64,000 nt of DNA from assembly GCA_022846075.1 (NCBI GenBank), contig AP025582.1:1116001-1180000 (forward strand). The letters are read 5' to 3'. A model generated the notes under the pieces. That model was given only the letters and a program-made list of their open reading frames with translations, was not told where the DNA came from and made no database searches. The stretch is from Oscillospiraceae bacterium (GTDB taxonomy: Bacteria; Bacillota; Clostridia; Oscillospirales; Oscillospiraceae). Both the position numbers and the translations under genes were made by a program. Within the stretch, counting starts at the first letter, position 1; each line of letters opens with the position of its first letter. This document shows, piece after piece, positions 1 to 64,000 of this stretch.

Positions 1-355
1 GGGCGGCGAGGCCCGCCAAACGGAAGAGGGCGTACCGGCTGATCCACCCGCCCCGGTGGCGGTAGAGGCGGTATGCGTAGAGGAGCTGGACCACCAGGAA
101 GAGGGTGATCCCCGCCTCATAGCGGCTGTCCAGCACCAGCAGGAACCAGTCGGCCCCCACGGTGAAGCACAATGCCAGGGCCACCAACCGCCCGTCGGCG
201 GTCCCCAGGCCGGTGAGGGAGGCCAGAAGGCACAGGCAGATGGCGGCGAACTTCACCCAGGTGGAATCCCCCCACCGGGTCAGGTCCAGGATCAGGAACC
301 AGAGGTAGAGTCCGCCCGCCAGGATGGGAAAGACCCGTTCCCGGAACCGCTTCAT
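1..355 (-). CDS. Partial membrane protein, YhhN/lysoplasmalogenase-like
   Basis: The gene starts at the ATG at 353-355 and runs off the left edge, so only about 118 N-terminal residues are seen. They form hydrophobic segments separated by short polar loops. The stretch GADWFLLVLDSRYEAGITLF followed by a second helix with LLYAYRL resembles the family pattern in which a Gly-Asp pair precedes a helix in YhhN (TMEM86-type) proteins, which hydrolyse lysoplasmalogen at the membrane. The match rests on this pattern alone. It is transcribed in the same direction as the AraC-type gene upstream, with a hairpin between them. It could equally be another small polytopic membrane protein. Confidence 0.45.
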   Translation of the reverse strand, partial: MKRFRERVFPILAGGLYLWFLILDLTRWGDSTWVKFAAICLCLLASLTGLGTADGRLVALALCFTVGADWFLLVLDSRYEAGITLFLVVQLLYAYRLYRHRGGWISRYALFRLAGLAA

Positions 356-409
356 CCCCTCACCCCCTTTTTTCCATCATACCACGCCGGGGCGGGAAGG
401 ACAAGACCG

Positions 410-446
410 CGGCGCCCCCGTCCGCGAATGGCGGGCGGGGGCGCCG
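410..446 (-). terminator. Hairpin after the AraC-type gene
   Basis: GC-rich inverted repeat (arms CGGCGCCCCCG and CGGGGGCGCCG) directly downstream of the regulator gene in its direction of transcription. The T-tract after it is poor, so it may be a weak terminator. Confidence 0.55.
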
Positions 447-451
447 TGATT

Positions 452-1333
452 TTATTTCCGCTCCACCGCGACCCAGATCTCGCACTCGTAGTCGGGGGAG
501 GACATGTCTCCGTCGGAGTAGGCCTCAATGTCGATGCCGCCCGTGGGCGCGTAGTCGGCGGTGGGGAAGAATTCGGCGTAGATCCGCCGCCAGGTCTCCT
601 GGATGGCTTGGGGCATGGCCCCCCGGCAGGGGAAGACCGCCCAGGTGGCGGCGGGGATGGTGTTCACCCGGAACCCCTCGGGGGCAGGCTCCAGCCCGCT
701 GTACCCGACGGCGATGGAGTAGGGGAACTGCCGGGGCTCCCCCTCGCCCCGGGAAGTGCCGTAGCAGATGCCCAGGATCTTTTTCGCGGGCTCCGCCGAA
801 GCGGCGCGGCAGAGGGTTGGGATCACGCCCTCCTTGCGGGCATGGTTCCAGAACGCTGGGATCTCCGCCTGGCGCAGCTCCTCGTCCTCCGGGAACCACT
901 TGACTTTCTCCAGCACACGGAATGCTTCTTTTTTCACGATTTTGTAGTCCATGGTATGACCGCCTTCCAATATCAATTTGACATGAAGGCGGGAGAAAGA
1001 TTTGAGCTTGACGCCGGGCAGCTTGGCCTGGGACGGCGTGAGGCCGTGGAACCGGGTGAAGGCCCGGGCGAAGCTCTCAGGGCTGTCATAGCCGTATTTG
1101 AGAGCCGTGTCCACCACCCTGGCCTCCCCGGCGGTCAGCTCGGTCCCCGCCTGGGTGAGCCGCCGGGCGCGGATGTATTCCCCCAGGGTGACGCCGCACA
1201 GGATGGAAAACACTCGCTGAAAGTAGAAGCTGGAGGAGCAGGCCCGTTTGGCGATCTCCTCATAGTCCAGCTCCCCGGTGAGGTTGTCCTCCACATAGTC
1301 GATGGCCCGCTGTATCCCGGTGATCCAGTTCAA
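452..1333 (-). CDS. AraC-family regulator with GyrI-like effector domain
   Basis: A 293-residue transcription regulator. Residues 1-105 hold the double helix-turn-helix of the AraC family (IQRAIDYVEDNLTGELDYEE at the N-terminus, then YDSPESFARAFTRFHGLTPS in the second helix pair). Residues 130-290 match the GyrI-like small-molecule binding fold (for example AATWAVFPCRG and WVAVERK at the end). This architecture is typical of Firmicutes regulators that sense drugs or other hydrophobic ligands. I start it at TTG 1331-1333, which follows a GGGAGAGAG ribosome binding site and gives the usual N-terminus; an upstream ATG at 1477 would add 48 residues unlike the family. It diverges from smc and overlaps no known target. 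Confidence 0.85.
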   Translation of the reverse strand: MNWITGIQRAIDYVEDNLTGELDYEEIAKRACSSSFYFQRVFSILCGVTLGEYIRARRLTQAGTELTAGEARVVDTALKYGYDSPESFARAFTRFHGLTPSQAKLPGVKLKSFSRLHVKLILEGGHTMDYKIVKKEAFRVLEKVKWFPEDEELRQAEIPAFWNHARKEGVIPTLCRAASAEPAKKILGICYGTSRGEGEPRQFPYSIAVGYSGLEPAPEGFRVNTIPAATWAVFPCRGAMPQAIQETWRRIYAEFFPTADYAPTGGIDIEAYSDGDMSSPDYECEIWVAVERK

Positions 1334-1471
1334 ATCTCTCTCCCCCTTCCGCCTGATCTCAGAATAACGGATTCGTCCGCTTGTGTCGTGACTTTCTCTG
1401 CCCGCCGCTGTCAGACGGGACAAGGCTATCTTAACACGGGGAAGGTCCCACTTCAAGACAGTGAAAAGAGT

Positions 1472-1500
1472 TTGCATTGGGGGGCGAAAATTGATATAAT
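1472..1500 (+). promoter_or_regulatory. Sigma-A promoter of smc
   Basis: TTGCAT at 1472-1477, a 17-bp spacer and TATAAT at 1495-1500. This places transcription start near 1507, about 30 bases before the smc start codon. Confidence 0.7.
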
Positions 1501-1538
1501 ATCTTATTCATAACCATTTATACTGCGAGGTGTACGCC

Positions 1539-4500
1539 TTGTACTTAAAAGCCTTGGAAGTCCAGGGGTTCAAATCCTTTCCCGACAAGACCGTCCTCTC
1601 CTTCGGGGAGGACATCACCGCCATCGTGGGGCCAAACGGGTCGGGCAAATCGAATATTTCCGACGCCATCCGCTGGGTCATGGGGGAGCAGTCCACCCGG
1701 GCCCTCCGGGGGGGCAAGATGGAGGACGTCATCTTCGGCGGCACCGCCAAGCGCAAGCAGCTTGGCTTCGCCGAGGTTTCCCTCGTGCTGGACAATACCG
1801 AGCACATCTTCCCCAACATGGACGAGAGCGAGGTCATGGTCACCCGGCGGTACTACCGCTCCGGGGAGAGTGAGTACTACATCAACCGCCGCTCGGTGCG
1901 GCTCAAGGACGTCAACGAGCTGTTCATGGACACGGGCCTGGGCCGGGAGGGGTACTCCATCATCGGACAGGGCAAGATCGATGAGATCTTGTCCGTCAAG
2001 TCCGCCGACCGCCGGGAGGTCTTTGAGGAGGCCGCCGGCATCTCCCGCTACCGCCACCGGAAAGAGGAGGCGGAGCGCAAGCTGGAGCGGACCGAGGAAA
2101 ACCTGACCCGCATCAACGACAAGATCGACGAGCTGGAGCTCCAGGTGGAGCCTCTGCGGGTGTCGGCGGAGAAGGCCAAGAAGTACCTCATCCTCCGGGA
2201 CGAGCTGCGGGGGCTGGAGATCTCCCTGTGGCTGGAACAGCTGGAGCACATCCGCACCGGCGCCATCAAACTCCAGTCGGACTATGAGAACGCCGTCCGC
2301 CAGAAGGAGGAGACCCAGGCCCAGGTGGAGAAGTTCTACGCCGCCGCCGAGGAGATTTCCGCCCAGATGCGCCAGAAGGACATGGATGTGGAGGGCATCC
2401 GCTTCGAGATGATGGGGCGGCAGGCCGACGCCAACGAGTGTGAGAACGCCATCGCCGTTTTGAAGGCCAACATCCAGAACAACCTGGAGAACACCGACCG
2501 GCTCCAGCGGGATCTGGAGGCCCAGGAAGGCCGGGCGGGCTCCATCGGGGAGCAGATCGGTCAGCGCCGGGCGCGGCTGGAGCGCATCGTCCAGGAGACC
2601 GCGGCGCTGGAGGAGCAGCTGCGCGCCCGCCAGGACGAGGCCGACGAGCTGGGCCGGAACGCCGGGACCCTGGCCGCCCAGATGGAGGCCCTGCGGCAGA
2701 AGGAGGCGGTGGAGACCGCCTCCGCCGCCGAGGCCAAGGCCCTCCTCTCCGCCCTGGCCGCCGCCGCCCAGGAGGTCATGGACCGGGACGAGGCGGTGCG
2801 GCAGGAGTTGGCCGCCGGGGAAGATCGGCTGGAGGGCGCCCAGCTGGAGCGGAAGGCGGCCAAAAAGGAGCTGGACCAGGCCCGGGAGGACCGGGACTCC
2901 ATCAAAAACATCATCAGCGGCTACGCCCTCCGGCTGGACGGGCGGAACCGGAAGGCCAAGGAGGCCGAGGAGCGGCACGTGAAGCTCCAGATGGAGGACA
3001 ACGCCCTCCAGTCCCGCATCCATATGCTCACCGAGATGGAGAAGCTCTACGAGGGATACTCCAAGGCGGTGAAGCTGGTGATGGGGGAGTCCGAGCGGGG
3101 GCAGATGAAGGGCATCCTGGGCCCTGTGGCAGGGCTCCTCCGGGTGTCCGGGGAGTACACCGTGGCCATCGAGACCGCCCTGGGCGCCGCCATGCAGAAC
3201 ATCGTGGTGGAGCGGGAGGAGGACGGCAAGGCCGCCATCCAGTACCTCAAGCGCCGGGACGGGGGCCGCTGTACCTTCCTGCCCCTGAACGCCATCCGGC
3301 CCAGCGAGTTCCGGGACACCGGCGTGGTGGATGAGCCGGGCTTCGTGGGCATGGGCGACGAGCTCATCGAGTGCGACAAAAAATACGAGGTGGTGTTCTC
3401 CTCCCTCCTGGGCCGCACCGTGGTGGCTGAGGACATGGACGCCGCCATCGCCATGGCCCGGAAATACCATCACAGATTGAAAATCGTCACCCTGGACGGC
3501 CAGGTGTTGAACCCCGGCGGCTCCATGACCGGCGGCTCCGCCTCCCGGACGGCGGGCATCCTGTCCCGCCAGGGGGAGCTGGAGCGCCTGCGGGAGCAGG
3601 AGGGGGGCATCCGGGAGAAGCTCTCCGCCGCCGCTAAGGAGCTGGAGGAGGCCCGGCGGGAGGTCACCGGCGCTCAGTATGAGATGGACGCCGCCCAGGC
3701 CCAGCAGCGCCAGCACGAGGACGATATCCTGAAGCTGGAGGAGCGGGAGCGCCATCTGTCCGCCCAGGCGGCGGACCTGGAGCGCCAGCGGGACGAGCTG
3801 AAGGGCGAGCTGGAACAGCTGGCCCAGCGGGCCGAGCGCACCGAGGCGGACACCGCCAACGCCCGGGCCCGCATCGAGGCGCTGGAGGGCTCGGCCGCCG
3901 CCCTCCGGGCGGAGGCCGACGGCAAGGCCCAGGGGCAGAACGAGCTGCGGGAGAAAAACGAGGCCATCAACGGCCAGATCGCCCTCCTCAACGCCCAGAA
4001 AGCCGCCCTGGAGGCCGAGGGCCAGGCGTCGGAAAAGGCCCTCCAGGAATTGGAGGAGCTGCGCCGGGACATGGTGGGGGACCGGGAGGACCGCTCCCGG
4101 CGCATCGAGGAATTGAAGGCCCAGAACGAGGAATTGAGCGGGCAGATCCGGGAAAAAGAGGAACGGCTCCAGTCCATCAAGACTGAGAATGCCGCCCGGC
4201 AGGCTGACATCGCCCGGCTCAACCAGGAGAAACTGGATCTGGAGGGCAGCCGTACCCAGGCGGACAAGGCCAGCCGGGATAAAAACAGTGAACTGCTGGC
4301 CATGGAGCGGGAGGTCTCCGTTCTGGAACAGAAAAAGACCACCGCCGAGATGGAGGAAAAGCAAATCCTGGATAAACTCTGGGAGACCTATGAGCTCTCC
4401 CACGAGGCGGCCAAGGCCCAGCGGGTGGAGCTGGAGAGCGTGCCCAAGGCCCAGCGCCGGGTGGGGGAGCTGAAAAGAGCCATCTCAGGCCTGGGCAATA

Positions 4501-5111
4501 TCAATCTGGACGCCATTGACGAGTTTACCAGGATCAATGAGAGGTATACTTACTTTACCGACCAGCGGGACGACGTGCGCAAAGCAAAGGCCGATCTGGA
4601 GAAGGTCATCGCCGACGTCACCGGGGAGATGGAGCGCATCTTCGGCGAGCAGTTCGTGAAGATCAACGAGGCCTTCCAGCAGACCTTCCTGGAGCTCTTC
4701 GGCGGCGGCAAGGCCACCCTGGAGCTGGATGACCCCGACGACATCCTGAACTGCGGCATCGAGATCAAGGTCCAGCCCCCGGGGAAGAGCCTGAAGATCA
4801 TCACCCTGCTCTCCGGCGGGGAGAAGGCCTTCGTGGCCATCGCCCTCTATTTCGCTATTTTGAAGGTCCGGCCCACCCCCTTCGTGGTGATGGACGAGAT
4901 CGAGGCCGCCCTGGACGACTCCAACGTCCGGCGGTTCGCCCACTATATGCGCCTGATGTGCGCCAACACACAGTTCATCGTCATCACCCACCGCCGGGGC
5001 ACCATGGAGGAGGCCGACACCCTGTACGGCGTCACCATGCAGGAGCAGGGCGTCAGCCGGATGCTGTCCATCAACCTGAACGACGTGGAAAAAGAGTTGA
5101 ACATCAAGTGA
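1539..5111 (+). CDS. smc: Chromosome segregation protein SMC
   Basis: A 1190-residue SMC ATPase of normal length, needed for chromosome compaction and segregation with ScpA/ScpB. The N-terminus reads YLKALEVQGFKSFPDKT, followed by the Walker A loop GPNGSGKSN near residue 31. Long coiled coils (about 170-500 and 680-1010) flank a hinge with GGSMTGG. The C-terminal head has the ABC signature LLSGGEKAF and Walker B VVMDEIEAALDD. I choose TTG 1539 because it lies 8 bases after GCGAGG and gives the canonical first residues; a GTG at 1530 is in frame but overlaps that site. Downstream come a zinc-ribbon protein and ftsY, a common clostridial order. The last 62 bases recur at 5256-5317 (see repeat). 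Confidence 0.97.
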   Translation: MYLKALEVQGFKSFPDKTVLSFGEDITAIVGPNGSGKSNISDAIRWVMGEQSTRALRGGKMEDVIFGGTAKRKQLGFAEVSLVLDNTEHIFPNMDESEVMVTRRYYRSGESEYYINRRSVRLKDVNELFMDTGLGREGYSIIGQGKIDEILSVKSADRREVFEEAAGISRYRHRKEEAERKLERTEENLTRINDKIDELELQVEPLRVSAEKAKKYLILRDELRGLEISLWLEQLEHIRTGAIKLQSDYENAVRQKEETQAQVEKFYAAAEEISAQMRQKDMDVEGIRFEMMGRQADANECENAIAVLKANIQNNLENTDRLQRDLEAQEGRAGSIGEQIGQRRARLERIVQETAALEEQLRARQDEADELGRNAGTLAAQMEALRQKEAVETASAAEAKALLSALAAAAQEVMDRDEAVRQELAAGEDRLEGAQLERKAAKKELDQAREDRDSIKNIISGYALRLDGRNRKAKEAEERHVKLQMEDNALQSRIHMLTEMEKLYEGYSKAVKLVMGESERGQMKGILGPVAGLLRVSGEYTVAIETALGAAMQNIVVEREEDGKAAIQYLKRRDGGRCTFLPLNAIRPSEFRDTGVVDEPGFVGMGDELIECDKKYEVVFSSLLGRTVVAEDMDAAIAMARKYHHRLKIVTLDGQVLNPGGSMTGGSASRTAGILSRQGELERLREQEGGIREKLSAAAKELEEARREVTGAQYEMDAAQAQQRQHEDDILKLEERERHLSAQAADLERQRDELKGELEQLAQRAERTEADTANARARIEALEGSAAALRAEADGKAQGQNELREKNEAINGQIALLNAQKAALEAEGQASEKALQELEELRRDMVGDREDRSRRIEELKAQNEELSGQIREKEERLQSIKTENAARQADIARLNQEKLDLEGSRTQADKASRDKNSELLAMEREVSVLEQKKTTAEMEEKQILDKLWETYELSHEAAKAQRVELESVPKAQRRVGELKRAISGLGNINLDAIDEFTRINERYTYFTDQRDDVRKAKADLEKVIADVTGEMERIFGEQFVKINEAFQQTFLELFGGGKATLELDDPDDILNCGIEIKVQPPGKSLKIITLLSGGEKAFVAIALYFAILKVRPTPFVVMDEIEAALDDSNVRRFAHYMRLMCANTQFIVITHRRGTMEEADTLYGVTMQEQGVSRMLSINLNDVEKELNIK

Positions 5112-5317
5112 CGTTATGGGGCCCCATCGCAGATGGGGCGGCGCGATAAGCGCCGTAAATCCGAAGCGAAGCGGAGGATTTGCGCAGGGAGGCTTTGCCG
5201 ACCGAGCATTTGAAATGTATTGGGGTCCCCGGCGGGCCGCAGGCCCGTTGGGGAAGTCAGCCGGATGCTGTCCATCAACCTGAACGACGTGGAAAAAGAG
5301 CTGAACATCAAATAACG
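5052..5317. repeat. Duplicated smc 3' end flanking a 142-bp structured insert
   Basis: Positions 5052-5113 and 5256-5317 are 62-bp direct repeats with 3 differences (TTG/CTG, AAG/AAA and TGA/TAA; all are synonymous in the smc frame). Between them, 5114-5255 is non-coding and full of hairpins: CCCCATC-GCA-GATGGGG, CGGCGC-GATAA-GCGCCG, AAATCC...GGATTT and CGGGCC-GCA-GGCCCG. The arrangement looks like insertion of a small structured element with a long target duplication, or a tandem duplication interrupted later. No open reading frame of note lies in the insert. Confidence 0.85.
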
Positions 5318-5332
5318 ACGGGAGAAACGCAT

Positions 5333-5572
5333 TTGGACTTCAAAACATTGAAAAAGGCCACCAGCGCGCTGACGGTGGCCGCCATCCTGCTGCTGGCGCT
5401 GGGGCTGTTTCTGGATCTTCCCCTGCTTACCGGCCTGGCGCTGGCGGCCCTGGTGGCGGCCTTCGCGCTGGAGCGGAAATTCCACCGCTGCCCCCACTGC
5501 GGCCAATATCTGCGGGAGCTGCCAACCGAGGCGGAAAAGTGCCCCAAGTGCGGGGAAGGCCTGCACAAGTGA
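5333..5572 (+). CDS. Small membrane protein with C-terminal zinc ribbon
   Basis: A 79-residue protein that starts at TTG 5333 after GGGAGAA. Residues 12-45 form two adjacent hydrophobic helices (TVAAILLLALGLFL and TGLALAALVAAFAL). The tail carries two CxxC pairs, CPHCGQYL and CPKCGEGL, which should bind one zinc. Its function is unknown. It lies between smc and ftsY, 17 bases before ftsY, so it is probably co-transcribed with them. A longer in-frame reading from 5180 runs through the repeat element and lacks a ribosome binding site, so I reject that start. Confidence 0.8.
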   Translation: MDFKTLKKATSALTVAAILLLALGLFLDLPLLTGLALAALVAAFALERKFHRCPHCGQYLRELPTEAEKCPKCGEGLHK

Positions 5573-5589
5573 GACGGGAGGACTGACAT

Positions 5590-6489
5590 TTGGGCTTTTT
5601 TGAAAAGATCAAGGCGGGGCTGACCCGCACCAAGGAAAATATCGGACACTCCTTCGACCAGCTCTTCGCCGGGGAGCTGGACGACGATTTTTACGATCAG
5701 CTGGAGGAGACCCTCATCCTCTCCGACATGGGGGTGGACACCGCTCTGGCGGCCAGCGAGGCCCTTCGGCAGAGAGCCAAGGAGGAGAAGATCAAAACCG
5801 CTCCCGAGGCTCGGGATGCCCTGAAGGCCATCTTGACAGACATGCTCACCGTGGGCCGGGGGGAGCTGGATCTGACCAGCCGCCCCGCCGTGTGCCTCTT
5901 CATCGGGGTCAACGGGGTGGGAAAGACCACCACCATCGGCAAGCTTGCCGCCGCTCTGAAGGCGGATGGCAGGCGGGTGCTCATGGCCGCCGGGGACACC
6001 TTCCGGGCGGCGGCCGCCGACCAGCTGGAGATCTGGTCCCAGCGGGCGGGGGTGGATATCGTCCGCCAGAGCGAGGGGGCCGACCCCGCCGCAGTGGTCT
6101 TTGACGCCCTCACCGCCGCCAAGGCCCGGAACGCCGACGTGGTGCTGGTGGATACCGCCGGGCGGCTCCACAACAAGCAGAATTTGATGAATGAGCTGGG
6201 CAAGATTTCCCGGGTCATCGACCGGGAGCTGCCCGGGGCCAGCCGGGAGACCCTGCTGGTGCTGGACGCCACCACCGGCCAGAACGGCCTCATCCAGGCC
6301 CGGCAGTTCAAGGAGACCGCGGGCCTTACCGGCGTGGTGCTCACCAAGCTGGACGGCACCGCCAAGGGGGGCATCGTGGTGGCCATTGCCCAGGAGTTGG
6401 GTGTGCCTGTGAAATTCATCGGCGTGGGGGAGGGCGTGGACGATTTGATGCCCTTCGACGCCGCGGAATTCGTGGAAGCGCTGATTTGA
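5590..6489 (+). CDS. ftsY: Signal recognition particle receptor FtsY
   Basis: A 299-residue SRP GTPase that docks ribosome-nascent chain complexes at the membrane. The short N domain (LFAGELDDDFYDQLEETLI) is followed by the GTPase motifs GVNGVGKTTTIGKLA near residue 102, DTAGRLHNKQNLMNEL, and TKLDGTAKGG. The acidic N-terminal region found in proteobacterial FtsY is absent, as is usual in Firmicutes. The start is TTG 5590, preceded by GGGAGGA. The order smc-(small protein)-ftsY is conserved in many Firmicutes and supports the call. Confidence 0.97.
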   Translation: MGFFEKIKAGLTRTKENIGHSFDQLFAGELDDDFYDQLEETLILSDMGVDTALAASEALRQRAKEEKIKTAPEARDALKAILTDMLTVGRGELDLTSRPAVCLFIGVNGVGKTTTIGKLAAALKADGRRVLMAAGDTFRAAAADQLEIWSQRAGVDIVRQSEGADPAAVVFDALTAAKARNADVVLVDTAGRLHNKQNLMNELGKISRVIDRELPGASRETLLVLDATTGQNGLIQARQFKETAGLTGVVLTKLDGTAKGGIVVAIAQELGVPVKFIGVGEGVDDLMPFDAAEFVEALI

Positions 6490-6512
6490 GAGAAAGGTTG
6501 GGAGGAATGGAT

Positions 6513-7229
6513 ATGCCCCGCATCGACGGAAGAAAAGCAGATGAGCTGCGGCCCATCGAAATCATCCCCGGCATCAACAAATTCGCGGAGGGCTCCTGCC
6601 TCATCCGCTGCGGCAACACCCACGTGCTCTGCTGCGCCAGCGTGGAGGACCGCACTCCGCCCCACGTCCCCGAGGGGGAGGGCTGGGTCACCGCGGAGTA
6701 CTCCATGCTCCCCCGGGCCAACCGGGAGCGCTCCAAGCGGGACATCGCCAAGCTGAAGCTCTCCCCCCGCTCCGCCGAGATCCAAAGACTGGTGGGCCGC
6801 TCCCTCCGGGCCTGTGTGGACATGAAGAAGCTGGGGGAGCGTTCCATTACCGTGGACTGCGACGTGCTCCAGGGGGACGGGGGGACCCGCACCGCCAGCG
6901 TCACCGGCGGATTCGTGGCCCTGTCCCTGGCCCTCCATAAACTGGTTCAGGACGGGACCATCCCCGAGATGCCCCTCATCGACTGCGTGTCCGCCGTGTC
7001 GGCGGGCATCGTCAACGACCAGCTCCTGCTGGATTTGTGCTATGAGGAGGACTCCGCCGCCCAGGTGGACCTGAACTGCGTCATGACCGGCTCGGGGAAG
7101 CTGGTGGAGCTCCAGGGCACCGGCGAGGGCCGGGCCTTCACCATTGAGGAACAGCGGGCCCTGGTGGATCTGTGCGCCAAGGGGATCCGCGAGATCCAGG
7201 CCATCCAGAAGGCCGCTCTGGGAGGTTGA
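6513..7229 (+). CDS. rph: Ribonuclease PH
   Basis: A 238-residue phosphorolytic 3'-5' exoribonuclease that trims tRNA 3' ends. The family start MPRIDGRKADELRPI is followed by SARRD-like phosphate-binding and catalytic segments (ERSKRD, GERSITVDCDVLQGDGGTRTA). ATG 6513 is preferred because GGAGG lies 7 bases upstream; ATG 6507 is too close to it. It begins 24 bases after ftsY and is followed 4 bases later by rdgB; the rph-rdgB pair is a standard Firmicutes arrangement. Confidence 0.96.
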   Translation: MPRIDGRKADELRPIEIIPGINKFAEGSCLIRCGNTHVLCCASVEDRTPPHVPEGEGWVTAEYSMLPRANRERSKRDIAKLKLSPRSAEIQRLVGRSLRACVDMKKLGERSITVDCDVLQGDGGTRTASVTGGFVALSLALHKLVQDGTIPEMPLIDCVSAVSAGIVNDQLLLDLCYEEDSAAQVDLNCVMTGSGKLVELQGTGEGRAFTIEEQRALVDLCAKGIREIQAIQKAALGG

Positions 7230-7233
7230 GACC

Positions 7234-7833
7234 ATGAAGATGGTATTGGCCAGCAAGAACCCCCATAAGCTGGTGGAAATGAAGGATATCCTGGGCCACA
7301 TGGGCGTGGAGGTGGTGCTGGAGTCCGACGTGGGGGTGGACGTGGACGTGGAGGAGACCGGCGAGACCTTCGAGGCCAACGCCGCCCTCAAGGCCCAGGC
7401 CGTCGCCGCGGCCGCGGGCCTGCCCGCCATCGCCGACGACTCCGGGCTCTGCGTCACCGCCCTGGGGGGCGGCCCCGGCGTCTACTCCGCCCGGTACGGC
7501 GGGCCTGGACTGACGGACCAGGAGCGCTACCGCCTGGTGCTGACGGGGCTCAGCGGCCAGCTGGACCGCGGCGCCAAGTTCGTCTCCTGTATCTGCTGCG
7601 CCTTCCCCGACGGGACGGTGCTCACCGCCCGGGGGGAGTGCCCCGGCATCATCACCTACGCGCCCCGGGGGGAGGACGGCTTCGGATACGACCCCATCTT
7701 CCTCGTCCCCGAATACAAAAAGACCTTCGCCGAAATGACGGCGGAGGAGAAGAACGCCATTTCCCACCGGGGGCGGGCCCTCGCCAAATTTAAAACGGAA
7801 TTGGAGAATTATCTGCATGGAACTGACCAGTAA
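7234..7833 (+). CDS. rdgB: XTP/dITP pyrophosphatase, RdgB/HAM1 family
   Basis: A 199-residue house-cleaning enzyme that hydrolyses ITP, dITP and XTP to the monophosphates, keeping deaminated purines out of nucleic acids. The N-terminus VLASKNPHKLVEMKDIL binds the triphosphate. The motifs IADDSGLCV and GEDGFGYDPIF, then MTAEEKNAISHRGRAL, are diagnostic. The ATG at 7234 is 4 bases after the rph stop, and the 3' end overlaps yhbY by 17 bases, which suggests translational coupling. Confidence 0.96.
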   Translation: MKMVLASKNPHKLVEMKDILGHMGVEVVLESDVGVDVDVEETGETFEANAALKAQAVAAAAGLPAIADDSGLCVTALGGGPGVYSARYGGPGLTDQERYRLVLTGLSGQLDRGAKFVSCICCAFPDGTVLTARGECPGIITYAPRGEDGFGYDPIFLVPEYKKTFAEMTAEEKNAISHRGRALAKFKTELENYLHGTDQ

Positions 7834-8122
7834 ACAGCGCGCCCAGCTCAGGGGCATGGCCAACAGCTTGGACCCCGTGGTCCACATCGGGAAAGGCGAT
7901 CTGGGGGAGAACCTCATCCGGCAGGCCGAAGAGGCCCTGGAGGCCCGGGAACTCATCAAGTGCCGGGTGCTGGAGACCTCGGAGCTCACCGCCCGGGAGG
8001 CCGCCGAGGCCCTGGCCAGAGCCACCCGCAGCGAGGTGGTCCAGGTCATTGGAACAAAATTCATTCTCTATCGTCAAAGCCACAAAAAGGAGAAAAAGGA
8101 CAAGATCCTGCTGGTGAAATGA
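7817..8122 (+). CDS. yhbY: YhbY/CRS1-YhbY RNA-binding protein
   Basis: A 101-residue single-domain RNA-binding protein linked to large ribosomal subunit assembly. The family hallmarks are all present: LTSKQRAQLRGMANSLDPVVHIGKGD at the N-terminus, the LIKCRVLE strand, and VVQVIGTKFILYR near the C-terminus, with the GKGD loop replacing the more usual GKxG. It overlaps the end of rdgB and precedes nadD-yqeK by 22 bases, as in the yqeI-nadD-yqeK clusters of other Firmicutes. Confidence 0.92.
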   Translation: MELTSKQRAQLRGMANSLDPVVHIGKGDLGENLIRQAEEALEARELIKCRVLETSELTAREAAEALARATRSEVVQVIGTKFILYRQSHKKEKKDKILLVK

Positions 8123-8144
8123 GACAGGGAAGGGGGCGTCCAGC

Positions 8145-9344
8145 GTGAAAATCGGTATCTACGGCGGGACCTTCAACCCGCCCCATCTGGGGCATCTGAC
8201 CTCGGCCCGGTTCGCCATGGAGGCGTTGGGGCTGGAGAAGCTCTTGTTCGTTCCCGCGGGGGAGCCGCCCCACAAGGTGCTGCCGGAGGGCTCGCCCACG
8301 GCCGAGGACCGGCTGGCCATGACCGCCATCGCCGCCGACGGGATGCTCCTGAAGGACGCGGTGGAGGTGGACGGCACCGAGCTGCGCCGGGGGGGGAAGA
8401 GCTACACCTCGGACACCCTGCGGGAATTTCACGCGAGGTTCCCGGACGACGAGCTGTGGCTGCTGATGGGGACCGACATGTTCCTCACCCTGCAGAACTG
8501 GCACGAGCCGGAGGCCATCTGCTCCCTGGCCCATTTGTGCGCCTTCGCCCGGACCCAGTCGGACTCGGGGGAGCTGCTGGCCGTCCAGGCCAAGTACCTC
8601 CGCGACACCTTCGGCGCCGACGTGCGGACCATCCAGCTGCCCCAGATCACCCCTGTGTCCTCCACCCAGCTGCGGGAGCTGCTGGAGCGGGGAGAGGGGA
8701 GCGGGTACCTGTCCCCCGCCGTCTACGGGTACATCCTGCGCCGGGGGCTCTACGGCACCCACGCCGATTTGAAGTGCCTCACCGACGGACAGCTTCGGGC
8801 CTGTTCCTACTCCATGATGAAGGCCAAGCGCATCGCCCACGTGGGCGGGGTGGAGGAAGCGGCGGTCCGCCTGGCCCGCCGCTGGGGGGCCGACGAGGAA
8901 TTGGCCCGCCGGGCGGGGATCTTACATGATTGTACAAAATATTACAGTTTGGAACAACAGTTGCAAATTTGTGAGGAATATGGTATCGTTTTGGATGATT
9001 TGGAGCGGGTGAGTGTGAAGCTCCTCCACTCCAAAACGGGGGCCGCTCTGGCCCGCCATGTGTTCGGCCAGCCGGACGAGGTCTACTGGGCCATCTACTA
9101 CCACACCACCGGCAAGGCGGACATGACGCTGCTGGAAAAGCTCGTCTATCTGGCCGACTACATGGAACCCAACCGGGATTTCCCCGGCGTGGAAGAGCTG
9201 CGGAAGCTCTGTTACGAGGATTTGGACGCGGCCCTGCTGATGGGGCTGGAGATGAGCATCGACGACCTCAATGAGCGGGGCGTGCCCATCCATCGGAATA
9301 CCCAGGGCGCCCGGGACTGGCTGCTGGAACACCGGAAAGGATAA
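8145..9344 (+). CDS. nadD: Fused NadD-YqeK: nicotinate mononucleotide adenylyltransferase and HD hydrolase
   Basis: A 399-residue fusion of two proteins that are usually separate neighbours. Residues 1-198 are NadD, making deamido-NAD from NaMN and ATP: IYGGTFNPPHLGHL holds the nucleotidyl-transferase HxGH motif, with LLMGTDMF and the late TPVSSTQLRELL. Residues 208-395 are YqeK, an HD-fold hydrolase that in relatives cleaves diadenosine tetraphosphate: ILHDCTKYY, LLHSKTGA, YYHTTG and YLADYMEPNRDFPGV. It starts at GTG 8145. There is no stop or ribosome binding site at the junction, so one polypeptide is made. Bases 8921-9005 are strikingly AT-rich for this gene. Confidence 0.93.
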   Translation: MKIGIYGGTFNPPHLGHLTSARFAMEALGLEKLLFVPAGEPPHKVLPEGSPTAEDRLAMTAIAADGMLLKDAVEVDGTELRRGGKSYTSDTLREFHARFPDDELWLLMGTDMFLTLQNWHEPEAICSLAHLCAFARTQSDSGELLAVQAKYLRDTFGADVRTIQLPQITPVSSTQLRELLERGEGSGYLSPAVYGYILRRGLYGTHADLKCLTDGQLRACSYSMMKAKRIAHVGGVEEAAVRLARRWGADEELARRAGILHDCTKYYSLEQQLQICEEYGIVLDDLERVSVKLLHSKTGAALARHVFGQPDEVYWAIYYHTTGKADMTLLEKLVYLADYMEPNRDFPGVEELRKLCYEDLDAALLMGLEMSIDDLNERGVPIHRNTQGARDWLLEHRKG

Positions 9345-9355
9345 ATCAAACGCCT

Positions 9356-10837
9356 ATGAGCCAAGAAAGAGACAACAAGGGCGGCAAGCGCCTGCCCAAA
9401 GAGACTGGGGGCGCCCCCCGCCGCCGGACCGCCGGACAGAAGAGCGGGAGCCCCAGGCCCAAGCGCACGGGGAAGGATCTGATCCGTCACCGGATTTTTG
9501 TGGTCGCCACCGTCGTGGCGGCCATCATAGTGGCGGCGTTCGTGCTCTGGAACATCTTCTCCGCCCCGCCGGACGTGGATACCCCCAATATCACCCGTCC
9601 GCCCCAGACCACCACCACAGTGGACCCGGAGACGGGGGAGGAGATCGAGGTGGAGGTCCCAGGACTGTCCGCCGACCGGAAAAAAGAGTTTTATACCTTT
9701 CTGCTGGTGGGGCAAGATACCTTTGGCGGCGGCAACACCGACACCATGATGCTGGCGGCCTACGACGTGCCCAACCAGACCTTGAACGTCATGAGCCTGC
9801 CCCGGGACACCTTTGTCAATTATAACGGCCGCAAGGTGCTCTTGAACTCGGTCTACAACCGGGCCGGGGGAAGCAGGGACGGCAAGGGCATCGCGGCCCT
9901 GAAGAAAGAGGTGGAGGAGTTCACCGGCATCCCGGTGGACTACCATATCATCGTCCAGTGGGAGGCCGTGGGGGAGCTGGTGAACGCAATCGACGGGGTG
10001 GAGTTCGATGTGCCCCGGCGGATGTACTACAACGACCTGTCCCAGGGCTTCAAGATCGATCTTCAGCCCGGGATGCAGCATCTAAACGGCGAGCAGGCCA
10101 TGCAGCTCATCCGCTGGCGCCACAACTCCGACGACAGCGGGCATATCCTCAACTCCGGCTACGCCAACGGGGACCTGGGCCGCATCCAGACCCAGCAGGA
10201 TTTCATGAAGGCCATCATCAAAAAATGCCTCCGGCCCGAGGTGATCCTCACCAACCTTGGGGAGTATATCACCATCTTCCAGAAGAACGTGGTGACCAAC
10301 CTGAGCGTGTCCAACATGACCTATTTTGCCAAGTCCGCCGTGGGCGGGCTGGACATGGACAACGTGGAATTCATCACCATGCCCTGGAAGAACGCCGGGG
10401 ACGGCTCCCACGTCCTGCCCGTGGCCAGTGAGCTTTTGAAGGCGGTCAACGCGGGCTTCAATCCCTATAAAGAGGATATCCGTTCCCACGAGCTGGACAT
10501 CGTCACCAGCATCGACCTGCCCGCTAAATCCACCCCCAGCGCCGAGCCCTCTGAGACGCCGGACACGGAGCCTTCCGAGAGCCCGGACGCCTCCCAGACG
10601 CCCACGCCCACCAACACCCCCAACGGGGACGAGCCGGTGGCCCCGCCGGGGGTGACCACCACGCCCAGGCCCAGTGAGAGCCCCAAAGCCAGCGCCGCGC
10701 CCAACCCCAGCGCCAGCGCGGAGCCCTCCCCGGCCCCGGCGGAGAGCCAGCCCCCCGCCACTGCCCCGCCGGAGCCCACGCCGCCCCCCGCCACCCAGCC
10801 GGTGGAGGAGGAGCCCCTGCTCCCGCCCGGAGTGTAA
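9356..10837 (+). CDS. LytR-CpsA-Psr (LCP) family phosphotransferase
   Basis: A 493-residue membrane-anchored enzyme of the LCP family, which transfers undecaprenyl-linked polymers such as teichoic acids to peptidoglycan. A basic cytoplasmic stretch of about 45 residues precedes one transmembrane helix (FVVATVVAAIIVAAFVLW). The extracellular LCP domain spans residues 110-320, with VGQDTFGGGNTDTMML, SLPRDTFV, and the Arg-rich LIRWRHNSDDSG and LGRIQTQQDF that bind the lipid pyrophosphate. The C-terminal 120 residues are a low-complexity Pro/Ser/Thr/Glu tail, probably a wall-spanning spacer. It sits between nadD-yqeK and rsfS, as in many Firmicutes. Confidence 0.93.
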   Translation: MSQERDNKGGKRLPKETGGAPRRRTAGQKSGSPRPKRTGKDLIRHRIFVVATVVAAIIVAAFVLWNIFSAPPDVDTPNITRPPQTTTTVDPETGEEIEVEVPGLSADRKKEFYTFLLVGQDTFGGGNTDTMMLAAYDVPNQTLNVMSLPRDTFVNYNGRKVLLNSVYNRAGGSRDGKGIAALKKEVEEFTGIPVDYHIIVQWEAVGELVNAIDGVEFDVPRRMYYNDLSQGFKIDLQPGMQHLNGEQAMQLIRWRHNSDDSGHILNSGYANGDLGRIQTQQDFMKAIIKKCLRPEVILTNLGEYITIFQKNVVTNLSVSNMTYFAKSAVGGLDMDNVEFITMPWKNAGDGSHVLPVASELLKAVNAGFNPYKEDIRSHELDIVTSIDLPAKSTPSAEPSETPDTEPSESPDASQTPTPTNTPNGDEPVAPPGVTTTPRPSESPKASAAPNPSASAEPSPAPAESQPPATAPPEPTPPPATQPVEEEPLLPPGV

Positions 10838-10866
10838 CGCTGAGAGATAAAAGGAGAAAATTGCCT

Positions 10867-11232
10867 ATGAATACCCCCAAAGAGGTGGCCCTTCTGCTGG
10901 CCAAAGCGCTGGACAGCAAGAAAGGGCTTGACATCAAGGTGCTGGAGACCGGGCACCTGACCACCCTGGCCGATTATTTCGTCCTATGCTCCGCCACCTC
11001 CACCACCCAGATCAAGGCCCTGGCCGACGCCTGTGAGAAGGCCATGAAGGAGGAGGCCGGGGAGGTCCCCCATCACGTGGAGGGCCACCGGGGCGGCACC
11101 TGGGTGCTGCTGGACTTCTCCGCCGTGGTGGTCCACATCTTCAACGAGGAGGCCCGGGAGTTCTACGACCTGGAGCGGCTGTGGAGCGACGCCACGCCGG
11201 TGGATCTGACCGGCATCGTGACCGAGAACTAA
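10867..11232 (+). CDS. rsfS: Ribosomal silencing factor RsfS
   Basis: A 121-residue RsfS/Iojap protein that binds ribosomal protein L14 and blocks subunit joining in starvation. Typical segments are KKGLDIKVLETGHLTTLADYF, CSATSTTQIKALAD, and the C-terminal WVLLDFSAVVVHIFNEEARE. The ATG at 10867 is chosen; an in-frame TTG at 10861 lies only 4 bases after AAGGAG. It is the last gene of the smc-side run and ends before a strong terminator. Confidence 0.93.
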   Translation: MNTPKEVALLLAKALDSKKGLDIKVLETGHLTTLADYFVLCSATSTTQIKALADACEKAMKEEAGEVPHHVEGHRGGTWVLLDFSAVVVHIFNEEAREFYDLERLWSDATPVDLTGIVTEN

Positions 11233-11240
11233 AACAGTTA

Positions 11241-11277
11241 AAAGACGGGCGGGGCAAATTGCCCCGCCCGTCTTTTT
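11241..11277. terminator. Bidirectional terminator between rsfS and a convergent gene
   Basis: Perfect stem AAAGACGGGCGGGGC with complementary arm and AAATT loop, followed by T5 on the + strand and preceded by A-rich bases for the - strand. It serves rsfS and the convergent gene ending at 11276. Confidence 0.9.
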
Positions 11278-11785
11278 ATGTGTCCGGCGTGAAATAGGGG
11301 AGGAGACGAAGGCACTCAGCCCGGATTTTCCTGTCGTTTTCCTCCAATTCCCGAAGGTCCCGCTCCAACTCCGGGCGATTCTCCTCGGGAATAGCGGTTC
11401 GCCATTCCTTCCGCCGCTGGGTGCGCGCGTTGGCCTGAGGAGCGGCCATACGGCGGTCCGCGTGGGGCTTTTGGAGGCGCCTTCTTTGCGCCAGGAGCCG
11501 CCCAGTCTGTTTGTGCCGCTTCTGCCGCTCCGCTATTGCGAAGAGCCTGTTTATAAATCTGGCGTCGGAGACACGCTTTATCAAAAAAACCAAAAAGTCT
11601 TTGGCGGTGGGAAGGGCCTGCTGGTCTTTTCGCAGGCTCAGCAGGATACGGGCGTTGTTGATGTCCGAATCGGCAAGGATCGAGAATATATATAAGCGCA
11701 GTAATCGCCGCCGCTCCTCTAGGGAGGAGGGAGCATTCGGGAAGGGGATCAACTCCAAATAGTATTCTTCCGATTTTTCACGCAT
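11276..11785 (-). CDS. Uncharacterised 169-residue protein
   Basis: I do not recognise a family. The N-terminal half is helical and rather hydrophobic (SLEERRRLLRLYIFSILAD, DFLVFLIKRVSDARFINRLF). The middle is very basic and Gln/Arg-rich (residues 85-130), and the end is acidic and helical (ELERDLRELEENDRKIRAE). Base composition is lower in GC than neighbouring genes. It diverges from a small XRE regulator across an AT-rich region, a layout seen in small mobile or toxin-antitoxin-like pairs, but no toxin signature is visible. The start is the ATG at 11785; no strong ribosome binding site precedes it. Confidence 0.6.
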   Translation of the reverse strand: MREKSEEYYLELIPFPNAPSSLEERRRLLRLYIFSILADSDINNARILLSLRKDQQALPTAKDFLVFLIKRVSDARFINRLFAIAERQKRHKQTGRLLAQRRRLQKPHADRRMAAPQANARTQRRKEWRTAIPEENRPELERDLRELEENDRKIRAECLRLLPYFTPDT

Positions 11786-11893
11786 TGTTTCACCATCTAC
11801 AACTATATACTTATATAAATATATATGTAATTACGAGAATTGTCAACTAAAGATATATTTATAATAATGTATATAAAGAAAGGAGATGGTGGG
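11786..11893. promoter_or_regulatory. AT-rich divergent promoter region
   Basis: About 100 bases of very AT-rich sequence (runs such as TATATAAATATATATG) between two divergent genes. On the + strand a TTGTCA at 11838-11843 is followed after 17 bases by AATAAT, a possible sigma-A promoter for the XRE gene. No single clear promoter can be fixed for the - strand. Confidence 0.4.
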
Positions 11894-12121
11894 GTGAAAA
11901 AGCGGGTGCGCCTGTGTTTAGACCGTTACCTGGATGAGAAGAAAATCAGCCGCTACGCTTTGGCAAAGGCCGCCGGGATTGGTTATCCCACCATCGACAA
12001 TTACTATAAAAACAAAGTAGTGCGCTATGACAGCGACATACTTAGCCGTATCGTAGATACTTTAGATTGCCATGTCGAAGATATATTGGAGATTGTCATA
12101 GAAGGAAGCCCGGAGCGGTAA
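11894..12121 (+). CDS. Small XRE-family DNA-binding protein
   Basis: A 75-residue Cro/CI-type helix-turn-helix protein with little beyond the DNA-binding domain: LDEKKISRYALAKAAGIGYP, then TIDNYYKNK as recognition helix, and LSRIVDTLDCHVEDILEIV as the closing helices. I start it at GTG 11894, behind AAAGGAG and GGTGGGG; the longer reading from 11840 lies in promoter-like AT-rich sequence. It probably controls itself and the divergent gene. Its stop codon lies inside the terminator stem. Confidence 0.85.
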   Translation: MKKRVRLCLDRYLDEKKISRYALAKAAGIGYPTIDNYYKNKVVRYDSDILSRIVDTLDCHVEDILEIVIEGSPER

Positions 12122-12142
12122 GCTCCGGGCTTCCTTCATTTT
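12101..12142 (+). terminator. Terminator of the small XRE gene
   Basis: Sixteen-base perfect stem (GAAGGAAGCCCGGAGC and its complement, loop GGTAA) followed by ATTTTT. The stem covers the last codons and the stop codon of the gene. Confidence 0.88.
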
Positions 12143-12598
12143 TGGCGGGAGTGCCGACGGCAGGTTTTTTTCACGAGAGTGGAGACTGGGGACTCCTTGT
12201 CTGGATTCTTTTCCAGGGGCAGGACAAAGGCTTCCCCTGGGGGAAGCTGTCGAGCGCAGCGAGACTGATGAGGGGAACTTATCCCCACACGTCCCCGGCC
12301 AGCATAGCTGGCCGGCCACCGCTAAAAACTTGCCACTGGCAAGTTTTCTTCACGCTATGGCCCCTCATCCGTCAGCCCTTCGGGCTGCCACCTTCTACCC
12401 GCAGGGCATGAGCTGTCCGTAAGCGGCGCAGCCGCCAACGGACAGCCAACCCCGTGGGGAAGGCTAAGGGCGTGCGTAATAGAAGATGGACTCCCTTCAT
12501 TGATTTCGCTTTGCCCTTCAACTTCCACGGCTGCGTATCTATCTAGTGCCCCGTAGCTGACGTTAAGGGCCGCTGGCACCCAGGGGAAGGTCAAAAAG
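12143..12598. other. Intergenic stretch with a dispersed repeat
   Basis: No credible gene. Positions 12229-12465 are a member of a dispersed palindromic repeat family (separate entry). The remaining bases, 12143-12228 and 12466-12598, show no structure that I can name. Confidence 0.6.
12229..12465 (-). repeat. Dispersed terminal-inverted repeat, copy 1
   Basis: The ends read GGCTTCCCCTGGGGGAAGC and, inverted, GTGGGGAAGGCT. Inside are paired modules (GACTGATGAGGGG / CCCCTCATCCGTC), a hairpin GGCCAGCATAGCTGGCC, an AACTTGCCACTGGCAAGTT hairpin and CAGCCCTTCGGGCTG. It lies in inverse orientation to the copy at 40946-41176, with which it shares the central hairpins. A shorter copy is at 24444-24589. 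Confidence 0.8.
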
Positions 12599-14017
12599 TT
12601 ACTCCCTTGTGTATTTCGCGATTTTCCGCGCGGCGGTGGCCTGGGAGATCCCCAGCTCCCTCGCCACGGCCACGGTGGTCTTATTCCGGGCGTAGGAATC
12701 CAAAATGATCTGCCGCTCGTAGTCGTCCATCCGCCGGGAAAGGGGCCCGACGGCCCGGACAGCCTGGGGCCCGGCAGGGCCGGAGAGTTCAGGGGGCAGG
12801 TCGGTCAGGTCGACGATAGGGCCTTGGGCGGTGATAACCACCCGCTCCACCAGGTTTTCCAGCTCCCGGACGTTCCCCGGCCAGGGACAGCTCTCCAGGA
12901 AGCCCGGAAACCGGGGGGAAAAGCTCAGAGTCTTGCCGTACTCCTGGGAAAACCGGCTGAGGAATTGGTGGGCCAGGGGCAGGATGTCCTCGGTCCGCTC
13001 CCGGAGGGGCGGGATGTGCATACGGATGACGTTGAGCCGGTAGAAGAGGTCGGAGCGGAACAGGCCCTTGCGCACTTCCTCCTCCAAATCCCGGTTGGTG
13101 GCCACGATGAGGCGGAAGTCCAGCTCAATCTTCTTGGTGCTCGAGAGCCGCTCGATGGTCTTTTCCTGGATGAGCTGGAGGAGCTTGGACTGGATGTGGG
13201 TGGGCAGCTCGCCGATTTCGTCCAGGAAGAGGGTGCCGTGGTTGGCCAGCTCGATTTTGCCGATTTTCCCCGCCGAGGAGGCCCCGGTGAAGGCCCCCTT
13301 CTCGTAGCCGAAGAGCTCGGACTCGATGAGGTTTTCGTGGAGGACGGCGCAGTTGACCTCAATGAAGGGGCCGTCGGCCCGGCCGCTCATCTTGTGGATG
13401 GTCTTGGCCACGGCGGACTTGCCCACGCCGGTTTCCCCGGTGATGAGGATGTTGGCCTTGGTGTTGGCTGTATTCTGCATGAGGGTCCACAACCGCTGCA
13501 TAGCCGGGCTGCGGAAAACCAGCTTGCCCGTGGCGGTGGCCCGGGTGCGCAGCTCGGCCAGCTCGGCGGTGTACTGCTCCACCGATTCCTGGAGGTCGTG
13601 GTAGTTGCGCAGGATGGTGTTGATTTGCTCCATGGACACCGTGTTGAAGCACACGGCGTATTTCAGCGTCCCCCGGCTGTCGAAGAGTGGGATGCCCACC
13701 GTCATCACGTTCTTGTGGATGCGGTTGATGGTCTGGGTGGTGATGACCTTATTCCGCTCCCGGATGACCCTGGCGGTGATGCAGGGGGAGAAAGTGCCGT
13801 CGGCCTCCAGGTCGAAGGCGGACTTTCCCACAATGGAGCCGTGGGCGAAGCCAAAGTTCTGCTCGTAAGTCTCGGAGACCCGCAGGATGGTGCCGTCGGC
13901 GGCGGAGAGCATCATGTCGTCGGCCAGCACCAGGTTGTTCTCCGGGTTGATGATGTCGAACAGGCATTTCAGGTCGATATCGTCGGAAAAAATATCTGCT
14001 TTATTTTCTCTGCCCAA
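12599..14017 (-). CDS. PAS-domain sigma-54-dependent transcription activator
   Basis: A 472-residue enhancer-binding protein. Residues 25-130 form a PAS sensor (DDMMLSAADGTILRVSETYE, VGKSAFDLEADGTF), then a short coiled coil. Residues 175-400 are the AAA+ domain: ITGETGVGKSAVA (Walker A), ESELFGYEKGAFTGASS with the GAFTGA loop that contacts sigma-54, and GTLFLDEIGELP (Walker B). The last 45 residues are a Fis/TyrR-like HTH (TTVAVARELGISQATAARKI). I start it at TTG 14017, 8 bases after AGGGAGG; an ATG at 14065 would lie inside the palindromic promoter. It diverges from the acyl-CoA operon whose promoter is of sigma-54 type, so it is very likely that operon's activator. Confidence 0.93.
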   Translation of the reverse strand: MGRENKADIFSDDIDLKCLFDIINPENNLVLADDMMLSAADGTILRVSETYEQNFGFAHGSIVGKSAFDLEADGTFSPCITARVIRERNKVITTQTINRIHKNVMTVGIPLFDSRGTLKYAVCFNTVSMEQINTILRNYHDLQESVEQYTAELAELRTRATATGKLVFRSPAMQRLWTLMQNTANTKANILITGETGVGKSAVAKTIHKMSGRADGPFIEVNCAVLHENLIESELFGYEKGAFTGASSAGKIGKIELANHGTLFLDEIGELPTHIQSKLLQLIQEKTIERLSSTKKIELDFRLIVATNRDLEEEVRKGLFRSDLFYRLNVIRMHIPPLRERTEDILPLAHQFLSRFSQEYGKTLSFSPRFPGFLESCPWPGNVRELENLVERVVITAQGPIVDLTDLPPELSGPAGPQAVRAVGPLSRRMDDYERQIILDSYARNKTTVAVARELGISQATAARKIAKYTRE

Positions 14018-14028
14018 GGGGATGACCT

Positions 14029-14083
14029 CCCTCTTTCTATTCACTTTTGAGTATAGCATATTCAAAAGTGAATAGAAAGAGGG
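14029..14083. promoter_or_regulatory. Perfect 22-bp-arm palindrome, likely activator binding site
   Basis: Arms 14029-14050 and 14062-14083 are exact complements (core CTATTCACTTTTGA) around an 11-bp spacer. On the - strand the spacer holds TATACT (14050-14055), a possible -10 box for the regulator gene, so protein bound here could shut off the regulator. It lies 180-235 bases upstream of the sigma-54 promoter, a normal distance for an enhancer. Confidence 0.65.
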
Positions 14084-14164
14084 CTTTTTTGGTGGGATAC
14101 AACAATTTTTGCGGAGGGGCTTTAGATGGCTTCCACAAAAACGGTAGGGAGAAAGCGGGTGAAA

Positions 14165-14188
14165 GGGCTATTCAAAGATGAATAGCCC
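14165..14188. promoter_or_regulatory. Second, shorter palindrome with the same CTATTCA core
   Basis: GGGCTATTCA-AAGA-TGAATAGCCC, a perfect 10-bp inverted repeat. It shares CTATTCA/TGAATAG with the longer palindrome at 14029-14083 and lies about 77 bases upstream of the sigma-54 promoter. It is probably a second binding site for the same regulator. Confidence 0.55.
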
Positions 14189-14263
14189 ATTGCTCTGGAG
14201 AAAGAAAACCGCCCTCAAACGACAAAAAACGCCCCCAAAACGGGGGGGAGAGGGGCCAAAAAA

Positions 14264-14280
14264 TTGGCACGTCGATTGCA
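14264..14280 (+). promoter_or_regulatory. Sigma-54 (-24/-12) promoter
   Basis: TTGGCACGTCGATTGCA matches the sigma-54 consensus TGGCACG-N4-TTGCW at every fixed position, with correct spacing between GG and GC. Transcription would begin near 14292, just before the ribosome binding site AAGGAGG of the crotonase gene. Confidence 0.9.
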
Positions 14281-14318
14281 ATAGATATGGGCAGTGAAAA
14301 AATAAGGAGGTTTTCGTC

Positions 14319-15095
14319 ATGTATCAAACCATCCATTATGAAAAGAAAGAGCACATCGGCATCCTCACCATCGACCGGCCCGAGGCGCTGAACGCCCTCA
14401 ACTCCACCGTCATCACCGAGCTGGAGCAGGTGATTGGCGAGGTGGAGGGGGACGGGACCCTGCTGGGGCTCATCCTCACCGGCGCGGGCCGGTCCTTCGT
14501 GGCCGGGGCGGATATCGGGGAGCAGCAGCCCTTGGACCTGGCCGGGGGCCGGAGGTGGGGCCAGCGAGGCAGCGCCCTCATGCGCCGCATCGAAAAGCTG
14601 GAGATGCCCACCATCGCCGCGGTGAACGGCTTCGCCCTGGGGGGCGGCTGCGAGCTGGCCCTGTCCTGTGACATCATCTTGGCCAGCGAGAAGGCCAAGT
14701 TCGGCCAGCCCGAGGTGGGCCTGGGCATCACCCCCGGCTTCTCCGGCACCCAGCGGCTGCCCCGCCGGGTGGGGACGGCCAAGGCCAAGGAGCTGATTTT
14801 CTCCGGCCGGATGGTGAAGGCCGACGAGGCCGAGCGGATGGGGCTCGTCAACGCCATCTGCGCCCCGGAGGAGCTGATGGACAAGGCCATGGAGATGGCC
14901 CAGTCCTTCGCCAGGAACGCCCCCATCGCCGTGAAGTACGCCAAGGCCTGCATCGACCGGGGGATGCAGATGGATATCGACGACGGCATCGCCCTGGAAA
15001 ACGAGCTCTTCGCCATGTGCTTCGCCACCGCCGACCAGAAGGAGGGCATGTTGGCCTTCCTGGAGAAGCGGGACGTGGCTTTTGAAAACAAATAA
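14319..15095 (+). CDS. crt: Enoyl-CoA hydratase (crotonase family)
   Basis: A 258-residue crotonase, the usual length. The oxyanion-hole and catalytic segments are intact: AGRSFVAGADIGE, NGFALGGGCELALSCD with the first catalytic Glu, and KFGQPEVGLGITPGFSGTQRL with the second. It should hydrate 2-enoyl-CoA to 3-hydroxyacyl-CoA or do the reverse; the chain length cannot be read from sequence. First gene of a five-gene operon (crotonase, CoA-transferase, dehydrogenase, etfB, etfA) behind a sigma-54 promoter. No thiolase or 3-hydroxyacyl-CoA dehydrogenase accompanies it, so the substrate probably enters as a 3-hydroxy- or unsaturated acid rather than from acetyl-CoA. Confidence 0.92.
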   Translation: MYQTIHYEKKEHIGILTIDRPEALNALNSTVITELEQVIGEVEGDGTLLGLILTGAGRSFVAGADIGEQQPLDLAGGRRWGQRGSALMRRIEKLEMPTIAAVNGFALGGGCELALSCDIILASEKAKFGQPEVGLGITPGFSGTQRLPRRVGTAKAKELIFSGRMVKADEAERMGLVNAICAPEELMDKAMEMAQSFARNAPIAVKYAKACIDRGMQMDIDDGIALENELFAMCFATADQKEGMLAFLEKRDVAFENK

Positions 15096-15107
15096 GGGGG
15101 CGGGGGC

Positions 15108-16664
15108 GTGAGAAAAGCGAACGTCATCACCGCCCGGGAGGCGGCCCTTCTCGTGAAGGACGGGGACACCATCTCCACCGGCGGCTTCGTCAGCTGCGCC
15201 TGCCCCGAGGGGCTGTCCAAGGCGCTGGAGGAGCGGTTTCTGGAGACCGGGCACCCCCGGGACCTGACCCTCTTCTTCGCCGCCGGGCAGGGCCACCGGG
15301 ACGGCACCGGCGGCGACCACTACGGCCACGAGGGCATGGTGAAGCGGGTCATCGGCGGCCACTGGGACCGGGCGCCCCGGCTGGGGGACCTGGCCCTGGC
15401 GGGGAAAATCGAGGCCTATAACCTACCCCAGGGGGTCATCTCCCACATGTACCGGGACATCGCCGCCCACAACCTGGGCACCTTCACCACTGTGGGACTC
15501 TACACCTTTGCCGACCCCCGCAACGGCGGCGGAAAGCTCAACGACGTGACCACCGAGGATTTGGTGAAGGTGGTCAGCGTGGAGGGGGAGGAGCTGCTCC
15601 TCTACAAGGCCTTCCCCATCGACGTGGTGTTCCTCCGGGCCAGCTACGCCGACGAGTACGGCAACTGCACCGTCCACCGGGAGATCGGCCCCCTGGACGT
15701 CACCGCCATGGCCCAGGCCTGCAAGAACTCCGGGGGCAGGGTCATCGTCCAGGTGGAGAAGATCGTCCAGGGGGGCACCCTGGACCCCAAGCTGGTGGCC
15801 ATCCCCGGCATCTACGTGGACTCCATTGTGGTGGGCAGCGCCGAGGAGAGCGATCAATGCCTGGGGATGCCCTACGACGGCGCCCTCACCGGCGAGTACC
15901 GCATCCCGGTGGACGCCATCCCGCCCATCCCTCTGGACGCCAAGAAGGTCATCGCCCGCCGGGCGGCCATGGAGCTGCCCCGGGACGCGGTGGTGAACCT
16001 GGGCACCGGGGTGCCCGAGAAAATCGCCAACGTCTGCGCCGAGGAGGGCATCTCGGACTACATGACCCTCACCGTGGAGGCCGGCTCGGTGGCCGGGGTG
16101 CCCATGGGAGGCACCCAGTTTGGGGCCGCCGCTAACGCCATGTGCATTATGCCCCACAACGTGCAGTTCGACTTCTACCAGGGCGGCGGGCTGGACATCG
16201 CCTTCCTGGGCCTGGCCGAGACCGCCCCCAACGGGGACCTGAACGTCTCCAAGTTCGGCACCCGGCTGGCCGGGGCCGGGGGCTTCATCGACATCACCCA
16301 GAACGCCAAGAAGGTCTGCTACTGCGGCACCTTCACCGCCAAGGGCCTGGAGGCCCTGTGCGAAAACGGCAGGCTGGTCATCGCCCGGGAGGGGAGCAAG
16401 AAGAAGTTCGTCCAGTCGGTGGAGCACATCACCTTCTCCGGCAAATACGCCGTGAAGGTGGGCCAGCCGGTCCTCTACATCACCGAGCGGGCGGTCTTCG
16501 AGCTGCGGCCGGAGGGGGTCACCCTTACGGAAATCGCCCCCGGCGTGGACCTCCAGACCCAGGTCCTGGACCAGATGGACTTCATGCCCAAGATCGCCAT
16601 GGACCTGAAGCTGATGGACAGCCGTATTTTCCAAGACGAGCCCATGGGGCTCGCCCAGCGCTGA
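15108..16664 (+). CDS. pct: Acyl-CoA:acetate/propionate CoA-transferase
   Basis: A 518-residue class I CoA-transferase with both halves fused, as in propionate CoA-transferase (Pct/YdiF type). N-terminal half: ITAREAALLVKDGDTISTGG and FFAAGQG. C-terminal half: NLGTGVPEKIA and TVEAGSVAGVPMGG, where the Glu is the nucleophile that forms the glutamyl-CoA intermediate. It moves CoA between acyl-CoA and a free acid such as acetate, activating the substrate without ATP or releasing the end product. Start GTG 15108, 12 bases after the crotonase. The exact acids used cannot be told from sequence. Confidence 0.9.
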   Translation: MRKANVITAREAALLVKDGDTISTGGFVSCACPEGLSKALEERFLETGHPRDLTLFFAAGQGHRDGTGGDHYGHEGMVKRVIGGHWDRAPRLGDLALAGKIEAYNLPQGVISHMYRDIAAHNLGTFTTVGLYTFADPRNGGGKLNDVTTEDLVKVVSVEGEELLLYKAFPIDVVFLRASYADEYGNCTVHREIGPLDVTAMAQACKNSGGRVIVQVEKIVQGGTLDPKLVAIPGIYVDSIVVGSAEESDQCLGMPYDGALTGEYRIPVDAIPPIPLDAKKVIARRAAMELPRDAVVNLGTGVPEKIANVCAEEGISDYMTLTVEAGSVAGVPMGGTQFGAAANAMCIMPHNVQFDFYQGGGLDIAFLGLAETAPNGDLNVSKFGTRLAGAGGFIDITQNAKKVCYCGTFTAKGLEALCENGRLVIAREGSKKKFVQSVEHITFSGKYAVKVGQPVLYITERAVFELRPEGVTLTEIAPGVDLQTQVLDQMDFMPKIAMDLKLMDSRIFQDEPMGLAQR

Positions 16665-16686
16665 TGAATAAATAGGAGGGAACCAA

Positions 16687-17823
16687 ATGGAATTCGAATT
16701 GACCCGTGAGCAGGAGCTGGTCCGCAAGATGATGCGGGAATTCACCGAGACCCAGGTGAAGCCCATCGCCGCCGAGACCGACAAGACCTCTACCTATCCC
16801 CGGGAGACCATCGAGAAGCTCTTCGACCTGGGCGTCATGGGGATGATCGTCCCCGAGGCGTACGGCGGGGCCGGGGCCGACGACCTGGCCGGGGCCATCG
16901 CCATCGAGGAGCTGTCCAAGCAGTGCGCCTCCACCGGCGACATCGTGGCCACCCACAACGGCCTGTGCTGCGGGCCTATCCTCCAGCACGGCACCGAGGA
17001 GCAGAAAAAAAAGTACCTGCCCATGCTCACCACCGGCCACCACGTGGGGGCCTTCGCCCTCACCGAGCCCAACGCCGGCTCCGACGCCTCCAAGGGCCAG
17101 ACTGAGGCCCGGCTGGAGGGGGACCACTGGGTGCTGAACGGCTCCAAGATCTTCATCACCAACGGCTACGTGGCCGACGTGTTCGTGGTCTTCGCCATGA
17201 CCGACAAGTCCAAGGGCACCAAGGGAATCTCCGCCTTCATCGTGGAGAGCTCCTACCCCGGCTTCTCCGTGGGCAAGCACGAGGAGAAGATGGGCCTCCA
17301 CGGCTCCCCCACGGCGGAGATCGTCTTCACCGACTGCGTCGTGCCCAAGGAAAACCTGCTGGGCCGGGAGGGCAAGGGCTTCTCCATCGCCATGCAGACC
17401 CTGGACGGGGGCCGCATCGGCATCGCCGCCCAGGCCCTGGGCATCGCCCAGGGGGCCATGGCGGAGGCCATGGACTTCACCAAGACCCGGGTCCAGTTCG
17501 GCAAGCCCATCGACAAGTTCCAGAACACCCAGTTCGTCTTTGCCGATATGTACATGGGCATCCAGGCGGGACAGCTTTTGACCTACAAGGCCGCCGCCTC
17601 CAAGATGGCGGGGAAGCGCTTCACCGTGGACGCCGCCTGCGCCAAGCTCTTCTGCTCGGAGCTGGCCATGAAGACCACCGTCAAGGCCCTCCAGATGTTC
17701 GGCGGCTACGGCTACACCAGGGATTACCCCATCGAACGGATGATGCGGGACGCCAAGATTACCGAAATCTACGAGGGGACCTCCGAAATCCAGCGGGTGG
17801 TCATCTCCGGCAACATTCTGTAA
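16687..17823 (+). CDS. Acyl-CoA dehydrogenase (butyryl-CoA dehydrogenase type)
   Basis: A 378-residue FAD enzyme of the short-chain acyl-CoA dehydrogenase family. Signatures are [67 protein letters not shown] and YEGTSEIQR, the last holding the catalytic Glu. With EtfB and EtfA encoded directly behind, it should act as an enoyl-CoA reductase in fermentation or an acyl-CoA oxidase in the other direction. A strong AGGAGGG site precedes ATG 16687. It is related to, but distinct from, the dehydrogenase domain of the fusion at 39030. Confidence 0.94.
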   Translation: MEFELTREQELVRKMMREFTETQVKPIAAETDKTSTYPRETIEKLFDLGVMGMIVPEAYGGAGADDLAGAIAIEELSKQCASTGDIVATHNGLCCGPILQHGTEEQKKKYLPMLTTGHHVGAFALTEPNAGSDASKGQTEARLEGDHWVLNGSKIFITNGYVADVFVVFAMTDKSKGTKGISAFIVESSYPGFSVGKHEEKMGLHGSPTAEIVFTDCVVPKENLLGREGKGFSIAMQTLDGGRIGIAAQALGIAQGAMAEAMDFTKTRVQFGKPIDKFQNTQFVFADMYMGIQAGQLLTYKAAASKMAGKRFTVDAACAKLFCSELAMKTTVKALQMFGGYGYTRDYPIERMMRDAKITEIYEGTSEIQRVVISGNIL

Positions 17824-17838
17824 GGGAGGAAGGAACTC

Positions 17839-18639
17839 ATGAAAATCATCGTCTGTGTCAAACAGGTCCCCGATACCTCCGGGAAGGTGGCCGTCAACCC
17901 CGACGGCACCCTGAACCGGGCGTCCATGCAGACCATCACCAACCCCGACGACCTGAACGCGGTGGAGGCCGCCCTGAAGCTCAAGGAGGAGACGGGGGCC
18001 ACGGTCACCGTGATTACCATGGGCCCGCCCCCCGCCGAGGGGATGCTCCGGGAGCTGCTGGCCATGGGTGCGGACGACGCGGTGCTGGTGTCCGCCCGGG
18101 AGTTCGGCGGGTCGGACACCTACGCCACCTCCCAAATCCTGGCCGCCGCCATCAAGCGTATCGGCCTGGGGGAGGACGGCGTGGTCCTGTGCGGCCGCCA
18201 GGCCATCGACGGCGACACCGCCCAGGTGGGGCCCCAAATCGCCGAGAAGCTGGGCCTGCCCCAGGTGACCTACGTGGCCGACATCCATAAAACCGGCAAT
18301 ACCTTCTCCTGCAAGCGGATGCTGGAGGACGGCTACATGACCGTGGAGGTGGACGCCCCCTGCCTCCTCACCTGCATCAAGGAGCTGAACGAGCCCCGGT
18401 ACATGTCCGTGAACGGCATCTATAAGGCCTATTCCAAGCCCCTGGCCGTCTTTGATTACGAGGCCCTCAAGGACGACGAACTGGTGGACCCGGCCACCAT
18501 CGGCCTCAAGGGCTCTCCCACCAACATCTTCAAGAGCTTCACCCCGCCCAAGAAGGGGGCGGGCACCATGCTGGCCGGCTCCGGGAAGGACGCCTGCGCC
18601 CTCTTGGCGGGCGCCCTGGCCGAGAAGCACTACATCTGA
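17839..18639 (+). CDS. etfB: Electron transfer flavoprotein, beta subunit
   Basis: A 266-residue EtfB. The start MKIIVCVKQVPDTS, the segment NPDDLNAVEAALKLKEE, TVITMGPPPAEGMLRE and GRQAIDGDTAQVGPQIAEKLGLP are family hallmarks and form the nucleotide site. In clostridia this subunit pairs with EtfA and the dehydrogenase and may bifurcate electrons from NADH to enoyl-CoA and ferredoxin; whether this copy bifurcates cannot be settled from sequence by eye. It starts 15 bases after the dehydrogenase. Confidence 0.95.
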   Translation: MKIIVCVKQVPDTSGKVAVNPDGTLNRASMQTITNPDDLNAVEAALKLKEETGATVTVITMGPPPAEGMLRELLAMGADDAVLVSAREFGGSDTYATSQILAAAIKRIGLGEDGVVLCGRQAIDGDTAQVGPQIAEKLGLPQVTYVADIHKTGNTFSCKRMLEDGYMTVEVDAPCLLTCIKELNEPRYMSVNGIYKAYSKPLAVFDYEALKDDELVDPATIGLKGSPTNIFKSFTPPKKGAGTMLAGSGKDACALLAGALAEKHYI

Positions 18640-18655
18640 GGGAGGAGAGAGGAAC

Positions 18656-19762
18656 ATGACGAATTTCGATAGCACGGCCATTGCCGAATTCAAGAATGTC
18701 TGGGTCTTCTGCGAGCAGCGGGAGGGCAAGCTGTCCTCCACCGCCCTGGAGCTGATTTCCGAGGGCCGCAAGCTGGCCGACGACCTGGGCGGGAAGCTCT
18801 GCGGCGTCCTGCTGGGCGAAAAGGTGGAGGCCTTGGCCGCCGAGCTGGGGGGCCACGGGGCCGACGAGGTGCTGGTGTGCGAGCACCCCCTCCTGAAGGA
18901 CTACACCACCGACGCCTACGCCAAGGTGCTCTGCGACGTGGTGGCCGAGGGCAGGCCCGAGGTGCTCCTTCTGGGCGCCACCAACATCGGCCGGGACCTG
19001 GGCCCCCGCTGCGCCGCCCGGCTCCACACCGGCCTGTGCGCCGACTGCACCCACCTGGACGTGGACGTGGCCAAGTACGTCTCCTACCTGCGGGAGAACT
19101 CCACCCTGGACGTGGACGGCACCGAGTGGGACATGGCCGACCGCAACCTCAAGATGACCCGGCCCGCCTTCGGCGGCCACCTGATGGCCTCCATCATCTG
19201 CCCCCGGTTCCGCCCCTGCATGGCCACCGTCCGCCCCGGCGTGATGAAGAAGGCCCCCTATGACCCGGCCAAGGCCCAGGCGGTGAAGGTCGTGAAGCCC
19301 GCCTTCTCCCTCTGCGAGGCCGACCTCCACACCCGGGTCACCGAGACCGTGAAGGCCGCCAAAAAGCTGGTGGACCTGATCGGGGCCGACTACGTGGTCT
19401 CCGTGGGCCGGGGCATCGCCAAGGACGTGGAGGGCGGCGTGAAGCTGGCCCAGGCCCTGGCCGAAGAGCTGGGCGGCGTGGTGGGCGGCTCCCGGGCCGC
19501 CATCGACTCCGGCTGGCTCTCCGCCGACCACCAGGTGGGACAGACGGGCAAGACCGTCCACCCCAAGGTGTACGTGGCCCTGGGCATCTCCGGGGCCATC
19601 CAGCACAAGGCGGGGATGCAGGACTCGGAGTGCATCGTGGCGGTGAACACCAACGCCGGCGCCCCCATCTTCGAGGTGGCGGACTACGGCATCACCGGCG
19701 ATTTGTTCCAGGTGGTGCCCGAGCTCATCGAGGCCATCCGGGCCGCGAAGGCCGCGAAGTAA
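18656..19762 (+). CDS. etfA: Electron transfer flavoprotein, alpha subunit
   Basis: A 368-residue EtfA with all three parts: a slightly extended N-terminus, domain I (LLGATNIGRDLGPRCAARLHTG) and the C-terminal FAD domain II ([52 protein letters not shown]). No ferredoxin-type cysteine cluster is fused to its N-terminus. ATG 18656 follows GGAGGAGAGAGG; the upstream frame lies in etfB. Last gene of the sigma-54 operon, before a strong terminator. Domain II is clearly homologous to the middle part of the fusion protein at 39030-40940. Confidence 0.95.
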   Translation: MTNFDSTAIAEFKNVWVFCEQREGKLSSTALELISEGRKLADDLGGKLCGVLLGEKVEALAAELGGHGADEVLVCEHPLLKDYTTDAYAKVLCDVVAEGRPEVLLLGATNIGRDLGPRCAARLHTGLCADCTHLDVDVAKYVSYLRENSTLDVDGTEWDMADRNLKMTRPAFGGHLMASIICPRFRPCMATVRPGVMKKAPYDPAKAQAVKVVKPAFSLCEADLHTRVTETVKAAKKLVDLIGADYVVSVGRGIAKDVEGGVKLAQALAEELGGVVGGSRAAIDSGWLSADHQVGQTGKTVHPKVYVALGISGAIQHKAGMQDSECIVAVNTNAGAPIFEVADYGITGDLFQVVPELIEAIRAAKAAK

Positions 19763-19774
19763 GCAAACATCAGA

Positions 19775-19811
19775 AGAGCGGTGGAACGCAATGCGTTCCA
19801 CCGCTCTTTTT
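19775..19811. terminator. Bidirectional terminator after etfA
   Basis: Fifteen-base perfect stem AGAGCGGTGGAACGC with AAT loop, followed by T5. It also terminates the convergent operon that ends at 19816. Confidence 0.92.
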
Positions 19812-19815
19812 CCTT

Positions 19816-20412
19816 TTAAAAGGTCTCGGCCAGGGCATCGGCCTCTTCTCCCGCCCGGGCCAGGAGGGCCCCGGCGTCGTTGCGCACGTCGTCCAGCCCC
19901 TCGGCCCGGAGGAGCAGGGGCTCCCCGATGCCGTACATGCCGCACAGCCCCACGATTTGCCGCCAGCCGCACTCGAACTCGGAGCCATCGTAGTTCCCAC
20001 CCCGGGTGGTGACAAAGAGGAGCTTGTCGGCTCTGCACATGCCGATGGTCTCCCCGTCCGCCCCGTAGCGGAAGGCGATGCCCACCACGGAGACGTGCTC
20101 CAGATAGACCTTCACCGCCGCCGGGAAGGACAGCTCCCAAAAGGGGGCGGCCAGCAGGATCTTGTCGGCGGCGGCGAACTGCCGTGCCAGGGCGAAGTCC
20201 GGGCCGTCAAAGGACTTTTCCCGCTCCAGCGTCCCCAGCCGCTCGATCTCCGCCCCGGTGCGGGGCCGCAGGCCCATGGCGTCCAGGGTCAGCCGTTCCA
20301 CCGCCCAATCCGGGTTCTTCGCCCGCCAGCGGTCCAAAAACCGCTCCGTCAAAGCCAGCGTCCGGGACGCTCCGCCCCGGACGCAGCCGTCGATAAACAA
20401 CAGTGTCTTCAT
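19816..20412 (-). CDS. Flavodoxin-fold NAD(P)H oxidoreductase (azoreductase-like)
   Basis: A 198-residue protein with the flavodoxin-like fold of FMN-dependent NADH-quinone/azo reductases. The N-terminal FMN-phosphate loop is IDGCVRGGASRTLALTE, and the middle has ADKILLAAPFWELSFPAAVKVYLEHV, which forms the flavin site in AzoR/MdaB proteins. It would reduce quinones or other electrophiles. ATG 20412 is preferred over GTG 20424 because GAGG lies just upstream. It is the last gene of a reverse operon, 8 bases after the SGNH hydrolase gene. Confidence 0.8.
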   Translation of the reverse strand: MKTLLFIDGCVRGGASRTLALTERFLDRWRAKNPDWAVERLTLDAMGLRPRTGAEIERLGTLEREKSFDGPDFALARQFAAADKILLAAPFWELSFPAAVKVYLEHVSVVGIAFRYGADGETIGMCRADKLLFVTTRGGNYDGSEFECGWRQIVGLCGMYGIGEPLLLRAEGLDDVRNDAGALLARAGEEADALAETF

Positions 20413-20420
20413 GCTTTCCC

Positions 20421-21182
20421 TCACACAAAATGATGGGCCCGCAGCCCTTCCAGCACAGCCTGGGCCATCCGCTCCTGCCCCGCGGCGTTCAGGTGGTGGG
20501 CGGGGCAGTCGCCGTAATACTGGAGCTGCCGCTCAAACCAGGGGCCGGTGTCCCAGAAGGGGGCGCCGTAGGCCTCGCACAGCTCCCTGGCGATACCGTT
20601 CCACACCGCCAGCCGGTCCTGGGAGCCAAGGAAGCCGTAGCCCCGGTCGAACCAGAGAATGGACAGCACCAGCATGGGCCGGTGGCCGTTACGCTTTAGG
20701 ATGCCCTCCAAATCGGCCCGGTATGCCTTGGCGGTGGCCTCGGGCCGCTTGATGTCGTTGGTGCCAAAGGCCAGGATGACCCCGCCCGCCCCCAGCGTCC
20801 GCCGCTCGAACTGGGCCTTGGCGAAGGCGGCCTCCCCGCCGGGCCAGCCCTCGTTCACCACCCGGACCCTCCGGCCCTCGGCCCGGAGGGCCTTCTCCAC
20901 CAGAGCGGGCCAGGCCTGCTCCGGTGGCCCCGGCTCCTGGGTGGCAGAGAGCCAGTAGCGGGTGTTGGAGTCCCCGAAGGCGGTGATGAGGGCGGGCTTG
21001 GCCGCCTCCGCCACCACCCGCAGACAGAAGGGGCAGTACCATCCCACGCTGCCCGCCCGGCCCTGCCGCTCCCAGAACAGGGGAACGCAGTCGTCCTGGC
21101 GGCCCGTCTCGGGCCGCCAATAGGAGGCCTCCTCGCCCAGCCGGCCCTTCCGCATCTCTCTGCCGCACCAGGGACACTTCAT
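20421..21182 (-). CDS. SGNH/GDSL hydrolase with N-terminal zinc ribbon
   Basis: A 253-residue protein of two parts. Residues 1-60 carry CPWCGREM and WYCPFCLRV, a zinc ribbon resembling the DUF6487 family. Residues 65-253 are an SGNH esterase: GDSN (nucleophile Ser), NEGWPGGE, GTNDIKRP, and the final Asp/His pair CPAHHLNAAGQERMA. Such enzymes hydrolyse acyl or acetyl esters, often on carbohydrates or lipids; the substrate is unknown. No signal peptide is present, so it acts in the cytoplasm. It sits between a VanX-like dipeptidase and a flavin reductase in a six-gene operon. Confidence 0.85.
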   Translation of the reverse strand: MKCPWCGREMRKGRLGEEASYWRPETGRQDDCVPLFWERQGRAGSVGWYCPFCLRVVAEAAKPALITAFGDSNTRYWLSATQEPGPPEQAWPALVEKALRAEGRRVRVVNEGWPGGEAAFAKAQFERRTLGAGGVILAFGTNDIKRPEATAKAYRADLEGILKRNGHRPMLVLSILWFDRGYGFLGSQDRLAVWNGIARELCEAYGAPFWDTGPWFERQLQYYGDCPAHHLNAAGQERMAQAVLEGLRAHHFV

Positions 21183-21192
21183 CTACGCCACC

Positions 21193-21900
21193 TCATCCGT
21201 CACACTCCGGGCAGTAGCCGTAGAAGGGCGCCTTGCCCGTCCGCGCGGCCCACTGCCGCTCGCCGTAGGCATAATGCCACCACTCGCAGGGGTAGTTCAC
21301 CAGCCCCACCTCTGCCATCAGGTGGTAGAGGAGCCGCCGGTTGTCTCGGGCCTCCTCCAATCCGGGGGGGCAGGCCCGCTCCAGCCAGTCGGTGTGGGCC
21401 AGGTCGGTAAAGTCGTCGAAGCCGGTGCCCATCTCCAGGGGCGCCCTGTCTCTGCACAGGGTCAGGTCCACCGCCCCGCCGGTGGTGTGGGGCGCGGGGC
21501 GGCCGGGCCGCTTCACGGGCCGGGCCACGAAGTCGTCCAAAATCAGCTCCACCTCGGCGGGGCTGGCCTGGGGGCGCTCCCGGGCAACCACCTCCCGGAA
21601 CTGGTCGTAGAGGGCCTTCTGGACCCGCAGGGGCCGCAGGCCGTCGAAAATGAGGAGGGACCAGCCCTCCGGCAATAGCTCCGCCGCCCGGACCAGCCGC
21701 AGGGCCAGCCCCCGGCGCAGGAGGCACCGGTCCATGGCCCCGGGCAGGCCCTGGGAGAGGTAGGCCCCGTTGTAGGCGATCCGGGGGGACAGCTCGGTGG
21801 GGTCCACCAGAGGCTCCCCCCGCTCCGCCGGGGCGGGCACCTTCTCCCAGTCGTCCTTGGGGGCGGCGGGGATGGGGGCTAAAAAGTCACGGGGGAACAT
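21193..21900 (-). CDS. D-alanyl-D-alanine dipeptidase, VanX/DdpX family (M15D)
   Basis: A 235-residue zinc peptidase. The metal-binding motifs are visible: PHTTGGAVDL (the H-x6-D pair) and EWWHYAYGERQW (Glu base and third His ligand). The N-terminal RIAYNGAYLSQG and LLIFDGLRPLRVQ are also typical. It cleaves D-Ala-D-Ala. Without a VanA/VanH partner nearby, the likely role is recycling wall-derived dipeptide, not vancomycin resistance. ATG 21900 is used; longer upstream readings in this frame run through the GNAT gene. It overlaps or abuts neighbours on both sides, so translation is probably coupled. Confidence 0.88.
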   Translation of the reverse strand: MFPRDFLAPIPAAPKDDWEKVPAPAERGEPLVDPTELSPRIAYNGAYLSQGLPGAMDRCLLRRGLALRLVRAAELLPEGWSLLIFDGLRPLRVQKALYDQFREVVARERPQASPAEVELILDDFVARPVKRPGRPAPHTTGGAVDLTLCRDRAPLEMGTGFDDFTDLAHTDWLERACPPGLEEARDNRRLLYHLMAEVGLVNYPCEWWHYAYGERQWAARTGKAPFYGYCPECDG

Positions 21901-21902
21901 GG

Positions 21903-22580
21903 TCAAACCACCTCGAACCAACTGGACACCACGCCGGTCTGGGCGAAGCCCGTCTGCTCGTAGAGCCCCATGGCGGCGGCGTTGGCGGTGGAGACCAGCA
22001 GGGAGCAGGCCCCGGCCTTGGGCCCCAAAGACTCCAGAGCGGTGAGCAGCAGCGCCCGCCCCAGGCCCAGCCGGCGCAGCTCCGGGTCCACCGCCAGGGT
22101 GGTGAGCTGGGGGGCCTTCTCGCTCAAATCCAGGCAGAACGCCCCGATGAGCTGCTCCCCCTGGTAGGCCAGGGTATACCGGCAGTTGGGCAGCCGCAGG
22201 TCGCCCTGGCCCTGGGTCTTGGCGTTGGGCACGTCCCGGTAGGCCTTGTTCACCAGCTCCAGGTAGGTCTTCTCCTCCAGGGCCTTCTTCACCGGCTTCA
22301 GGATAAATTTCTGGGTGGGCTTGGGCAGGTCGGGGCCCAGGGCCCGCTCCATGGTCACCATGTCGTGGACGTGGGTCAGCCGCCACACCCCCACGGGGCC
22401 GGGGTGGAGGGGCTCCCCCTCGGGCAGGGAGGTGGCCCAGACCTGCTTGGCCCCGGTCTTTTTCAGCTTTTCCATGCCCTTGCCCAGGGCCTCGCCCAGC
22501 CGGTCCTCCGGGCAGTCCCGGAGGATGAGGTAGCCGATGCCCCGGGTGGGCACCTCTCTTTGGATGACTTCGAGAACCAT
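21903..22580 (-). CDS. GNAT-family N-acetyltransferase
   Basis: A 225-residue protein with a GNAT domain in the C-terminal half: LIGAFCLDL, then LTTLAVDPELRRLGLGRALL, where RRLGLGRA is the acetyl-CoA pyrophosphate loop, and ANAAAMGLYEQTGFAQTGV near the end. Residues 1-90 are an additional domain (GIGYLILRDCPEDRL) of a degenerate GNAT type. The acceptor is unknown. It starts at ATG 22580, 13 bases after the M24 peptidase, and its stop lies 2 bases before the VanX-like start. Confidence 0.85.
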   Translation of the reverse strand: MVLEVIQREVPTRGIGYLILRDCPEDRLGEALGKGMEKLKKTGAKQVWATSLPEGEPLHPGPVGVWRLTHVHDMVTMERALGPDLPKPTQKFILKPVKKALEEKTYLELVNKAYRDVPNAKTQGQGDLRLPNCRYTLAYQGEQLIGAFCLDLSEKAPQLTTLAVDPELRRLGLGRALLLTALESLGPKAGACSLLVSTANAAAMGLYEQTGFAQTGVVSSWFEVV

Positions 22581-22593
22581 AGAAGGCTCCTCC

Positions 22594-23658
22594 TTACAGA
22601 ATGATAAGCTCCTTGGGGGAGTGGGTGATGTCGGTGTGTCCGCCTTCCTCCATGCGCACCACGTCCTCGATGCGCACGCCGAACTGGCCGGGGATGTAGA
22701 TGCCCGGCTCGGCGGAGACCATGGCCCCCACGGGCATGGGGGTGGTGTCCCGGGTGTTGGCGTTAGGGTTTTCGTGGATCTCGATGCCCACGCTGTGGCC
22801 GTAGCCGTGGCCGAAGAACCGGCCGTAGCCCGCCTCCTCGATGACCTTGGCGGCGGCGGCGTGAATCTCGGTGCCCGGTACCCCGGCCTTAGAGGCGGCG
22901 ATGCCCGCAAGCTGGGCCTTCAGCACGGTGTCATAGACCTTTTTCTTGTCGTCGTCGATCTCCCCCAGGGCCACGGTGCGGGTCATGTCGGAGCAGTAGC
23001 CCTCATAGATGCAGCCGAAGTCCATGGTGATGAACTCGCCCTTCTGGACCTTCCGGGGGCCGGGGACGGCGTGGGGGCGGCTGCCGTTGGGGCCGGAGGC
23101 CACGATGGGGTCGAAGGAGGTCTTGTGGGCGCCGAAGCGCATCATGTCGTATACCAGCTTGGCGGCGATCTCCTGCTCGGTGACCCCGGGCTGGATGAAT
23201 TTGCAAATTTCCGCGAAGGCCTTGTCGGTGATCTCCTGGGCCTTCACCATCCGGGCGAACTCCTCCTCGTCCTTGGCCGCCCGCAGGCCGGTGACCAGCC
23301 CCCCGGCGTACACCAGCTCGGCGTGGAGCTCCTTTTTCAGGAAATTGTACTGGGACAGGGACATGTAGTTGTCCTCGATGCCCAGCTTTTTGACGCCGTG
23401 GGCGTCCAAAAACTCGTTGATGAGCACGGTGTAGTTGCGGCCCTTGTCCACGGTGAGCACCTCGGCGCTGGTGACGGTCTCCTCGGCAACCTCGGTGTAG
23501 CGGGAGTCGGTGATATACCGGCAGGCGGAGGGGGCGACGACGGCGAAGCCCTCCCCCCGCAGGCCCACGGCGTAGAACTCGCCGGGCTCGGAGTTGACGA
23601 GCATGGCGTCGATGTGGTACTCGGACAGCTTGGCGGCGATCTGGGTGAGATGATTCAT
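22594..23658 (-). CDS. Xaa-Pro aminopeptidase/dipeptidase, M24 family
   Basis: A 354-residue two-domain metallopeptidase. The creatinase-like N-terminal domain (1-125) is followed by the pita-bread catalytic domain. The five metal ligands are in place: Asp in TMDFGCIYEGYCSDMTRT (two Asp), His in FFGHGYGHSVGIEIHE, Glu in SAEPGIYIPG and Glu in GVRIEDVV. It removes residues ahead of proline in peptides in the cytoplasm. It follows a small XRE regulator by 23 bases and leads a run of peptide- and wall-recycling genes. Confidence 0.93.
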   Translation of the reverse strand: MNHLTQIAAKLSEYHIDAMLVNSEPGEFYAVGLRGEGFAVVAPSACRYITDSRYTEVAEETVTSAEVLTVDKGRNYTVLINEFLDAHGVKKLGIEDNYMSLSQYNFLKKELHAELVYAGGLVTGLRAAKDEEEFARMVKAQEITDKAFAEICKFIQPGVTEQEIAAKLVYDMMRFGAHKTSFDPIVASGPNGSRPHAVPGPRKVQKGEFITMDFGCIYEGYCSDMTRTVALGEIDDDKKKVYDTVLKAQLAGIAASKAGVPGTEIHAAAAKVIEEAGYGRFFGHGYGHSVGIEIHENPNANTRDTTPMPVGAMVSAEPGIYIPGQFGVRIEDVVRMEEGGHTDITHSPKELIIL

Positions 23659-23681
23659 GGTGATGACTTCCTTTCTGATTG

Positions 23682-23900
23682 TCAGGGCTGGTCGGTACGG
23701 CCCAGGAGGTAGTCGGCGGAGACGCCGAAGTAATCGCAGAGCAGGCAGAGGCGGGGGAGGGAAGTGATTTTTGTCCCCTTTTCCATTTCGCTGATTTGAT
23801 TGACGCTGACGCCGATGGCGTCGGCCAGGACTTGCTGGGATTCCCGGCGGGCTTTTCGCAGTTCCCGGATCCGGGCGGAGAATTTTTCTTGGTCAAACAT
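23682..23900 (-). CDS. Small XRE-family regulator
   Basis: A 72-residue Cro/CI-type HTH protein: SARIRELRKARRESQQVLADAI, the recognition helix region VSVNQISEMEKG, and the C-terminal LCDYFGVSADYLLGRTD. ATG 23900 has AAGGGGG upstream. It heads the reverse operon ending with the flavin reductase at 19816, and diverges from a small protein gene whose promoter carries a short palindrome, a probable binding site for this regulator. Confidence 0.9.
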   Translation of the reverse strand: MFDQEKFSARIRELRKARRESQQVLADAIGVSVNQISEMEKGTKITSLPRLCLLCDYFGVSADYLLGRTDQP

Positions 23901-23911
23901 AGGTATCCCCC

Positions 23912-23940
23912 TTGACGATTCACCTAACAGGTGATATAAT
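23912..23940 (+). promoter_or_regulatory. Sigma-A promoter with operator in the spacer
   Basis: TTGACG (23912-23917), 17-bp spacer, TATAAT (23935-23940). The spacer contains the palindrome TCACCT-AAC-AGGTGA (23920-23934), and a further AGGTGA half-site overlaps the ribosome binding site. Likely operator of the divergent XRE protein. Confidence 0.75.
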
Positions 23941-23965
23941 AAAGTTCAACTGGGAGGTGAATTAC

Positions 23966-24199
23966 GTGGACTGCTTAGAAGAATTGTTCCTTTCGCTGTG
24001 GGAGGAAAGAGACCCCGTGGCACCGGAATTTGAGGAAATCCGACAGGTGCAAATGAAGCTGGGAAATAAGCTGGATGCCGTTGCCGGGGATGAGTTGGTG
24101 GAAAAATGGTTGGATATTCAAGGGGAATACCTGGAATTGAAATGCCGGCAGTTTTTCCACAGCGGGGTGCGGCTGGGAGTGGAATTGCTCAAACTTTGA
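23966..24199 (+). CDS. Small protein, DUF6809-like
   Basis: A 77-residue acidic, helical protein that starts at GTG 23966 after GGGAGGTGA. The pattern MDCLEELF at the start, a central LGNKLDAVAGDELVEKWLDIQ, and FHSGVRLGVELL at the end resembles short Firmicutes proteins of the DUF6809 type that often accompany small XRE regulators. No enzymatic motif is present. It diverges from an XRE gene and has an operator-like palindrome in its promoter. Function unknown; the family assignment is from memory of the pattern. Confidence 0.65.
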   Translation: MDCLEELFLSLWEERDPVAPEFEEIRQVQMKLGNKLDAVAGDELVEKWLDIQGEYLELKCRQFFHSGVRLGVELLKL

Positions 24200-24205
24200 G
24201 TGATT

Positions 24206-24287
24206 GCACGTCAAACGTGCGTGTAACTGGGGGACGTTTCTTTTCCCGAGGAAAAGAAACGCCGCCCCAGACCCCCAAAGAAAAGTC
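24206..24287 (+). repeat. Two-hairpin repeat element, copy A
   Basis: Hairpin GCACGT-CAA-ACGTGC, then CTGGGGGAC, an 11-bp hairpin (GTTTCTTTTCC / GGAAAAGAAAC), and CCCCAGACCCCC followed by AAAGAAAAG. Copy B lies inverted at 24757-24840 with different but still paired stem bases. Confidence 0.75.
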
Positions 24288-24443
24288 TTAGGTGCAAACC
24301 TGCTCGCAGATTCCCTTTTTGGTAGAAGGTTTAGTGCCCGAAGCTAGGGGGAAAAGCACGGGTGCGTCTGTGCGACCCGTGGTCCCCCTTGCGCCGCTCG
24401 GCCGCTGACGTGTGCTTGATTGATAAGTGCCGTTTTACGTGCC

Positions 24444-24589
24444 CTTAGCCTTCCCCTTGGGGGAAGGTGGCAGCCCGAAGGGCTGACGGATGAGGGGAAC
24501 TGGGGAAAACACGAAAGGCTCTGCTAGAGGGATAAGTTCCCCTCATCAGTCTCGCTACGCTCACCAGCTTCCCCCAGGGGAAGCCTAAG
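24444..24589 (+). repeat. Dispersed terminal-inverted repeat, copy 2 (short)
   Basis: Ends CTTAGCCTTCCCC and GGGGAAGCCTAAG are inverted copies of each other. It carries the same GGTGGCAGCCCGAAGGGCTG and TTCCCCTCATCAGTC modules as the copies at 12229-12465 and 40946-41176, but lacks their two central hairpins. Confidence 0.8.
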
Positions 24590-24667
24590 ACCTGCCGAAC
24601 CCCGGACCCGTTACGAAGTAAGGGGCCGGGGTCATCCAACGTCCGTAAGAACAGCCTGGGGAGGTTT

Positions 24668-24752
24668 CCAAAGGGAGGGGGGCCGCAGTCCCCCTCCTTT
24701 GGCCGTTGAGAGAGGGGGTCCAGGGGGAGAGAGAGTCGGAACTCTCTCTCCC
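24668..24752. repeat. Two adjacent long hairpins
   Basis: 24668-24702 pairs CCAAAGGGAGGGGG with CCCCCTCCTTTGG; 24722-24752 pairs AGGGGGAGAGAGAGT with ACTCTCTCTCCCT. Both lie in the repeat nest and have no gene. Confidence 0.65.
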
Positions 24753-24756
24753 TGGC

Positions 24757-24840
24757 GTCTTTTCTGGGGGGTCTGGGGGTGCCATCTTTTCCACGTGGAA
24801 AAGATGGTCCCCCAGGTTTCCCCCGTGCGTTCACGCACGG
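24757..24840 (-). repeat. Two-hairpin repeat element, copy B
   Basis: Read on the - strand: hairpin at 24823-24840 (CCGTGCGT with complement), CTGGGGGAC, a 13-bp hairpin at 24782-24807 with core TCTTTTCCACGTGGAAAAGA, CCCCCAGACCCCCC and AGAAAAGAC. It matches copy A module by module. The first hairpin supplies the last codons and the stop of the AP endonuclease gene. Confidence 0.75.
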
Positions 24841-25685
24841 CACTCCAGTGAAGAAAGGTACATTCCTTTCATCTCCAAAGCGTCATCAGTCTGCGTCCCC
24901 GCGCTCTCACAGATAAAGGTGGGCGCCCACCCCCGCCGGGCCACCTCGGCCATCAGCGGTGCCGGGTCGGGCCCGAAGCCGCCGTTGTCGGCGAAGGTCC
25001 GGTGGCACTTCTCGCCCCCGTTGGGGGTGAATTCGATTTGGGAAAAGTGGCTGTGGAACCCCCCGGCCCGCTCCCGGCCCAGGGCCCGCTCCATCTTGTC
25101 CAGCATGACGCCGTAGGGCTCCGGGTCCCCCAGGGCCCGGGCGTAGAGGTGCCCGAAGTCCACGGTGGGGATGAGCCGCTCGTCCAGCTGGCACAGCTCC
25201 AGCACCTCGTCCAGGTCCCCCAGCTGGTTGATTTTCCCCATGGTCTCGGGGCACAGGGCGATATGGGCGTACCCCTCGCCTTCCCAGGCCTTGAGGACTT
25301 CCGTCATGGAGGCCTTGGCGATGTCCAGCGCCTCCCGCCGGGCGCGCTTCATCAGCGCTCCGGTGTGGACCACCACCCGGCCGGCCCCCATCCAATCGGC
25401 GGCCTGACAGGCGGCCAGGATATAACCGGTGGTCTTTTTGAGGCTCTCGGGGTCGGGGTTGGCCAGGTTGATGAAATAGGGGGCATGGAGGGAGAGGGAA
25501 ATGCCCGCCTCCCGGGCGGCTGCGCCCAGCTTCCGGGCGGTCTCCTCGCCCACGTTGACCCCCTTGCCGCACTGGTACTCGTAGCAGTCCAGGCCGAGCC
25601 CGGCCAGCCAGCGGGGGGCGTCCACGGAGGATTTATAGGGAAAGGCGTCGGCGTTGCCCGCCGGGCCGAATTTCGCTCGCGTCAT
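24831..25685 (-). CDS. nfo: AP endonuclease family 2 / endonuclease IV-like TIM barrel
   Basis: A 284-residue TIM-barrel protein of the endonuclease IV superfamily, which cuts DNA 5' to abasic sites using a metal cluster. Ligand-bearing strands are visible: LSLHAPYFINLANPD, RVVVHTGAL, ALCPETMGKINQLG, LIPTVDFGHLYAR and GGFHSHFSQIEF. It starts at ATG 25685, whose bases overlap the stop of the upstream YqeG gene. The final residues CRA are encoded by a repeat hairpin, so the C-terminus may have been altered by repeat insertion. Some members of this superfamily are sugar isomerases; the metal-site pattern favours the nuclease. Confidence 0.85.
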   Translation of the reverse strand: MTRAKFGPAGNADAFPYKSSVDAPRWLAGLGLDCYEYQCGKGVNVGEETARKLGAAAREAGISLSLHAPYFINLANPDPESLKKTTGYILAACQAADWMGAGRVVVHTGALMKRARREALDIAKASMTEVLKAWEGEGYAHIALCPETMGKINQLGDLDEVLELCQLDERLIPTVDFGHLYARALGDPEPYGVMLDKMERALGRERAGGFHSHFSQIEFTPNGGEKCHRTFADNGGFGPDPAPLMAEVARRGWAPTFICESAGTQTDDALEMKGMYLSSLECRA

Positions 25686-26188
25686 AGTGTGTCCTTTCTT
25701 TTCCCCGCCAGACGGAAGGGGGTCTCGGCGGCGTAGCGGGCCGCCCGCAGGGGATTTTTCCCGATGGCGATGGGTTTTACCAAAATGGAGGCTACCCCCG
25801 CCCGGTTGGCCCCCAGCACGTCGGTGAAGATCTGGTCCCCCACCATGACGGCCTCCCGGGGCGCGGCCCCCGCCTCTTGGAGTGCCTGTCGGAACCCAGC
25901 CGTCCCCGGCTTGCCCGCGTGGCGGACGCAAGGGACGCCCAGAGCGGCGCAGAAATCGGGGCACCGGCGGCTCTTGCGGCTGTTGGACACCACATAGAGG
26001 GAAATGCCCGCCCCCTCCAGGGCCTCCTTCCACAGCCGGACGGCAGGGGAGGGGAGGGCGTCCTCATAGGACACCAGGGTGTTGTCCAGGTCGGCCAGCA
26101 CCAGCCGGATGCCTTTGGCCCGGAGGGCGCCGGGGGTCAGGTCGAAAATGCTGTCCGCCACGTAGGACGGCACCAGGGGAAAAGCCAA
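25682..26188 (-). CDS. YqeG-family HAD phosphatase
   Basis: A 168-residue HAD-superfamily (subclass IIIA) phosphatase. Motif I is LVLADLDNTLVSYED, with the nucleophile and acid Asp; motif II is VVSNSRKSR; Lys of AGKPGTAGFRQAL is motif III; and VMVGDQIFTDVLGANRAG is motif IV. In Bacillus the relative YqeG is essential-cluster associated and may act on phosphatidylglycerol phosphate; the substrate here is not proven. Stop and nfo start overlap (ATGA), so the two are coupled. Confidence 0.88.
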   Translation of the reverse strand: MAFPLVPSYVADSIFDLTPGALRAKGIRLVLADLDNTLVSYEDALPSPAVRLWKEALEGAGISLYVVSNSRKSRRCPDFCAALGVPCVRHAGKPGTAGFRQALQEAGAAPREAVMVGDQIFTDVLGANRAGVASILVKPIAIGKNPLRAARYAAETPFRLAGKRKDTL

Positions 26189-26249
26189 GGGATCACCTCT
26201 TTTTGCCGGGGGCTTCTGTTTTCCCCCTGTCCTGCATACTTTAAATCAG

Positions 26250-26279
26250 ATTATAACACTTTCCAGGCCGCCAGGACAA
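26250..26279 (-). promoter_or_regulatory. Promoter of yqeG-nfo
   Basis: On the - strand TTGTCC (26274-26279), 18-bp spacer, TATAAT (26250-26255), about 60 bases upstream of the YqeG start. Confidence 0.55.
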
Positions 26280-26294
26280 GGGGGAAATGGAACG

Positions 26295-27092
26295 ATGGAA
26301 TGGATGGAACGATTGATTATTGCGGCCCAGCCGGGGCAGCTCACCGCCGCCGGAGGCTGGGGGCTGCCCCTGGCCCATCTGGCCTACCGGGTGGGGGGAG
26401 GCCCCCACCTCTTCCGGGCCAACGCCCCGGTGGCGCCCCGGGGCGGGCTGATGGTGATGGACGCCGCCCGCTTCGATGGGGCGGGGGAGAGCCTGCCCTT
26501 CTGCAACGAGGTGCTGCGGGAGTGCGCCGCCCGGCGGTTCACGGGGGTGGTGTGCCGCTTTGAGGGGCGGCCCCTGCCGCTGCTGGGGGAGATCGCCGGG
26601 AAGCTGGGGGAGCTGTGCGGGGAGCGGGGCATGGAGTGCTTCGTCTCCGAGCCCTACGGGGCCGCCGCCCCCGCCGCCAAGGTGCTCATCCCGACGGCCC
26701 TCTCCGGCGGCTCCCTGCAAAGCAGGCTGGAGGAGGCCCAGGGCCGGTTCGGCCCCGGCCGGGTGGCCCTCTGGGTGGACCGGTCGGCGGAGGATTTCCT
26801 CCTGCCCTCCCCCGGCGGGGCCGGCGCGCCGCTGACGGTGGAGGAATTGGCCCGCCGCCGGGAGGAACAGGCGGCCACCATTTTCTTTTCCGATGAGTTG
26901 TGCGCCCATTATTTCACCTACATGGCGGGTGAGAAGGCTCACTTCGTCCTCTTCGACGACGCGGGCAGCGTGGGCAAGAAACTCCACATCGCCCACCGCC
27001 TGGGCATTACCACCGCCTTCCTGCCCCACGAGACCATGTCCGACCTTCTGCCGGAACTGCTGGGGGAGAAGAAGTCGCAGGGGATGGGCTGA
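26295..27092 (+). CDS. Uncharacterised 265-residue protein
   Basis: I do not recognise it with confidence. It alternates hydrophobic strands and amphipathic helices (GGLMVMDAARF, FTGVVCRFEG, RVALWVDRSAEDFLL, AHFVLFDDAGS, ITTAFLPHETMSDLLPELL), a pattern that would fit a TIM-barrel of the glycosyl hydrolase 18 type, but no catalytic DxxDxE motif is present. No signal peptide or membrane segment is seen. The start at ATG 26295 has only a weak purine run upstream. It diverges from yqeG and converges with rpsU across a bidirectional terminator. Confidence 0.6.
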   Translation: MEWMERLIIAAQPGQLTAAGGWGLPLAHLAYRVGGGPHLFRANAPVAPRGGLMVMDAARFDGAGESLPFCNEVLRECAARRFTGVVCRFEGRPLPLLGEIAGKLGELCGERGMECFVSEPYGAAAPAAKVLIPTALSGGSLQSRLEEAQGRFGPGRVALWVDRSAEDFLLPSPGGAGAPLTVEELARRREEQAATIFFSDELCAHYFTYMAGEKAHFVLFDDAGSVGKKLHIAHRLGITTAFLPHETMSDLLPELLGEKKSQGMG

Positions 27093-27112
27093 CGGTCTGC
27101 CCCCCGGCCTGC

Positions 27113-27147
27113 AAAAAACCCCGTGTCCAACCGGACACGGGGTTTTT
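27113..27147. terminator. Bidirectional terminator between the unknown gene and rpsU
   Basis: AAAAAACCCCGTGTCC paired with GGACACGGGGTTTTT, loop AAC. A-tract and T-tract on opposite sides serve both strands. Confidence 0.92.
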
Positions 27148-27154
27148 GACGCTT

Positions 27155-27337
27155 TTAATAGAACTTTTTCTTGTTCTTGCGGGCGGCCTCAGACTTCTTA
27201 CGGCGCTTGACGCTCGGGCTCTCATAGCACTCACGCTTACGCACTTCGGCCAGGACTCCGGACTTGGCGCAGCTACGCTTAAAGCGCTTCAGCGCGTTGT
27301 CCAGGGACTCGCCCTCTTTCACATGGATCTCCGACAT
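27155..27337 (-). CDS. rpsU: 30S ribosomal protein S21
   Basis: A 60-residue, very basic small-subunit protein. The sequence runs [20 protein letters not shown], then [18 protein letters not shown] and a Lys/Arg-rich tail [16 protein letters not shown], the normal form of S21 in Firmicutes. It is monocistronic, with its own promoter at 27414-27442 and a terminator directly after the stop. The preceding leader of about 70 bases shows no obvious riboswitch. Confidence 0.97.
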
Positions 27338-27413
27338 TGACTTCCCCTCCCTCCGAAGCGACGGAAAATCTCCCGCCGCGAAAGGGCCACATAGCTATGG
27401 CTTTAACAGTAGT

Positions 27414-27442
27414 ATTATATGAAAAATATGTGCTTGTGTCAA
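27414..27442 (-). promoter_or_regulatory. Strong sigma-A promoter of rpsU
   Basis: On the - strand TTGACA (27437-27442), 17-bp spacer, TATAAT (27414-27419): a consensus promoter, as expected for a ribosomal protein gene. Confidence 0.88.
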
Positions 27443-27461
27443 GTGAGAATTTCAGAATGGC

Positions 27462-27845
27462 CTACCGTTCCTGGAAAAACTCGATATCCTCTCCGGCGGG
27501 GCCGGTACAGAAGGCGATGCGGATGGGGTAGTCCCCGCCCAGGTTCTTGTCGGAAGGGGGGAGAAAGACGGGGCACCCGGCCTCCTCAACGGCCCGGACG
27601 GCGGCGTCCACGTCGTCGGTGCGGAAGGCGATGTGGGCGAAGGGGCCTTTGGAGTCCCCGGCGCTCCCGTTGGCCATGACCTCCAGCAGGGTATTGCCCA
27701 GCTCCAGCATGGCGCCCCGGTCGTCCCCCAGGCCCCACTGGCGGACCAGCCCGGCCCCCAGGACGCCGGTATAGAAGTCCAGCGCCCGCTGGAACTGCTC
27801 CTCTCCGGCGGCTTTGAGGGAGATGTGGTGGATCCCTTGCAGCAT
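27462..27845 (-). CDS. VOC (glyoxalase/bleomycin-resistance) family protein
   Basis: A 127-residue protein with the two paired beta-alpha-beta-beta-beta modules of the vicinal oxygen chelate fold. Candidate metal ligands are His in GIHHISLKAAG, His in AHIAFRTDDVDAAVRAVEE and Glu in EDIEFFQER. These proteins include lactoylglutathione lyase and various epimerases, so substrate is open. It starts 11 bases after the leuS stop and is probably co-transcribed with it. Confidence 0.88.
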   Translation of the reverse strand: MLQGIHHISLKAAGEEQFQRALDFYTGVLGAGLVRQWGLGDDRGAMLELGNTLLEVMANGSAGDSKGPFAHIAFRTDDVDAAVRAVEEAGCPVFLPPSDKNLGGDYPIRIAFCTGPAGEDIEFFQER

Positions 27846-27856
27846 GATTTGCCTCC

Positions 27857-30301
<2,445 letters not shown>

Positions 30302-30367
30302 TCACGCTTTCCTGTATTTCTGCCTGGACGGGACAAGGGCCCGCCGGCTTGGTGCAGATTCCAAAAT

Positions 30368-30396
30368 ATTATACAGGAAAAGACTAATGATTGCAA
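30368..30396 (-). promoter_or_regulatory. Sigma-A promoter of leuS
   Basis: TTGCAA (30391-30396), 17-bp spacer, TATAAT (30368-30373) on the - strand. The leader is about 60 bases, too short for a T-box riboswitch. Confidence 0.75.
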
Positions 30397-30494
30397 GGCC
30401 CGCAGCCCTGTTTTTCCCACAGGACCAAGCTGGGGCGGGGGGAGATGCTCGCGCGTTTTTCTGGATCCCCGCCTCCTGCCGTCTTTTTGCGTTT

Positions 30495-31901
30495 CTACTC
30501 TGGGAGTTCGGAGAGCCAGGAGCCCGGGCCGCCATCCAGGGGAAGGTACCGCAGGCCAATGGCGACGCCCGCCACCTGGTCCGGGTCGATGGACTGGGCG
30601 CAGTCCCAGCCGGTGATGAAGTGGCCGGAGTCGCCGCCGGTGTATTCCCACATGCTTCCGCCCAGGCTCTCCCCCAGCGGGACGGCGGCGCCGTCGGCCA
30701 GGAAGAGGGTCATCCGCTGTCCGCTCAGCGTGGCGCGGCCCTCGTAGGTGGTGTCCCCCTCCACCCATACGCTGATGGCGGAGAGGGTGACGCTTTTCAG
30801 CTCCATCCCCGGCCGGTCCAGGGTGTCGGAGAGCGCCACGGCCCGGGAGGGAACCTTTTCCACCGTGAAGGGGATCTCCCAGCTCCCCTGGATCCTGTCG
30901 GCCAGGACCAGGATACCGCCCACCGGGTCCAGGGACAGGTCGGCCAGATCGGCGGGGGTGGCACCCTGGATACCGAAGTCGTAATAGGGTACGCCGTCCG
31001 CCCAAAAGCCGGTGCCGCCGGTGAAGGCGGTATTATAGACCGCGTCGCCGTTGACCTCCCCGGCGGCGTGGGCGGCCTTGGAGCGAACGGTGGTCAGCAG
31101 ATGGGTCTCCTCCGGCCGGGCTCCCTCGGGAAGCCGGAAGAGGAAGTGGAGATACCCGTCGGAGGCGAAGCCCATAGAGGAGAGGGATATGCCCATGGCT
31201 CCCGGCAGCTCGGCCACGGTCTGCCCTGGTTCCAGCACCAGAGTACCGTCTTCCAGGGACCTGCTCTTCAGCGTCTCGCCGGTGACCCGCTCCGCAGGGA
31301 GAGGCGTGCCGCCGTCGCCCGCATTGGGGAGCCGATAGAGCTCCGGCCGCAGGCCGCGGGCCAGGAAGACCATCTCCTCTCCTGCGGGCACCGTGCTCTC
31401 GTATGTGACCTCAAAGAGCGCTGTGTCGGCGTCGTCGTCATAGCTGACAAGCCGGCACCCGCCGGAGGCGACGCTGCTCTCGCCCAGGGCCTTGCGGCGG
31501 ATACTGGCCTCCAGCTCCACATTGCCGCTGGTGAGGCGTCCATCTGTCAGGTCCCGAACCTCCACATAGACCTTGGCCTGGTAGTCGTCCACCAAGGCCC
31601 GGACCACCTTCATTTCAATGCCCTGGTCCCGGGTGGCACTCTCAATCTCCTGGGCGTAGGGGAGGGAACTCCCCAGGAACTGGTCCAGCGCCTCCCGCAG
31701 GCCGGGAGAGGCGGCAAAGACGGTCACGGCCAGGGCGGCGCATAGGGCCGCCGCGATCAAAAAGCTGCGGCCCAGGGGCCGTCGGACCTTTCCCTGTTCC
31801 GGCAGATCCTCCAGCGGGGCCTCCAGCCGGGCGTCGAACCCCTCCGGCACCGGACAGCCTTGGCGCTTCGCCCGCAGGCGGAGCCGTTCATCAAAAGTCA
31901 T
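30495..31901 (-). CDS. Membrane anti-sigma factor, DUF4179-type
   Basis: A 468-residue single-pass membrane protein. Residues 1-45 form a cytoplasmic segment that probably holds the sigma factor; residues 46-63 (FLIAAALCAALAVTVFAA) are the membrane helix; the remaining 400 residues are extracellular beta-rich repeats (KVYVEVRDLTDG, FEVTYESTVPAGEE, SVTLSAISVWVEGD). This is the layout of DUF4179/DUF5643 anti-sigma proteins. Its start codon overlaps the stop of the ECF sigma gene by 4 bases, which ties the two together. Confidence 0.82.
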   Translation of the reverse strand: MTFDERLRLRAKRQGCPVPEGFDARLEAPLEDLPEQGKVRRPLGRSFLIAAALCAALAVTVFAASPGLREALDQFLGSSLPYAQEIESATRDQGIEMKVVRALVDDYQAKVYVEVRDLTDGRLTSGNVELEASIRRKALGESSVASGGCRLVSYDDDADTALFEVTYESTVPAGEEMVFLARGLRPELYRLPNAGDGGTPLPAERVTGETLKSRSLEDGTLVLEPGQTVAELPGAMGISLSSMGFASDGYLHFLFRLPEGARPEETHLLTTVRSKAAHAAGEVNGDAVYNTAFTGGTGFWADGVPYYDFGIQGATPADLADLSLDPVGGILVLADRIQGSWEIPFTVEKVPSRAVALSDTLDRPGMELKSVTLSAISVWVEGDTTYEGRATLSGQRMTLFLADGAAVPLGESLGGSMWEYTGGDSGHFITGWDCAQSIDPDQVAGVAIGLRYLPLDGGPGSWLSELPE

Positions 31902-32404
31902 ATTTCTTCCTCCTCGTCCAACAAGACCCGAAGCCGGGCCCTGGCCCGGCTCAGCCGGGATTTCACCGTCCCCTGGGCCACCCCCAGGATGGGGGCAATC
32001 TGGGCCAGGGTCAGGTCTTCATAATAAAAGAGCACTACCGCCGCCCGCTGATCCCTGGGCAGTCGGTTCACCGCCTGCCAGAGGTCTTGGACGGCGTCGG
32101 CGTCCCGCTCAGGAGCGGCGGTCTCCAGGGTGTCGACGGGGATGAGCCGGCCGGTTTTCCGATATTGCTCCCTGGCGCAGTTGGCCGTAATCTTTAAAAG
32201 CCAGGCCCGCACGGACAGAGGATCCCGAAGGGCGCCGTAGCTCTGCCAGGCCCGCAGCACAGCCTCGCCCACAGCGTCCTCGGCGTCAGCGTCGGAGCCG
32301 GTAAGGGCCCGGGCTGTACGGAACATGGCGCCGCTGTGGAGCCGCACCACCTCGCAAAACCGTTCTTTGGTCTCTTTCCGGGGGACGGTCAAGTCCAAAT
32401 CCAT
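31898..32404 (-). CDS. ECF-family RNA polymerase sigma factor
   Basis: A 168-residue extracytoplasmic-function sigma factor. Region 2 is VRLHSGAMFRTARALTGSDADAEDAVGEAVLRAW with the LLKITANCAREQYRK that contacts the -10; region 4 is RLPRDQRAAVVLFYYEDLTLAQIAPILGVAQGTVKSRLSRAR with its HTH. I start it at ATG 32404 after AGAGGTG; the upstream in-frame reading lies in promoter sequence. It is held by the membrane anti-sigma encoded next and may drive its own operon from the site at 32436-32465. Confidence 0.93.
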   Translation of the reverse strand: MDLDLTVPRKETKERFCEVVRLHSGAMFRTARALTGSDADAEDAVGEAVLRAWQSYGALRDPLSVRAWLLKITANCAREQYRKTGRLIPVDTLETAAPERDADAVQDLWQAVNRLPRDQRAAVVLFYYEDLTLAQIAPILGVAQGTVKSRLSRARARLRVLLDEEEEI

Positions 32405-32435
32405 GGTCGTCACCTCTTTTTTGTCTAGACACCCC

Positions 32436-32465
32436 TTAGATGCGGGGGAGAGGGAAAAGGTTCCC
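32436..32465 (-). promoter_or_regulatory. Possible ECF-type autoregulated promoter
   Basis: On the - strand GGGAACC (32459-32465) followed by TTTT, a spacer, and CATCTAA (32436-32442). This resembles the GAAC / CGTCT pattern of ECF promoters upstream of the sigma gene itself, but two bases deviate. Confidence 0.4.
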
Positions 32466-32468
32466 ATC

Positions 32469-32510
32469 AGTCTGTGAAAAAAGGACCCTAAGGTCCTTTT
32501 TTCACAGACT
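32469..32510. terminator. Bidirectional terminator-like hairpin
   Basis: Nineteen-base perfect arms with core AAAAAAGGACC-CTAA-GGTCCTTTTTT. The inner stem plus T6 on either strand has the form of a bidirectional terminator. It insulates the sigma operon from the PTS operon. Confidence 0.75.
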
Positions 32511-32524
32511 GCCCAATGCCGGCA

Positions 32525-32551
32525 TATTTACGCCGCTACACGGCGTAAATA
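32525..32551. repeat. Perfect 11-bp hairpin between operons
   Basis: TATTTACGCCG-CTACA-CGGCGTAAATA. No T-tract follows; role unclear. Confidence 0.55.
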
Positions 32552-32594
32552 CCCTTGCCTTGCTCGACGAACGCCTGTCGTGAGGAACCGAAAT

Positions 32595-32625
32595 AAAAGG
32601 GAACGGCTGAAAGCCGTTCCCTTTT
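32595..32625 (-). terminator. Terminator of the fructose PTS operon
   Basis: AAAAGGGAACGGCT-GAA-AGCCGTTCCCTTTT directly after the ptsI stop, with T4 on the - strand. Confidence 0.88.
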
Positions 32626-32630
32626 CAATC

Positions 32631-34340
32631 TTATGACCGGATCGATTCCTCCAGCGCGGCCCGGACCTCTTCCTCGGTCTCCAGCTCCATGGCCCCGGCG
32701 GCCACCCGGTCGGCGTCCGCTTTGCCCCAGCGGGCGATCTCCCGGCGGGCGGCGAGGATGGAGGACCCGCCCACCGAGAACTCGTCCAGGCCGAAGGAGA
32801 GGAGGACGGGGATGAGCCGGGGGTCGGCCGCGGCCTCGCCGCACATGCCCACGGGGATGCCGCCGGCGTGGGCGGCGGCGATGACCTGCCGCACCGCCCG
32901 GAGCACCGCCGGGTCGAAGGGGGAGCCGATGGCGGCCACCTGGGGGTTGCCCCGGTCGGCCACCATGGTGTACTGGGTCAGGTCGTTGGTGCCGATGGAG
33001 AAGAAGTCGGCCTCCCGAGCCAGCGCATCCGCCATCAGCACGGCGGCGGGGGTCTCCACCATGACGCCCAGGGGGATGTCCTTGTTGTACGCGATGCCCT
33101 CCCGGTCCAGGTCCCCCTTGGCCACCTCAAGAAGGGCCCGGGCCTGCCGCAGCTCGGTGAGGCGGGTCACCAGGGGCAGCATGATCTTGACGGGGCCGAA
33201 GGCGGAGGCCCGCAGCAGGGCCCGCAGCTGGGTGAGGAAGAGCTCCCGCCGGTCCAGGCAGTACCGGACGGCCCGGAAGCCCAGGAAGGGGTTCTCCTCT
33301 TTCGTGAGGCCCAGGTAGGGGATGTCCTTGTCGCCCCCCACGTCCAGGGTGCGAATGATGACCTCCCCGGCCGGGAAAAGCTGGGCGGCGGCTTTGTAGG
33401 CCTCGAACTGCTCCTCCTCCGTGGGGAGGGCGGAGCGGTCCATGAAGAGGAACTCCGTGCGGAAGAGCCCCACCCCCTCGCCGGTGGCCTCGGCCACCGC
33501 CTGGGCGTCGGAGACCGAGCCGATGTTGCCGAAGAGCTGGACAGCCTTCCCGTCGGCGGTGCGGGTGGGCCTGCCCCGGAACTGGCCCAGGGCGGCCCTG
33601 TCCGCCAGCTGCCGCGTCCGCTTGGCCTCATACTCCTTCAAAAGCGCCGCCTCGGGCTTGACCAGGACCAGGCCCTTGTTCCCGTCCACCGCCAGGGCGT
33701 CCCCATCAGAGACGGCATCCAGCGCGCCGGGCACGCTGAGGACGGCGGGCAGCTCCATGGCCCGGGCCAGAATGGCGGAGTGGGAGGTGACGCCCCCGGT
33801 CTCGGCCACGATGCCCGCCACGTGGGCGGTGTCCAGGGCGGTGGCCATGGAGGGGGTCAGGTCGTGGACCACCAGCACTGTGCCCGCCGGGAGGCGGGCC
33901 AGGTCGGCCTCTTCCCGGCCCAGCAGGAGGGAGAGGAGCCGGGCGCGCAGGTCCCCCACGTCGGTGGCCCGCTGCATCATCAGCTCGTCGCCGGTGGCGG
34001 TGAACATTTCGATGAAGGACTGGCACACCTTATCCACGGCCCGCTCGGCGCAGGCGCCCCCGGAGAGCTTTTCCGCCAGCTGGCCCCGGAGGAAGGGGTC
34101 GGAGAGCATGATAAGCTGGCCCTCCAAAATTTCCGCCTGATGTTCCCCGGCCTTTTCCCGGGCGGCGTCCGCCAGGGCCCGGGTCTTTTCGGTGAAGGCG
34201 GCCACGGCGGCGGTCAGCCGGGCCTGCTCGGCCTCCGCCCCGGCGGAGGCAACATGAGAATAGTCCAGGTCGGCGGGGACCACCCGCAGGGCGGCCCCGA
34301 TGCCTACGCCAACCGAAGCGGCGATGCCCCGCAGCTCCAT
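32631..34340 (-). CDS. ptsI: PTS enzyme I (phosphoenolpyruvate-protein phosphotransferase)
   Basis: A 569-residue enzyme I that takes phosphate from PEP and passes it to HPr. The phosphorylated His is near residue 187 in GGVTSHSAILARAMELP. The PEP-binding barrel has VGLFRTEFLFMDR, RTLDVGGDKDIPYLG, FRAVRYCLDRRELFLTQLRA, and the late FSIGTNDLTQYTMVADRG and GMCGEAAADP with the catalytic Cys. ATG 34340 lies 7 bases after GGGAG; an adjacent ATG at 34343 overlaps the ptsH stop as ATGA, so coupling is certain either way. It ends the fruR-fruK-fruA-ptsH-ptsI operon. Confidence 0.96.
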   Translation of the reverse strand: MELRGIAASVGVGIGAALRVVPADLDYSHVASAGAEAEQARLTAAVAAFTEKTRALADAAREKAGEHQAEILEGQLIMLSDPFLRGQLAEKLSGGACAERAVDKVCQSFIEMFTATGDELMMQRATDVGDLRARLLSLLLGREEADLARLPAGTVLVVHDLTPSMATALDTAHVAGIVAETGGVTSHSAILARAMELPAVLSVPGALDAVSDGDALAVDGNKGLVLVKPEAALLKEYEAKRTRQLADRAALGQFRGRPTRTADGKAVQLFGNIGSVSDAQAVAEATGEGVGLFRTEFLFMDRSALPTEEEQFEAYKAAAQLFPAGEVIIRTLDVGGDKDIPYLGLTKEENPFLGFRAVRYCLDRRELFLTQLRALLRASAFGPVKIMLPLVTRLTELRQARALLEVAKGDLDREGIAYNKDIPLGVMVETPAAVLMADALAREADFFSIGTNDLTQYTMVADRGNPQVAAIGSPFDPAVLRAVRQVIAAAHAGGIPVGMCGEAAADPRLIPVLLSFGLDEFSVGGSSILAARREIARWGKADADRVAAGAMELETEEEVRAALEESIRS

Positions 34341-34606
34341 CATTCCTCTCCCAGCCCGGAGTTGATGAGGTCCGCGGCGGCCTTGAGCATCTCGGCCTCG
34401 TCGGGGCCGGAGCACTGCAGCTCCAGCTCGGAGCCCTGCTTCATGCAGGCGGCCATCACGTTCATGATGCTCTTGCCGTCGATATTTTTGCCGTTAAAGA
34501 CGATGTTGATGTCGCTTTTAAATTGGGCCATGGCCTGGACAAAGGCGCTGGCCGGGCGCATGTGGAAGCCCATTTTGTTGATGACGGTGACTTTCTCGGA
34601 TACCAT
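34340..34606 (-). CDS. ptsH: PTS phosphocarrier protein HPr
   Basis: An 88-residue HPr. His15 in GFHMRPASAFVQAMAQ is the enzyme I phosphorylation site, and Ser46 in GKSIMNVMAACMKQG is the HPr-kinase site used for catabolite control in Firmicutes. Both are intact. It lies 27 bases after fruA and overlaps ptsI. Its place inside a fructose operon, instead of a separate ptsHI operon, is notable. Confidence 0.96.
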   Translation of the reverse strand: MVSEKVTVINKMGFHMRPASAFVQAMAQFKSDINIVFNGKNIDGKSIMNVMAACMKQGSELELQCSGPDEAEMLKAAADLINSGLGEE

Positions 34607-34633
34607 AAAAGACCCTTCTTTCTATGTGATGGT

Positions 34634-36568
34634 TCAGACCTTTTTCTTCTTCAGCAGGGCCAGCATGGCCATGCCCACCACCGACCCGGCGGCCAGGGCC
34701 ACCACGTACATGAGCACGTTGCCCATCACGGGGAAGACGAACAGGCCGCCGTGGGGGGCGGGGAGGGTGCAGCCGAAGGCCATGGACAGCGCCCCGGCCA
34801 CGGCGGAGCCAACCACGCAGGAGGGGATGACCCGGATGGGGTCGGCGGCGGCGAAGGGGATGGCCCCCTCGGTGATGAAGCACAGGCCCATGATATAGTT
34901 GACGTAGCCGTTCTTCCGCTCGTCGGCGGTGAAGCGGTTTTTAAAGAAGGTACAGGCCAGGGCGATGGCGATGGGGGGCACCATGCCGCCTACCATGACG
35001 GCGGCCATGGTGGGGGAGTTGACGGCCTGCCCGGCGGCGTTCACCAGGGAGGCGGTGCCGAAGAGGTAGGCGGCCTTGTTGAAGGGCCCGCCCATGTCGA
35101 TGGCCATCATCCCGGCCACCACGGCCCCCAGCAGGATGGCGGAGGCGCCGTTCAGAGACTCCAGGCCGCCGTAGACGGCGGTATTTATCATGCCCACGAA
35201 GGGGTTGATGGCGCACATGACGGCGCCGATGGCGAACACGCCCACCAGGGGGTAGATGAGAATGGGCTTGATGCCCTCCAGGGCCCGGGGGAGCTTATCG
35301 CAGAGCTTTTCCAGCCCCAGGGTCAGGTAGCCGCCGGCGAAGCCGGCGATGAGGGCGCCCAGGAACCCGGCGGACACGTCGGTGCCGGTGGGGGAGGCGA
35401 AGGTGGCGCCCGAGACGGCCAGCGCGCCGCCCACGAAGCCCACGGCCAGGCCCGGCCGGTCGGCGATGGATTCGGCGATAAAGCCCGCCAGGATGGGGAG
35501 CATGAAGCCGAAGGCCGCGCCGCCCACGCTCTTCAAAAACGCGGCGATGGGGGTGATGGTGCCGAAGTCGCCGAAGTTGGTGTCGTTGACGGCCCCGGCG
35601 TCAAAGAGGAAGGCCAGAGCGATGAGGATGCCGCCGCCGATGACGAAGGGCAGCATGTGGGAGACGCCGTTCATCAGGTGCTTGTAAATCTTGTGGCCCA
35701 CGCTCTCGTCGCCGTCCACGGCGTTGGCCGGGGCGGAGCCCTGGGCGGCGTGGTAGACGGGGGCCTCCTGGACCCGGCGGATGAGCTCCTCGGGCTTGTT
35801 GATGCCGTCGGACACGGGCACCCGCACCAGCCGCTTGCCGTGGAAGCGGGAGAGGTCCACGTTCTTGTCGGCGGCGATGATGATGCCGTCGGCGGCGGCG
35901 ATCTCGGCGGCGGTGAGGATGTTTTTGGCCCCGCCGGAGCCCTGGGTCTCGGCCTTCAGGGGCAGGCCCAGCTCGGCGCCCTTCTTCTCCAGGGCCTCGG
36001 CGGCCATATAGGTGTGGGCGATGCCGGTGGGGCAGGCGGTGACGGCCAGGAGGCGGTAGCCCTCGGCTTTGGGGGCGGGGGCGGCTTCCTCCGTTGCCTC
36101 GTCGGGGTACTTCTCCCGCTCCGCGGCGTCGATGGCGGTCAGGAAGGCGGCGGGGTCCTTGGCGGAGAGGAGCTGGGCGCGGAAACCGGCGTCCATGAGG
36201 AGGACCATCAGCCGGGACAAAATCTCCAGGTGGGTGTCTCCCCCCTGGGCGGGGGCGGCGATGGCGAAGAAGAGGTTGGAGGGCTTGCCGTCGGGTGCGC
36301 CGTAGTCCACGCCCCCGGGGACGGTGATGGCGGCCAGCCCGGGGCGCTTGACGGCGGCGGACTTGGCGTGGGGCACGGCGATGCCGTCCCCGATGGCGGT
36401 GGAGCCCTGGGCCTCCCGGGCCAGCAGGTCGGCCTTGTAGGCCTTGGGGTCGCTCAGGTTGCCGCAGGCGCGCTGGAGCTTAACGAGGGCGTCCAGCGCC
36501 CCGTCCTTGTTCTTGGGCGCGGCCCCCAGGGAGATGCCCTCGGGGCGGAGCAGGTCGGTGATCCTCAT
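34634..36568 (-). CDS. fruA: Fructose-specific PTS transporter, fused EIIA-EIIB-EIIC
   Basis: A 644-residue fused transporter. Domain order is EIIA (1-150, active His67 in IAVPHAK), EIIB (170-270, phosphorylated Cys179 in AVTACPTGIAHTYMA) and EIIC (290-640, about nine membrane helices beginning HLMNGVSHMLPFVIGGGILI). It imports fructose and delivers fructose 1-phosphate. It follows fruK by 6 bases and precedes ptsH, so one transcript encodes the whole phosphorelay. Confidence 0.95.
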   Translation of the reverse strand: MRITDLLRPEGISLGAAPKNKDGALDALVKLQRACGNLSDPKAYKADLLAREAQGSTAIGDGIAVPHAKSAAVKRPGLAAITVPGGVDYGAPDGKPSNLFFAIAAPAQGGDTHLEILSRLMVLLMDAGFRAQLLSAKDPAAFLTAIDAAEREKYPDEATEEAAPAPKAEGYRLLAVTACPTGIAHTYMAAEALEKKGAELGLPLKAETQGSGGAKNILTAAEIAAADGIIIAADKNVDLSRFHGKRLVRVPVSDGINKPEELIRRVQEAPVYHAAQGSAPANAVDGDESVGHKIYKHLMNGVSHMLPFVIGGGILIALAFLFDAGAVNDTNFGDFGTITPIAAFLKSVGGAAFGFMLPILAGFIAESIADRPGLAVGFVGGALAVSGATFASPTGTDVSAGFLGALIAGFAGGYLTLGLEKLCDKLPRALEGIKPILIYPLVGVFAIGAVMCAINPFVGMINTAVYGGLESLNGASAILLGAVVAGMMAIDMGGPFNKAAYLFGTASLVNAAGQAVNSPTMAAVMVGGMVPPIAIALACTFFKNRFTADERKNGYVNYIMGLCFITEGAIPFAAADPIRVIPSCVVGSAVAGALSMAFGCTLPAPHGGLFVFPVMGNVLMYVVALAAGSVVGMAMLALLKKKKV

Positions 36569-36574
36569 GTCATA

Positions 36575-37495
36575 TCATCCTTTCGTCTCGGTGATCTGTC
36601 GATAGACGGTTTCAATCTCCTCTTTGGTGGCCAGACGGGGGGAGAAGGCGGTGGCCCCTCCGGCGGCGGTGCCCAGCCGAAGGGCCTCGGCGTAGCCGCC
36701 CCGGGCATAGCCCGCCAGGAAGCCGGCTACCATGGAGTCCCCGGCCCCCACGGAATTGCGCAGGGTCCCCCGGGCGGCGGCCTGGGCGAACACCTGCCCG
36801 TCCTCGGCCACCAGCAGGGCCCCGTCCCCGGCCAGGGAGACCAGTACGTTCCGGGCCCCCTTTTTCTGAAGGGCCTGGGCGGCGGAGACCAGGGCGGCGG
36901 TGTCGCCGGGGTCCAGTTCCTTCCCCGCCAGCTCCCCCAGCTCGTGGTGGTTGGGCTTGATGAGGAAGGGGCGGAAGGGCAGGACATTTTCCAACAGAGG
37001 CCCCGTGGCGTCCACCACGTACCGCACCCCTTTGCCCTCCAGCCGGGCCAGGGCCCGCTCATAGACGTCGGGGGGGAGGGTGGCGGGGATGGACCCGGCC
37101 AGGACCAGGGTGTCCCCCTCTGTGAGGCCGTCCAGCTTGGCGAAGAGGGCCTCCAGGGCGGCGGGGGGGATGTCCGGGCCGCGGCCGTTGATTTCGGTCT
37201 CCACCCCGTTTTTCAGCTTGACGTTGACGCGGGTCATCCCGGCGGGGAGGGTGACGAAGCCGGTTTGGACCCCCAGCGACTCCACCCACTGCCGCAGCAG
37301 CTCGCCGGTGTACCCGGCCAGGAAGCCCAGGGCCACGCTCTCCACCCCCAGCTGCCGCAGGACCAGGGAGACGTTGATGCCCTTGCCCCCCACCTGGAGC
37401 TCCTCATGCTCGGCCCGGTTGGTTTTGCCGGGGACGAAGGACTGGATGCGCATGAGGTAGTCCAGGGCGGGGTTAAAGGTGACGGTATAGATCAC
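36575..37495 (-). CDS. fruK: 1-Phosphofructokinase
   Basis: A 306-residue PfkB-family sugar kinase that converts fructose 1-phosphate to fructose 1,6-bisphosphate. The N-terminus IYTVTFNPALDYLMRI and VGGKGINVSLVLRQLG bind substrate, and the C-terminal NSVGAGDSMVAGFLAGY contains the GAGD motif with the catalytic Asp. It starts at GTG 37495, 9 bases after AAGGAGG; the fruR stop overlaps this start codon. Gene order fruR-fruK-fruA is the standard fructose operon. Confidence 0.95.
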   Translation of the reverse strand: MIYTVTFNPALDYLMRIQSFVPGKTNRAEHEELQVGGKGINVSLVLRQLGVESVALGFLAGYTGELLRQWVESLGVQTGFVTLPAGMTRVNVKLKNGVETEINGRGPDIPPAALEALFAKLDGLTEGDTLVLAGSIPATLPPDVYERALARLEGKGVRYVVDATGPLLENVLPFRPFLIKPNHHELGELAGKELDPGDTAALVSAAQALQKKGARNVLVSLAGDGALLVAEDGQVFAQAAARGTLRNSVGAGDSMVAGFLAGYARGGYAEALRLGTAAGGATAFSPRLATKEEIETVYRQITETKG

Positions 37496-38250
37496 GGTGC
37501 CATGACCTCCTTGACGACGGTGAGTTCCCGGTACTGGGGATCGGGGAGGGTGTCGGTGACGACGCAGGCCTTTCCCAGCGCGCCGAAGGTGAGGGAGGAG
37601 ACCCGGCCGAACTTGCTGGCGTCGGCCAGCACGTAGGTGAGGTAGGAGCGGGCCATCACCTCGCCCTTGAGCATGGCCTCCTCCGGGTCGGGGGTGGTGA
37701 GGCCGGCGGCGGGGTGGATGCCGTTGGTGCCCAGGAAGGCCTTGGTGAAGTTGTACTGCCGCAGGCTTTGCAGGGCGGTGGCCCCCACGATGGCCTCGGT
37801 GGTGGACTTGAACTGCCCGCCCAGGATGAAGGTTTTCAGCCCCCGGCGGGTGAGGCGGATGGCGTGGTCCACGCCGTTGGTGACAAAGGTGGCCTTGCAC
37901 CCGGGGGCGACGTGGTCGATGACCTTCCCCGTGGTGGTGCCCGCGTCCAGGTAGATGAAGTCGTCGTCGGTGATGAGCCCGGCGGCGTACCGGCCCACCG
38001 CCTCCTTCTCCGCCACGTGGAGGGCGGCCTTGGTGGCCACGTCCTCCTCGGCGGAGGAGAAGGCCGTCCCGGCCCGGGCAGTGGCCCCGCCGTGGACCTT
38101 CTGGAGCCTGCCCAGCTCGTCCAGGGCGTTCAGGTCCCGGCGGACGGTGGCTGGGGAGGCGTTCAGGGCGTGGGCCAGCTCGGCGACGGTAACAGCCCGC
38201 CGCTGTTCCACCAGATCGAGGATCATCTGATAGCGTTCCTGGGTCAGCAT
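37492..38250 (-). CDS. fruR: DeoR-family repressor of the fructose operon
   Basis: A 252-residue DeoR-type regulator. The N-terminal winged HTH is ERYQMILDLVEQRRAVTVAELAHALNASPATVRRDLNALDE in pieces; the C-terminal sugar-phosphate sensor has the IYLDAGTTTG-like FIYLDAGTTTGKV, LGGQFK and TTPDPEEAMLK. Such proteins release DNA on binding fructose 1-phosphate. It is the first gene of the operon, just downstream of a consensus promoter and tandem direct repeats that are likely its operators. Confidence 0.93.
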   Translation of the reverse strand: MLTQERYQMILDLVEQRRAVTVAELAHALNASPATVRRDLNALDELGRLQKVHGGATARAGTAFSSAEEDVATKAALHVAEKEAVGRYAAGLITDDDFIYLDAGTTTGKVIDHVAPGCKATFVTNGVDHAIRLTRRGLKTFILGGQFKSTTEAIVGATALQSLRQYNFTKAFLGTNGIHPAAGLTTPDPEEAMLKGEVMARSYLTYVLADASKFGRVSSLTFGALGKACVVTDTLPDPQYRELTVVKEVMAP

Positions 38251-38276
38251 GTCTCTTCCCCTCTCTTTCTGCGCCC

Positions 38277-38305
38277 ATCATAGCACCGTAAAAAATCAAT
38301 GTCAA
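38277..38305 (-). promoter_or_regulatory. Sigma-A promoter of the fructose PTS operon
   Basis: On the - strand TTGACA (38300-38305), 17-bp spacer, TATGAT (38277-38282). Transcription would begin near 38270, 20 bases before the fruR start. Confidence 0.88.
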
Positions 38306-38309
38306 GCAT

Positions 38310-38333
38310 AAACAATCAAAAACAATCAAAAGT
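38310..38333 (-). promoter_or_regulatory. Tandem direct repeats, likely FruR operator
   Basis: On the - strand TTTTGATTGTT occurs twice in tandem just upstream of the -35 box (the + strand shows AACAATCAAAAACAATCAAA). DeoR-type fructose repressors bind TGATTGTTT-like repeats, so this is probably the operator. Confidence 0.6.
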
Positions 38334-38490
38334 GAGCAAGAAAATGGTGGAAAAGGAACGGGCCTATTTTACCCCAAACGGGCTGCGCATACACACCGAG
38401 GCGTTTGGCCAATGGAAACCCAAACATTTTCCACAAATTGGGCCATAGCTTTTTGTGGAAATCGTAAATTCGCACGAAAAGACCCTTGTT
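38334..38490. other. Gap between fruR and rrf2 control regions
   Basis: Together with the promoters this gap spans about 300 bases. Apart from short A/T-rich words such as TTTTCCACAAATTGGGCC, nothing can be named here. Confidence 0.5.
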
Positions 38491-38494
38491 ATAC

Positions 38495-38523
38495 TTGACA
38501 ATACTTGTCCATATTGATAGGAT
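38495..38523 (+). promoter_or_regulatory. Promoter of rrf2 with overlapping palindrome
   Basis: TTGACA (38495-38500), 17-bp spacer, TAGGAT (38518-38523). A palindrome GACAA-TAC-TTGTC (38497-38509) covers the -35 box. The word TACTTGACAAT (38492-38502) recurs inverted at 38997-39007 before the fusion gene. Confidence 0.7.
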
Positions 38524-38553
38524 AAAGTCATCCAATAGAAAGGGGGAGTTCTC

Positions 38554-38961
38554 CTGCTGATCACCAGAGAGACCGACTACGCCCTGCGCATCCTGCGGGC
38601 CCTGTCGAATGGGGAACAGCTCACCGCCCGGGACATCTGCCGGGCCGAGGGGGTCCCCCAGCAGTTTTCCTATAAGATCCTGAAGAAGCTGGAGAAGGCG
38701 GGCTTCGTCCAGATCAGCCGGGGGGTCGAGGGGGGCTGCCGCCTCCGAAAGGAGCTGGCCCAGGCTACTCTCTACGACCTCATGGAGGCCATGGGGGAAG
38801 ATACTCTGGTCATCTCCTGCATGGAGCCGGACTTTCAATGCACCCGTCCCCAGGACAGCCCCCGCTGCGCTGCCCATCACCGGCTGAAAGCCATTCAGGA
38901 GGCGCTGGATGGGGAGTTGAGATCCCATACCCTCCAGGAGTTGATTTTTGGCCCATCCTGA
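38554..38961 (+). CDS. Rrf2-family redox regulator with CTG start
   Basis: A 135-residue Rrf2 protein that reads (M)LITRETDYALRILRALS, then an HTH (TARDICRAEGVPQQFSYKIL) and the wing GVEGGCRL. The C-terminal half has CMEPDFQC and PRCAAHH, three Cys plus His in the position where IscR/NsrR-type members bind an Fe-S cluster. No ATG, GTG or TTG is available between the upstream stop at 38536 and the conserved N-terminus; CTG 38554 (or CTG 38557, 8 bases from GGGGGAG) must be used. It has its own promoter and directly precedes the dehydrogenase-ETF-rubredoxin gene, which it probably controls. Confidence 0.88.
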   Translation: MLITRETDYALRILRALSNGEQLTARDICRAEGVPQQFSYKILKKLEKAGFVQISRGVEGGCRLRKELAQATLYDLMEAMGEDTLVISCMEPDFQCTRPQDSPRCAAHHRLKAIQEALDGELRSHTLQELIFGPS

Positions 38962-38996
38962 CAGGGATTGTTTTTTTACATATAAATTGGATAAAA

Positions 38997-39007
38997 ATTG
39001 TCAAGTA
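38997..39007 (-). promoter_or_regulatory. Candidate Rrf2 binding site before the fusion gene
   Basis: ATTGTCAAGTA here is the exact reverse complement of TACTTGACAAT in the rrf2 promoter (38492-38502). It lies just downstream of a possible promoter (TTGTTT around 38968 and GATAAA around 38990), so bound protein would block transcription. Confidence 0.5.
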
Positions 39008-39029
39008 ACGATGAAAGGGAGGCACCGGT

Positions 39030-40940
39030 ATGTTGTTCCAAACCACACAAGCCCACGAGGAATTGAGACAGAAGGTCCGCGCGTTCGCGGAGTCGGAGGT
39101 GAAGCCCATCGCCTTCACCCTGGATCAGAACAACGATTTCCCCGATGAGGCGGTAAAAAAGATGGGGGAGATGGGCCTGATGGGCCTGCCCTACCCCAAG
39201 GAGTACGGCGGCGCGGGGCTGGACGTGCTGAGCTACGCCATCGCCGTGGAGGAGTTGTCCCGGGTAGACGGCGGCACTGGCGTCATCCTCTCGGCCCACA
39301 CCAGCCTGGGCACCTGGCCCATCTTCGCCTTCGGCAATGAGGCCCAGAAGAAAAAGTATCTGGTCCCCCTGTGCAGGGGCGAAAAGCTGGGGGCCTTCGG
39401 CCTCACCGAGCCCAACGCCGGCTCCGACGCCGGCGGCACCGAGACTACCGCCGTGCTGAAGGGCGACCACTACGTCCTGAACGGCGGGAAAATCTTCATC
39501 ACCAACGCCCCCAAGGCGGACACCTACGTGGTCTTCGCCGTCACCACCCCCGACATCGGCACCCGGGGCATCTCCGCCTTTATCGTGGAGAAGGGCTGGA
39601 AGGGTTTCGAGTTCGGCGACCACTACGACAAAATGGGCATCCGCTCCTCCTCCACCGCCGAGCTGATCTTCAACGACGTTATCGTCCCCAAGGAAAACCT
39701 CCTGGGCAAGGAGGGCGAGGGCTTCAAGATTGCCATGGCCACCCTGGACGGCGGCCGCATCGGCATCGCCTCCCAGGCCCTTGGCATCGCCCAGGGGGCC
39801 TACGAGGCCGCCGTGGACTACGCCAAGGAGCGGGTCCAGTTCGGCAAGCCCATCGGCTTCCAGCAGGCCATCGGCTTCAAGCTGGCCGACATGGCCACCA
39901 AGCTGCGCTGCGCCCGCCTCCTCGTGTATTCCGCCGCAGACTTGAAGGAAGCCCACGCGCCCTACGGCATGGAGTCCGCCATGGCCAAGCAGTACGCCTC
40001 CGACATTGCCCTGGAGGTCACCAACGACGCCCTCCAGATTTTCGGCGGCACCGGCTATCTCAAGGGCATGGACGTGGAGCGGATGTACCGGGACGCCAAA
40101 ATCACCACCATCTACGAGGGCACCAACGAGATCCAGCGGGTGGTCATCGCCTCCCACATCATGGGCAAGCCCCCCAAGAGTGAGGGCGGTTCCTCCAGCC
40201 GGCCCAAGAAGCCCGCCCCCATCACCGGCGTGCGGAAAAAGCACATCCTCAAGGAGGGAGATGCCGCCGAGAAGGTGGCGGAGCTGGTGGCCCACCTGGA
40301 AAAGGACGGCCACGACTTCACCGTGGGCATCCCCGCCGACACGCCCATCATCCAGGCCGAGCGGGTGGTCTCCGCAGGCAAGGGCATCGGCGACAAGAAA
40401 AACATGAAGCTCATCGAGGACCTGGCCAAGGCCGCCGGCGCCGCCATCGGCTCCTCCCGCCCCGTGGCCGAGACCCTGAAATATGTGCCCCTGAACCGCT
40501 ACGTGGGCATGTCCGGCCAGAAGTTCAACGGCAACCTGTACATCGCCTGCGGCATCTCCGGCGCCATCCAGCATTTGAAGGGTATCAAGGACGCTTCCAC
40601 CATTGTGGCCATCAACAAGAATGCAAATGCCCCGATCTTCAAAAACTGTGACTACGGCATCGTGGGAGATGTCAACGAGATCCTGCCCCTCCTTACCAAG
40701 GCCCTGGACCGGGGGGAGAAGCAGCCCGCGCCCCCCATGGTGAAGATGAAGCGGCCCCAGCCTCCCAAGCCCGAGCCCCTGGGCAAGCGCTACGTCTGCG
40801 GCGGCTGCGGCTACGAGTACATCCCCGAGCTGGGGGACGAGGATGCCGAGATTGCCCCGGGTACCCTTTTCGAGAAGCTTCCCGAGGACTGGGTCTGCCC
40901 CGAGTGCGCCGAGGGCAAAGACATGTTCATCGAGGCGTAA
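39030..40940 (+). CDS. Acyl-CoA dehydrogenase - ETF alpha FAD domain - rubredoxin fusion
   Basis: A 636-residue three-part flavo-iron protein. Residues 1-380 are a complete acyl-CoA dehydrogenase ([44 protein letters not shown] with the catalytic Glu). After a Ser/Pro/Lys linker, residues 402-575 match EtfA domain II, the FAD-binding part ([49 protein letters not shown]); EtfA domain I is missing. Residues 588-636 are a rubredoxin ([10 protein letters not shown] and [14 protein letters not shown], four Cys for iron). Electrons could pass from acyl-CoA through two FADs to the iron within one chain. The next gene encodes a flavodiiron protein, a known rubredoxin partner. A GGGAGG site precedes ATG 39030. 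Confidence 0.93.
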
Positions 40941-40945
40941 AGAAA

Positions 40946-41176
40946 TAAGCCTTCCCCTCGGGGGAAGGTGGCAGCCCGAAGGGCTGACGGATGAGGGACC
41001 ATAGCGTTAAGAAAACTTGCCGGCGGCAAGTTTTTAGCGGTGGCCGGCCAGCTGTGCTGGCCGGAGACGTGTGAAGAGAAGGTTCCCCTCATCAGTCCGC
41101 TGTGCTCGACAGCTGAAGGTGAATTGTCCCAAAGGGACAAGAGAGGCCACCCTGGGGCGTCCCCCAGGGGAAGCCA
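40946..41176 (+). repeat. Dispersed terminal-inverted repeat, copy 3
   Basis: Ends AAGCCTTCCCCTCGGGGG and CCCCCAGGGGAAGCC are inverted. It carries GGTGGCAGCCCGAAGGGCTG, the AACTTGCCGGCGGCAAGTT hairpin, GGCCGGCCAGC hairpin and CCCCTCATCAGTCC, the same modules as copy 1 at 12229-12465 in the opposite orientation. It also has TTGTCCCAAAGGGACAA. It fills the whole gap between the fusion gene and the flavodiiron gene. Confidence 0.82.
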
Positions 41177-41195
41177 AATAAGGAGGTATGAATTT

Positions 41196-42410
41196 ATGTA
41201 TTGCGTGCGTAACGTCACAGAGGACCTCTACTGGGTAGGTGCCAACGACCATAGGCTGCACCTGTTCGAGAATATCCATCCCATTCCCCGGGGGGTCAGC
41301 TACAACGCCTATCTTCTCCTGGACGAAAAGACCGTCCTCTTTGATACCGTGGACTGGTCGGCCTGCCGCCAGCTCTTGGAAAACATCGAGTACCTGCTGG
41401 CCGGGCGGCCCCTGGACTACTTGGTCATCAACCACATGGAGCCCGACCACGGCGCGTCCATCGAGGAGATCCTGATCCGCTACCCCGGCGTGAAGATCAT
41501 CTCCACCGAAAAGGCCTTCATGCTCATGCACCAGTTTGGCTTCGACGTGGACGGCCACGAGTGCGTCGAGGTGAAGGAGGGGGACACCCAGACCTTCGGC
41601 AAGCACACCGTCACCTTTGTGGCCGCCCCCATGGTCCACTGGCCCGAGGCCATGGTCACCTTCGACGTCACCAACGGCGTCCTGTTCTCCGCCGACGCCT
41701 TCGGCTCTTTCGGCGCCCTGGACGGCAAGCTCTTTGCCGACGAGGTGAACTTCGACCGGGACTGGATCGACGACGCCCGGCGCTACTATACCAACATCGT
41801 GGGCAAGTACGGCCCCCACGTCATGCATCTGCTGAAAAAGGCGGGCACCATCGACATCAAGATGCTCTGCCCCCTCCACGGCCCCGTGTGGAGGGAGAAC
41901 ATCCCCTACCTGCTGGACAAATATATCCACTGGGCCACCTACGAGCCCGAGGAGAAGGGCGTCCTCATCACTTACGCCTCCATGTACGGAAATACGGAGG
42001 CCGCCGCCCAGGCCCTTGCCTCCAAGCTCTGTGAGCGGGGGGTCACCAACGTCTGGGTCTACGACGTGTCCAACACCCACGTTTCCTACCTGATTTCCGA
42101 GACCTTCCGCCTGAGCCATGTGGTGCTGGCCAGTGTGACCTACAACCTGGGCATCTACCCCGTGATGCACGACTACCTGATGCACATGAAGGCCCTGAAC
42201 CTGCAGAACCGGACCTGCGCCATTGTGGAGAACGGCTCCTGGGCCTGCAAATCCGGGGATCTGATGCAGAAGTTCCTGGACGAGGAGATGAAGGGCATGA
42301 CCGTTCTCAACGAGCGGCTTTCCCTGGCCTCCGCCCTCAACGACGGCAAGGCCGCCGAGCTGGACGCCCTGGCCGACGCCATCGTGGAGTCCATGGAGCC
42401 CCAGGACTGA
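41196..42410 (+). CDS. Flavodiiron protein (FprA-type O2/NO reductase)
   Basis: A 404-residue two-domain flavodiiron protein. The metallo-beta-lactamase-like half holds the di-iron ligands: H80, E82, D84 and H85 in NHMEPDHGAS, then His in PMVHWPEAM, Asp in SADAFGSFG and His in CPLHGPVWR. The C-terminal flavodoxin half binds FMN (ITYASMYGNTEAAAQ, VLASVTYNLGIYPVMHDYL, VENGSWACKSG). Class A proteins like this take electrons from rubredoxin and reduce O2 to water or NO to N2O, protecting anaerobes. It has no rubredoxin domain of its own, but the gene before it encodes one. ATG 41196 follows AGGAGG by 9 bases. Confidence 0.95.
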   Translation: MYCVRNVTEDLYWVGANDHRLHLFENIHPIPRGVSYNAYLLLDEKTVLFDTVDWSACRQLLENIEYLLAGRPLDYLVINHMEPDHGASIEEILIRYPGVKIISTEKAFMLMHQFGFDVDGHECVEVKEGDTQTFGKHTVTFVAAPMVHWPEAMVTFDVTNGVLFSADAFGSFGALDGKLFADEVNFDRDWIDDARRYYTNIVGKYGPHVMHLLKKAGTIDIKMLCPLHGPVWRENIPYLLDKYIHWATYEPEEKGVLITYASMYGNTEAAAQALASKLCERGVTNVWVYDVSNTHVSYLISETFRLSHVVLASVTYNLGIYPVMHDYLMHMKALNLQNRTCAIVENGSWACKSGDLMQKFLDEEMKGMTVLNERLSLASALNDGKAAELDALADAIVESMEPQD

Positions 42411-42417
42411 TCGGAAA

Positions 42418-42464
42418 ACAAAAAACCCGGGCGGCCGCCATTATGGCGGCCGCCCGGGTTTTTT
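42418..42464. terminator. Terminator after the flavodiiron gene
   Basis: AAAAACCCGGGCGGCCGCCA paired with its complement around TTA, then T6. It also faces the convergent FUSC gene. Confidence 0.93.
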
Positions 42465-42476
42465 GGCCGGTGGGGG

Positions 42477-44168
42477 TCAGGTGGCCAGCGGCGCCCGGTG
42501 CCGGTGGGCGCGGCGCACCCGCTCCCGGCCCTGGGCCAGGATGGCGCCGATCTCGGGCCAGCAGCCCTGGGCGGCGTTCTGGGCCAGCTTTTCCTCCTGG
42601 AGGTGGGCCTGGATGACCAGGTCGTAATAGAGCTGGGGATCGGGGGAGTCCTCCTGGCTGACCCTGGTGAGGAGGTCGGTGGTGGCGGCGTACTTTTTTA
42701 GCAGCTGCCGGGTGGCGGTGTCCCGCTTGTAGGGGAAGAAGAGGCAGTTAGCCGCCAGGGCGATGAGGGCGCCCACGCAGATATAGCCCAGCCGGATGGC
42801 GAACATCTGCCCCACGGGCCCCCAGCCGAAGGCTCCAGTGACCACGGCTCCTCCCAGTGCCCCGATGGTGGAACAGGCGTAGGTTCCGGTATAGTCGGAG
42901 AAGTAGAAGGTGAGGTAGCCCGAGAGCATCATCACCGCCGTCCGCCCGGCCATGGAGGGGATGAGAGCGTAGGCCGCCACGGACACCAGCCCGCCCAGAA
43001 TGGTGGCAGCCACCCGCTTCCTGGTTTTGGTCCCCACGTCGTCTGCGTAGGGGAGGGAGAGGGAGGCCAGGGTGAACAGCAGCCACTTGCCGTGGGGCAG
43101 GGCCAAAGCCTGCACCAGCAGGGTGAAGGCGGCCAGGAGGAGGGATACCCGCAGAGCGTAGAGGACCCGCACGGGTCTCACGTCCAGGGCGGCCTTGAGC
43201 CGCACGGAGAAGGAGAGGGCCGTGGGCCGGTAGTGCCGCCGGGTGTCCGGGTCGGTCATGTGCCGCAGATGGCCGCAGGTATACTCCAGGGTGTCGTACA
43301 GCTCCTTCCCGGCCTTCCCCTCCGGGAGAAACCAGGCGGGATCGGGGGCGGGGAGCGCGTCGGCCTCCCGCTGGAGGAAGGCCCGGATTTGGCAGAGCTG
43401 GTCATCCATGGCCTGGAGCAGGGCGGGGGAGAGGGTGTGCTCGGCCAGCAGGAGGACCAGGTTTTCCAGCCCCCGGCCGGCGTCGATCATGGAGAAGGAG
43501 GCGTCCGAGACCTGGAGGACCCGCCTGCGCCGTTCGTAGACCGTCCGGCTGAGCCGGCACAGGGTGCCCCGGACCTCTTCGGGGGAGGCGGGAGCGCCCT
43601 CCCCGGAGCGGGCGAAGCGGACGGAGGCCCGGGCCTGGTCCACCATGGCCGTCAGCACCCCCTGGGCGGTCTCCGCCACCCGGTTCCGGCCCATAAAAAG
43701 CTGATAGAGGATGACGCACACCGCCCCAGCCAGCAGTCCAATCAGCCGCTTGGGCAGCTGGACAAGGCCCACGGGAGAGATGAACACCAGGAAAAGATAG
43801 GAGAGGATATAGGGGAAATACATGTGGGTGGCGTACTCATAGGTGAAAGCGTAGAGGATGCCGAAGATGGTGACAAAGTTGATGGGCAGGGCCGCCAGAG
43901 GGGGCAGGGTGACCACCAGGCAGGCGGAAACGCCCATCCAAACCAGCACCGCAGCCTGGATGAGCAGGTGCTTCCAGGGGGTGGCCGTCATGTCCCGCAC
44001 CATAGAAGCCGACATCATGATGGTGAAGATGACCCCCACGATGGAGTTTTCCGGCCCAAAGACGGCCTGGAACACGTTGACGAAGAGAATGATGAAGATG
44101 AAGTTCAGCGTGGCGCGGGCAAAGGTCCCCCGGACCCGCTCCGCCGCTGGTTGAATGAGGTTATGCAA
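42477..44168 (-). CDS. FUSC-family membrane protein (aromatic acid exporter-like)
   Basis: A 563-residue protein with two sets of about six transmembrane helices (residues 15-160 and 345-480) joined by a cytoplasmic helical segment, the FUSC/ArAE layout. The first set begins LNFIFIILFVNVFQAVFG; the second has VSLLLAAFTLLVQALALPHGKWLLFTLASL, YADDVGTKTRKRVAATILGG with the conserved R-x-x-G-T-ll-G-like step, and MLSGYLTFYFSDYTG. It probably exports aromatic acids or other organic anions; substrate unknown. Its start is TTG 44168. It converges with the flavodiiron gene. Confidence 0.85.
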   Translation of the reverse strand: MHNLIQPAAERVRGTFARATLNFIFIILFVNVFQAVFGPENSIVGVIFTIMMSASMVRDMTATPWKHLLIQAAVLVWMGVSACLVVTLPPLAALPINFVTIFGILYAFTYEYATHMYFPYILSYLFLVFISPVGLVQLPKRLIGLLAGAVCVILYQLFMGRNRVAETAQGVLTAMVDQARASVRFARSGEGAPASPEEVRGTLCRLSRTVYERRRRVLQVSDASFSMIDAGRGLENLVLLLAEHTLSPALLQAMDDQLCQIRAFLQREADALPAPDPAWFLPEGKAGKELYDTLEYTCGHLRHMTDPDTRRHYRPTALSFSVRLKAALDVRPVRVLYALRVSLLLAAFTLLVQALALPHGKWLLFTLASLSLPYADDVGTKTRKRVAATILGGLVSVAAYALIPSMAGRTAVMMLSGYLTFYFSDYTGTYACSTIGALGGAVVTGAFGWGPVGQMFAIRLGYICVGALIALAANCLFFPYKRDTATRQLLKKYAATTDLLTRVSQEDSPDPQLYYDLVIQAHLQEEKLAQNAAQGCWPEIGAILAQGRERVRRAHRHRAPLAT

Positions 44169-44277
44169 AAAATCAGTCCCCTTTTTGGAAGCGTTTCAAG
44201 AATGGAATCTATTTTATCAGAGGAAAAAGCCAGATTCAATAACGTAACTTTTGCACAAAGTTTCTTCGTGAAGCGAA

Positions 44278-44316
44278 AGGAACGCCCCCTCCGCGTTTTG
44301 CGGAGGGGGCGTTCCT
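44278..44316 (-). terminator. Hairpin after gltX
   Basis: Seventeen-base stem AGGAACGCCCCCTCCGC with a 5-base loop and its complement, 14 bases after the gltX stop. The T-tract is short. Confidence 0.75.
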
Positions 44317-44329
44317 GAATTTTTGGTTC

Positions 44330-45811
44330 TCAGCCGCCCAGCTGGGCGATGCCCTTGCGGATGCGGGCGAGGCTCTCCTCCCGGCCAAGAAGCTGGCACA
44401 GCTCCACAGCTCCGCCGGGGGTCACCGGCTTGCCGGAGAGGGCGGTGCGCACGGGCCACATGATACGGCCGTTTTTCAGCTCCAGCCGCTCCGCCAGGCC
44501 CACCAGGGCGTCGTGGATGGCGTCGTAGGTCCACTCCGGCAGGGCCTCCAGCGCCGGGAGGACGGCGTTCAGCGCCTCCAGGGAGTTGGCCTCGTCGGTT
44601 TTCATCTTCTTGTGGCAGTAGAGCTCGTTTCCGTACTCGGGCAGGGCGTCGAAGAAGTCCACCTGGGGGGCGATGTCCAGCAGGGTGTCGCACCGGCCCT
44701 GGACCAGGGGGGCCACCAGCTTCAAATCCACCTGGGGGGCGCGGACGGCGGCCTTGAGATAGGGCTCCGCCGCGGCGTAGAAGGCCTCCGGGGACAGGGC
44801 CCGGAGGTAGTGGGCGTTGAAGTAGTTGAGCTTCTCCCGGTCGAAGATGGCGGGGGACTTGGAGATGCCGGCGATGTCGAAGACCTGGGAGAGCTCGTCC
44901 AGGGTGAAGAACTCCCGCTCCGCGTTCTCCCCCTTGGGGGCCCAGCCCAGCAGGGAGACGTAGTTCACCACCGCCTCGCACAGGTACCCCTGCTCCAGCA
45001 GGTCCTCGTAGGAGGGGTCCCCGTGGCGCTTGGACATCTTGTTGTGGGCGTCCCGCATGACGGGGGAGCAGTGGATATACTCGGGGACCGCCCAGCCGAA
45101 GGCCTCGTAGAGGAGATTGTATTTGGGGGCGGAGGAGAGGTACTCGGAGCCCCGGACCACGTGGGTGATGCCCATGAGGTGGTCGTCCACCACGTTGGCG
45201 AAGTTGTAGGTGGGCAGGCCGTCGGACTTGATGAGCACGTTGTCGTCCAGGGTGTCGTTGTCCACGGTGATGGAGCCGAACACCGCGTCGTGGAAGGTGG
45301 TCTGGCCCCCGTGGGGGATCTTCTGGCGGATGACATAGGGAACTCCAGAGGCCAGTTTTTCGTCTATCTCCTGTTGGGACAGATTCCGGCAGGGGTCCTC
45401 GGCCTTCTCGAAGGGCGTGCCCTCCTCGGCCTCGGCCTTTTCGCAGAAGCAGTAGTAGGCCCCGCCCTTCTCCACCAGGAGCTGGGCGTATTTGCCGTAG
45501 AGGTCTTTGCGCTCGGTCTGGATATAGGGGCCCACGGGGCCGCCCACGTCGGGGCCCTCGTCCCAGGTGAGGCCGCACTCCCTGAGAGTCTTGTAGATGA
45601 CCTCCACGGCCCCCTCCACCAGACGGCCCTGGTCGGTGTCCTCGATGCGCAGGATGAACTTCCCGCCGCTGTGGCGGGCGATGAGCCAGGTGTACAGGGC
45701 GGTGCGCAGGTTGCCCACGTGCATGTAGCCCGTGGGGGAGGGGGCGAAGCGGGTGCGGACCTCCCCGGTGGGGATGCGCCGCTCCATTTCCTCGAACCAA
45801 GCCATATCCAT
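44330..45811 (-). CDS. gltX: Glutamyl-tRNA synthetase
   Basis: A 493-residue class I synthetase. [21 protein letters not shown] holds the HIGH-type motif in two pieces, [12 protein letters not shown] is the Glu-binding strand, and [16 protein letters not shown] is the KMSKS loop. The C-terminal third is the helical anticodon-binding domain. Length and order are standard for bacterial GluRS. Whether it also charges tRNA-Gln, as is usual in clostridia, cannot be read from sequence. It diverges from trpS, with overlapping -35 boxes. Confidence 0.97.
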
Positions 45812-45846
45812 GTTGATTCCTCCAAATCCAATTCACATTCTTCCCT

Positions 45847-45875
45847 ATTTTATCGGTAGGAGTAAAACTTGTCAA
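45847..45875 (-). promoter_or_regulatory. Promoter of gltX
   Basis: On the - strand TTGACA (45870-45875), 17-bp spacer, TAAAAT (45847-45852). Its -35 box overlaps that of the trpS promoter. Confidence 0.75.
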
Positions 45876-45897
45876 GCGGGGCGGATTATGGTATGAT
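45869..45897 (+). promoter_or_regulatory. Promoter of trpS
   Basis: TTGTCA (45869-45874), 17-bp spacer, TATGAT (45892-45897). The leader of about 45 bases is too short for a T-box. Confidence 0.78.
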
Positions 45898-45949
45898 ATC
45901 TCGGTATTACCAGGGTGGAAAAGAGCCCTGAGAAAAGGAGTGTTTTCAC

Positions 45950-46948
45950 ATGAACAAAGACCGTAAAGTCAGTTTCAGCGGCATTCAGCCCAGCGGCAAC
46001 ATCACTCTGGGCAACTATATGGGGGCACTCCGGTACTGGCCTACCTACCAGGACGACTGCGACTGCGTCTACTGCGTGGTGGATGAGCACGCCATCACCG
46101 TCCGCCAGGACCCGGCGGCCCTCCGCCACCACGCCCTGGAGCTGTTTGCCCAGCTCATCGCCTGCGGCATCGACCCCCAGCGCAGCATCCTGTTCGTCCA
46201 GTCCCAGGTGCCCGCCCACGCGGAGCTGGCCTGGGTCCTCAACTGCTTCACCATGTTCGGCGAGCTCTCCCGTATGACCCAGTTCAAGGAGAAGTCCGCC
46301 TCCCACGCCGACAATATCAACGCCGGCCTCTTCACTTACCCCAGTCTTATGGCCGCCGACATCCTCCTCTACCAGACCGATATCGTCCCCGTGGGGGAGG
46401 ACCAGAAGCAGCACGTGGAGCTGGCCCGGGACATCGCCCAGCGGTTCAACGGGGTGTTCGGTGACGTGTTCACCATCCCCGAGGCGGTCATCCCCAAGGT
46501 GGGCGCCCGGGTCATGAGCCTCAGCGAGCCGGAGAAAAAGATGTCCAAGTCCTCGGACAACGAGAACTCCTATATCCTGGTCATGGATACCCCCGACGCC
46601 ATCATGCGCAAGTTCAAACGGGCGGTCACCGACTCCGATGCCTGTATCCGCAAGTCCCCCGACAAGCCGGGGGTGTCCAACCTGATCGACATCTACTGCG
46701 CCGCCACCGGGGCCACCGCCGAGGAGGTGGAGCGCCAGTTCGAGGGCAAAGGTTACGGCGACTTCAAGCCCGCCGTGGGCGAGGCCGTGGTGGAGTTCCT
46801 CCGCCCCGTCCGGGAGGAGACTGAGCGCCTCATGGCCGATAAGGGGGAGCTGGAGCGGCTCTACCGCCTGGGGGCCGAGAAGGCCGCCCACGTGGCCAAC
46901 CGCACCCTGATGAAGGTCCACAAGAAGCTGGGCTTCCTGCCCCGCTGA
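45950..46948 (+). CDS. trpS: Tryptophanyl-tRNA synthetase
   Basis: A 332-residue class I synthetase of usual length. SGIQPSGNITLGNYMGAL holds the HIGH-like motif, VVDEHAITVRQ and LLYQTDIVPVGEDQKQHVELARDIA bind Trp and ATP, and EKKMSKSSDNENSYI is the KMSKS loop. GTFTIPEA-like residues (VFTIPEAVIPKVGARVMSL) follow the family. AAAAGGAG lies upstream of ATG 45950. It is monocistronic or leads a transcript that continues into the tagO-like gene 91 bases on. Confidence 0.97.
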   Translation: MNKDRKVSFSGIQPSGNITLGNYMGALRYWPTYQDDCDCVYCVVDEHAITVRQDPAALRHHALELFAQLIACGIDPQRSILFVQSQVPAHAELAWVLNCFTMFGELSRMTQFKEKSASHADNINAGLFTYPSLMAADILLYQTDIVPVGEDQKQHVELARDIAQRFNGVFGDVFTIPEAVIPKVGARVMSLSEPEKKMSKSSDNENSYILVMDTPDAIMRKFKRAVTDSDACIRKSPDKPGVSNLIDIYCAATGATAEEVERQFEGKGYGDFKPAVGEAVVEFLRPVREETERLMADKGELERLYRLGAEKAAHVANRTLMKVHKKLGFLPR

Positions 46949-47039
46949 CCCGGGCGCGGCGCCCTGAGGCCCGCGCTTTCCCATACGATATCATCCCCAG
47001 AAAGAAACCCGGCCCGCGCCGGGGAAGGAGCCGTTTTTC

Positions 47040-48119
47040 ATGCCTATCTCGTTGGAATTGATCGGCAAGGTGGCCGCCGCCCTGGGCGTGGCCTTTCTCA
47101 TCGCCCTGATCACCACCCCCGTGGTGAAGAACCTGGCGGTCAAGATGGGGGCGGTGGACGTCCCCAAGGATGCCAGAAGGATGCACGACCACCCCATCCC
47201 CCGGATGGGCGGACTGGCCATTTTTCTGGGCTTTCTCCTCAGCGCCCTGGTCTTTGTCCCCATGACGGGCCCCCTCCGGGGGATGCTTTTGGGGGCGGTC
47301 ATCATCGTGATCCTGGGCATCTTCGACGATATCTACGCCCTGGGGGCCAAGTTCAAGCTGGCGGTGCAGATCATCTGCGCCCTGGTGGCGGCCCTGTCGG
47401 GGAACGTCATCACCGACCTGTCCAATCCCAACGTGTTTTCCGCCGACCTGTACTGGCACCTGGGCTGGCTCTCCATCCCGGTCACCGTGCTGTGGATCGT
47501 GGCCATGACCAACGCCGTTAACCTCATCGACGGCCTGGACGGCCTGGCCTGCGGCGTGTCCTCCATCAGCTCCCTGACCCTGCTGGTCATTTCCCTGCTG
47601 GTGGGGGAGCCCACCGTGGCCCTGCTGGTGGCCGCCCTGGCCGGCGGCTGCCTGGGCTTCCTGCCCTATAACATGAACCCGGCCAAGATCTTCATGGGGG
47701 ACACCGGCTCTACCTTCCTGGGCTTTGTGTTGGCCTGCATCTCGGTCCAGGGTTTGTTCAAGATGTATACCCTCATCTCCTTTGTGGTGCCCTTCCTTAT
47801 CTTCGGCCTGCCTATCTTCGACACCTGCTTTGCCTTCATCCGCCGCATCGCCCACGGCCAGAGCCCCATGCACGCCGACCGCAGCCACGTCCATCACCGG
47901 CTCATCGACATGGGCTTTTCCCAGAAGCAGGCCGTGGCTGTGCTGTACGTCATCACCGCCATCCTGGGCCTCTCCGCCGTGGTGCTCACCACCAGCGGGC
48001 CGGTGAAGGCCATGCTCCTGCTGCTGGCGTTCTGCGCCGCCGGTGCGGTGGCCCTGAGCGTCTTTAATCTCAACAACAACCGCCGCAGGAGCCACGACGA
48101 GGAGGACGAGGAGAAATGA
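47040..48119 (+). CDS. tagO: Undecaprenyl-phosphate GlcNAc-1-phosphate transferase (TagO/WecA type)
   Basis: A 359-residue polytopic membrane enzyme of the MraY/WecA family, with about ten helices. Conserved cytoplasmic motifs are present: DARRMHDHPIPRMGGLAIF, LGIFDDIYALGAKFKL, the NAVNLIDGLDGLACG catalytic Asp motif, KIFMGDTGSTFLGF, and HADRSHVHHRLIDMG, which favours GlcNAc phosphate over MurNAc-pentapeptide as donor. It starts the lipid-linked synthesis of wall teichoic acids or related glycopolymers. AAGGAG precedes ATG 47040. The next gene overlaps by 4 bases and supplies ManNAc, which fits wall-polymer synthesis. Confidence 0.93.
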   Translation: MPISLELIGKVAAALGVAFLIALITTPVVKNLAVKMGAVDVPKDARRMHDHPIPRMGGLAIFLGFLLSALVFVPMTGPLRGMLLGAVIIVILGIFDDIYALGAKFKLAVQIICALVAALSGNVITDLSNPNVFSADLYWHLGWLSIPVTVLWIVAMTNAVNLIDGLDGLACGVSSISSLTLLVISLLVGEPTVALLVAALAGGCLGFLPYNMNPAKIFMGDTGSTFLGFVLACISVQGLFKMYTLISFVVPFLIFGLPIFDTCFAFIRRIAHGQSPMHADRSHVHHRLIDMGFSQKQAVAVLYVITAILGLSAVVLTTSGPVKAMLLLLAFCAAGAVALSVFNLNNNRRRSHDEEDEEK

Positions 48120-49264
48120 AGCCCATCCGTGTCATGTCGATTTTCGGCACCCGGCCCGAGGCCATCAAGATGGCCCCCCTGGTGAAGGCCCTGGCCCGCC
48201 GGGAGGGGGTGGAGAGCCTGTGCTGCGTCACCGCCCAGCACCGCCAGATGTTGGACAGTGTCCTGGACATCTTCCAGATATCCCCCGACTACGACCTGAA
48301 CATCATGGAGCCCCGGCAGACCCTTTCCACCATCACCACCAAATGCCTGCTGGGCCTGGAAAAGGTGTTTCAGGAGGCCCGGCCCGACCTGGTGCTGGTC
48401 CACGGGGACACCTCCACCACCTTCTCCGCCGCCCTGGCCGCCTTTTACGGCCAGATCGCGGTGGGCCACGTGGAGGCGGGCCTGCGGACCTACGACAAGT
48501 ACTCCCCCTTCCCCGAGGAGATGAACCGCACGCTGGTGGGGGACCTGGCAGATCTCCACTTCTGTCCCACCCAGGCCAACCGGGACAATCTGGCCCGGGA
48601 GGGGATCACCAAGGGGGTTTTCCTCACGGGCAATACGGTCATCGACGCCATGTCCACCACCGTGCGGCCCGACTTCCGCTTCTCCACCGAACTGCTCAAC
48701 CATCTGGACTACGCCGGAAGGACCGTGATCCTGGTCACCTGCCACCGGCGGGAGAACTACGGACAGCCCATGGCTAACATCATGACCGCCCTGCGCCGTC
48801 TGGTGGAGGATTACCCCCAGGTGGATCTGGTCTATCCTGTTCACCTGTCCCCTGTGGTGCGGGAGGCGGCGGAAAAATACCTCTCCGGCCACGGCCGCAT
48901 CCATCTCATCGAGCCTCTGGACGTGGCCGAGATGCACAATCTCATGGCCCGGTGCGCCTTCGTCATGACCGACTCCGGCGGGCTCCAGGAGGAGGCCCCC
49001 GCTCTGGGCAAGCCGGTGCTGGTCCTCCGCCGGGAGACCGAGCGGCCCGAGGCCGTGGCCGCCGGCACCGCCGAGCTGGCGGGCACGGAGGAGGAAGAGG
49101 TCTACGCCCTGGCCGCCCGGCTGATGGACGACCCGTCGGCCTACCAGCGGATGGCCCACGCCGTGAACCCCTATGGGGACGGCCATGCCTGCGACCGGAT
49201 CGCCGATGCCATCGCGTATCATTTCGGCCTGCGGGAGGCGGCGCCCCCGGCCTTTTGTCCCTGA
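48116..49264 (+). CDS. mnaA: UDP-N-acetylglucosamine 2-epimerase (non-hydrolysing)
   Basis: A 382-residue GT-B fold enzyme that interconverts UDP-GlcNAc and UDP-ManNAc. Typical stretches are IFGTRPEAIKMAPLVKAL, VHGDTSTTFSAALAAFYGQI, VGHVEAGLRTYDKYSPFPEE, LVTCHRRENYGQPM and TDSGGLQEEAPALGKPVLVL. The active-site Asp, Glu and His positions appear intact. It overlaps the tagO-like gene (ATGA) and together they feed ManNAc-containing wall polymer, perhaps the one attached by the LCP protein at 9356. Confidence 0.95.
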   Translation: MKPIRVMSIFGTRPEAIKMAPLVKALARREGVESLCCVTAQHRQMLDSVLDIFQISPDYDLNIMEPRQTLSTITTKCLLGLEKVFQEARPDLVLVHGDTSTTFSAALAAFYGQIAVGHVEAGLRTYDKYSPFPEEMNRTLVGDLADLHFCPTQANRDNLAREGITKGVFLTGNTVIDAMSTTVRPDFRFSTELLNHLDYAGRTVILVTCHRRENYGQPMANIMTALRRLVEDYPQVDLVYPVHLSPVVREAAEKYLSGHGRIHLIEPLDVAEMHNLMARCAFVMTDSGGLQEEAPALGKPVLVLRRETERPEAVAAGTAELAGTEEEEVYALAARLMDDPSAYQRMAHAVNPYGDGHACDRIADAIAYHFGLREAAPPAFCP

Positions 49265-49314
49265 CAGGGCAGCTTGTCCCATCCGCCGATTCGACCGGGA
49301 GGAGGTGCCGCCCC

Positions 49315-50082
49315 GTGGAGCGACGCAACCGCAATATCCTCATCGTTCTCATCGCGGCGGTCATCGCCGTCGCCGTTTTTTCCAGCTTCAGTCTGCCCCT
49401 CTTCGCCAACAACACCCCCAAGATCGTGCTCCCCACCCCCGTTCCCACCGGCCAGGAGGACCCGGGGACGGTGGATCAGACCGGGGGCACCCGGGTGGAG
49501 GTGACCCCCCGCACCGTCCAGAGCGTCATCGCCGCCCTCAGCCGCCTGGAGAGCTACTCCCGCACCGTCACCACCGCCCTGGAGGGGAGCACCCTCTCGG
49601 CCAGGGTCTGGGTGGACGGCGGGTGGACCCGTACGTCCCTGACCCTGCCCACCGGCCTGACGGCCCACACCATCGTGGGGGACGGCACGGTATGGCGCTG
49701 GTATGGGAATGACCGGACCGCCGTCTCCTGGCCCGCCGACAGCGGCTCCGCCGATGTAGAAGGCCAGCACATCCCCACCTATGAGGACGTGCTGGCCCTG
49801 GAGGTGGATACCATCACCGCCGCCGGTTACGAGGAGAAAAATGGGTCGGCCTGCGTCTATGTGGAGGTCTATGTGCCCGAGCTGGACCAGAGCGAGCGCT
49901 ACTGGGTCTCCGCCGACAACGGCCTGCTGGTGGCCGCGGAGACCTATACCGGGGGAGCGGTGGTCTACTCCATGTCCGCCTCCGCCCCGGAGATCCCCGT
50001 CTCCACCGCCGCCTCCTTTGCCCTCCCCGACGGCACGATGCTCCACAAGACGGGGGAGGAGAGCGGGGCGGGGGCCGGCTGA
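49315..50082 (+). CDS. Membrane-anchored extracellular protein, unknown function
   Basis: A 255-residue protein from GTG 49315 after GGGAGGAGGTG. A short basic start (ERRNR) is followed by one hydrophobic helix (NILIVLIAAVIAVAVFSSF) and then an extracellular domain rich in beta strands (STLSARVWVDGGWTRTSLTL, DGTVWRWYGNDRTAVSW, SACVYVEVYVPELDQSERYW). It resembles LolA/outer-lipoprotein-sorting-like folds in general outline, but no diagnostic motif is present. It follows the epimerase gene by 50 bases and may belong to the same transcript. Upstream in-frame sequence is the shadow of mnaA and is left out. Confidence 0.75.
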   Translation: MERRNRNILIVLIAAVIAVAVFSSFSLPLFANNTPKIVLPTPVPTGQEDPGTVDQTGGTRVEVTPRTVQSVIAALSRLESYSRTVTTALEGSTLSARVWVDGGWTRTSLTLPTGLTAHTIVGDGTVWRWYGNDRTAVSWPADSGSADVEGQHIPTYEDVLALEVDTITAAGYEEKNGSACVYVEVYVPELDQSERYWVSADNGLLVAAETYTGGAVVYSMSASAPEIPVSTAASFALPDGTMLHKTGEESGAGAG

Positions 50083-50134
50083 GCCGGCGCAATCCCGTCC
50101 GTCTGCTTTCCGGTTGATAGAAAAGAGTTTTCTT

Positions 50135-50374
50135 TTATAGGATGAGCATCAGGCCCAGGGTGATGAGCAGCTCCAGATTATTCTCCCGGTCGTCCAGAAA
50201 GAGGAAGAGGAGGATGAGGAGGAGAAGCACGTCTCCCGTGTCCAGATCGTCCAGCTTGAGGCCCTTCAGAAGGGCAGACAGCCCCTTCTTTTCGCTCTTC
50301 TCCCCGCTTCGGATGGGGGGCGGAGCGACGGGCTCCTCGGCTGGGCCGGATTGGGGCAGATAGGGATTATACAT
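50135..50374 (-). CDS. Small protein with hydrophobic C-terminus, unknown
   Basis: A 79-residue protein: a Pro/Tyr-rich start (MYNPYLPQSGPAEEPVAPPP), a Lys-rich amphipathic stretch, then two leucine-rich hydrophobic segments (DVLLLLILLFLFL and LELLITLGLMLIL) split by an acidic loop. It is probably a membrane protein. I recognise no family. Its start overlaps the end of the gene before it by 8 bases, so it is the last of a three-gene operon of unknown function. Confidence 0.68.
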   Translation of the reverse strand: MYNPYLPQSGPAEEPVAPPPIRSGEKSEKKGLSALLKGLKLDDLDTGDVLLLLILLFLFLDDRENNLELLITLGLMLIL

Positions 50375-50858
50375 GGCCGTCCCCCTCTTCCCTGAGCAGC
50401 TGGAGGGCCACCCGCGCCACCCGGGACAGCCGGGCGATCTTTTCGGCCTTCTCCATCTTCTCCCGGCGCTCCTGGCGGAGGAAGGGCTTCAGGGCCCCCA
50501 GGAGGGCGGCCTTGTCGTCATCCCGGGAGGAGTATTCTGAATACACCCGCAGGGCGATCTGGATGAGCCTGGGGTCGATGTCCGGCGGGTTCCCGCTTCC
50601 CGGGAGGGAGAAGAGGGCGGACAGGTCCGGCCCCTGTCCCCCGCCGGGGGAGGGGGAGCCGGTGGGTCCCTCCTCCGGGGTAGGGGCTTCCTCCCCGGTG
50701 TGGCCCACCGGTATGTAATCCACGTCCTGGGCCTCCGGCTCCGGGGCGGGGGGCGGCGGGACGTCCGAGCCCGTAAGGGCCCGGGCGATGGCGGTGATCT
50801 GGCCCATGGCCTCCGGGTCTCCCAGAATGGCCTGGAGCTGTTCTTGCAGGTCCGCCAT
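50367..50858 (-). CDS. Uncharacterised protein with Pro/Gly-rich linker
   Basis: A 163-residue protein. The N-terminus (MADLQEQLQAILGDPEAMGQITAIARAL) resembles that of the next gene upstream, with a repeated theme of short helices ending in DPEA/GDP. Residues 32-85 are a low-complexity Pro/Glu/Gly linker. The C-terminal 70 residues are helical and basic (ALLGALKPFLRQERREKMEKAEKIARL). GGAGGG lies 6 bases before ATG 50858. Middle gene of an orphan operon; function unknown. Confidence 0.72.
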   Translation of the reverse strand: MADLQEQLQAILGDPEAMGQITAIARALTGSDVPPPPAPEPEAQDVDYIPVGHTGEEAPTPEEGPTGSPSPGGGQGPDLSALFSLPGSGNPPDIDPRLIQIALRVYSEYSSRDDDKAALLGALKPFLRQERREKMEKAEKIARLSRVARVALQLLREEGDGHV

Positions 50859-50882
50859 GATGATCCCTCCCCTCCGGCGGCG

Positions 50883-51161
50883 TTATTTTGTGGTCTTTTT
50901 CTGAAGGCCCTCCACCGCACGGGCCCCCTCCTTGCTCTGCATGACCTGGCTCAGCAGGCCCATGAGGGCGTCCGGCTTTCCCTTGGCGGCGGCGTGGGCG
51001 GCATCCTGAAGGGAGCCGCCGGCGCTCTGGTTCAGGAGATCCATCAGCTTTTGGGTCTCGGGCGCCGAGAGCAGGGATTTCAAAGCGCCGGGGTCTTTGA
51101 GGAGCCGGGCGGCCTGGGGGTCTTTTTTCAGGGCGTCCAGATCCGGATCGTGTTTGCTCAT
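50883..51161 (-). CDS. Uncharacterised small helical protein
   Basis: A 92-residue all-helical protein without membrane segments or signal peptide: DLDALKKDPQAARLLKDPGA, SLLSAPETQKLMDLLNQ, DALMGLLSQVMQSKEGARAV. The spacing of short helices with Asp-Pro or Ala-Pro breaks is regular. It opens the three-gene reverse operon (51161-50135). The upstream - strand contains CATATACT, a word seen in -10 boxes of sporulation sigma factors, but no matching -35 was found. Function unknown. Confidence 0.72.
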   Translation of the reverse strand: MSKHDPDLDALKKDPQAARLLKDPGALKSLLSAPETQKLMDLLNQSAGGSLQDAAHAAAKGKPDALMGLLSQVMQSKEGARAVEGLQKKTTK

Positions 51162-51231
51162 AGCAGGTCCCTCCCTGTATTTATAGTGGGTTTCTCTTTA
51201 GTATATGTGTCAAAGGGAAGAAGGTGACAGC

Positions 51232-51702
51232 GTGAAGCTGTTGGTCTGCTCCGATTCCCATGGGAATCTGGACTATATGCGCCGGGCGGTGGAATCAGAA
51301 CGGCCCGACCGGGTCCTCCACCTGGGGGACGTGACCCGGGACGGACAGCGGCTGCTGGAGGCCTTTCCCGGCCTGGCGCTGGAACAGGTGCGGGGCAACT
51401 GCGACGGCTGGGGAGACGGCTTTCCCGAGGAGAAGGAGCTTTTTCTGGGGGGAAAGCGGATCTGGATGCTCCACGGCCACACCTACCGGGTGAAGCTGGG
51501 CATCGGCCTGCTGACCCAGGAGGCCCGGAGCCGGGGGGAGGATGTGGTGGTCTTCGGCCACACCCACGAGCCGCTGTGCTTTCTGGACGGGAGCCTCTGG
51601 GTCATGAACCCCGGCACCATCCGGGGCTTTCCCAAGGCCACCTATGGCCTCATTGAATTGGAGGCGGGAAAAATCAACTGCCGTGTGGCGGAGATCAAGT
51701 GA
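51232..51702 (+). CDS. YfcE/MJ0936-family metallophosphodiesterase
   Basis: A 156-residue calcineurin-like phosphoesterase. The metal-binding motifs appear in order: LLVCSDSHGN (D-x-H), VLHLGDV (GD), RGNCDGWG (GNCD), MLHGHTY (H) and VVFGHTHEP (GHTH). Members hydrolyse phosphodiesters such as bis-p-nitrophenyl phosphate; natural substrates are unclear. I start it at GTG 51232, after GAAGGTG. Its stop is 11 bases before coaX. Confidence 0.93.
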   Translation: MKLLVCSDSHGNLDYMRRAVESERPDRVLHLGDVTRDGQRLLEAFPGLALEQVRGNCDGWGDGFPEEKELFLGGKRIWMLHGHTYRVKLGIGLLTQEARSRGEDVVVFGHTHEPLCFLDGSLWVMNPGTIRGFPKATYGLIELEAGKINCRVAEIK

Positions 51703-51713
51703 GGGGAAACGAT

Positions 51714-52490
51714 ATGTTATTGGCGATCGACGTGGGCAACACCAACCTGTGCTTTGGCATCTATGACGGCGGGGAGATGAAGGGGAGCTTCCGGCTGAAA
51801 ACCGACCCGGACCGGACCAGCGACGAGATCGGCTTGTTCGCCTGTGATTACTTCCGCCGCTTCGGGCTGGACCCGGAGGAGGTGGAGGACGTCATCATCG
51901 CCTCGGTGGTGCCTACCATCATGCACACCCTGGCCAACGCCATGATGAAGTATTTCGGCAGGGAGCCCATCATCATCGTGGACGAGGCCGAGGCGGGGCT
52001 GAAGCTGGGGGTGGAGAGCGACGAGCACCTGGGGCCCGACCGGTCGGTGGCCTGCGTGGCCGCCATGGCCCGGTACGGCGCCCCCTGCGTGGTGCTGGAC
52101 TTCGGCACCGCCACCACCCTGGACGCCTTGAACGCCAAGGGGGAGTACATGGGCGGGTGCATCACCGCCGGAGTGAAGGTGTCCGCCGACGCCCTCTCCT
52201 CCAAGACCTCCCTCCTGCCCCGGGTGGAGCTGGCCCGGCCGGAGAAGGTGCTGAACACCACCGCCGTGGGCCACATCCAGGCCGGCGTGGTGCTGGGGTA
52301 CATCGGCTCCATCGAGTACCTGGTGCGCCTGGCCAAGGAAGAGCTGGGGGCGGAGGACTGCAAGGTCATCGCCACCGGGGGGCTGGCCCGGATGGTGGCC
52401 GACAACACCCGGGTCATCGACGTGGTGGACCGGGACCTGGTGCTGGACGGCCTGCGACTCATCTACGAGAGGAAGCAGGCCGAACAATAA
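51714..52490 (+). CDS. coaX: Type III pantothenate kinase
   Basis: A 258-residue CoaX, which phosphorylates pantothenate as the first step of CoA synthesis. MLLAIDVGNTNLCFGIYDGG is the phosphate-1 loop, GPDRSVACVAAMARYG and VLDFGTATTLDALNAKGEYMGGCI bind pantothenate and ATP, and TGGLARM closes the site. ATG 51714 is preceded by GAGGGG at 7 bases. It probably shares a transcript with the phosphodiesterase gene, and ends before a strong terminator. Confidence 0.96.
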   Translation: MLLAIDVGNTNLCFGIYDGGEMKGSFRLKTDPDRTSDEIGLFACDYFRRFGLDPEEVEDVIIASVVPTIMHTLANAMMKYFGREPIIIVDEAEAGLKLGVESDEHLGPDRSVACVAAMARYGAPCVVLDFGTATTLDALNAKGEYMGGCITAGVKVSADALSSKTSLLPRVELARPEKVLNTTAVGHIQAGVVLGYIGSIEYLVRLAKEELGAEDCKVIATGGLARMVADNTRVIDVVDRDLVLDGLRLIYERKQAEQ

Positions 52491-52516
52491 CCGCTCAGGC
52501 CCAATGGATCGAACAG

Positions 52517-52556
52517 AAAAAGGCCCCGGAAAGGAAATTCCTTTCCGGGGCCTTTT
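52517..52556. terminator. Bidirectional terminator after coaX
   Basis: AAAAGGCCCCGGAAAGG with complementary arm and a tight AT loop, ending in T4. It serves coaX and the convergent XRE gene. Confidence 0.92.
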
Positions 52557-52566
52557 CGCGGCCTTT

Positions 52567-53469
52567 TTACCGGGGCTGTTCCAGCTCGAAGGGGGCGCGG
52601 CACTGGCCGGTTTCGCAGTCGTACCAGAAGTACGCCGAGCGGGGGACTCCGGCGGCGTCGGAGAAGGAGCAGTACAGCAGCATGGCGGAGCTGTCGGCGC
52701 TCCACTGGAGAAACTGATATTGGATCTCCGGCGCGAAGGGGTCGCCGCCGCCGGGCAGGCCGTACCGGGCCAGCTCGCTGGCGCCCAGCCCCATGGAGAG
52801 GCAGGCGGACAGGTTGCTTTCAGAGTTTTGCTCCAGCCACGCCAAGGCGAGGCGGGTCTGCTCCCCGTACCGGAGGGAGAGGACGTATTTCTTGCCGTCG
52901 GGGGCCCACCAAAGCCCCTGGTAGGTACACTCCCCATAGGAGATCCGGATCTCGGCCCCATCCGGCCGCTTCACCCGGAGGGAGACGGCGGGCTGGGGAA
53001 GCATGGCGGAGCCGTAAATATCCCGGCCATAGACGGTGACGGCGGCGGTGCCGTCGGGGGAGGGGCGGGTGTCCACGACGGAGAAATATCCCCCCCGCCA
53101 GAGAAGGAGGCCGCCCAGCAGGACCAGGGCGGCCAGGCAGGCGGCGGCCGCGGCGTATTTGGCGCGGAAGACCCTGAGCTTGCGCCTGAGCTCCTGTCTG
53201 GAATAACCCAGAAGGCGCTTGGCCCGGGCCTCGGCCTCCTCCGCCTGTTCACCGGGGGCGAGACGCTCCCCTTGAAGCAGTTCCACGATGGAGACGCCCA
53301 GCGCCTCCGACAGCGGCTCCAGAAGAGCGATGTCGGGGGCGCACTGGCCCCGCTCCCATTTGGAGACGGCCCGGTCCGTGACGTGGAGCAGACCGGCCAG
53401 CTCCTTCTGGGTCAAGCCCTTTTGGGCGCGGACCTCTTTGATGAAACAACCCGTTTTTGTATTATCCAT
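52567..53469 (-). CDS. Membrane-bound XRE-family protein
   Basis: A 300-residue protein with a Cro/CI HTH at residues 8-65 (IKEVRAQKGLTQKELAGLLH, VTDRAVSKWERGQCAPDIAL, LSEALGVSIVELLQGE), a charged helix, one transmembrane segment near 110-128 (AAAAACLAALVLLGGLLLW), and an extracellular beta-rich domain of about 170 residues (VTVYGRDIYGSAML, YVLSLRYGEQTRLALAWL, DSSAMLLYCSFSD). The layout suggests a one-component membrane sensor that binds DNA at the inner face. The ligand is unknown. It diverges from the BusR-like gene. Confidence 0.85.
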   Translation of the reverse strand: MDNTKTGCFIKEVRAQKGLTQKELAGLLHVTDRAVSKWERGQCAPDIALLEPLSEALGVSIVELLQGERLAPGEQAEEAEARAKRLLGYSRQELRRKLRVFRAKYAAAAACLAALVLLGGLLLWRGGYFSVVDTRPSPDGTAAVTVYGRDIYGSAMLPQPAVSLRVKRPDGAEIRISYGECTYQGLWWAPDGKKYVLSLRYGEQTRLALAWLEQNSESNLSACLSMGLGASELARYGLPGGGDPFAPEIQYQFLQWSADSSAMLLYCSFSDAAGVPRSAYFWYDCETGQCRAPFELEQPR

Positions 53470-53691
53470 GGGGGGCCTCCTGTTTGATGGGATAGAGCCA
53501 TTATAGCAGGAAAGGGCCGGAAAGGCGCCAAACCATAGGTTGAGTTGAGGCTGATGAAAGAAATGGCCGGAAAAACTGTGGAAAAAGGATGCCTGGGCGG
53601 GGTAGGATATATGGACTGCGGCATTTGTATTGGCATGGGGCCCGGCGGGACCTCTCCGCCTCCTGCCCCTGTTTTCCGCGACAGGTTACGA

Positions 53692-53730
53692 TTGACAAGT
53701 GACAACTTTAAATATAAAATAGAGTTGTCA
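53692..53730 (+). promoter_or_regulatory. Promoter and operator of the betaine transporter operon
   Basis: TTGACA (53692-53697), 17-bp spacer, TAAAAT (53715-53720). Inverted repeats TGACAACT (53700-53707) and AGTTGTCA (53723-53730) flank the -10 box, a likely site for the GntR-type regulator encoded first in the operon. Confidence 0.78.
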
Positions 53731-53754
53731 GTGCAAAGAAGAGGAGCGATCCAC

Positions 53755-54399
53755 GTGAGAAGAGCGGAACATATCCCCATCTACGCCCAAGTGGCCCACG
53801 ATATGGCGGCCAAAATCGCCGCCGGGGAGCTGGGGGAGGGGGTCCGGTTCACCGGACGGTCCCTGATGGGCTCCCAATACGGGGTGTCCCAGGAGACCAT
53901 CCGCAGGGCCCTGGGCCTGCTGGCCGACGTGGGCGTGGTGACCATCCGCCAGAACGTGGGGGCGGAGGTGGCCTCCCGCTCCCGGGCAGCGGAGTACGTG
54001 GAGCAGTCCAAGGCGGACAGCGACCTGCTGGCTCTGCGGACCAGGCTGCGGGAGCTCATTGCCCAGCGGGACCGGCTCAACGGTGAGATCACCGACACCT
54101 TTCAGCGGGTGATGGACCTGGAGGAGCGCTTCCGCAGCAGCGACCGGCTGCGGACTTATGAATTTGCCCTGGATCCCCAAAGCCCCGCGGTGGGGCGGAA
54201 TCTGCAGGACCTCCAGTTCCGCCAGCGGACGGGGGCCACGGTGGTGGCCCTGCGGCGGGGAGAGGAGGCAAGGCTCTCCCCCGGCCCGGACGCGGCGCTG
54301 GAGGCGGGGGACGTATTGGTAGTGGCCTGCAACGCCGGGGACATCGAGCGGGTGTCCCGGCTGCTGCGGGAGGAGTGCCGAGAGGAGGCGACGTCATGA
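53755..54399 (+). CDS. busR: GntR-family repressor with RCK_C (TrkA-C) domain, BusR-like
   Basis: A 214-residue regulator. Residues 8-75 are a GntR winged HTH (IPIYAQVAHDMAAKIAAGEL, GVSQETIRRALGLLADVGVV). A coiled coil (85-125) follows, then an RCK_C domain (135-205) with GRNLQDLQFRQRTGATVVALRRG and AALEAGDVLVVAC. This is the architecture of BusR, which represses glycine-betaine uptake genes when c-di-AMP binds the RCK_C domain. I start it at GTG 53755, 8 bases after AGAGGAG. It overlaps the transporter gene by 4 bases, as expected for an osmolyte operon. c-di-AMP binding is inferred from the family. Confidence 0.88.
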   Translation: MRRAEHIPIYAQVAHDMAAKIAAGELGEGVRFTGRSLMGSQYGVSQETIRRALGLLADVGVVTIRQNVGAEVASRSRAAEYVEQSKADSDLLALRTRLRELIAQRDRLNGEITDTFQRVMDLEERFRSSDRLRTYEFALDPQSPAVGRNLQDLQFRQRTGATVVALRRGEEARLSPGPDAALEAGDVLVVACNAGDIERVSRLLREECREEATS

Positions 54400-56255
54400 G
54401 GAAACGAGAGCGGCTGTGGGCCGGAGCCCTGGCGCTGGTGATGGGGACGGCGGTCCTGGCGGGGGGTGTCCCGGCCAGGGCGACCCAGCCCGGCGGGGAG
54501 ATCGTCTTTGCCGATGTGGGCTGGGATTCCATCAAGCTCAACAACGCCATCGCCGGGTACATCGCACAGGAGGTCTTCGGCTACACCTGGACCGAGATCC
54601 CCGGTTCCACCCCCATCATCCACGAGGCCCTGATCAAGGGCGAGGTGGACGTGGTGATGGAGGAGTGGAGCGACAACATCACCGGCTACGCCGAGGACCG
54701 GGACGCGGGGAAATTCCAGGAGCTTGGCATCAACTTCAACGACAACTATCAAGGGCTGTACATCCCCCGGTACGTGGCCGACGCCAACCCGGGGCTCAAG
54801 ACGGTGAAGGACCTGGCCAATTATCCGGAGCTCTTCCCCGACCCGGAGGACGGCTCCAAGGGCATCATCTACGGCGGCATCCCCGGCTGGGACGCCACCG
54901 AGATCATGGGGAAAAAGGTGGCCGCCTACGGCCTGGACCAGTATTATAACTACCTGGTCCCCGGCAGCCAGGCTGCCCTGGACTCGGTCATTACCTCCGC
55001 CTGGGACAAACAGCAGCCCATCGTGGCCTACTACTGGGAGCCCACCTGGCTGCTGGGACAGTACGACATGGTGCTGCTGGAGGACACCCCCTATGACCCG
55101 GCCACCTATCAGGACGGCCTGGGGGCTTACCCGGCGGTGACCGTGGCCGTGGGCGTCAGCAACCAGTTCGCCCAAGACAACCCGGAATTTTGTGAATTCC
55201 TCTCCAAATACCACACCTCCTCCGCCCTCATCAGCGAGGCACTGGCCTATATCCAGGAGACGGGGGCGGATTACAGCCAGGCGGGGCTGTGGCTGCTGGA
55301 GCAGCACCCGGAGCTGCTGGAGGACTGGCTCACCCCGGAGCAGGCGGCCCTCCTCACCGGGGAGATTTCCGGCGGGGCGGGGATGGACCTCTTCACCTTC
55401 CCGGCCATCTTCCAGCCCAATACCGACGCCATCGACTCCGGCGTGCGCTCCTTTGCCGTGAGCGCCGAGCCGGTGCTGGGAGCCATCCGTGGGGCGTTGG
55501 ACGGACTGGTCACCGCTTTCAACTGGCTGCTGAACCACATCCCCTGGGCCCTCTTCCTGGCCGGGGTCTTTGCCCTGGGCTGGTACGCACGCAAGCGTCT
55601 CACCAGCGGGATCCTCTACGCCGTGCTGGTGGCCCTCATCGGCGTGGTGGGGCTGTGGGAGGAGATGAAGCTGACGTTGTCCATCGTGCTGGCCAGCGTG
55701 GTCATCGCCCTGCTGCTGGGCCTGCCCATCGGCGTGCTCATTTCCGGCTCCGCCCGGGCCAACAAGATCGCCCGGCCCATCATGGACACCATGCAGACCA
55801 TGCCGGTGTTCGTCTATTTGATCCCCGCCCTGCTGCTGTTCGGCCTGGGCAACGCCTCGGCGGTCATCGCCACAGTGGTCTACGCCATCGTGCCCGTGAT
55901 CCGGCTGACCAGCCTCGGCATCCGGCAGGTGGATAAAGAGGTGGTGGAGGCGGCGGTCTCCTTCGGCTCCACCCGGTGGCAGGCCCTCTTCAAGGTACAG
56001 ATACCCCAAGCCCTGCCCACCATCATGACCGGCGTCAACCAGACGTTGATGATGGCTATGGCCATGGTGGTGACCTGCTCCATGATCGGCGCCCGGGGTC
56101 TGGGCATGGAAGTCCTGAACGCCGTGCAGCGGGTGCAGATCGGCCGGGGGCTGGTGGCCGGCGTGTGCGTGGTGGTCATGGCCGTGGTGCTGGACCGGCT
56201 GACCCAGGCGCTGGCCGAGAAGGACAAGAAACTGGAAGACGCGGCCCGTCAGTGA
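54396..56255 (+). CDS. Glycine betaine/proline ABC transporter, fused binding protein-permease
   Basis: A 619-residue fusion. A signal sequence (LWAGALALVMGTAVLAGGVPARA) leads a substrate-binding domain, residues 30-330, of the ProX/OpuAC type (VFADVGWDSIKLNNAIAGYI, DVVMEEWSDNI, YYWEPTWLLGQYD, with the Trp residues that cage quaternary amines). A permease follows, residues 370-610, with about six helices and EAAVSFGSTRWQALFKVQIPQALP, the EAA loop that docks the ATPase. The order binding domain-permease is the reverse of Lactococcus OpuABC. It should import betaine or related osmolytes with the next gene. Confidence 0.93.
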   Translation: MRKRERLWAGALALVMGTAVLAGGVPARATQPGGEIVFADVGWDSIKLNNAIAGYIAQEVFGYTWTEIPGSTPIIHEALIKGEVDVVMEEWSDNITGYAEDRDAGKFQELGINFNDNYQGLYIPRYVADANPGLKTVKDLANYPELFPDPEDGSKGIIYGGIPGWDATEIMGKKVAAYGLDQYYNYLVPGSQAALDSVITSAWDKQQPIVAYYWEPTWLLGQYDMVLLEDTPYDPATYQDGLGAYPAVTVAVGVSNQFAQDNPEFCEFLSKYHTSSALISEALAYIQETGADYSQAGLWLLEQHPELLEDWLTPEQAALLTGEISGGAGMDLFTFPAIFQPNTDAIDSGVRSFAVSAEPVLGAIRGALDGLVTAFNWLLNHIPWALFLAGVFALGWYARKRLTSGILYAVLVALIGVVGLWEEMKLTLSIVLASVVIALLLGLPIGVLISGSARANKIARPIMDTMQTMPVFVYLIPALLLFGLGNASAVIATVVYAIVPVIRLTSLGIRQVDKEVVEAAVSFGSTRWQALFKVQIPQALPTIMTGVNQTLMMAMAMVVTCSMIGARGLGMEVLNAVQRVQIGRGLVAGVCVVVMAVVLDRLTQALAEKDKKLEDAARQ

Positions 56256-56268
56256 GGAGGGGACAACT

Positions 56269-57456
56269 ATGAGCGAGAAAAATCAGAATACCATCATCGA
56301 GGTGGAACACGTCTCCAAGCTTTACGGGCTCAACCGCCAGGAGGCGGTGCGGATGATGGAGTCGGGCGGGGAGAAAACCGAGGTCCACAAAAAGACCGGC
56401 GTCACCGTGGCCCTGTGGGACATCAACCTGAGGATTCCAAAGGGGAAGATCTTCGTCATCATCGGCCTGTCCGGCTCGGGCAAATCCACCCTGGTGCGGT
56501 GCTTCAACCGGCTCAACCGGCCCTCGGCGGGGCACGTGCGCTTCGAGGGCCGGGACCTGGCCGAGTTCAACAAGCAGGAGCTGCTGGAGTTCCGACGCAC
56601 GAAAATCTCCATGGTGTTCCAGTCCTTCGGCCTCATGAGCCACCGGGACGTGCTGGGGAACGTGTCCTACGGCCTGGAGGTCCGGGGCATGTCCCGGGAG
56701 GAGCGGGAGCGGCGGGCCATGGAGGTCATCCACATGGTGGGCCTGGACGGCTGGGAGAAGCAGAACTGCGGCAGCCTCTCCGGCGGTATGCGCCAGCGGG
56801 TGGGCATCGCCCGGGCCCTGGCCAACGACCCGGAGGTCCTGTTGATGGATGAGCCCTTCTCCGCCCTGGACCCCCTGGTGCGGCGGGACATGCAGTTCGA
56901 GCTGCTCCAAATCCAGCGCAAGCTGGGCAAGACCGTCATCTTCATCACCCACGACATCGACGAGGCCTTCAAGCTGGGGGACATGGTGGCCATCATGCGG
57001 GACGGCAAAATCGTCCAGGTGGACACCCCCGAGGAGATGAGCGCCCACCCGGCGGACGAGTACGTCCAGGCTTTCATCAACAGCGCCGACAAGGCCAAGG
57101 TCCTCACCGCCCGGAACATCATGATCACCCCCGACGCCCTGGTGCGGGAGAGCGACGGCGCCGAGCGGGCCATCCGGGTCATGAGCCGCAACGCCCTGTC
57201 CACCGCCTACGTGGTGGACGACGAGCTGCGGCTTAGAGGCATTCTCACCATCCGGGACGCTCTGAAAGCCCGGCAGGAGGGCCTCACCATCGCAGGAATG
57301 ATCCAGACTGACGTGCCCACCACCGGGCCGGACACCCTGGTGGCCGACATCATGCCCATCGCCGCTGAGGCCCCCTATCCCATCGGCGTGGTGGACGACG
57401 ACGGCCAGCTTATGGGCATCGTCACCAAGGCGAACGTGCTCTCGTCCCTGATTTAA
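56269..57456 (+). CDS. Glycine betaine ABC transporter ATP-binding protein with CBS domains
   Basis: A 395-residue ATPase of the ProV/OpuAA type. IIGLSGSGKSTLVRCFNRL is Walker A, NCGSLSGGMRQRVGIARALA the signature, and VLLMDEPFSALDPLVRRDMQ Walker B. After residue 275 come two CBS domains (IMITPDALVRESDG, STAYVVDDELRLRGILTIRDAL; PYPIGVVDDDGQLMGIVTKANVL), which sense ionic strength or nucleotides in this family. It pairs with the fused permease encoded 13 bases upstream. Confidence 0.95.
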   Translation: MSEKNQNTIIEVEHVSKLYGLNRQEAVRMMESGGEKTEVHKKTGVTVALWDINLRIPKGKIFVIIGLSGSGKSTLVRCFNRLNRPSAGHVRFEGRDLAEFNKQELLEFRRTKISMVFQSFGLMSHRDVLGNVSYGLEVRGMSREERERRAMEVIHMVGLDGWEKQNCGSLSGGMRQRVGIARALANDPEVLLMDEPFSALDPLVRRDMQFELLQIQRKLGKTVIFITHDIDEAFKLGDMVAIMRDGKIVQVDTPEEMSAHPADEYVQAFINSADKAKVLTARNIMITPDALVRESDGAERAIRVMSRNALSTAYVVDDELRLRGILTIRDALKARQEGLTIAGMIQTDVPTTGPDTLVADIMPIAAEAPYPIGVVDDDGQLMGIVTKANVLSSLI

Positions 57457-57502
57457 AACAATAGAATGGAAAGCGCGCCCAAAAGAGAAAGGCGGCGGCG
57501 GT

Positions 57503-58381
57503 ATGGGGACCTTTTTCCAGCGGCATGAGGCGGTGCGGGAGTGGGGCTGCGTGTTCGGCGGCATCCTCCTGTACGCCCTGTCCCTCAATCTGTTCCTGGC
57601 GGGGAACGACATCGCCGCCGGGGGGCTGGCCGGCGTGGCCACGGTCCTGAGCCGGCTGATCCCCCTGCGCATCTCGGTCCTCATCCTCCTGATGAACCTG
57701 CCCCTGCTGGCCATCAGCCTCGTGGTGCGGGGGTGGAAGTTCACCCGCAACACCCTGGTGGGGAGCCTCCTTTACAGCCTCCTGGTGGAGGCCACCTCCT
57801 TCCTGCCCACCATGACCAGCGACCCCCTGGTGGCCACCGTCTTTGGCGGGGCCATGTACGGCGGGGGGATGGCCCTTCTGGTGCTGGGCAACGGCTCCAC
57901 CGGGGGCACCGACCTTGTCAACCGCCTGCTGGTGAGCCGGTTCCCCGGCACCAGCGTGGGGAAGATGAGCCTGCTGGTGGATGGGGCAGTGGTCATCTTC
58001 GCCATGGCGGTGTTCGGGAACATCGAGGTGGGCCTCTACGCCATTTTGACCATCTTCGTCTGCTCCACCTTCGCCGACAAGGCCCTACTGGGCTTCGAGC
58101 AGGGGAACGTCTGCCTCATCATCACCAGCAAGGACCCCAAGGAGGTGTCGGCGCCCCTGCTGGCCATGCTCCACCGGGCGGTGACCAAGCTGGACGGCGT
58201 GGGCATGTACACCGGGGCGGGGCGCAGCGTGCTGCTGGCCGCCGTCAAGCCCTCGGAGACCCCCAAGGTAAAAAAGGCCCTCTCCCAGGTGGATCCGGAG
58301 GCCTTTGTGGTGGTCATCCCCGCCAGCGAGATGCTGGGGGGCAACTTCAAGTCGCTAAAAATCGCCACCATGCGGCCGTGA
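57503..58381 (+). CDS. YitT-family membrane protein
   Basis: A 292-residue protein with about five N-terminal transmembrane helices (GGILLYALSLNLFLAGNDIAA, ISVLILLMNLPLLAISLVV, GLYAILTIFVCSTF) and a C-terminal cytoplasmic DUF2179 domain (CLIITSKDPKEVSAPLLAML, GAGRSVLLAAVKPSETPKVK, VVVIPASEMLGGNF). The loop GNGSTGGTDLVNRLL is typical of the family. Function is not known; a transport role is supposed. It starts 46 bases after the ATPase gene and may be read through from the betaine operon. Confidence 0.9.
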   Translation: MGTFFQRHEAVREWGCVFGGILLYALSLNLFLAGNDIAAGGLAGVATVLSRLIPLRISVLILLMNLPLLAISLVVRGWKFTRNTLVGSLLYSLLVEATSFLPTMTSDPLVATVFGGAMYGGGMALLVLGNGSTGGTDLVNRLLVSRFPGTSVGKMSLLVDGAVVIFAMAVFGNIEVGLYAILTIFVCSTFADKALLGFEQGNVCLIITSKDPKEVSAPLLAMLHRAVTKLDGVGMYTGAGRSVLLAAVKPSETPKVKKALSQVDPEAFVVVIPASEMLGGNFKSLKIATMRP

Positions 58382-58396
58382 GACGGCCTGTGGCAC

Positions 58397-58434
58397 AAAA
58401 AAGGAAGCCGTCCATTGGACGGCTTCCTTTTCTC
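58397..58434. terminator. Bidirectional terminator after the YitT gene
   Basis: AAAAAAGGAAGCCGTCC-ATT-GGACGGCTTCCTTTTCT. It also terminates the convergent signalling operon. Confidence 0.9.
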
Positions 58435-58436
58435 GT

Positions 58437-60470
58437 TCAGCGGCCGGGTTCCGCCAGGGGGGAGGGGACAGCGCCGGGGTACAGGCAGTATTGGGCCCTA
58501 CCCAACGCCTTGGCGGAGCGGAGGGCCAGATCGGCATGGCGGAAGAGCGTGTCGTAGTCCATCCCATGGTCGGGGGAGAGGGCCGCCCCCAGGCTGACGG
58601 TGATGGGAAAATCGCCGTAGGTATGGGTGAGGGATTCCATCAGGGCGCGGATCAGATCCTCTGGGTCGCCGGGACAGGGGAGGAAGAGGAGAAAGTCGTC
58701 TCCGCCCACCCGGGCGGCCACCCCGCTCTCCCCCAGCCAGGCCGGGATCTGCTGGGCCACGTGGCGGAGGACCTGGTCGCCGAAGAGGCGGCCGAAGCGG
58801 TCGTTGGCGTGGTGAAAGCCGTTCAGGTCGAAGAAGAGCAGGATGTACCGCCCGCTGCCGCCGGCCAGGGCGCCCTCGATAAGCTGCCGGGCGGCGCGCT
58901 GGTTGTTGAGTCCGGTGAGGCTGTCCTGGTCGGCCAGCTGGCGCAGCTGTTCCAGGCGGAGACGCTCGTCGTGGACGTCGGTGAATTTTCCGATGGCCCC
59001 GGTGGGAGGCTTCTGCTCCCCGTCCAGCCACATGGGCCGGGCCACCACCTTGAACCAGCGGCGGCCGCCGTTCACCGTGAGCTGATAGGCGCCGCTGACC
59101 AGGGGGCTGGCCGGAGAGGCCCGGTGGAGCTTACCGCACAGGTCCATGTAGTCGGCCGGATCCATGATCCGGCACAGCGCCGGGTTCTGGGCGGGCTGGA
59201 GGATCATGGGGTTGAGCCCCAGCTGCTTGGCCCCGGCGTCGGAAAAGGTCAGCAGGTCGTTTTTGAAATCCAGGTCAAACTGGATCTCCTGGGAAATGGC
59301 GGCGAAGAACTGGTATTTTACCCGCTCCTGCTCCAGCAGGGCCAGGGTGCGGCTGGAGGCCTTGCCGTTGGCGATGAGCTGGGCGGCCAGCTGCCGGTTC
59401 TGGGGATCTGAGCCGTGGACGGAGCGGAGCTTCAGCTCCTCCTCCAGGTGGGGCCCAACGGTCCGCAGGCAGTCCGTCAGAATGGGATTGAAGGCGCCGC
59501 ACTCCCCGCCCAGGATCATCTCCATGGCCTTGTCGTGGGAGTAGGCGGATTTATAGACCCGCTGGCTGGTGAGGGCGTCGTAGACATCGGCCAGGGCCAC
59601 CACCTGGGCGCTGATGGGGATGTCGTCGCCGGACAGCCCGTCGGGGTAGCCCCCGCCGTCCCAACGCTCGTGGTGCCAGCGGCAGATCTGCCGGGCAGTC
59701 TCCACCAGGGTGCTGTCCGTGCGGTATGGGGCCTGCTCCAGGATATGGGCGCCGATGGCGCTGTGGGTCTTCATGATCTCGAATTCCTCGGCCGTGAGCT
59801 TGCCGGGCTTATTGAGGATCTCCTCCGGGATGGAGATCTTGCCGATGTCGTGGAGGGCGGAGGCGTTGACGATGACGGCCATCTGGGCCGGGGTGAGGGG
59901 GTAGCGGTCGGTGAGGTCCATGAGGGCCTGGAGGAAAATCTCGGTGAGCATGCGGATGCGGGTGACGTGGAGGCCGCTCTCCCCGTTCCGGAATTCCACG
60001 ATGTTGGAGAGGATCTCCACCATGGTCAGGCTGTACTGCTCCTTTTCCATGACCTGCTCGGCCACGGCCTGCTCCAGAGCCCGCTGCTTGCTGTACAGCA
60101 TGATGGTGTTGCGCACCCGGCGGCGGACGGTCTGCTCGTCAAAGGGGCGGTTGATATAGTCGCTGGCCCCCAGGTCATAGGCGTGGTCGATGACGCCGGA
60201 GGAGGTCTCGGCGGAGATGGTGATGACGGGGGTGTCCTCGATCCATCCGGTTTTGTTCATCATGGCGAGGACCTCGAACCCGTCCATGACGGGCATCACC
60301 AGATCCAGCAGGACGATGGAGATGTCGCCGTGGCGCTGGCGCAGGAGGGAGACCGCCTGGGCGCCGTCGCCGGCCTCCAGGATGGCGTAATCCTCACAGA
60401 GGATATCGGAGAGGATGGAGCGGTTGATCTCCACGTCGTCCACGATGAGGACGGTATGCCGCTCAGCCAT
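58437..60470 (-). CDS. Response regulator with HD-GYP, PAS and GGDEF domains
   Basis: A 677-residue cyclic-di-GMP signalling protein. Residues 1-125 are a receiver (VLIVDDVEINRSILSDIL; phospho-acceptor D56 in LLDLVMPVMDG). Residues 160-345 are HD-GYP (NASALHDIGKISIPEEILNK, HHERWDGGGYPDGLSG), a c-di-GMP phosphodiesterase with the full metal and GYP motifs. A PAS-like region (390-500) precedes a GGDEF domain (505-670) with DQDSLTGLNNQRAARQLIEG and RVGGDDFLLF; the GGDDF variant and FHHAND in place of FKxxND leave cyclase activity uncertain. ATG 60470 is used. It overlaps the HPt gene by 8 bases. Confidence 0.93.
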   Translation of the reverse strand: MAERHTVLIVDDVEINRSILSDILCEDYAILEAGDGAQAVSLLRQRHGDISIVLLDLVMPVMDGFEVLAMMNKTGWIEDTPVITISAETSSGVIDHAYDLGASDYINRPFDEQTVRRRVRNTIMLYSKQRALEQAVAEQVMEKEQYSLTMVEILSNIVEFRNGESGLHVTRIRMLTEIFLQALMDLTDRYPLTPAQMAVIVNASALHDIGKISIPEEILNKPGKLTAEEFEIMKTHSAIGAHILEQAPYRTDSTLVETARQICRWHHERWDGGGYPDGLSGDDIPISAQVVALADVYDALTSQRVYKSAYSHDKAMEMILGGECGAFNPILTDCLRTVGPHLEEELKLRSVHGSDPQNRQLAAQLIANGKASSRTLALLEQERVKYQFFAAISQEIQFDLDFKNDLLTFSDAGAKQLGLNPMILQPAQNPALCRIMDPADYMDLCGKLHRASPASPLVSGAYQLTVNGGRRWFKVVARPMWLDGEQKPPTGAIGKFTDVHDERLRLEQLRQLADQDSLTGLNNQRAARQLIEGALAGGSGRYILLFFDLNGFHHANDRFGRLFGDQVLRHVAQQIPAWLGESGVAARVGGDDFLLFLPCPGDPEDLIRALMESLTHTYGDFPITVSLGAALSPDHGMDYDTLFRHADLALRSAKALGRAQYCLYPGAVPSPLAEPGR

Positions 60471-60828
60471 GGCAGCTGCCCCCCTCCCATTCCAGAATGG
60501 CGGCGATGATGATGTCGTAGCTGTCACGGACCTCCTGGAACAGGTCGTCCGCCCCCTGGTCCTGCCCGGAGCGCAGAAGCTCGGTGAGGCTGCCGGCGGA
60601 GACGGCCAGGGGGGTGAGGCCCAGGTTGAGGGCCAAGCCCTTCAGGGAGTGGGCGGCGCGGAAGGCGGTATTGACGTCCCCGCGGGCCAGCGCGTCGGAG
60701 AGGGTCTGGAAAGAGGCGTCGCCCGGCACCATACGCAGGAAACGGCTGACCCGCGCCTCAGAGCCCAGCCGGCTGAGCACGCCGTCCCAATCGCCCCCGA
60801 TGCGGGCGTAACAATTTTCCGTGGTCAT
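60463..60828 (-). CDS. Histidine phosphotransfer (HPt) domain protein
   Basis: A 121-residue stand-alone HPt protein. The phosphorylated residue should be H60 in FRAAHSLKGLALNLGLTPL, which lies on the four-helix bundle typical of the family. It relays phosphate between a hybrid kinase and a receiver; the overlapping downstream gene encodes a receiver, but no histidine kinase lies in the window. ATG 60828 is preceded by GGGGAGG. Confidence 0.92.
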   Translation of the reverse strand: MTTENCYARIGGDWDGVLSRLGSEARVSRFLRMVPGDASFQTLSDALARGDVNTAFRAAHSLKGLALNLGLTPLAVSAGSLTELLRSGQDQGADDLFQEVRDSYDIIIAAILEWEGGSCHG

Positions 60829-60885
60829 GGCGGAGACCTCCCCAGGTTTCAGAAGTTGATGGTATACGATAAGGAAAAATCACAT

Positions 60886-60900
60886 TTAGAATTATTCTAA
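60886..60900. promoter_or_regulatory. Fur/PerR-like 7-1-7 box
   Basis: TTAGAATTATTCTAA, a perfect 7-1-7 palindrome close to the PerR box TTATAATNATTATAA. It lies about 60 bases upstream of the HPt gene and 175 bases upstream of moxR. Confidence 0.45.
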
Positions 60901-61074
60901 TCCTTTTCCTGAAAGTTGGCAAGGGAAAACCCTTCCACTTTTTGGCGAACGGGAATGAGAAAGAAATCTGGTTTTCTCCTGGCGTTTTTTTTCTACATGC
61001 GATATCATAAATAAAAGGAACAAAGTGGGGGAAAACCCAGTCAAAGAGAAAAAAAGGAAAAGGTGGGACGCACG

Positions 61075-62001
61075 ATGGAAAAGACGCTGGCCGCACAAGT
61101 TCTGTGCGAGGTGCGGAAGGCCGTGGTTGGAAAGGACGAGGTTCTGGCCAAGGCGCTGCTGGCCATTCTGGCGGGAGGGCATATCCTGCTGGAGGACATC
61201 CCCGGCGTGGGCAAGACCACTATGGCCCTGGCCTTCTCCAAGGCGCTGGGGCTTCAATACCGCCGGGTGCAGTTCACCCCGGACGTGATGCCCTCCGACC
61301 TGACGGGATTCTCCATCTGGAACAAGGAGACCGGGGGCATGGAATACCAGCCCGGCGCGCTGCTGTGCAACCTGTTTTTGGCCGACGAGCTCAACCGGGC
61401 CACCTCCCGCACCCAGTCCGCCCTTTTGGAGGCCATGGAGGAGGGCCAGGTGACGGTGGACGGGGTGAGCCGCCGGGTGCCCTCCCCCTTCCTGGTGGTG
61501 GCCACCCAGAACCCGGCGGGGGCCTCGGGCACCCAACTGCTGCCCGACTCCCAGCTGGACCGGTTCATGGTGCGGCTGTCGCTGGGCTATCCCGGGGCGG
61601 CCGAGGAAGTGGTGATGCTGCGCCGCAAGCAGGAGGGCAACCCCCTGGATACGGTGGTCCAGGTTACCGACGCCGCCGGGCTGGAGGCGGAGCGCCGGGC
61701 GGTGGAGCGGGTCTATCTCAGCGACGAGGTGGCCCAGTACGTGGTGGAGCTGGTGGTGGCCACCCGAAACCACCCCCTGGTGGCCCAGGGGGGCAGTCCC
61801 CGGGCCACCCTGGCGGTGGCGGCCATGTCCAGGGCCGCCGCCCACGTCCAGGGACGGGACTATGTGGTGCCCGGGGACGTGAAAGCGGTATTCCGCGACA
61901 CGGTGGACCACCGCATCCTGCTGACGGGTCGGGGCGCCTCCGGAGGGGCCGACCCGGTGGGGGAGATCCTCTCGGCGGTGAAGCCGCCCCGCCTGGGGTG
62001 A
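61075..62001 (+). CDS. MoxR-family AAA+ ATPase
   Basis: A 308-residue ATPase. VGKDEVLAKALLAILAGGHILLED leads to Walker A (IPGVGKTTMALAFSK); LFLADELNRATSRTQSALLEAM is Walker B; VVATQNPAGASGTQLLPDSQLDRF holds sensor 1 and the arginine finger. MoxR proteins act as chaperones for metal-dependent or VWA-domain partners. ATG 61075 fits AAGGTGGG better than GTG 61063 fits its site. The next genes, a DUF58 protein and a transglutaminase-type membrane protein, are the constant companions of this family. Confidence 0.93.
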   Translation: MEKTLAAQVLCEVRKAVVGKDEVLAKALLAILAGGHILLEDIPGVGKTTMALAFSKALGLQYRRVQFTPDVMPSDLTGFSIWNKETGGMEYQPGALLCNLFLADELNRATSRTQSALLEAMEEGQVTVDGVSRRVPSPFLVVATQNPAGASGTQLLPDSQLDRFMVRLSLGYPGAAEEVVMLRRKQEGNPLDTVVQVTDAAGLEAERRAVERVYLSDEVAQYVVELVVATRNHPLVAQGGSPRATLAVAAMSRAAAHVQGRDYVVPGDVKAVFRDTVDHRILLTGRGASGGADPVGEILSAVKPPRLG

Positions 62002-62005
62002 CGCC

Positions 62006-62980
62006 ATGGTGAGGCGCTGGGTATGCTATGCCCTGGCGTTGGCCGGGGCGCTGGCCTTTCGGGTGGTCTATACCGGGTGGCTGGCCGGCTTTTTGCTGGC
62101 CTTTCTCCTGTGCCTGCCCCCGGTGGGGGTGCTGGTGAGCCTGCCCGCCGTGCTGTCCTGCCGCCTGGGCCTGGGCCCATTCCCGGCGGCGGTCCGGCGG
62201 GAGGAGGCGGGGCACTGGCAGGTCTCCGGCCGGAGCGCGCTGGGGCTGCCTCTGGGCCGGGTGCGGGTGACGGTGGAGACCGTCAATCAAATGACGGGGC
62301 AGAGGATGGCCGCCAAGGCGGTCTTTGCTCTGCCCGGCGGTGGGGGAGGGGCAAAGGTCCCCGTCCCCGCGGATCACTGCGGCTGTCTGGAGGGACATAT
62401 TTTATCGGCCTGGGCGGCGGACTGTCTGGGGCTGTTTTACCTGCCGGTGCGGAGGGGGGCCGGGGCCCTCCTCACGGTGCTGCCCCGGGAGGAGGGGGAG
62501 GAGCTTCCGCCCCTTCCCGAGGAGGAGGCCCCCGGGATGCGCCCCCGCCCCGGGGGAGGGCCGGGGGAGGACTATGACCCGCGCCCCTACCGGCCGGGGG
62601 ACCCGCTGAACACGATCCATTGGAAGCTCTCGGCCAAGCGGGACGAGCTGGTGACCCGGGAGACCCTGGAGGACGTGAAGGCCCTGCCTCTGATCACCCT
62701 GGACCACTTCGGCCCGCCGGAGGCGATGGACCGGGCGCTGGACCGGCTGGCGGGTCTGGGCCGCGGCCTGCTGGGGGAGGGCAGAGCCTTCACCGTGGCC
62801 TGGGCGGACCCGGCCACCGGGGCGGTCAGGAGCTTTCCCGTCTCCGGGGCGGGGGAGTGGTCGGCCTGCCTGGGCGCGGCCCTGTCCCAGCCCGCGCCTT
62901 TGACGGGGCGGTCCATCCTGGACGCCCCCGGAATGAAACGGGCCCTCCACCTGTCCGGGGCAGAGGAGGGGCGGCCATGA
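62006..62980 (+). CDS. DUF58 domain-containing membrane protein
   Basis: A 324-residue protein with two N-terminal transmembrane helices (CYALALAGALAFRVVYTGWL, FLLAFLLCLPPVGVLVSL), an exposed domain, and the DUF58 signature DYDPRPYRPGDPLNTIHWKL followed by SAKRDELVTRET. Its role is unknown, but it always travels with MoxR ATPases and transglutaminase-like proteins. It begins 4 bases after moxR and overlaps the next gene by 4 bases. Confidence 0.9.
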   Translation: MVRRWVCYALALAGALAFRVVYTGWLAGFLLAFLLCLPPVGVLVSLPAVLSCRLGLGPFPAAVRREEAGHWQVSGRSALGLPLGRVRVTVETVNQMTGQRMAAKAVFALPGGGGGAKVPVPADHCGCLEGHILSAWAADCLGLFYLPVRRGAGALLTVLPREEGEELPPLPEEEAPGMRPRPGGGPGEDYDPRPYRPGDPLNTIHWKLSAKRDELVTRETLEDVKALPLITLDHFGPPEAMDRALDRLAGLGRGLLGEGRAFTVAWADPATGAVRSFPVSGAGEWSACLGAALSQPAPLTGRSILDAPGMKRALHLSGAEEGRP

Positions 62981-64000
62981 GGCGGCGGGAGAAGAGAAAG
63001 CCCTACCCCAGAGGACCGCTGCTGCTTTTGGGGGACGGGGCGCTGCTGTTCCTGGCTCTGGCCGGGACCGGATTTTCAGCCGCCACCGCCTACGGAGTGG
63101 AGGTGGACGGCGTTCTGCTCCTGGCCGGCTGTGGGGCGCTGGCTCTGCTGTCCCTGGTCCTGTGGTCCCTGCCCCGGTACAAGCTGCCCCTGTTCCTGGC
63201 CCTGGCCGGGGGCTGGGCTGTGGCTGTCTGGCGGCTGTGGGAGCCGCTGATATGGGGGGAGGCGTGGATTCGGTGCGCGGTGGTGAACACCATCGCCGCC
63301 AAGGTGCCCGGGGTGGGGACTATCGTCCCGCTGGCGAAGTATACCCAGAGTCAGTGGAGCAGGATGTCCGCGCTGTGGATGCTGGCGGCGGGGGCGGTGC
63401 TGGCGGTCTGGCTGGGCTGGCTCATCTGCCGGGACCGGCGGGCCTGGCCGGTGGCTGCCACCACGCTGCTGCCCCTGGCCCCCGCCCTTTGCGTCACCGA
63501 GGCCCCGGCGGCGCTGCCCATGGCCTGCCTGATCGTGGTGTGGGGGACCCTGGCCCTCACCTCCCTGTCCATGAGGAGCGATCCGCCGGGGGCCGCCAGG
63601 ATGACCCCCTACGCATTGGGGGCCAGCGCCCTGGTCCTGGCCGTGCTGATGCAGGTCATGCCCACCGAGGGATATACCCAGACCGGCTGGGCGGCCCAGG
63701 TCCGTTCCGACCTGATCTCCGGGGTGAACCGGCTGGACCTGTCGGCCCTGACTGGGCCCTGGCGGGGATGGCGGGGCTCCGGCTCCACCGAATACGTCAA
63801 CCTCACCGGCGGCGGGGCCTCCCGCACCGGACGCACTGCCCTCAGGGTCCACACCGACGTGCCGGGGAAACACTATCTGCGGGGCTATTCCGCCGACGTG
63901 TATACCGGCACCCGGTGGGAGCCGCTGGACCGGGCGGCCCAGCGGGAGCTGGAGGGGGCGGGGGTGGAACCCCTGCTGATGCTGGGACAGGTGTCGAGGC
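62977..64000 (+). CDS. Transglutaminase-type membrane protein, N-terminal part
   Basis: The gene starts at ATG 62977 (overlapping the DUF58 stop) and runs off the window, leaving 341 residues. It shows five or six hydrophobic helices up to about residue 230 (GPLLLLGDGALLFLALAG, LLLAGCGALALLSLVLWSLP, PLFLALAGGWAVAVW), then an extracellular part with GRTALRVHTDVPGKHYLRGYSADVYTGTRWEPL. That last stretch is the conserved lead-in to the transglutaminase domain in TgpA-like proteins of MoxR clusters. The catalytic domain itself lies beyond the window, so the call depends on context. Confidence 0.85.
   Translation, partial: MRRREKRKPYPRGPLLLLGDGALLFLALAGTGFSAATAYGVEVDGVLLLAGCGALALLSLVLWSLPRYKLPLFLALAGGWAVAVWRLWEPLIWGEAWIRCAVVNTIAAKVPGVGTIVPLAKYTQSQWSRMSALWMLAAGAVLAVWLGWLICRDRRAWPVAATTLLPLAPALCVTEAPAALPMACLIVVWGTLALTSLSMRSDPPGAARMTPYALGASALVLAVLMQVMPTEGYTQTGWAAQVRSDLISGVNRLDLSALTGPWRGWRGSGSTEYVNLTGGGASRTGRTALRVHTDVPGKHYLRGYSADVYTGTRWEPLDRAAQRELEGAGVEPLLMLGQVSR

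Follow-up and report, generated by a model that had tools for sequence, protein, structure and literature searches.

Several described systems resemble the locus studied here. The closest is the butyryl-CoA oxygen oxidoreductase (BOOR) of Fusobacterium nucleatum, which was characterised by Bystrom & Wolthers 2024, as cited in a 2025 review (PMC12288474). That review describes FN1423-FN1424 as a three-domain fusion (BCR) and an adjacent flavodiiron protein (FDP) without rubredoxin, which form an α4β4 complex that couples butyryl-CoA oxidation to the reduction of O2 to water; it also reports that the complex has no NO reductase activity. Further support for a BOOR reading comes from a second source (PMC12630350). 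A preprint of July 2026 (PMC13404960) places an Rrf2-family protein, C0FN14, with three cysteines and Asp8, beside the BCR and FDP genes of gut Clostridia, including Oscillospiraceae (BCR in 123 and FDP in 115 of 149 neighbourhoods). Both the two-protein enzyme and its Rrf2 neighbour are already in print. NADH-driven FDP systems (the C. difficile multidomain FDP and flavorubredoxins) share the FDP core and the rubredoxin donor (for the FDP classes see PMC12288474), whereas the present locus has an acyl-CoA donor and carries the rubredoxin on the dehydrogenase. The bifurcating Bcd-EtfAB complex of C. difficile (PDB 5ol2) has a comparable EtfA FAD domain, and its chain C is 62% identical to the dehydrogenase domain studied here. 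In contrast to this complex, the fusion lacks both EtfB and the N-terminal domain of EtfA and has gained a rubredoxin. The bifurcating FAD lies with EtfB; since neither of these parts is present, the fusion has no place for it.

We analyzed a window of 64 kb from an Oscillospiraceae genome. As the first-pass annotation had correctly observed, positions 38554-42410 hold genes for an Rrf2 regulator, a fusion of acyl-CoA dehydrogenase, EtfA FAD domain and rubredoxin, and an FDP without rubredoxin, and the expected cofactor residues are present (Table 1). The locus is very probably a clostridial copy of BOOR that stands beside a likely Fe-S Rrf2 repressor.

Table 1. Features of the rrf2-BCR-FDP locus, with positions in the 64-kb window
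Feature	Coordinates	Strand	Details
Predicted Rrf2 operator 1 (CTTGACAATACTTGTCCAT)	38494..38512	.	overlaps -35 hexamer of rrf2 promoter; matrix score 13.9
Predicted sigma-A type promoter	38495..38523	+	TTGACA, 17-bp spacer, TAGGAT
Rrf2-family regulator, 135 aa	38554..38961	+	Pfam PF02082, E=1.1e-25; C89/C96/C105 plus D8 and H108
Predicted Rrf2 operator 2 (TTGGATAAAAATTGTCAAG)	38987..39005	.	between rrf2 and fusion gene; matrix score 14.8
BCR fusion, 636 aa	39030..40940	+	dehydrogenase 1-378, EtfA FAD domain about 400-561, rubredoxin 587-633
Structured intergenic stretch of genome-wide repeats, between BCR and FDP genes	40945..41195	+	251 bp
Flavodiiron protein of class-A type without a rubredoxin domain, 404 aa	41196..42410	+	ODP 35-229, Flavodoxin_1 258-366
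Intrinsic-terminator-like hairpin followed by T run, after FDP gene	42425..42464	+	read directly in sequence

The fusion combines Bcd, the C-terminal FAD domain of EtfA and a rubredoxin on one polypeptide. Pfam places Acyl-CoA_dh_N/M/1 at residues 6-377, ETF_alpha at 440-520 and Rubredoxin at 587-633, and the NCBIfam EtfA models extend to residue 561. Glu363 in the YEGTNE motif, which we take from its role in the family to be the Bcd catalytic glutamate, and the rubredoxin cysteines C590/C593/C623/C626 are conserved in all 38 aligned fusions, 37 of which we selected from the 80 relatives' loci described below. The adjoining gene encodes a two-domain FDP, in which H80/E82/D84/H85/H148/D167/H228, the cofactor residues of the family, are present in 16/16 aligned proteins; catalytic and cofactor positions are therefore intact in both proteins, as far as their roles carry over from the families. 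The fusion as modelled by AlphaFold has a mean pLDDT of 81 and a pTM of 0.60, and confidence drops at residues 127-137, 341-345, 383-398, 479-482 and 576-582. The model confirms the dehydrogenase domain only, because its best 50 Foldseek matches are all acyl-CoA dehydrogenases, with 5ol2_C at the top. Among the best 60 of 204 matches there is no solved structure of a whole fusion.

Identity and gene order indicate orthology to the Fusobacterium enzyme, with F. gastrosuis as the reference and F. nucleatum likened by description. The F. gastrosuis copy (L080) is 77% identical over residues 1-636 of the fusion, and its adjacent FDP is 72% identical. The EtfA-rubredoxin part reaches 70-72% identity in 3/3 genomes of the L080 genus (that of L080 included), in open frames of 638-654 aa. 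The two loci differ in that rrf2 and two palindromes lie directly upstream in the Oscillospiraceae genome, whereas in F. gastrosuis a distant Rrf2 relative without palindromes ends 487 bp upstream of the fusion; in addition, the Oscillospiraceae BOOR genes are parted by the repeat stretch.

The neighbourhood is conserved among 93 relatives' loci, comprising 80 and a further 13 and counted without a tree. The FDP gene lies 3' of the fusion in 76/80 loci, at a spacing of 14-587 bp (at most 60 bp in 63 of the 76), and the remaining four loci end at a contig edge 0-177 bases past the fusion. It also follows the fusion in all 13 further loci. The first-pass annotation had proposed a genome survey, with a fusion usually far from any FDP gene as the outcome that would speak against it, and these counts leave its reading standing. 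The association with Rrf2 that it proposed is frequent but not constant. An Rrf2 gene lies upstream of the fusion in 32/80 loci and beside it in 4/13 further loci (divergent in one of the four), and none was found close upstream in 48/80 loci, of which L010 and L056 have less than 300 bases upstream. A 30/77 count leaves aside L043, where the open frame and the fusion overlap. The loci are not independent: the upstream regions of L014/L018, L062/L063 and L043/L051 are 85-95% alike, and L110 is 96% identical to L043 over 8.4 kb.

The regulator scores 80.7 against TIGR00738 (rrf2_super; cut-off 73.3) and falls below the NsrR (41.7 against 182 bits) and IscR (37.7 against 207.55) equivalog models; it is a member of the Rrf2 family and neither NsrR nor IscR. 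The start codon of rrf2 is likely the CTG at 38554, which aligns with the ATG/TTG starts of its relatives; no ATG, GTG or TTG lies in frame after the preceding stop and ahead of the conserved Rrf2 N-terminus. C89 and C96 are found in 22/22 aligned Rrf2 rows, and C105 and D8 in 21/22, the exception being the distant Fusobacterium row. Of the Cys3-His cluster suggested earlier, the three cysteines and H108 are indeed present, but H108 is kept in only 19/21 clostridial rows (L026 has N and L069 has R at this position), while all 21 have D8. Asp8 is a cluster ligand of NsrR (PMC13404960). Most likely, this regulator carries an Fe-S cluster and represses the operon to which it belongs.

What is new here is the prediction of DNA sites for this Rrf2, together with a Fur/PerR-like alternative; compared with the neighbourhood in PMC13404960, both are proposals of the present analysis. 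The main text of that preprint mentions no motif, operator, palindrome, binding site or promoter, and no operator for a BOOR-linked Rrf2 was found in print, a weak negative from a search largely of openly available main texts. We propose the 19-bp palindrome CTKGACAAAWTTTRTCMAG, with TTGAC/GTCAA half-sites, as the Rrf2 operator, which is found at the rrf2 promoter and again, 493 bp away, just before the fusion gene. Rrf2 would bind both copies and repress the operon, and it would come off the DNA once O2 or NO had damaged its cluster.

The operator matrix was trained on rrf2 promoters only, with operator 1 in the training set. Only two sites in the window score at least 8, operator 1 being one of them, and a 17-base version of the pattern has exactly two exact matches in the 3.23-Mb genome, both at the rrf2-BCR locus; the two operator-like sites are confined to this operon. 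Among the relatives, a site precedes rrf2 in 28/31 cases, a count that is circular since the matrix was trained there, and the matrix finds a second site in 20/29 rrf2-BCR gaps versus 4-6/46 BCR genes without rrf2. Three loci had been set aside, namely L045, for which the printed upstream region seemed empty, L058, whose start was misplaced, and L080 with its distant Rrf2; L043 and L051 were left out of the gaps (gap below 30 bases) and L056 out of the rrf2-less set (no upstream region), and L032 has only about 40 bases upstream. When a longer stretch was scored, L045 and L058 had a site upstream of rrf2, L058 also had one in the gap, and L080 had none; with these three added, the counts become 30/34 upstream and 21/32 in the gap. 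Fresh rrf2-bearing loci gave two sites (L100), one (L112) and none (L099). In a class sample, none of the 22 Rrf2 relatives that lie away from BCR has a site within about 1.5 kb. This sample holds a single further BCR neighbour, L119, whose sequence matches that of L063 in the training set without a difference over 3384 bases. A stricter pattern gave a single match in 295 genomes of the order (L115, inside an ORF), which is probably due to chance because the surrounding 3 kb hold neither BCR nor Rrf2; this pattern misses the window's own sites and is too strict as a regulon test.

The palindromes might instead belong to another regulator, or be promoter sequence only, with Rrf2 acting elsewhere. 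The sites are sequence predictions, L099 has rrf2 without a site and L101 a site without rrf2, and operator 1 overlaps TTGACA. TTGAC with a -10-like hexamer (at least 4/6) at 17 bp occurs in 29/31 rrf2 upstream regions examined, and the conservation of operator 1 is partly due to the promoter because it contains the -35 hexamer. However, the second site lies apart from this promoter and emerged from a matrix that had been trained on the first alone, the sites track an adjacent rrf2, and neither the Rrf2 relatives away from BCR nor the rest of the genome share them, which makes this alternative rather unlikely.

Some relatives without rrf2, such as L106, carry a Fur/PerR-like box upstream of BCR instead. 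This box was first spotted by eye, and the threshold of 14/19 to a presumed consensus was fixed afterwards. We give an even chance to a model in which exchangeable redox switches run clostridial BOOR: in the present genome, a dedicated Rrf2 would act on its own operon only, with one copy of the palindrome blocking the promoter and the other, ahead of the enzyme genes, serving as a roadblock or loop. Where relatives have lost Rrf2 or never possessed it, the Fur/PerR-like box would stand in for it upstream of the same enzyme. If so, control of an anaerobe's oxygen reductase changes hands, with an Fe-S sensor in some genomes and a metal-based one in others. Small as it is, the operator prediction makes the target and non-target genes of the regulator directly testable, and operator versus Fur/PerR-like box offers a means of telling Rrf2-run from Fur/PerR-run copies in genomes.

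By analogy with its orthologue, the dehydrogenase domain would oxidise a short-chain acyl-CoA, most likely butyryl-CoA, and electrons would travel by way of the EtfA-domain FAD and then the fused rubredoxin to the FMN and di-iron site of the separate FDP, where O2 would be reduced to water. Removing O2 in this way would cost no NADH, since butyryl-CoA is a weak reductant, and the crotonyl-CoA product could take electrons again from a Bcd-Etf. This route, which the first-pass annotation had proposed to run independently of EtfB and NADH, agrees with the review's description of the orthologous F. nucleatum pair, which also makes outdated the remark that no test of the route was known (PMC12288474). 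A fermentative, probably gut-dwelling lineage would carry an enzyme that burns O2 with butyryl-CoA, so that carbon would be lost to butyrate formation under O2 exposure, as PMC13404960 and PMC12288474 already conclude.

A different short acyl-CoA, either propionyl-CoA or one with a branched chain, could be the physiological donor of the same machine. The substrate is not fixed by sequence, because the best NCBIfam model for the dehydrogenase domain is the acryloyl-CoA reductase AcrC, below its cut-off (492.9/640); moreover, an EtfB and an EtfA whose genes lie 20 kb away score above the cut-offs for acryloyl-CoA reductase electron-transfer subunits (486.2/475 and 673.7/600). On the other side, the best solved structure is a butyryl-CoA dehydrogenase (5ol2_C, at 62% in structural alignment), and the F. 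nucleatum counterpart of the closely similar F. gastrosuis fusion uses butyryl-CoA. Several fusion-bearing relatives are butyrate producers. We consider a different donor unlikely, and butyryl-CoA remains the preferred substrate.

The pair might also be mainly an NO reductase, with an NsrR-like Rrf2 sensing NO and the FDP removing it with acyl-CoA electrons, a branch that the first-pass annotation had kept beside O2. The three cysteines and Asp8 are as in NsrR (Asp8 ligand: PMC13404960), and the best solved-structure and NCBIfam matches of the FDP are NO-reducing flavorubredoxins. Nevertheless, NO reduction as the main role was set low on the review's statement about the F. nucleatum complex (PMC12288474). 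The FDP also scores far under the flavorubredoxin cut-off (210.9/635), and we hold this role to be improbable.

Acyl-CoA dehydrogenases often serve anaerobes as enoyl-CoA reductases. Reverse flow, in which a rubredoxin reduced by another donor feeds the dehydrogenase, enoyl-CoA is reduced and the FDP is an incidental neighbour, is scarcely credible despite a separate rubredoxin-like frame in the genome (C1:1900080), given the FDP adjacency (76/80 and 13/13 loci) and the opposite direction reported for F. nucleatum in the review (PMC12288474).

The repeat between the BCR and FDP genes could weaken their co-transcription. Parts of 40945-41195 have 66 matches in the genome, self included, a 28-base core occurs in three copies in the window, and the fold z-score is -6.3 for 40945-41180. 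No Rfam family reached its gathering score in the window. Two proteins of the genome score above the RnfC_N cut-off; they do not prove an Rnf complex, because RnfC_N also matches in 9/14 control genomes, B. subtilis included. The genome has a bcd-etfB-etfA-like locus at C1:2596-2599 kb, and window positions 14319-19762 hold a run of enoyl-CoA hydratase, CoA transferase-like, acyl-CoA dehydrogenase, EtfB and EtfA genes.

Gene calls and domain profiles recovered the three genes that the first-pass annotation had read as a candidate system for acyl-CoA-driven reduction of O2 or NO, at the positions it had assigned to them. They encode an Rrf2 regulator, a fusion of acyl-CoA dehydrogenase, EtfA FAD domain and rubredoxin (BCR), and a flavodiiron protein (FDP), in a source genome that is a single contig of 3.23 Mb. 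In alignments, E363 and the four rubredoxin cysteines are kept in all 38 fusions and the seven residues of the di-iron site in all 16 FDPs, while C89, C96, C105, D8 and H108 are all present in the window's Rrf2. The Rrf2 gene lacks a common start codon; a CTG at 38554-38556, which aligns with the ATG or TTG of most relatives, appears to be its start. CTG also occupies this position in loci L078, L084, L033 and L019.

Features of the locus, its genome and its relatives (window coordinates unless prefixed; C1, the window's own genome; L numbers, loci of relatives)
Feature	Location	Strand	Basis
Rrf2 protein (P0001)	38554-38961	+	gene calls and domain profiles
Fusion of acyl-CoA dehydrogenase, EtfA FAD domain and rubredoxin, 636 aa (P0002)	39030-40940	+	
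FDP without rubredoxin, 404 aa (P0003)	41196-42410	+	
Predicted operator, rrf2 promoter	38494-38512		
Predicted operator, rrf2-fusion gap	38987-39005		
Repeats between fusion and FDP genes	40945-41195		
Other copies of the 28-base repeat core	12362-12389, 24469-24496		
Gene resembling a sigma-54-type activator	12599-14065	-	by eye
Enoyl-CoA hydratase, CoA transferase-like protein, acyl-CoA dehydrogenase, EtfB, EtfA	14319-19762		profile matches
Second FDP (loci L090, L113)	C1:165539-166747		
Distant Rrf2 relative, Fusobacterium gastrosuis	L080:5095-5514		
Fur/PerR-like box instead of the Rrf2 palindrome, upstream of the fusion	L012, L021, L022, L049, L050, L054, L102, L106, L107, L111		

Both the route and the gene trio are already in print. 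A 2025 review (PMC12288474, citing Bystrom & Wolthers 2024, Biochemistry 63:2352, as primary source) describes a bicistronic FDP and fusion of butyryl-CoA dehydrogenase, EtfA C-terminus and rubredoxin, called BCR, in F. nucleatum, where the loci are FN1423-FN1424 (PMC12630350). For this pair the review reports butyryl-CoA oxidation coupled to O2 reduction, and no NO reductase activity (PMC12288474). A preprint of July 2026 places an Rrf2 next to butyryl-CoA oxygen oxidoreductase (BOOR, BCR plus FDP) in gut Clostridia; this regulator, C0FN14 of Roseburia inulinivorans, has three cysteines and Asp8, and its neighbourhoods (n = 149) contain BCR in 123 cases and FDP in 115 (PMC13404960). The locus is BOOR, a real and known enzyme system, with an Rrf2 known from that recent preprint. 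The earlier observation was sound, O2 being the likely substrate and NO probably not one, and its remark that no test of the route was known is out of date, given the treatment of F. nucleatum BCR and FDP in the review. Newly added here are a predicted operator pair and a hint at a second mode of regulation.

A search of species genomes recovered at least 578 stretches encoding a relative, possibly including plain dehydrogenases; the best 80, each matching the fusion at 76-89% over its full length or most of it, were kept for locus counts. The closest named relatives of the fusion among the matches listed are in Agathobaculum, Enterenecus, Butyricicoccus and Flavonifractor (87-89%). A same-strand FDP gene lies 14-587 bp 3' of the fusion in 76 of 80 loci (over 500 bp in L072, L073 and L077), and in the four loci where none was seen (L029, L051, L083, L086) the contig stops 0-177 bases past the fusion. 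In the family to which the window belongs, a rubredoxin-end query matched 100 of 150 genomes, mostly in short frames. We examined 13 fusion loci of this family, the window's excluded, leaving out genomes G018 (contig end), G118, and G036 and G123 (weaker long frames); FDP adjoins the fusion in all 13. Rrf2 is close upstream in 32 of the 80 loci and in 4 of the 13, one of the four being divergent. Therefore, FDP is the constant partner of the fusion and Rrf2 a frequent one: the co-occurrence of fusion and FDP proposed as a check holds, and the counter-case of a fusion usually far from FDP is not borne out.

The copy in F. gastrosuis is 77% (fusion) and 72% (FDP) identical to the window's, and the EtfA-rubredoxin part is 70-72% identical in all three genomes examined from that genus, including this one (frames of 638-654 aa). 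F. gastrosuis, too, has an Rrf2 relative upstream of BOOR, a distant one (28% identical) with Glu at position 8 and the third Cys unaligned; the palindromes described below were not found there.

A 19-bp palindrome, CTKGACAAAWTTTRTCMAG, is common to rrf2 upstream regions, usually with a -35 TTGACA inside its 5' half; in 29 of 31 regions a 17-bp spacer separates this from a -10-like hexamer. The spacing of the palindrome, GAC-N7-GTC, resembles that of the IscR type-1 site. The symmetric operator matrix was trained on rrf2 upstream regions only, and the loci are related (upstream regions 85-95% alike in L014/L018, L062/L063 and L043/L051). In 20 of 29 rrf2-fusion gaps, a second copy scores beyond the 99% level set by shuffled sequence; 4 (single-base shuffles) or 6 (dinucleotide shuffles) of 46 BCR genes without adjacent rrf2 pass this level. 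At a fixed cut of 9, 19 of 29 gaps pass versus 3 of 46 rrf2-less BCR genes, and dinucleotide shuffles pass at 0.2%. Across the 80 loci plus the window (987,665 bases), the 47 sites scoring at least 11 lie upstream of rrf2 (28), in the rrf2-fusion gap (16), before rrf2-less fusions (2) and elsewhere (1). In the window's genome, the pattern TKGAYAANNNTTRTCMA occurs exactly twice without mismatch, each time at the BOOR locus, and at two places elsewhere with one mismatch. Own-family loci carry a site scoring at least 7 in three of four cases with rrf2 (not L099; L110, one of the three, is a near-copy of L043) and in one of nine without (L101). Among 24 Rrf2 relatives in a class sample of 291 genomes, only the window's and that of L119 adjoin BCR, and only these have a site of at least 8 within about 1.5 kb. 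Since L119 is identical in sequence to L063, already used for training, the sample adds only the 22 others, which have neither BCR nor such a site within that distance. From these patterns we infer that Rrf2 binds the predicted operators and represses; it would likely block its own promoter at the first site, the second probably acting as a roadblock or loop partner.

A Fur-box-like stretch (at least 14 of 19 bases; for example GATAATGATTCTCATTACT in L106) was found within 250 bases upstream of 10 of 55 BCR genes that lack a neighbouring rrf2, leaving 45 without it. None of 31 rrf2 promoters or 29 gaps has one, and single-base shuffles give one at a rate of 0.5%. The box was first spotted by eye and then counted against the Fur consensus. 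Its replacement of the Rrf2 palindrome points to a possible regulator swap, a lead rather than a result.

The fusion and FDP genes are separated here by 251 bp of structured intergenic repeats, whereas the gap is at most 60 bp in 63 of 76 relatives. The stretch folds strongly (z -6.3), its 28-base core occurs three times in the window, and parts of it have 66 matches in the genome, itself included (123 candidates, 40 scored). It is possibly a REP/MITE-like element and may reduce expression of the FDP compared with that of the fusion.

The review's scheme, in which crotonyl-CoA from BOOR is consumed by Bcd-Etf and Rnf (PMC12288474), is possible in this genome given its RnfC_N, acyl-CoA dehydrogenase and Etf matches. 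Two proteins exceed the RnfC_N cut-off, a model that also matches in 9 of 14 control genomes, and the genome has further matches to acyl-CoA dehydrogenase (five, one with an internal stop) and to EtfA (five). In the 14319-19762 run, EtfB and EtfA exceed the cut-offs of acryloyl-CoA reductase electron-transfer subunits, and the best model of the CoA transferase-like protein, FadX, is under its cut-off. The sigma-54-type activator-like gene lies near this run. The genome's second FDP is 67% identical to the first; the 11 kb searched around it yielded neither a fusion domain nor an Rrf2 match nor the palindrome.

Frames of 463 and 474 aa in L103 and L105 join a distant FDP (about 30%) to a rubredoxin 58-61% like that of BCR; they are flavorubredoxin-like proteins, and both genomes also have BOOR. 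In the comparison of L102 with L097, the window's fusion shares 97% identity at its 60-aa rubredoxin end with the copy of G074 (another genus of the family) and only 66% with that of G014 (its own genus), a copy that also has no rrf2 beside it. The contrast between G074 and G014 is smaller in the other domains (dehydrogenase, 87 vs 84%; EtfA, 86 vs 83%), a pattern suggesting possible uneven inheritance or exchange of the rubredoxin end.
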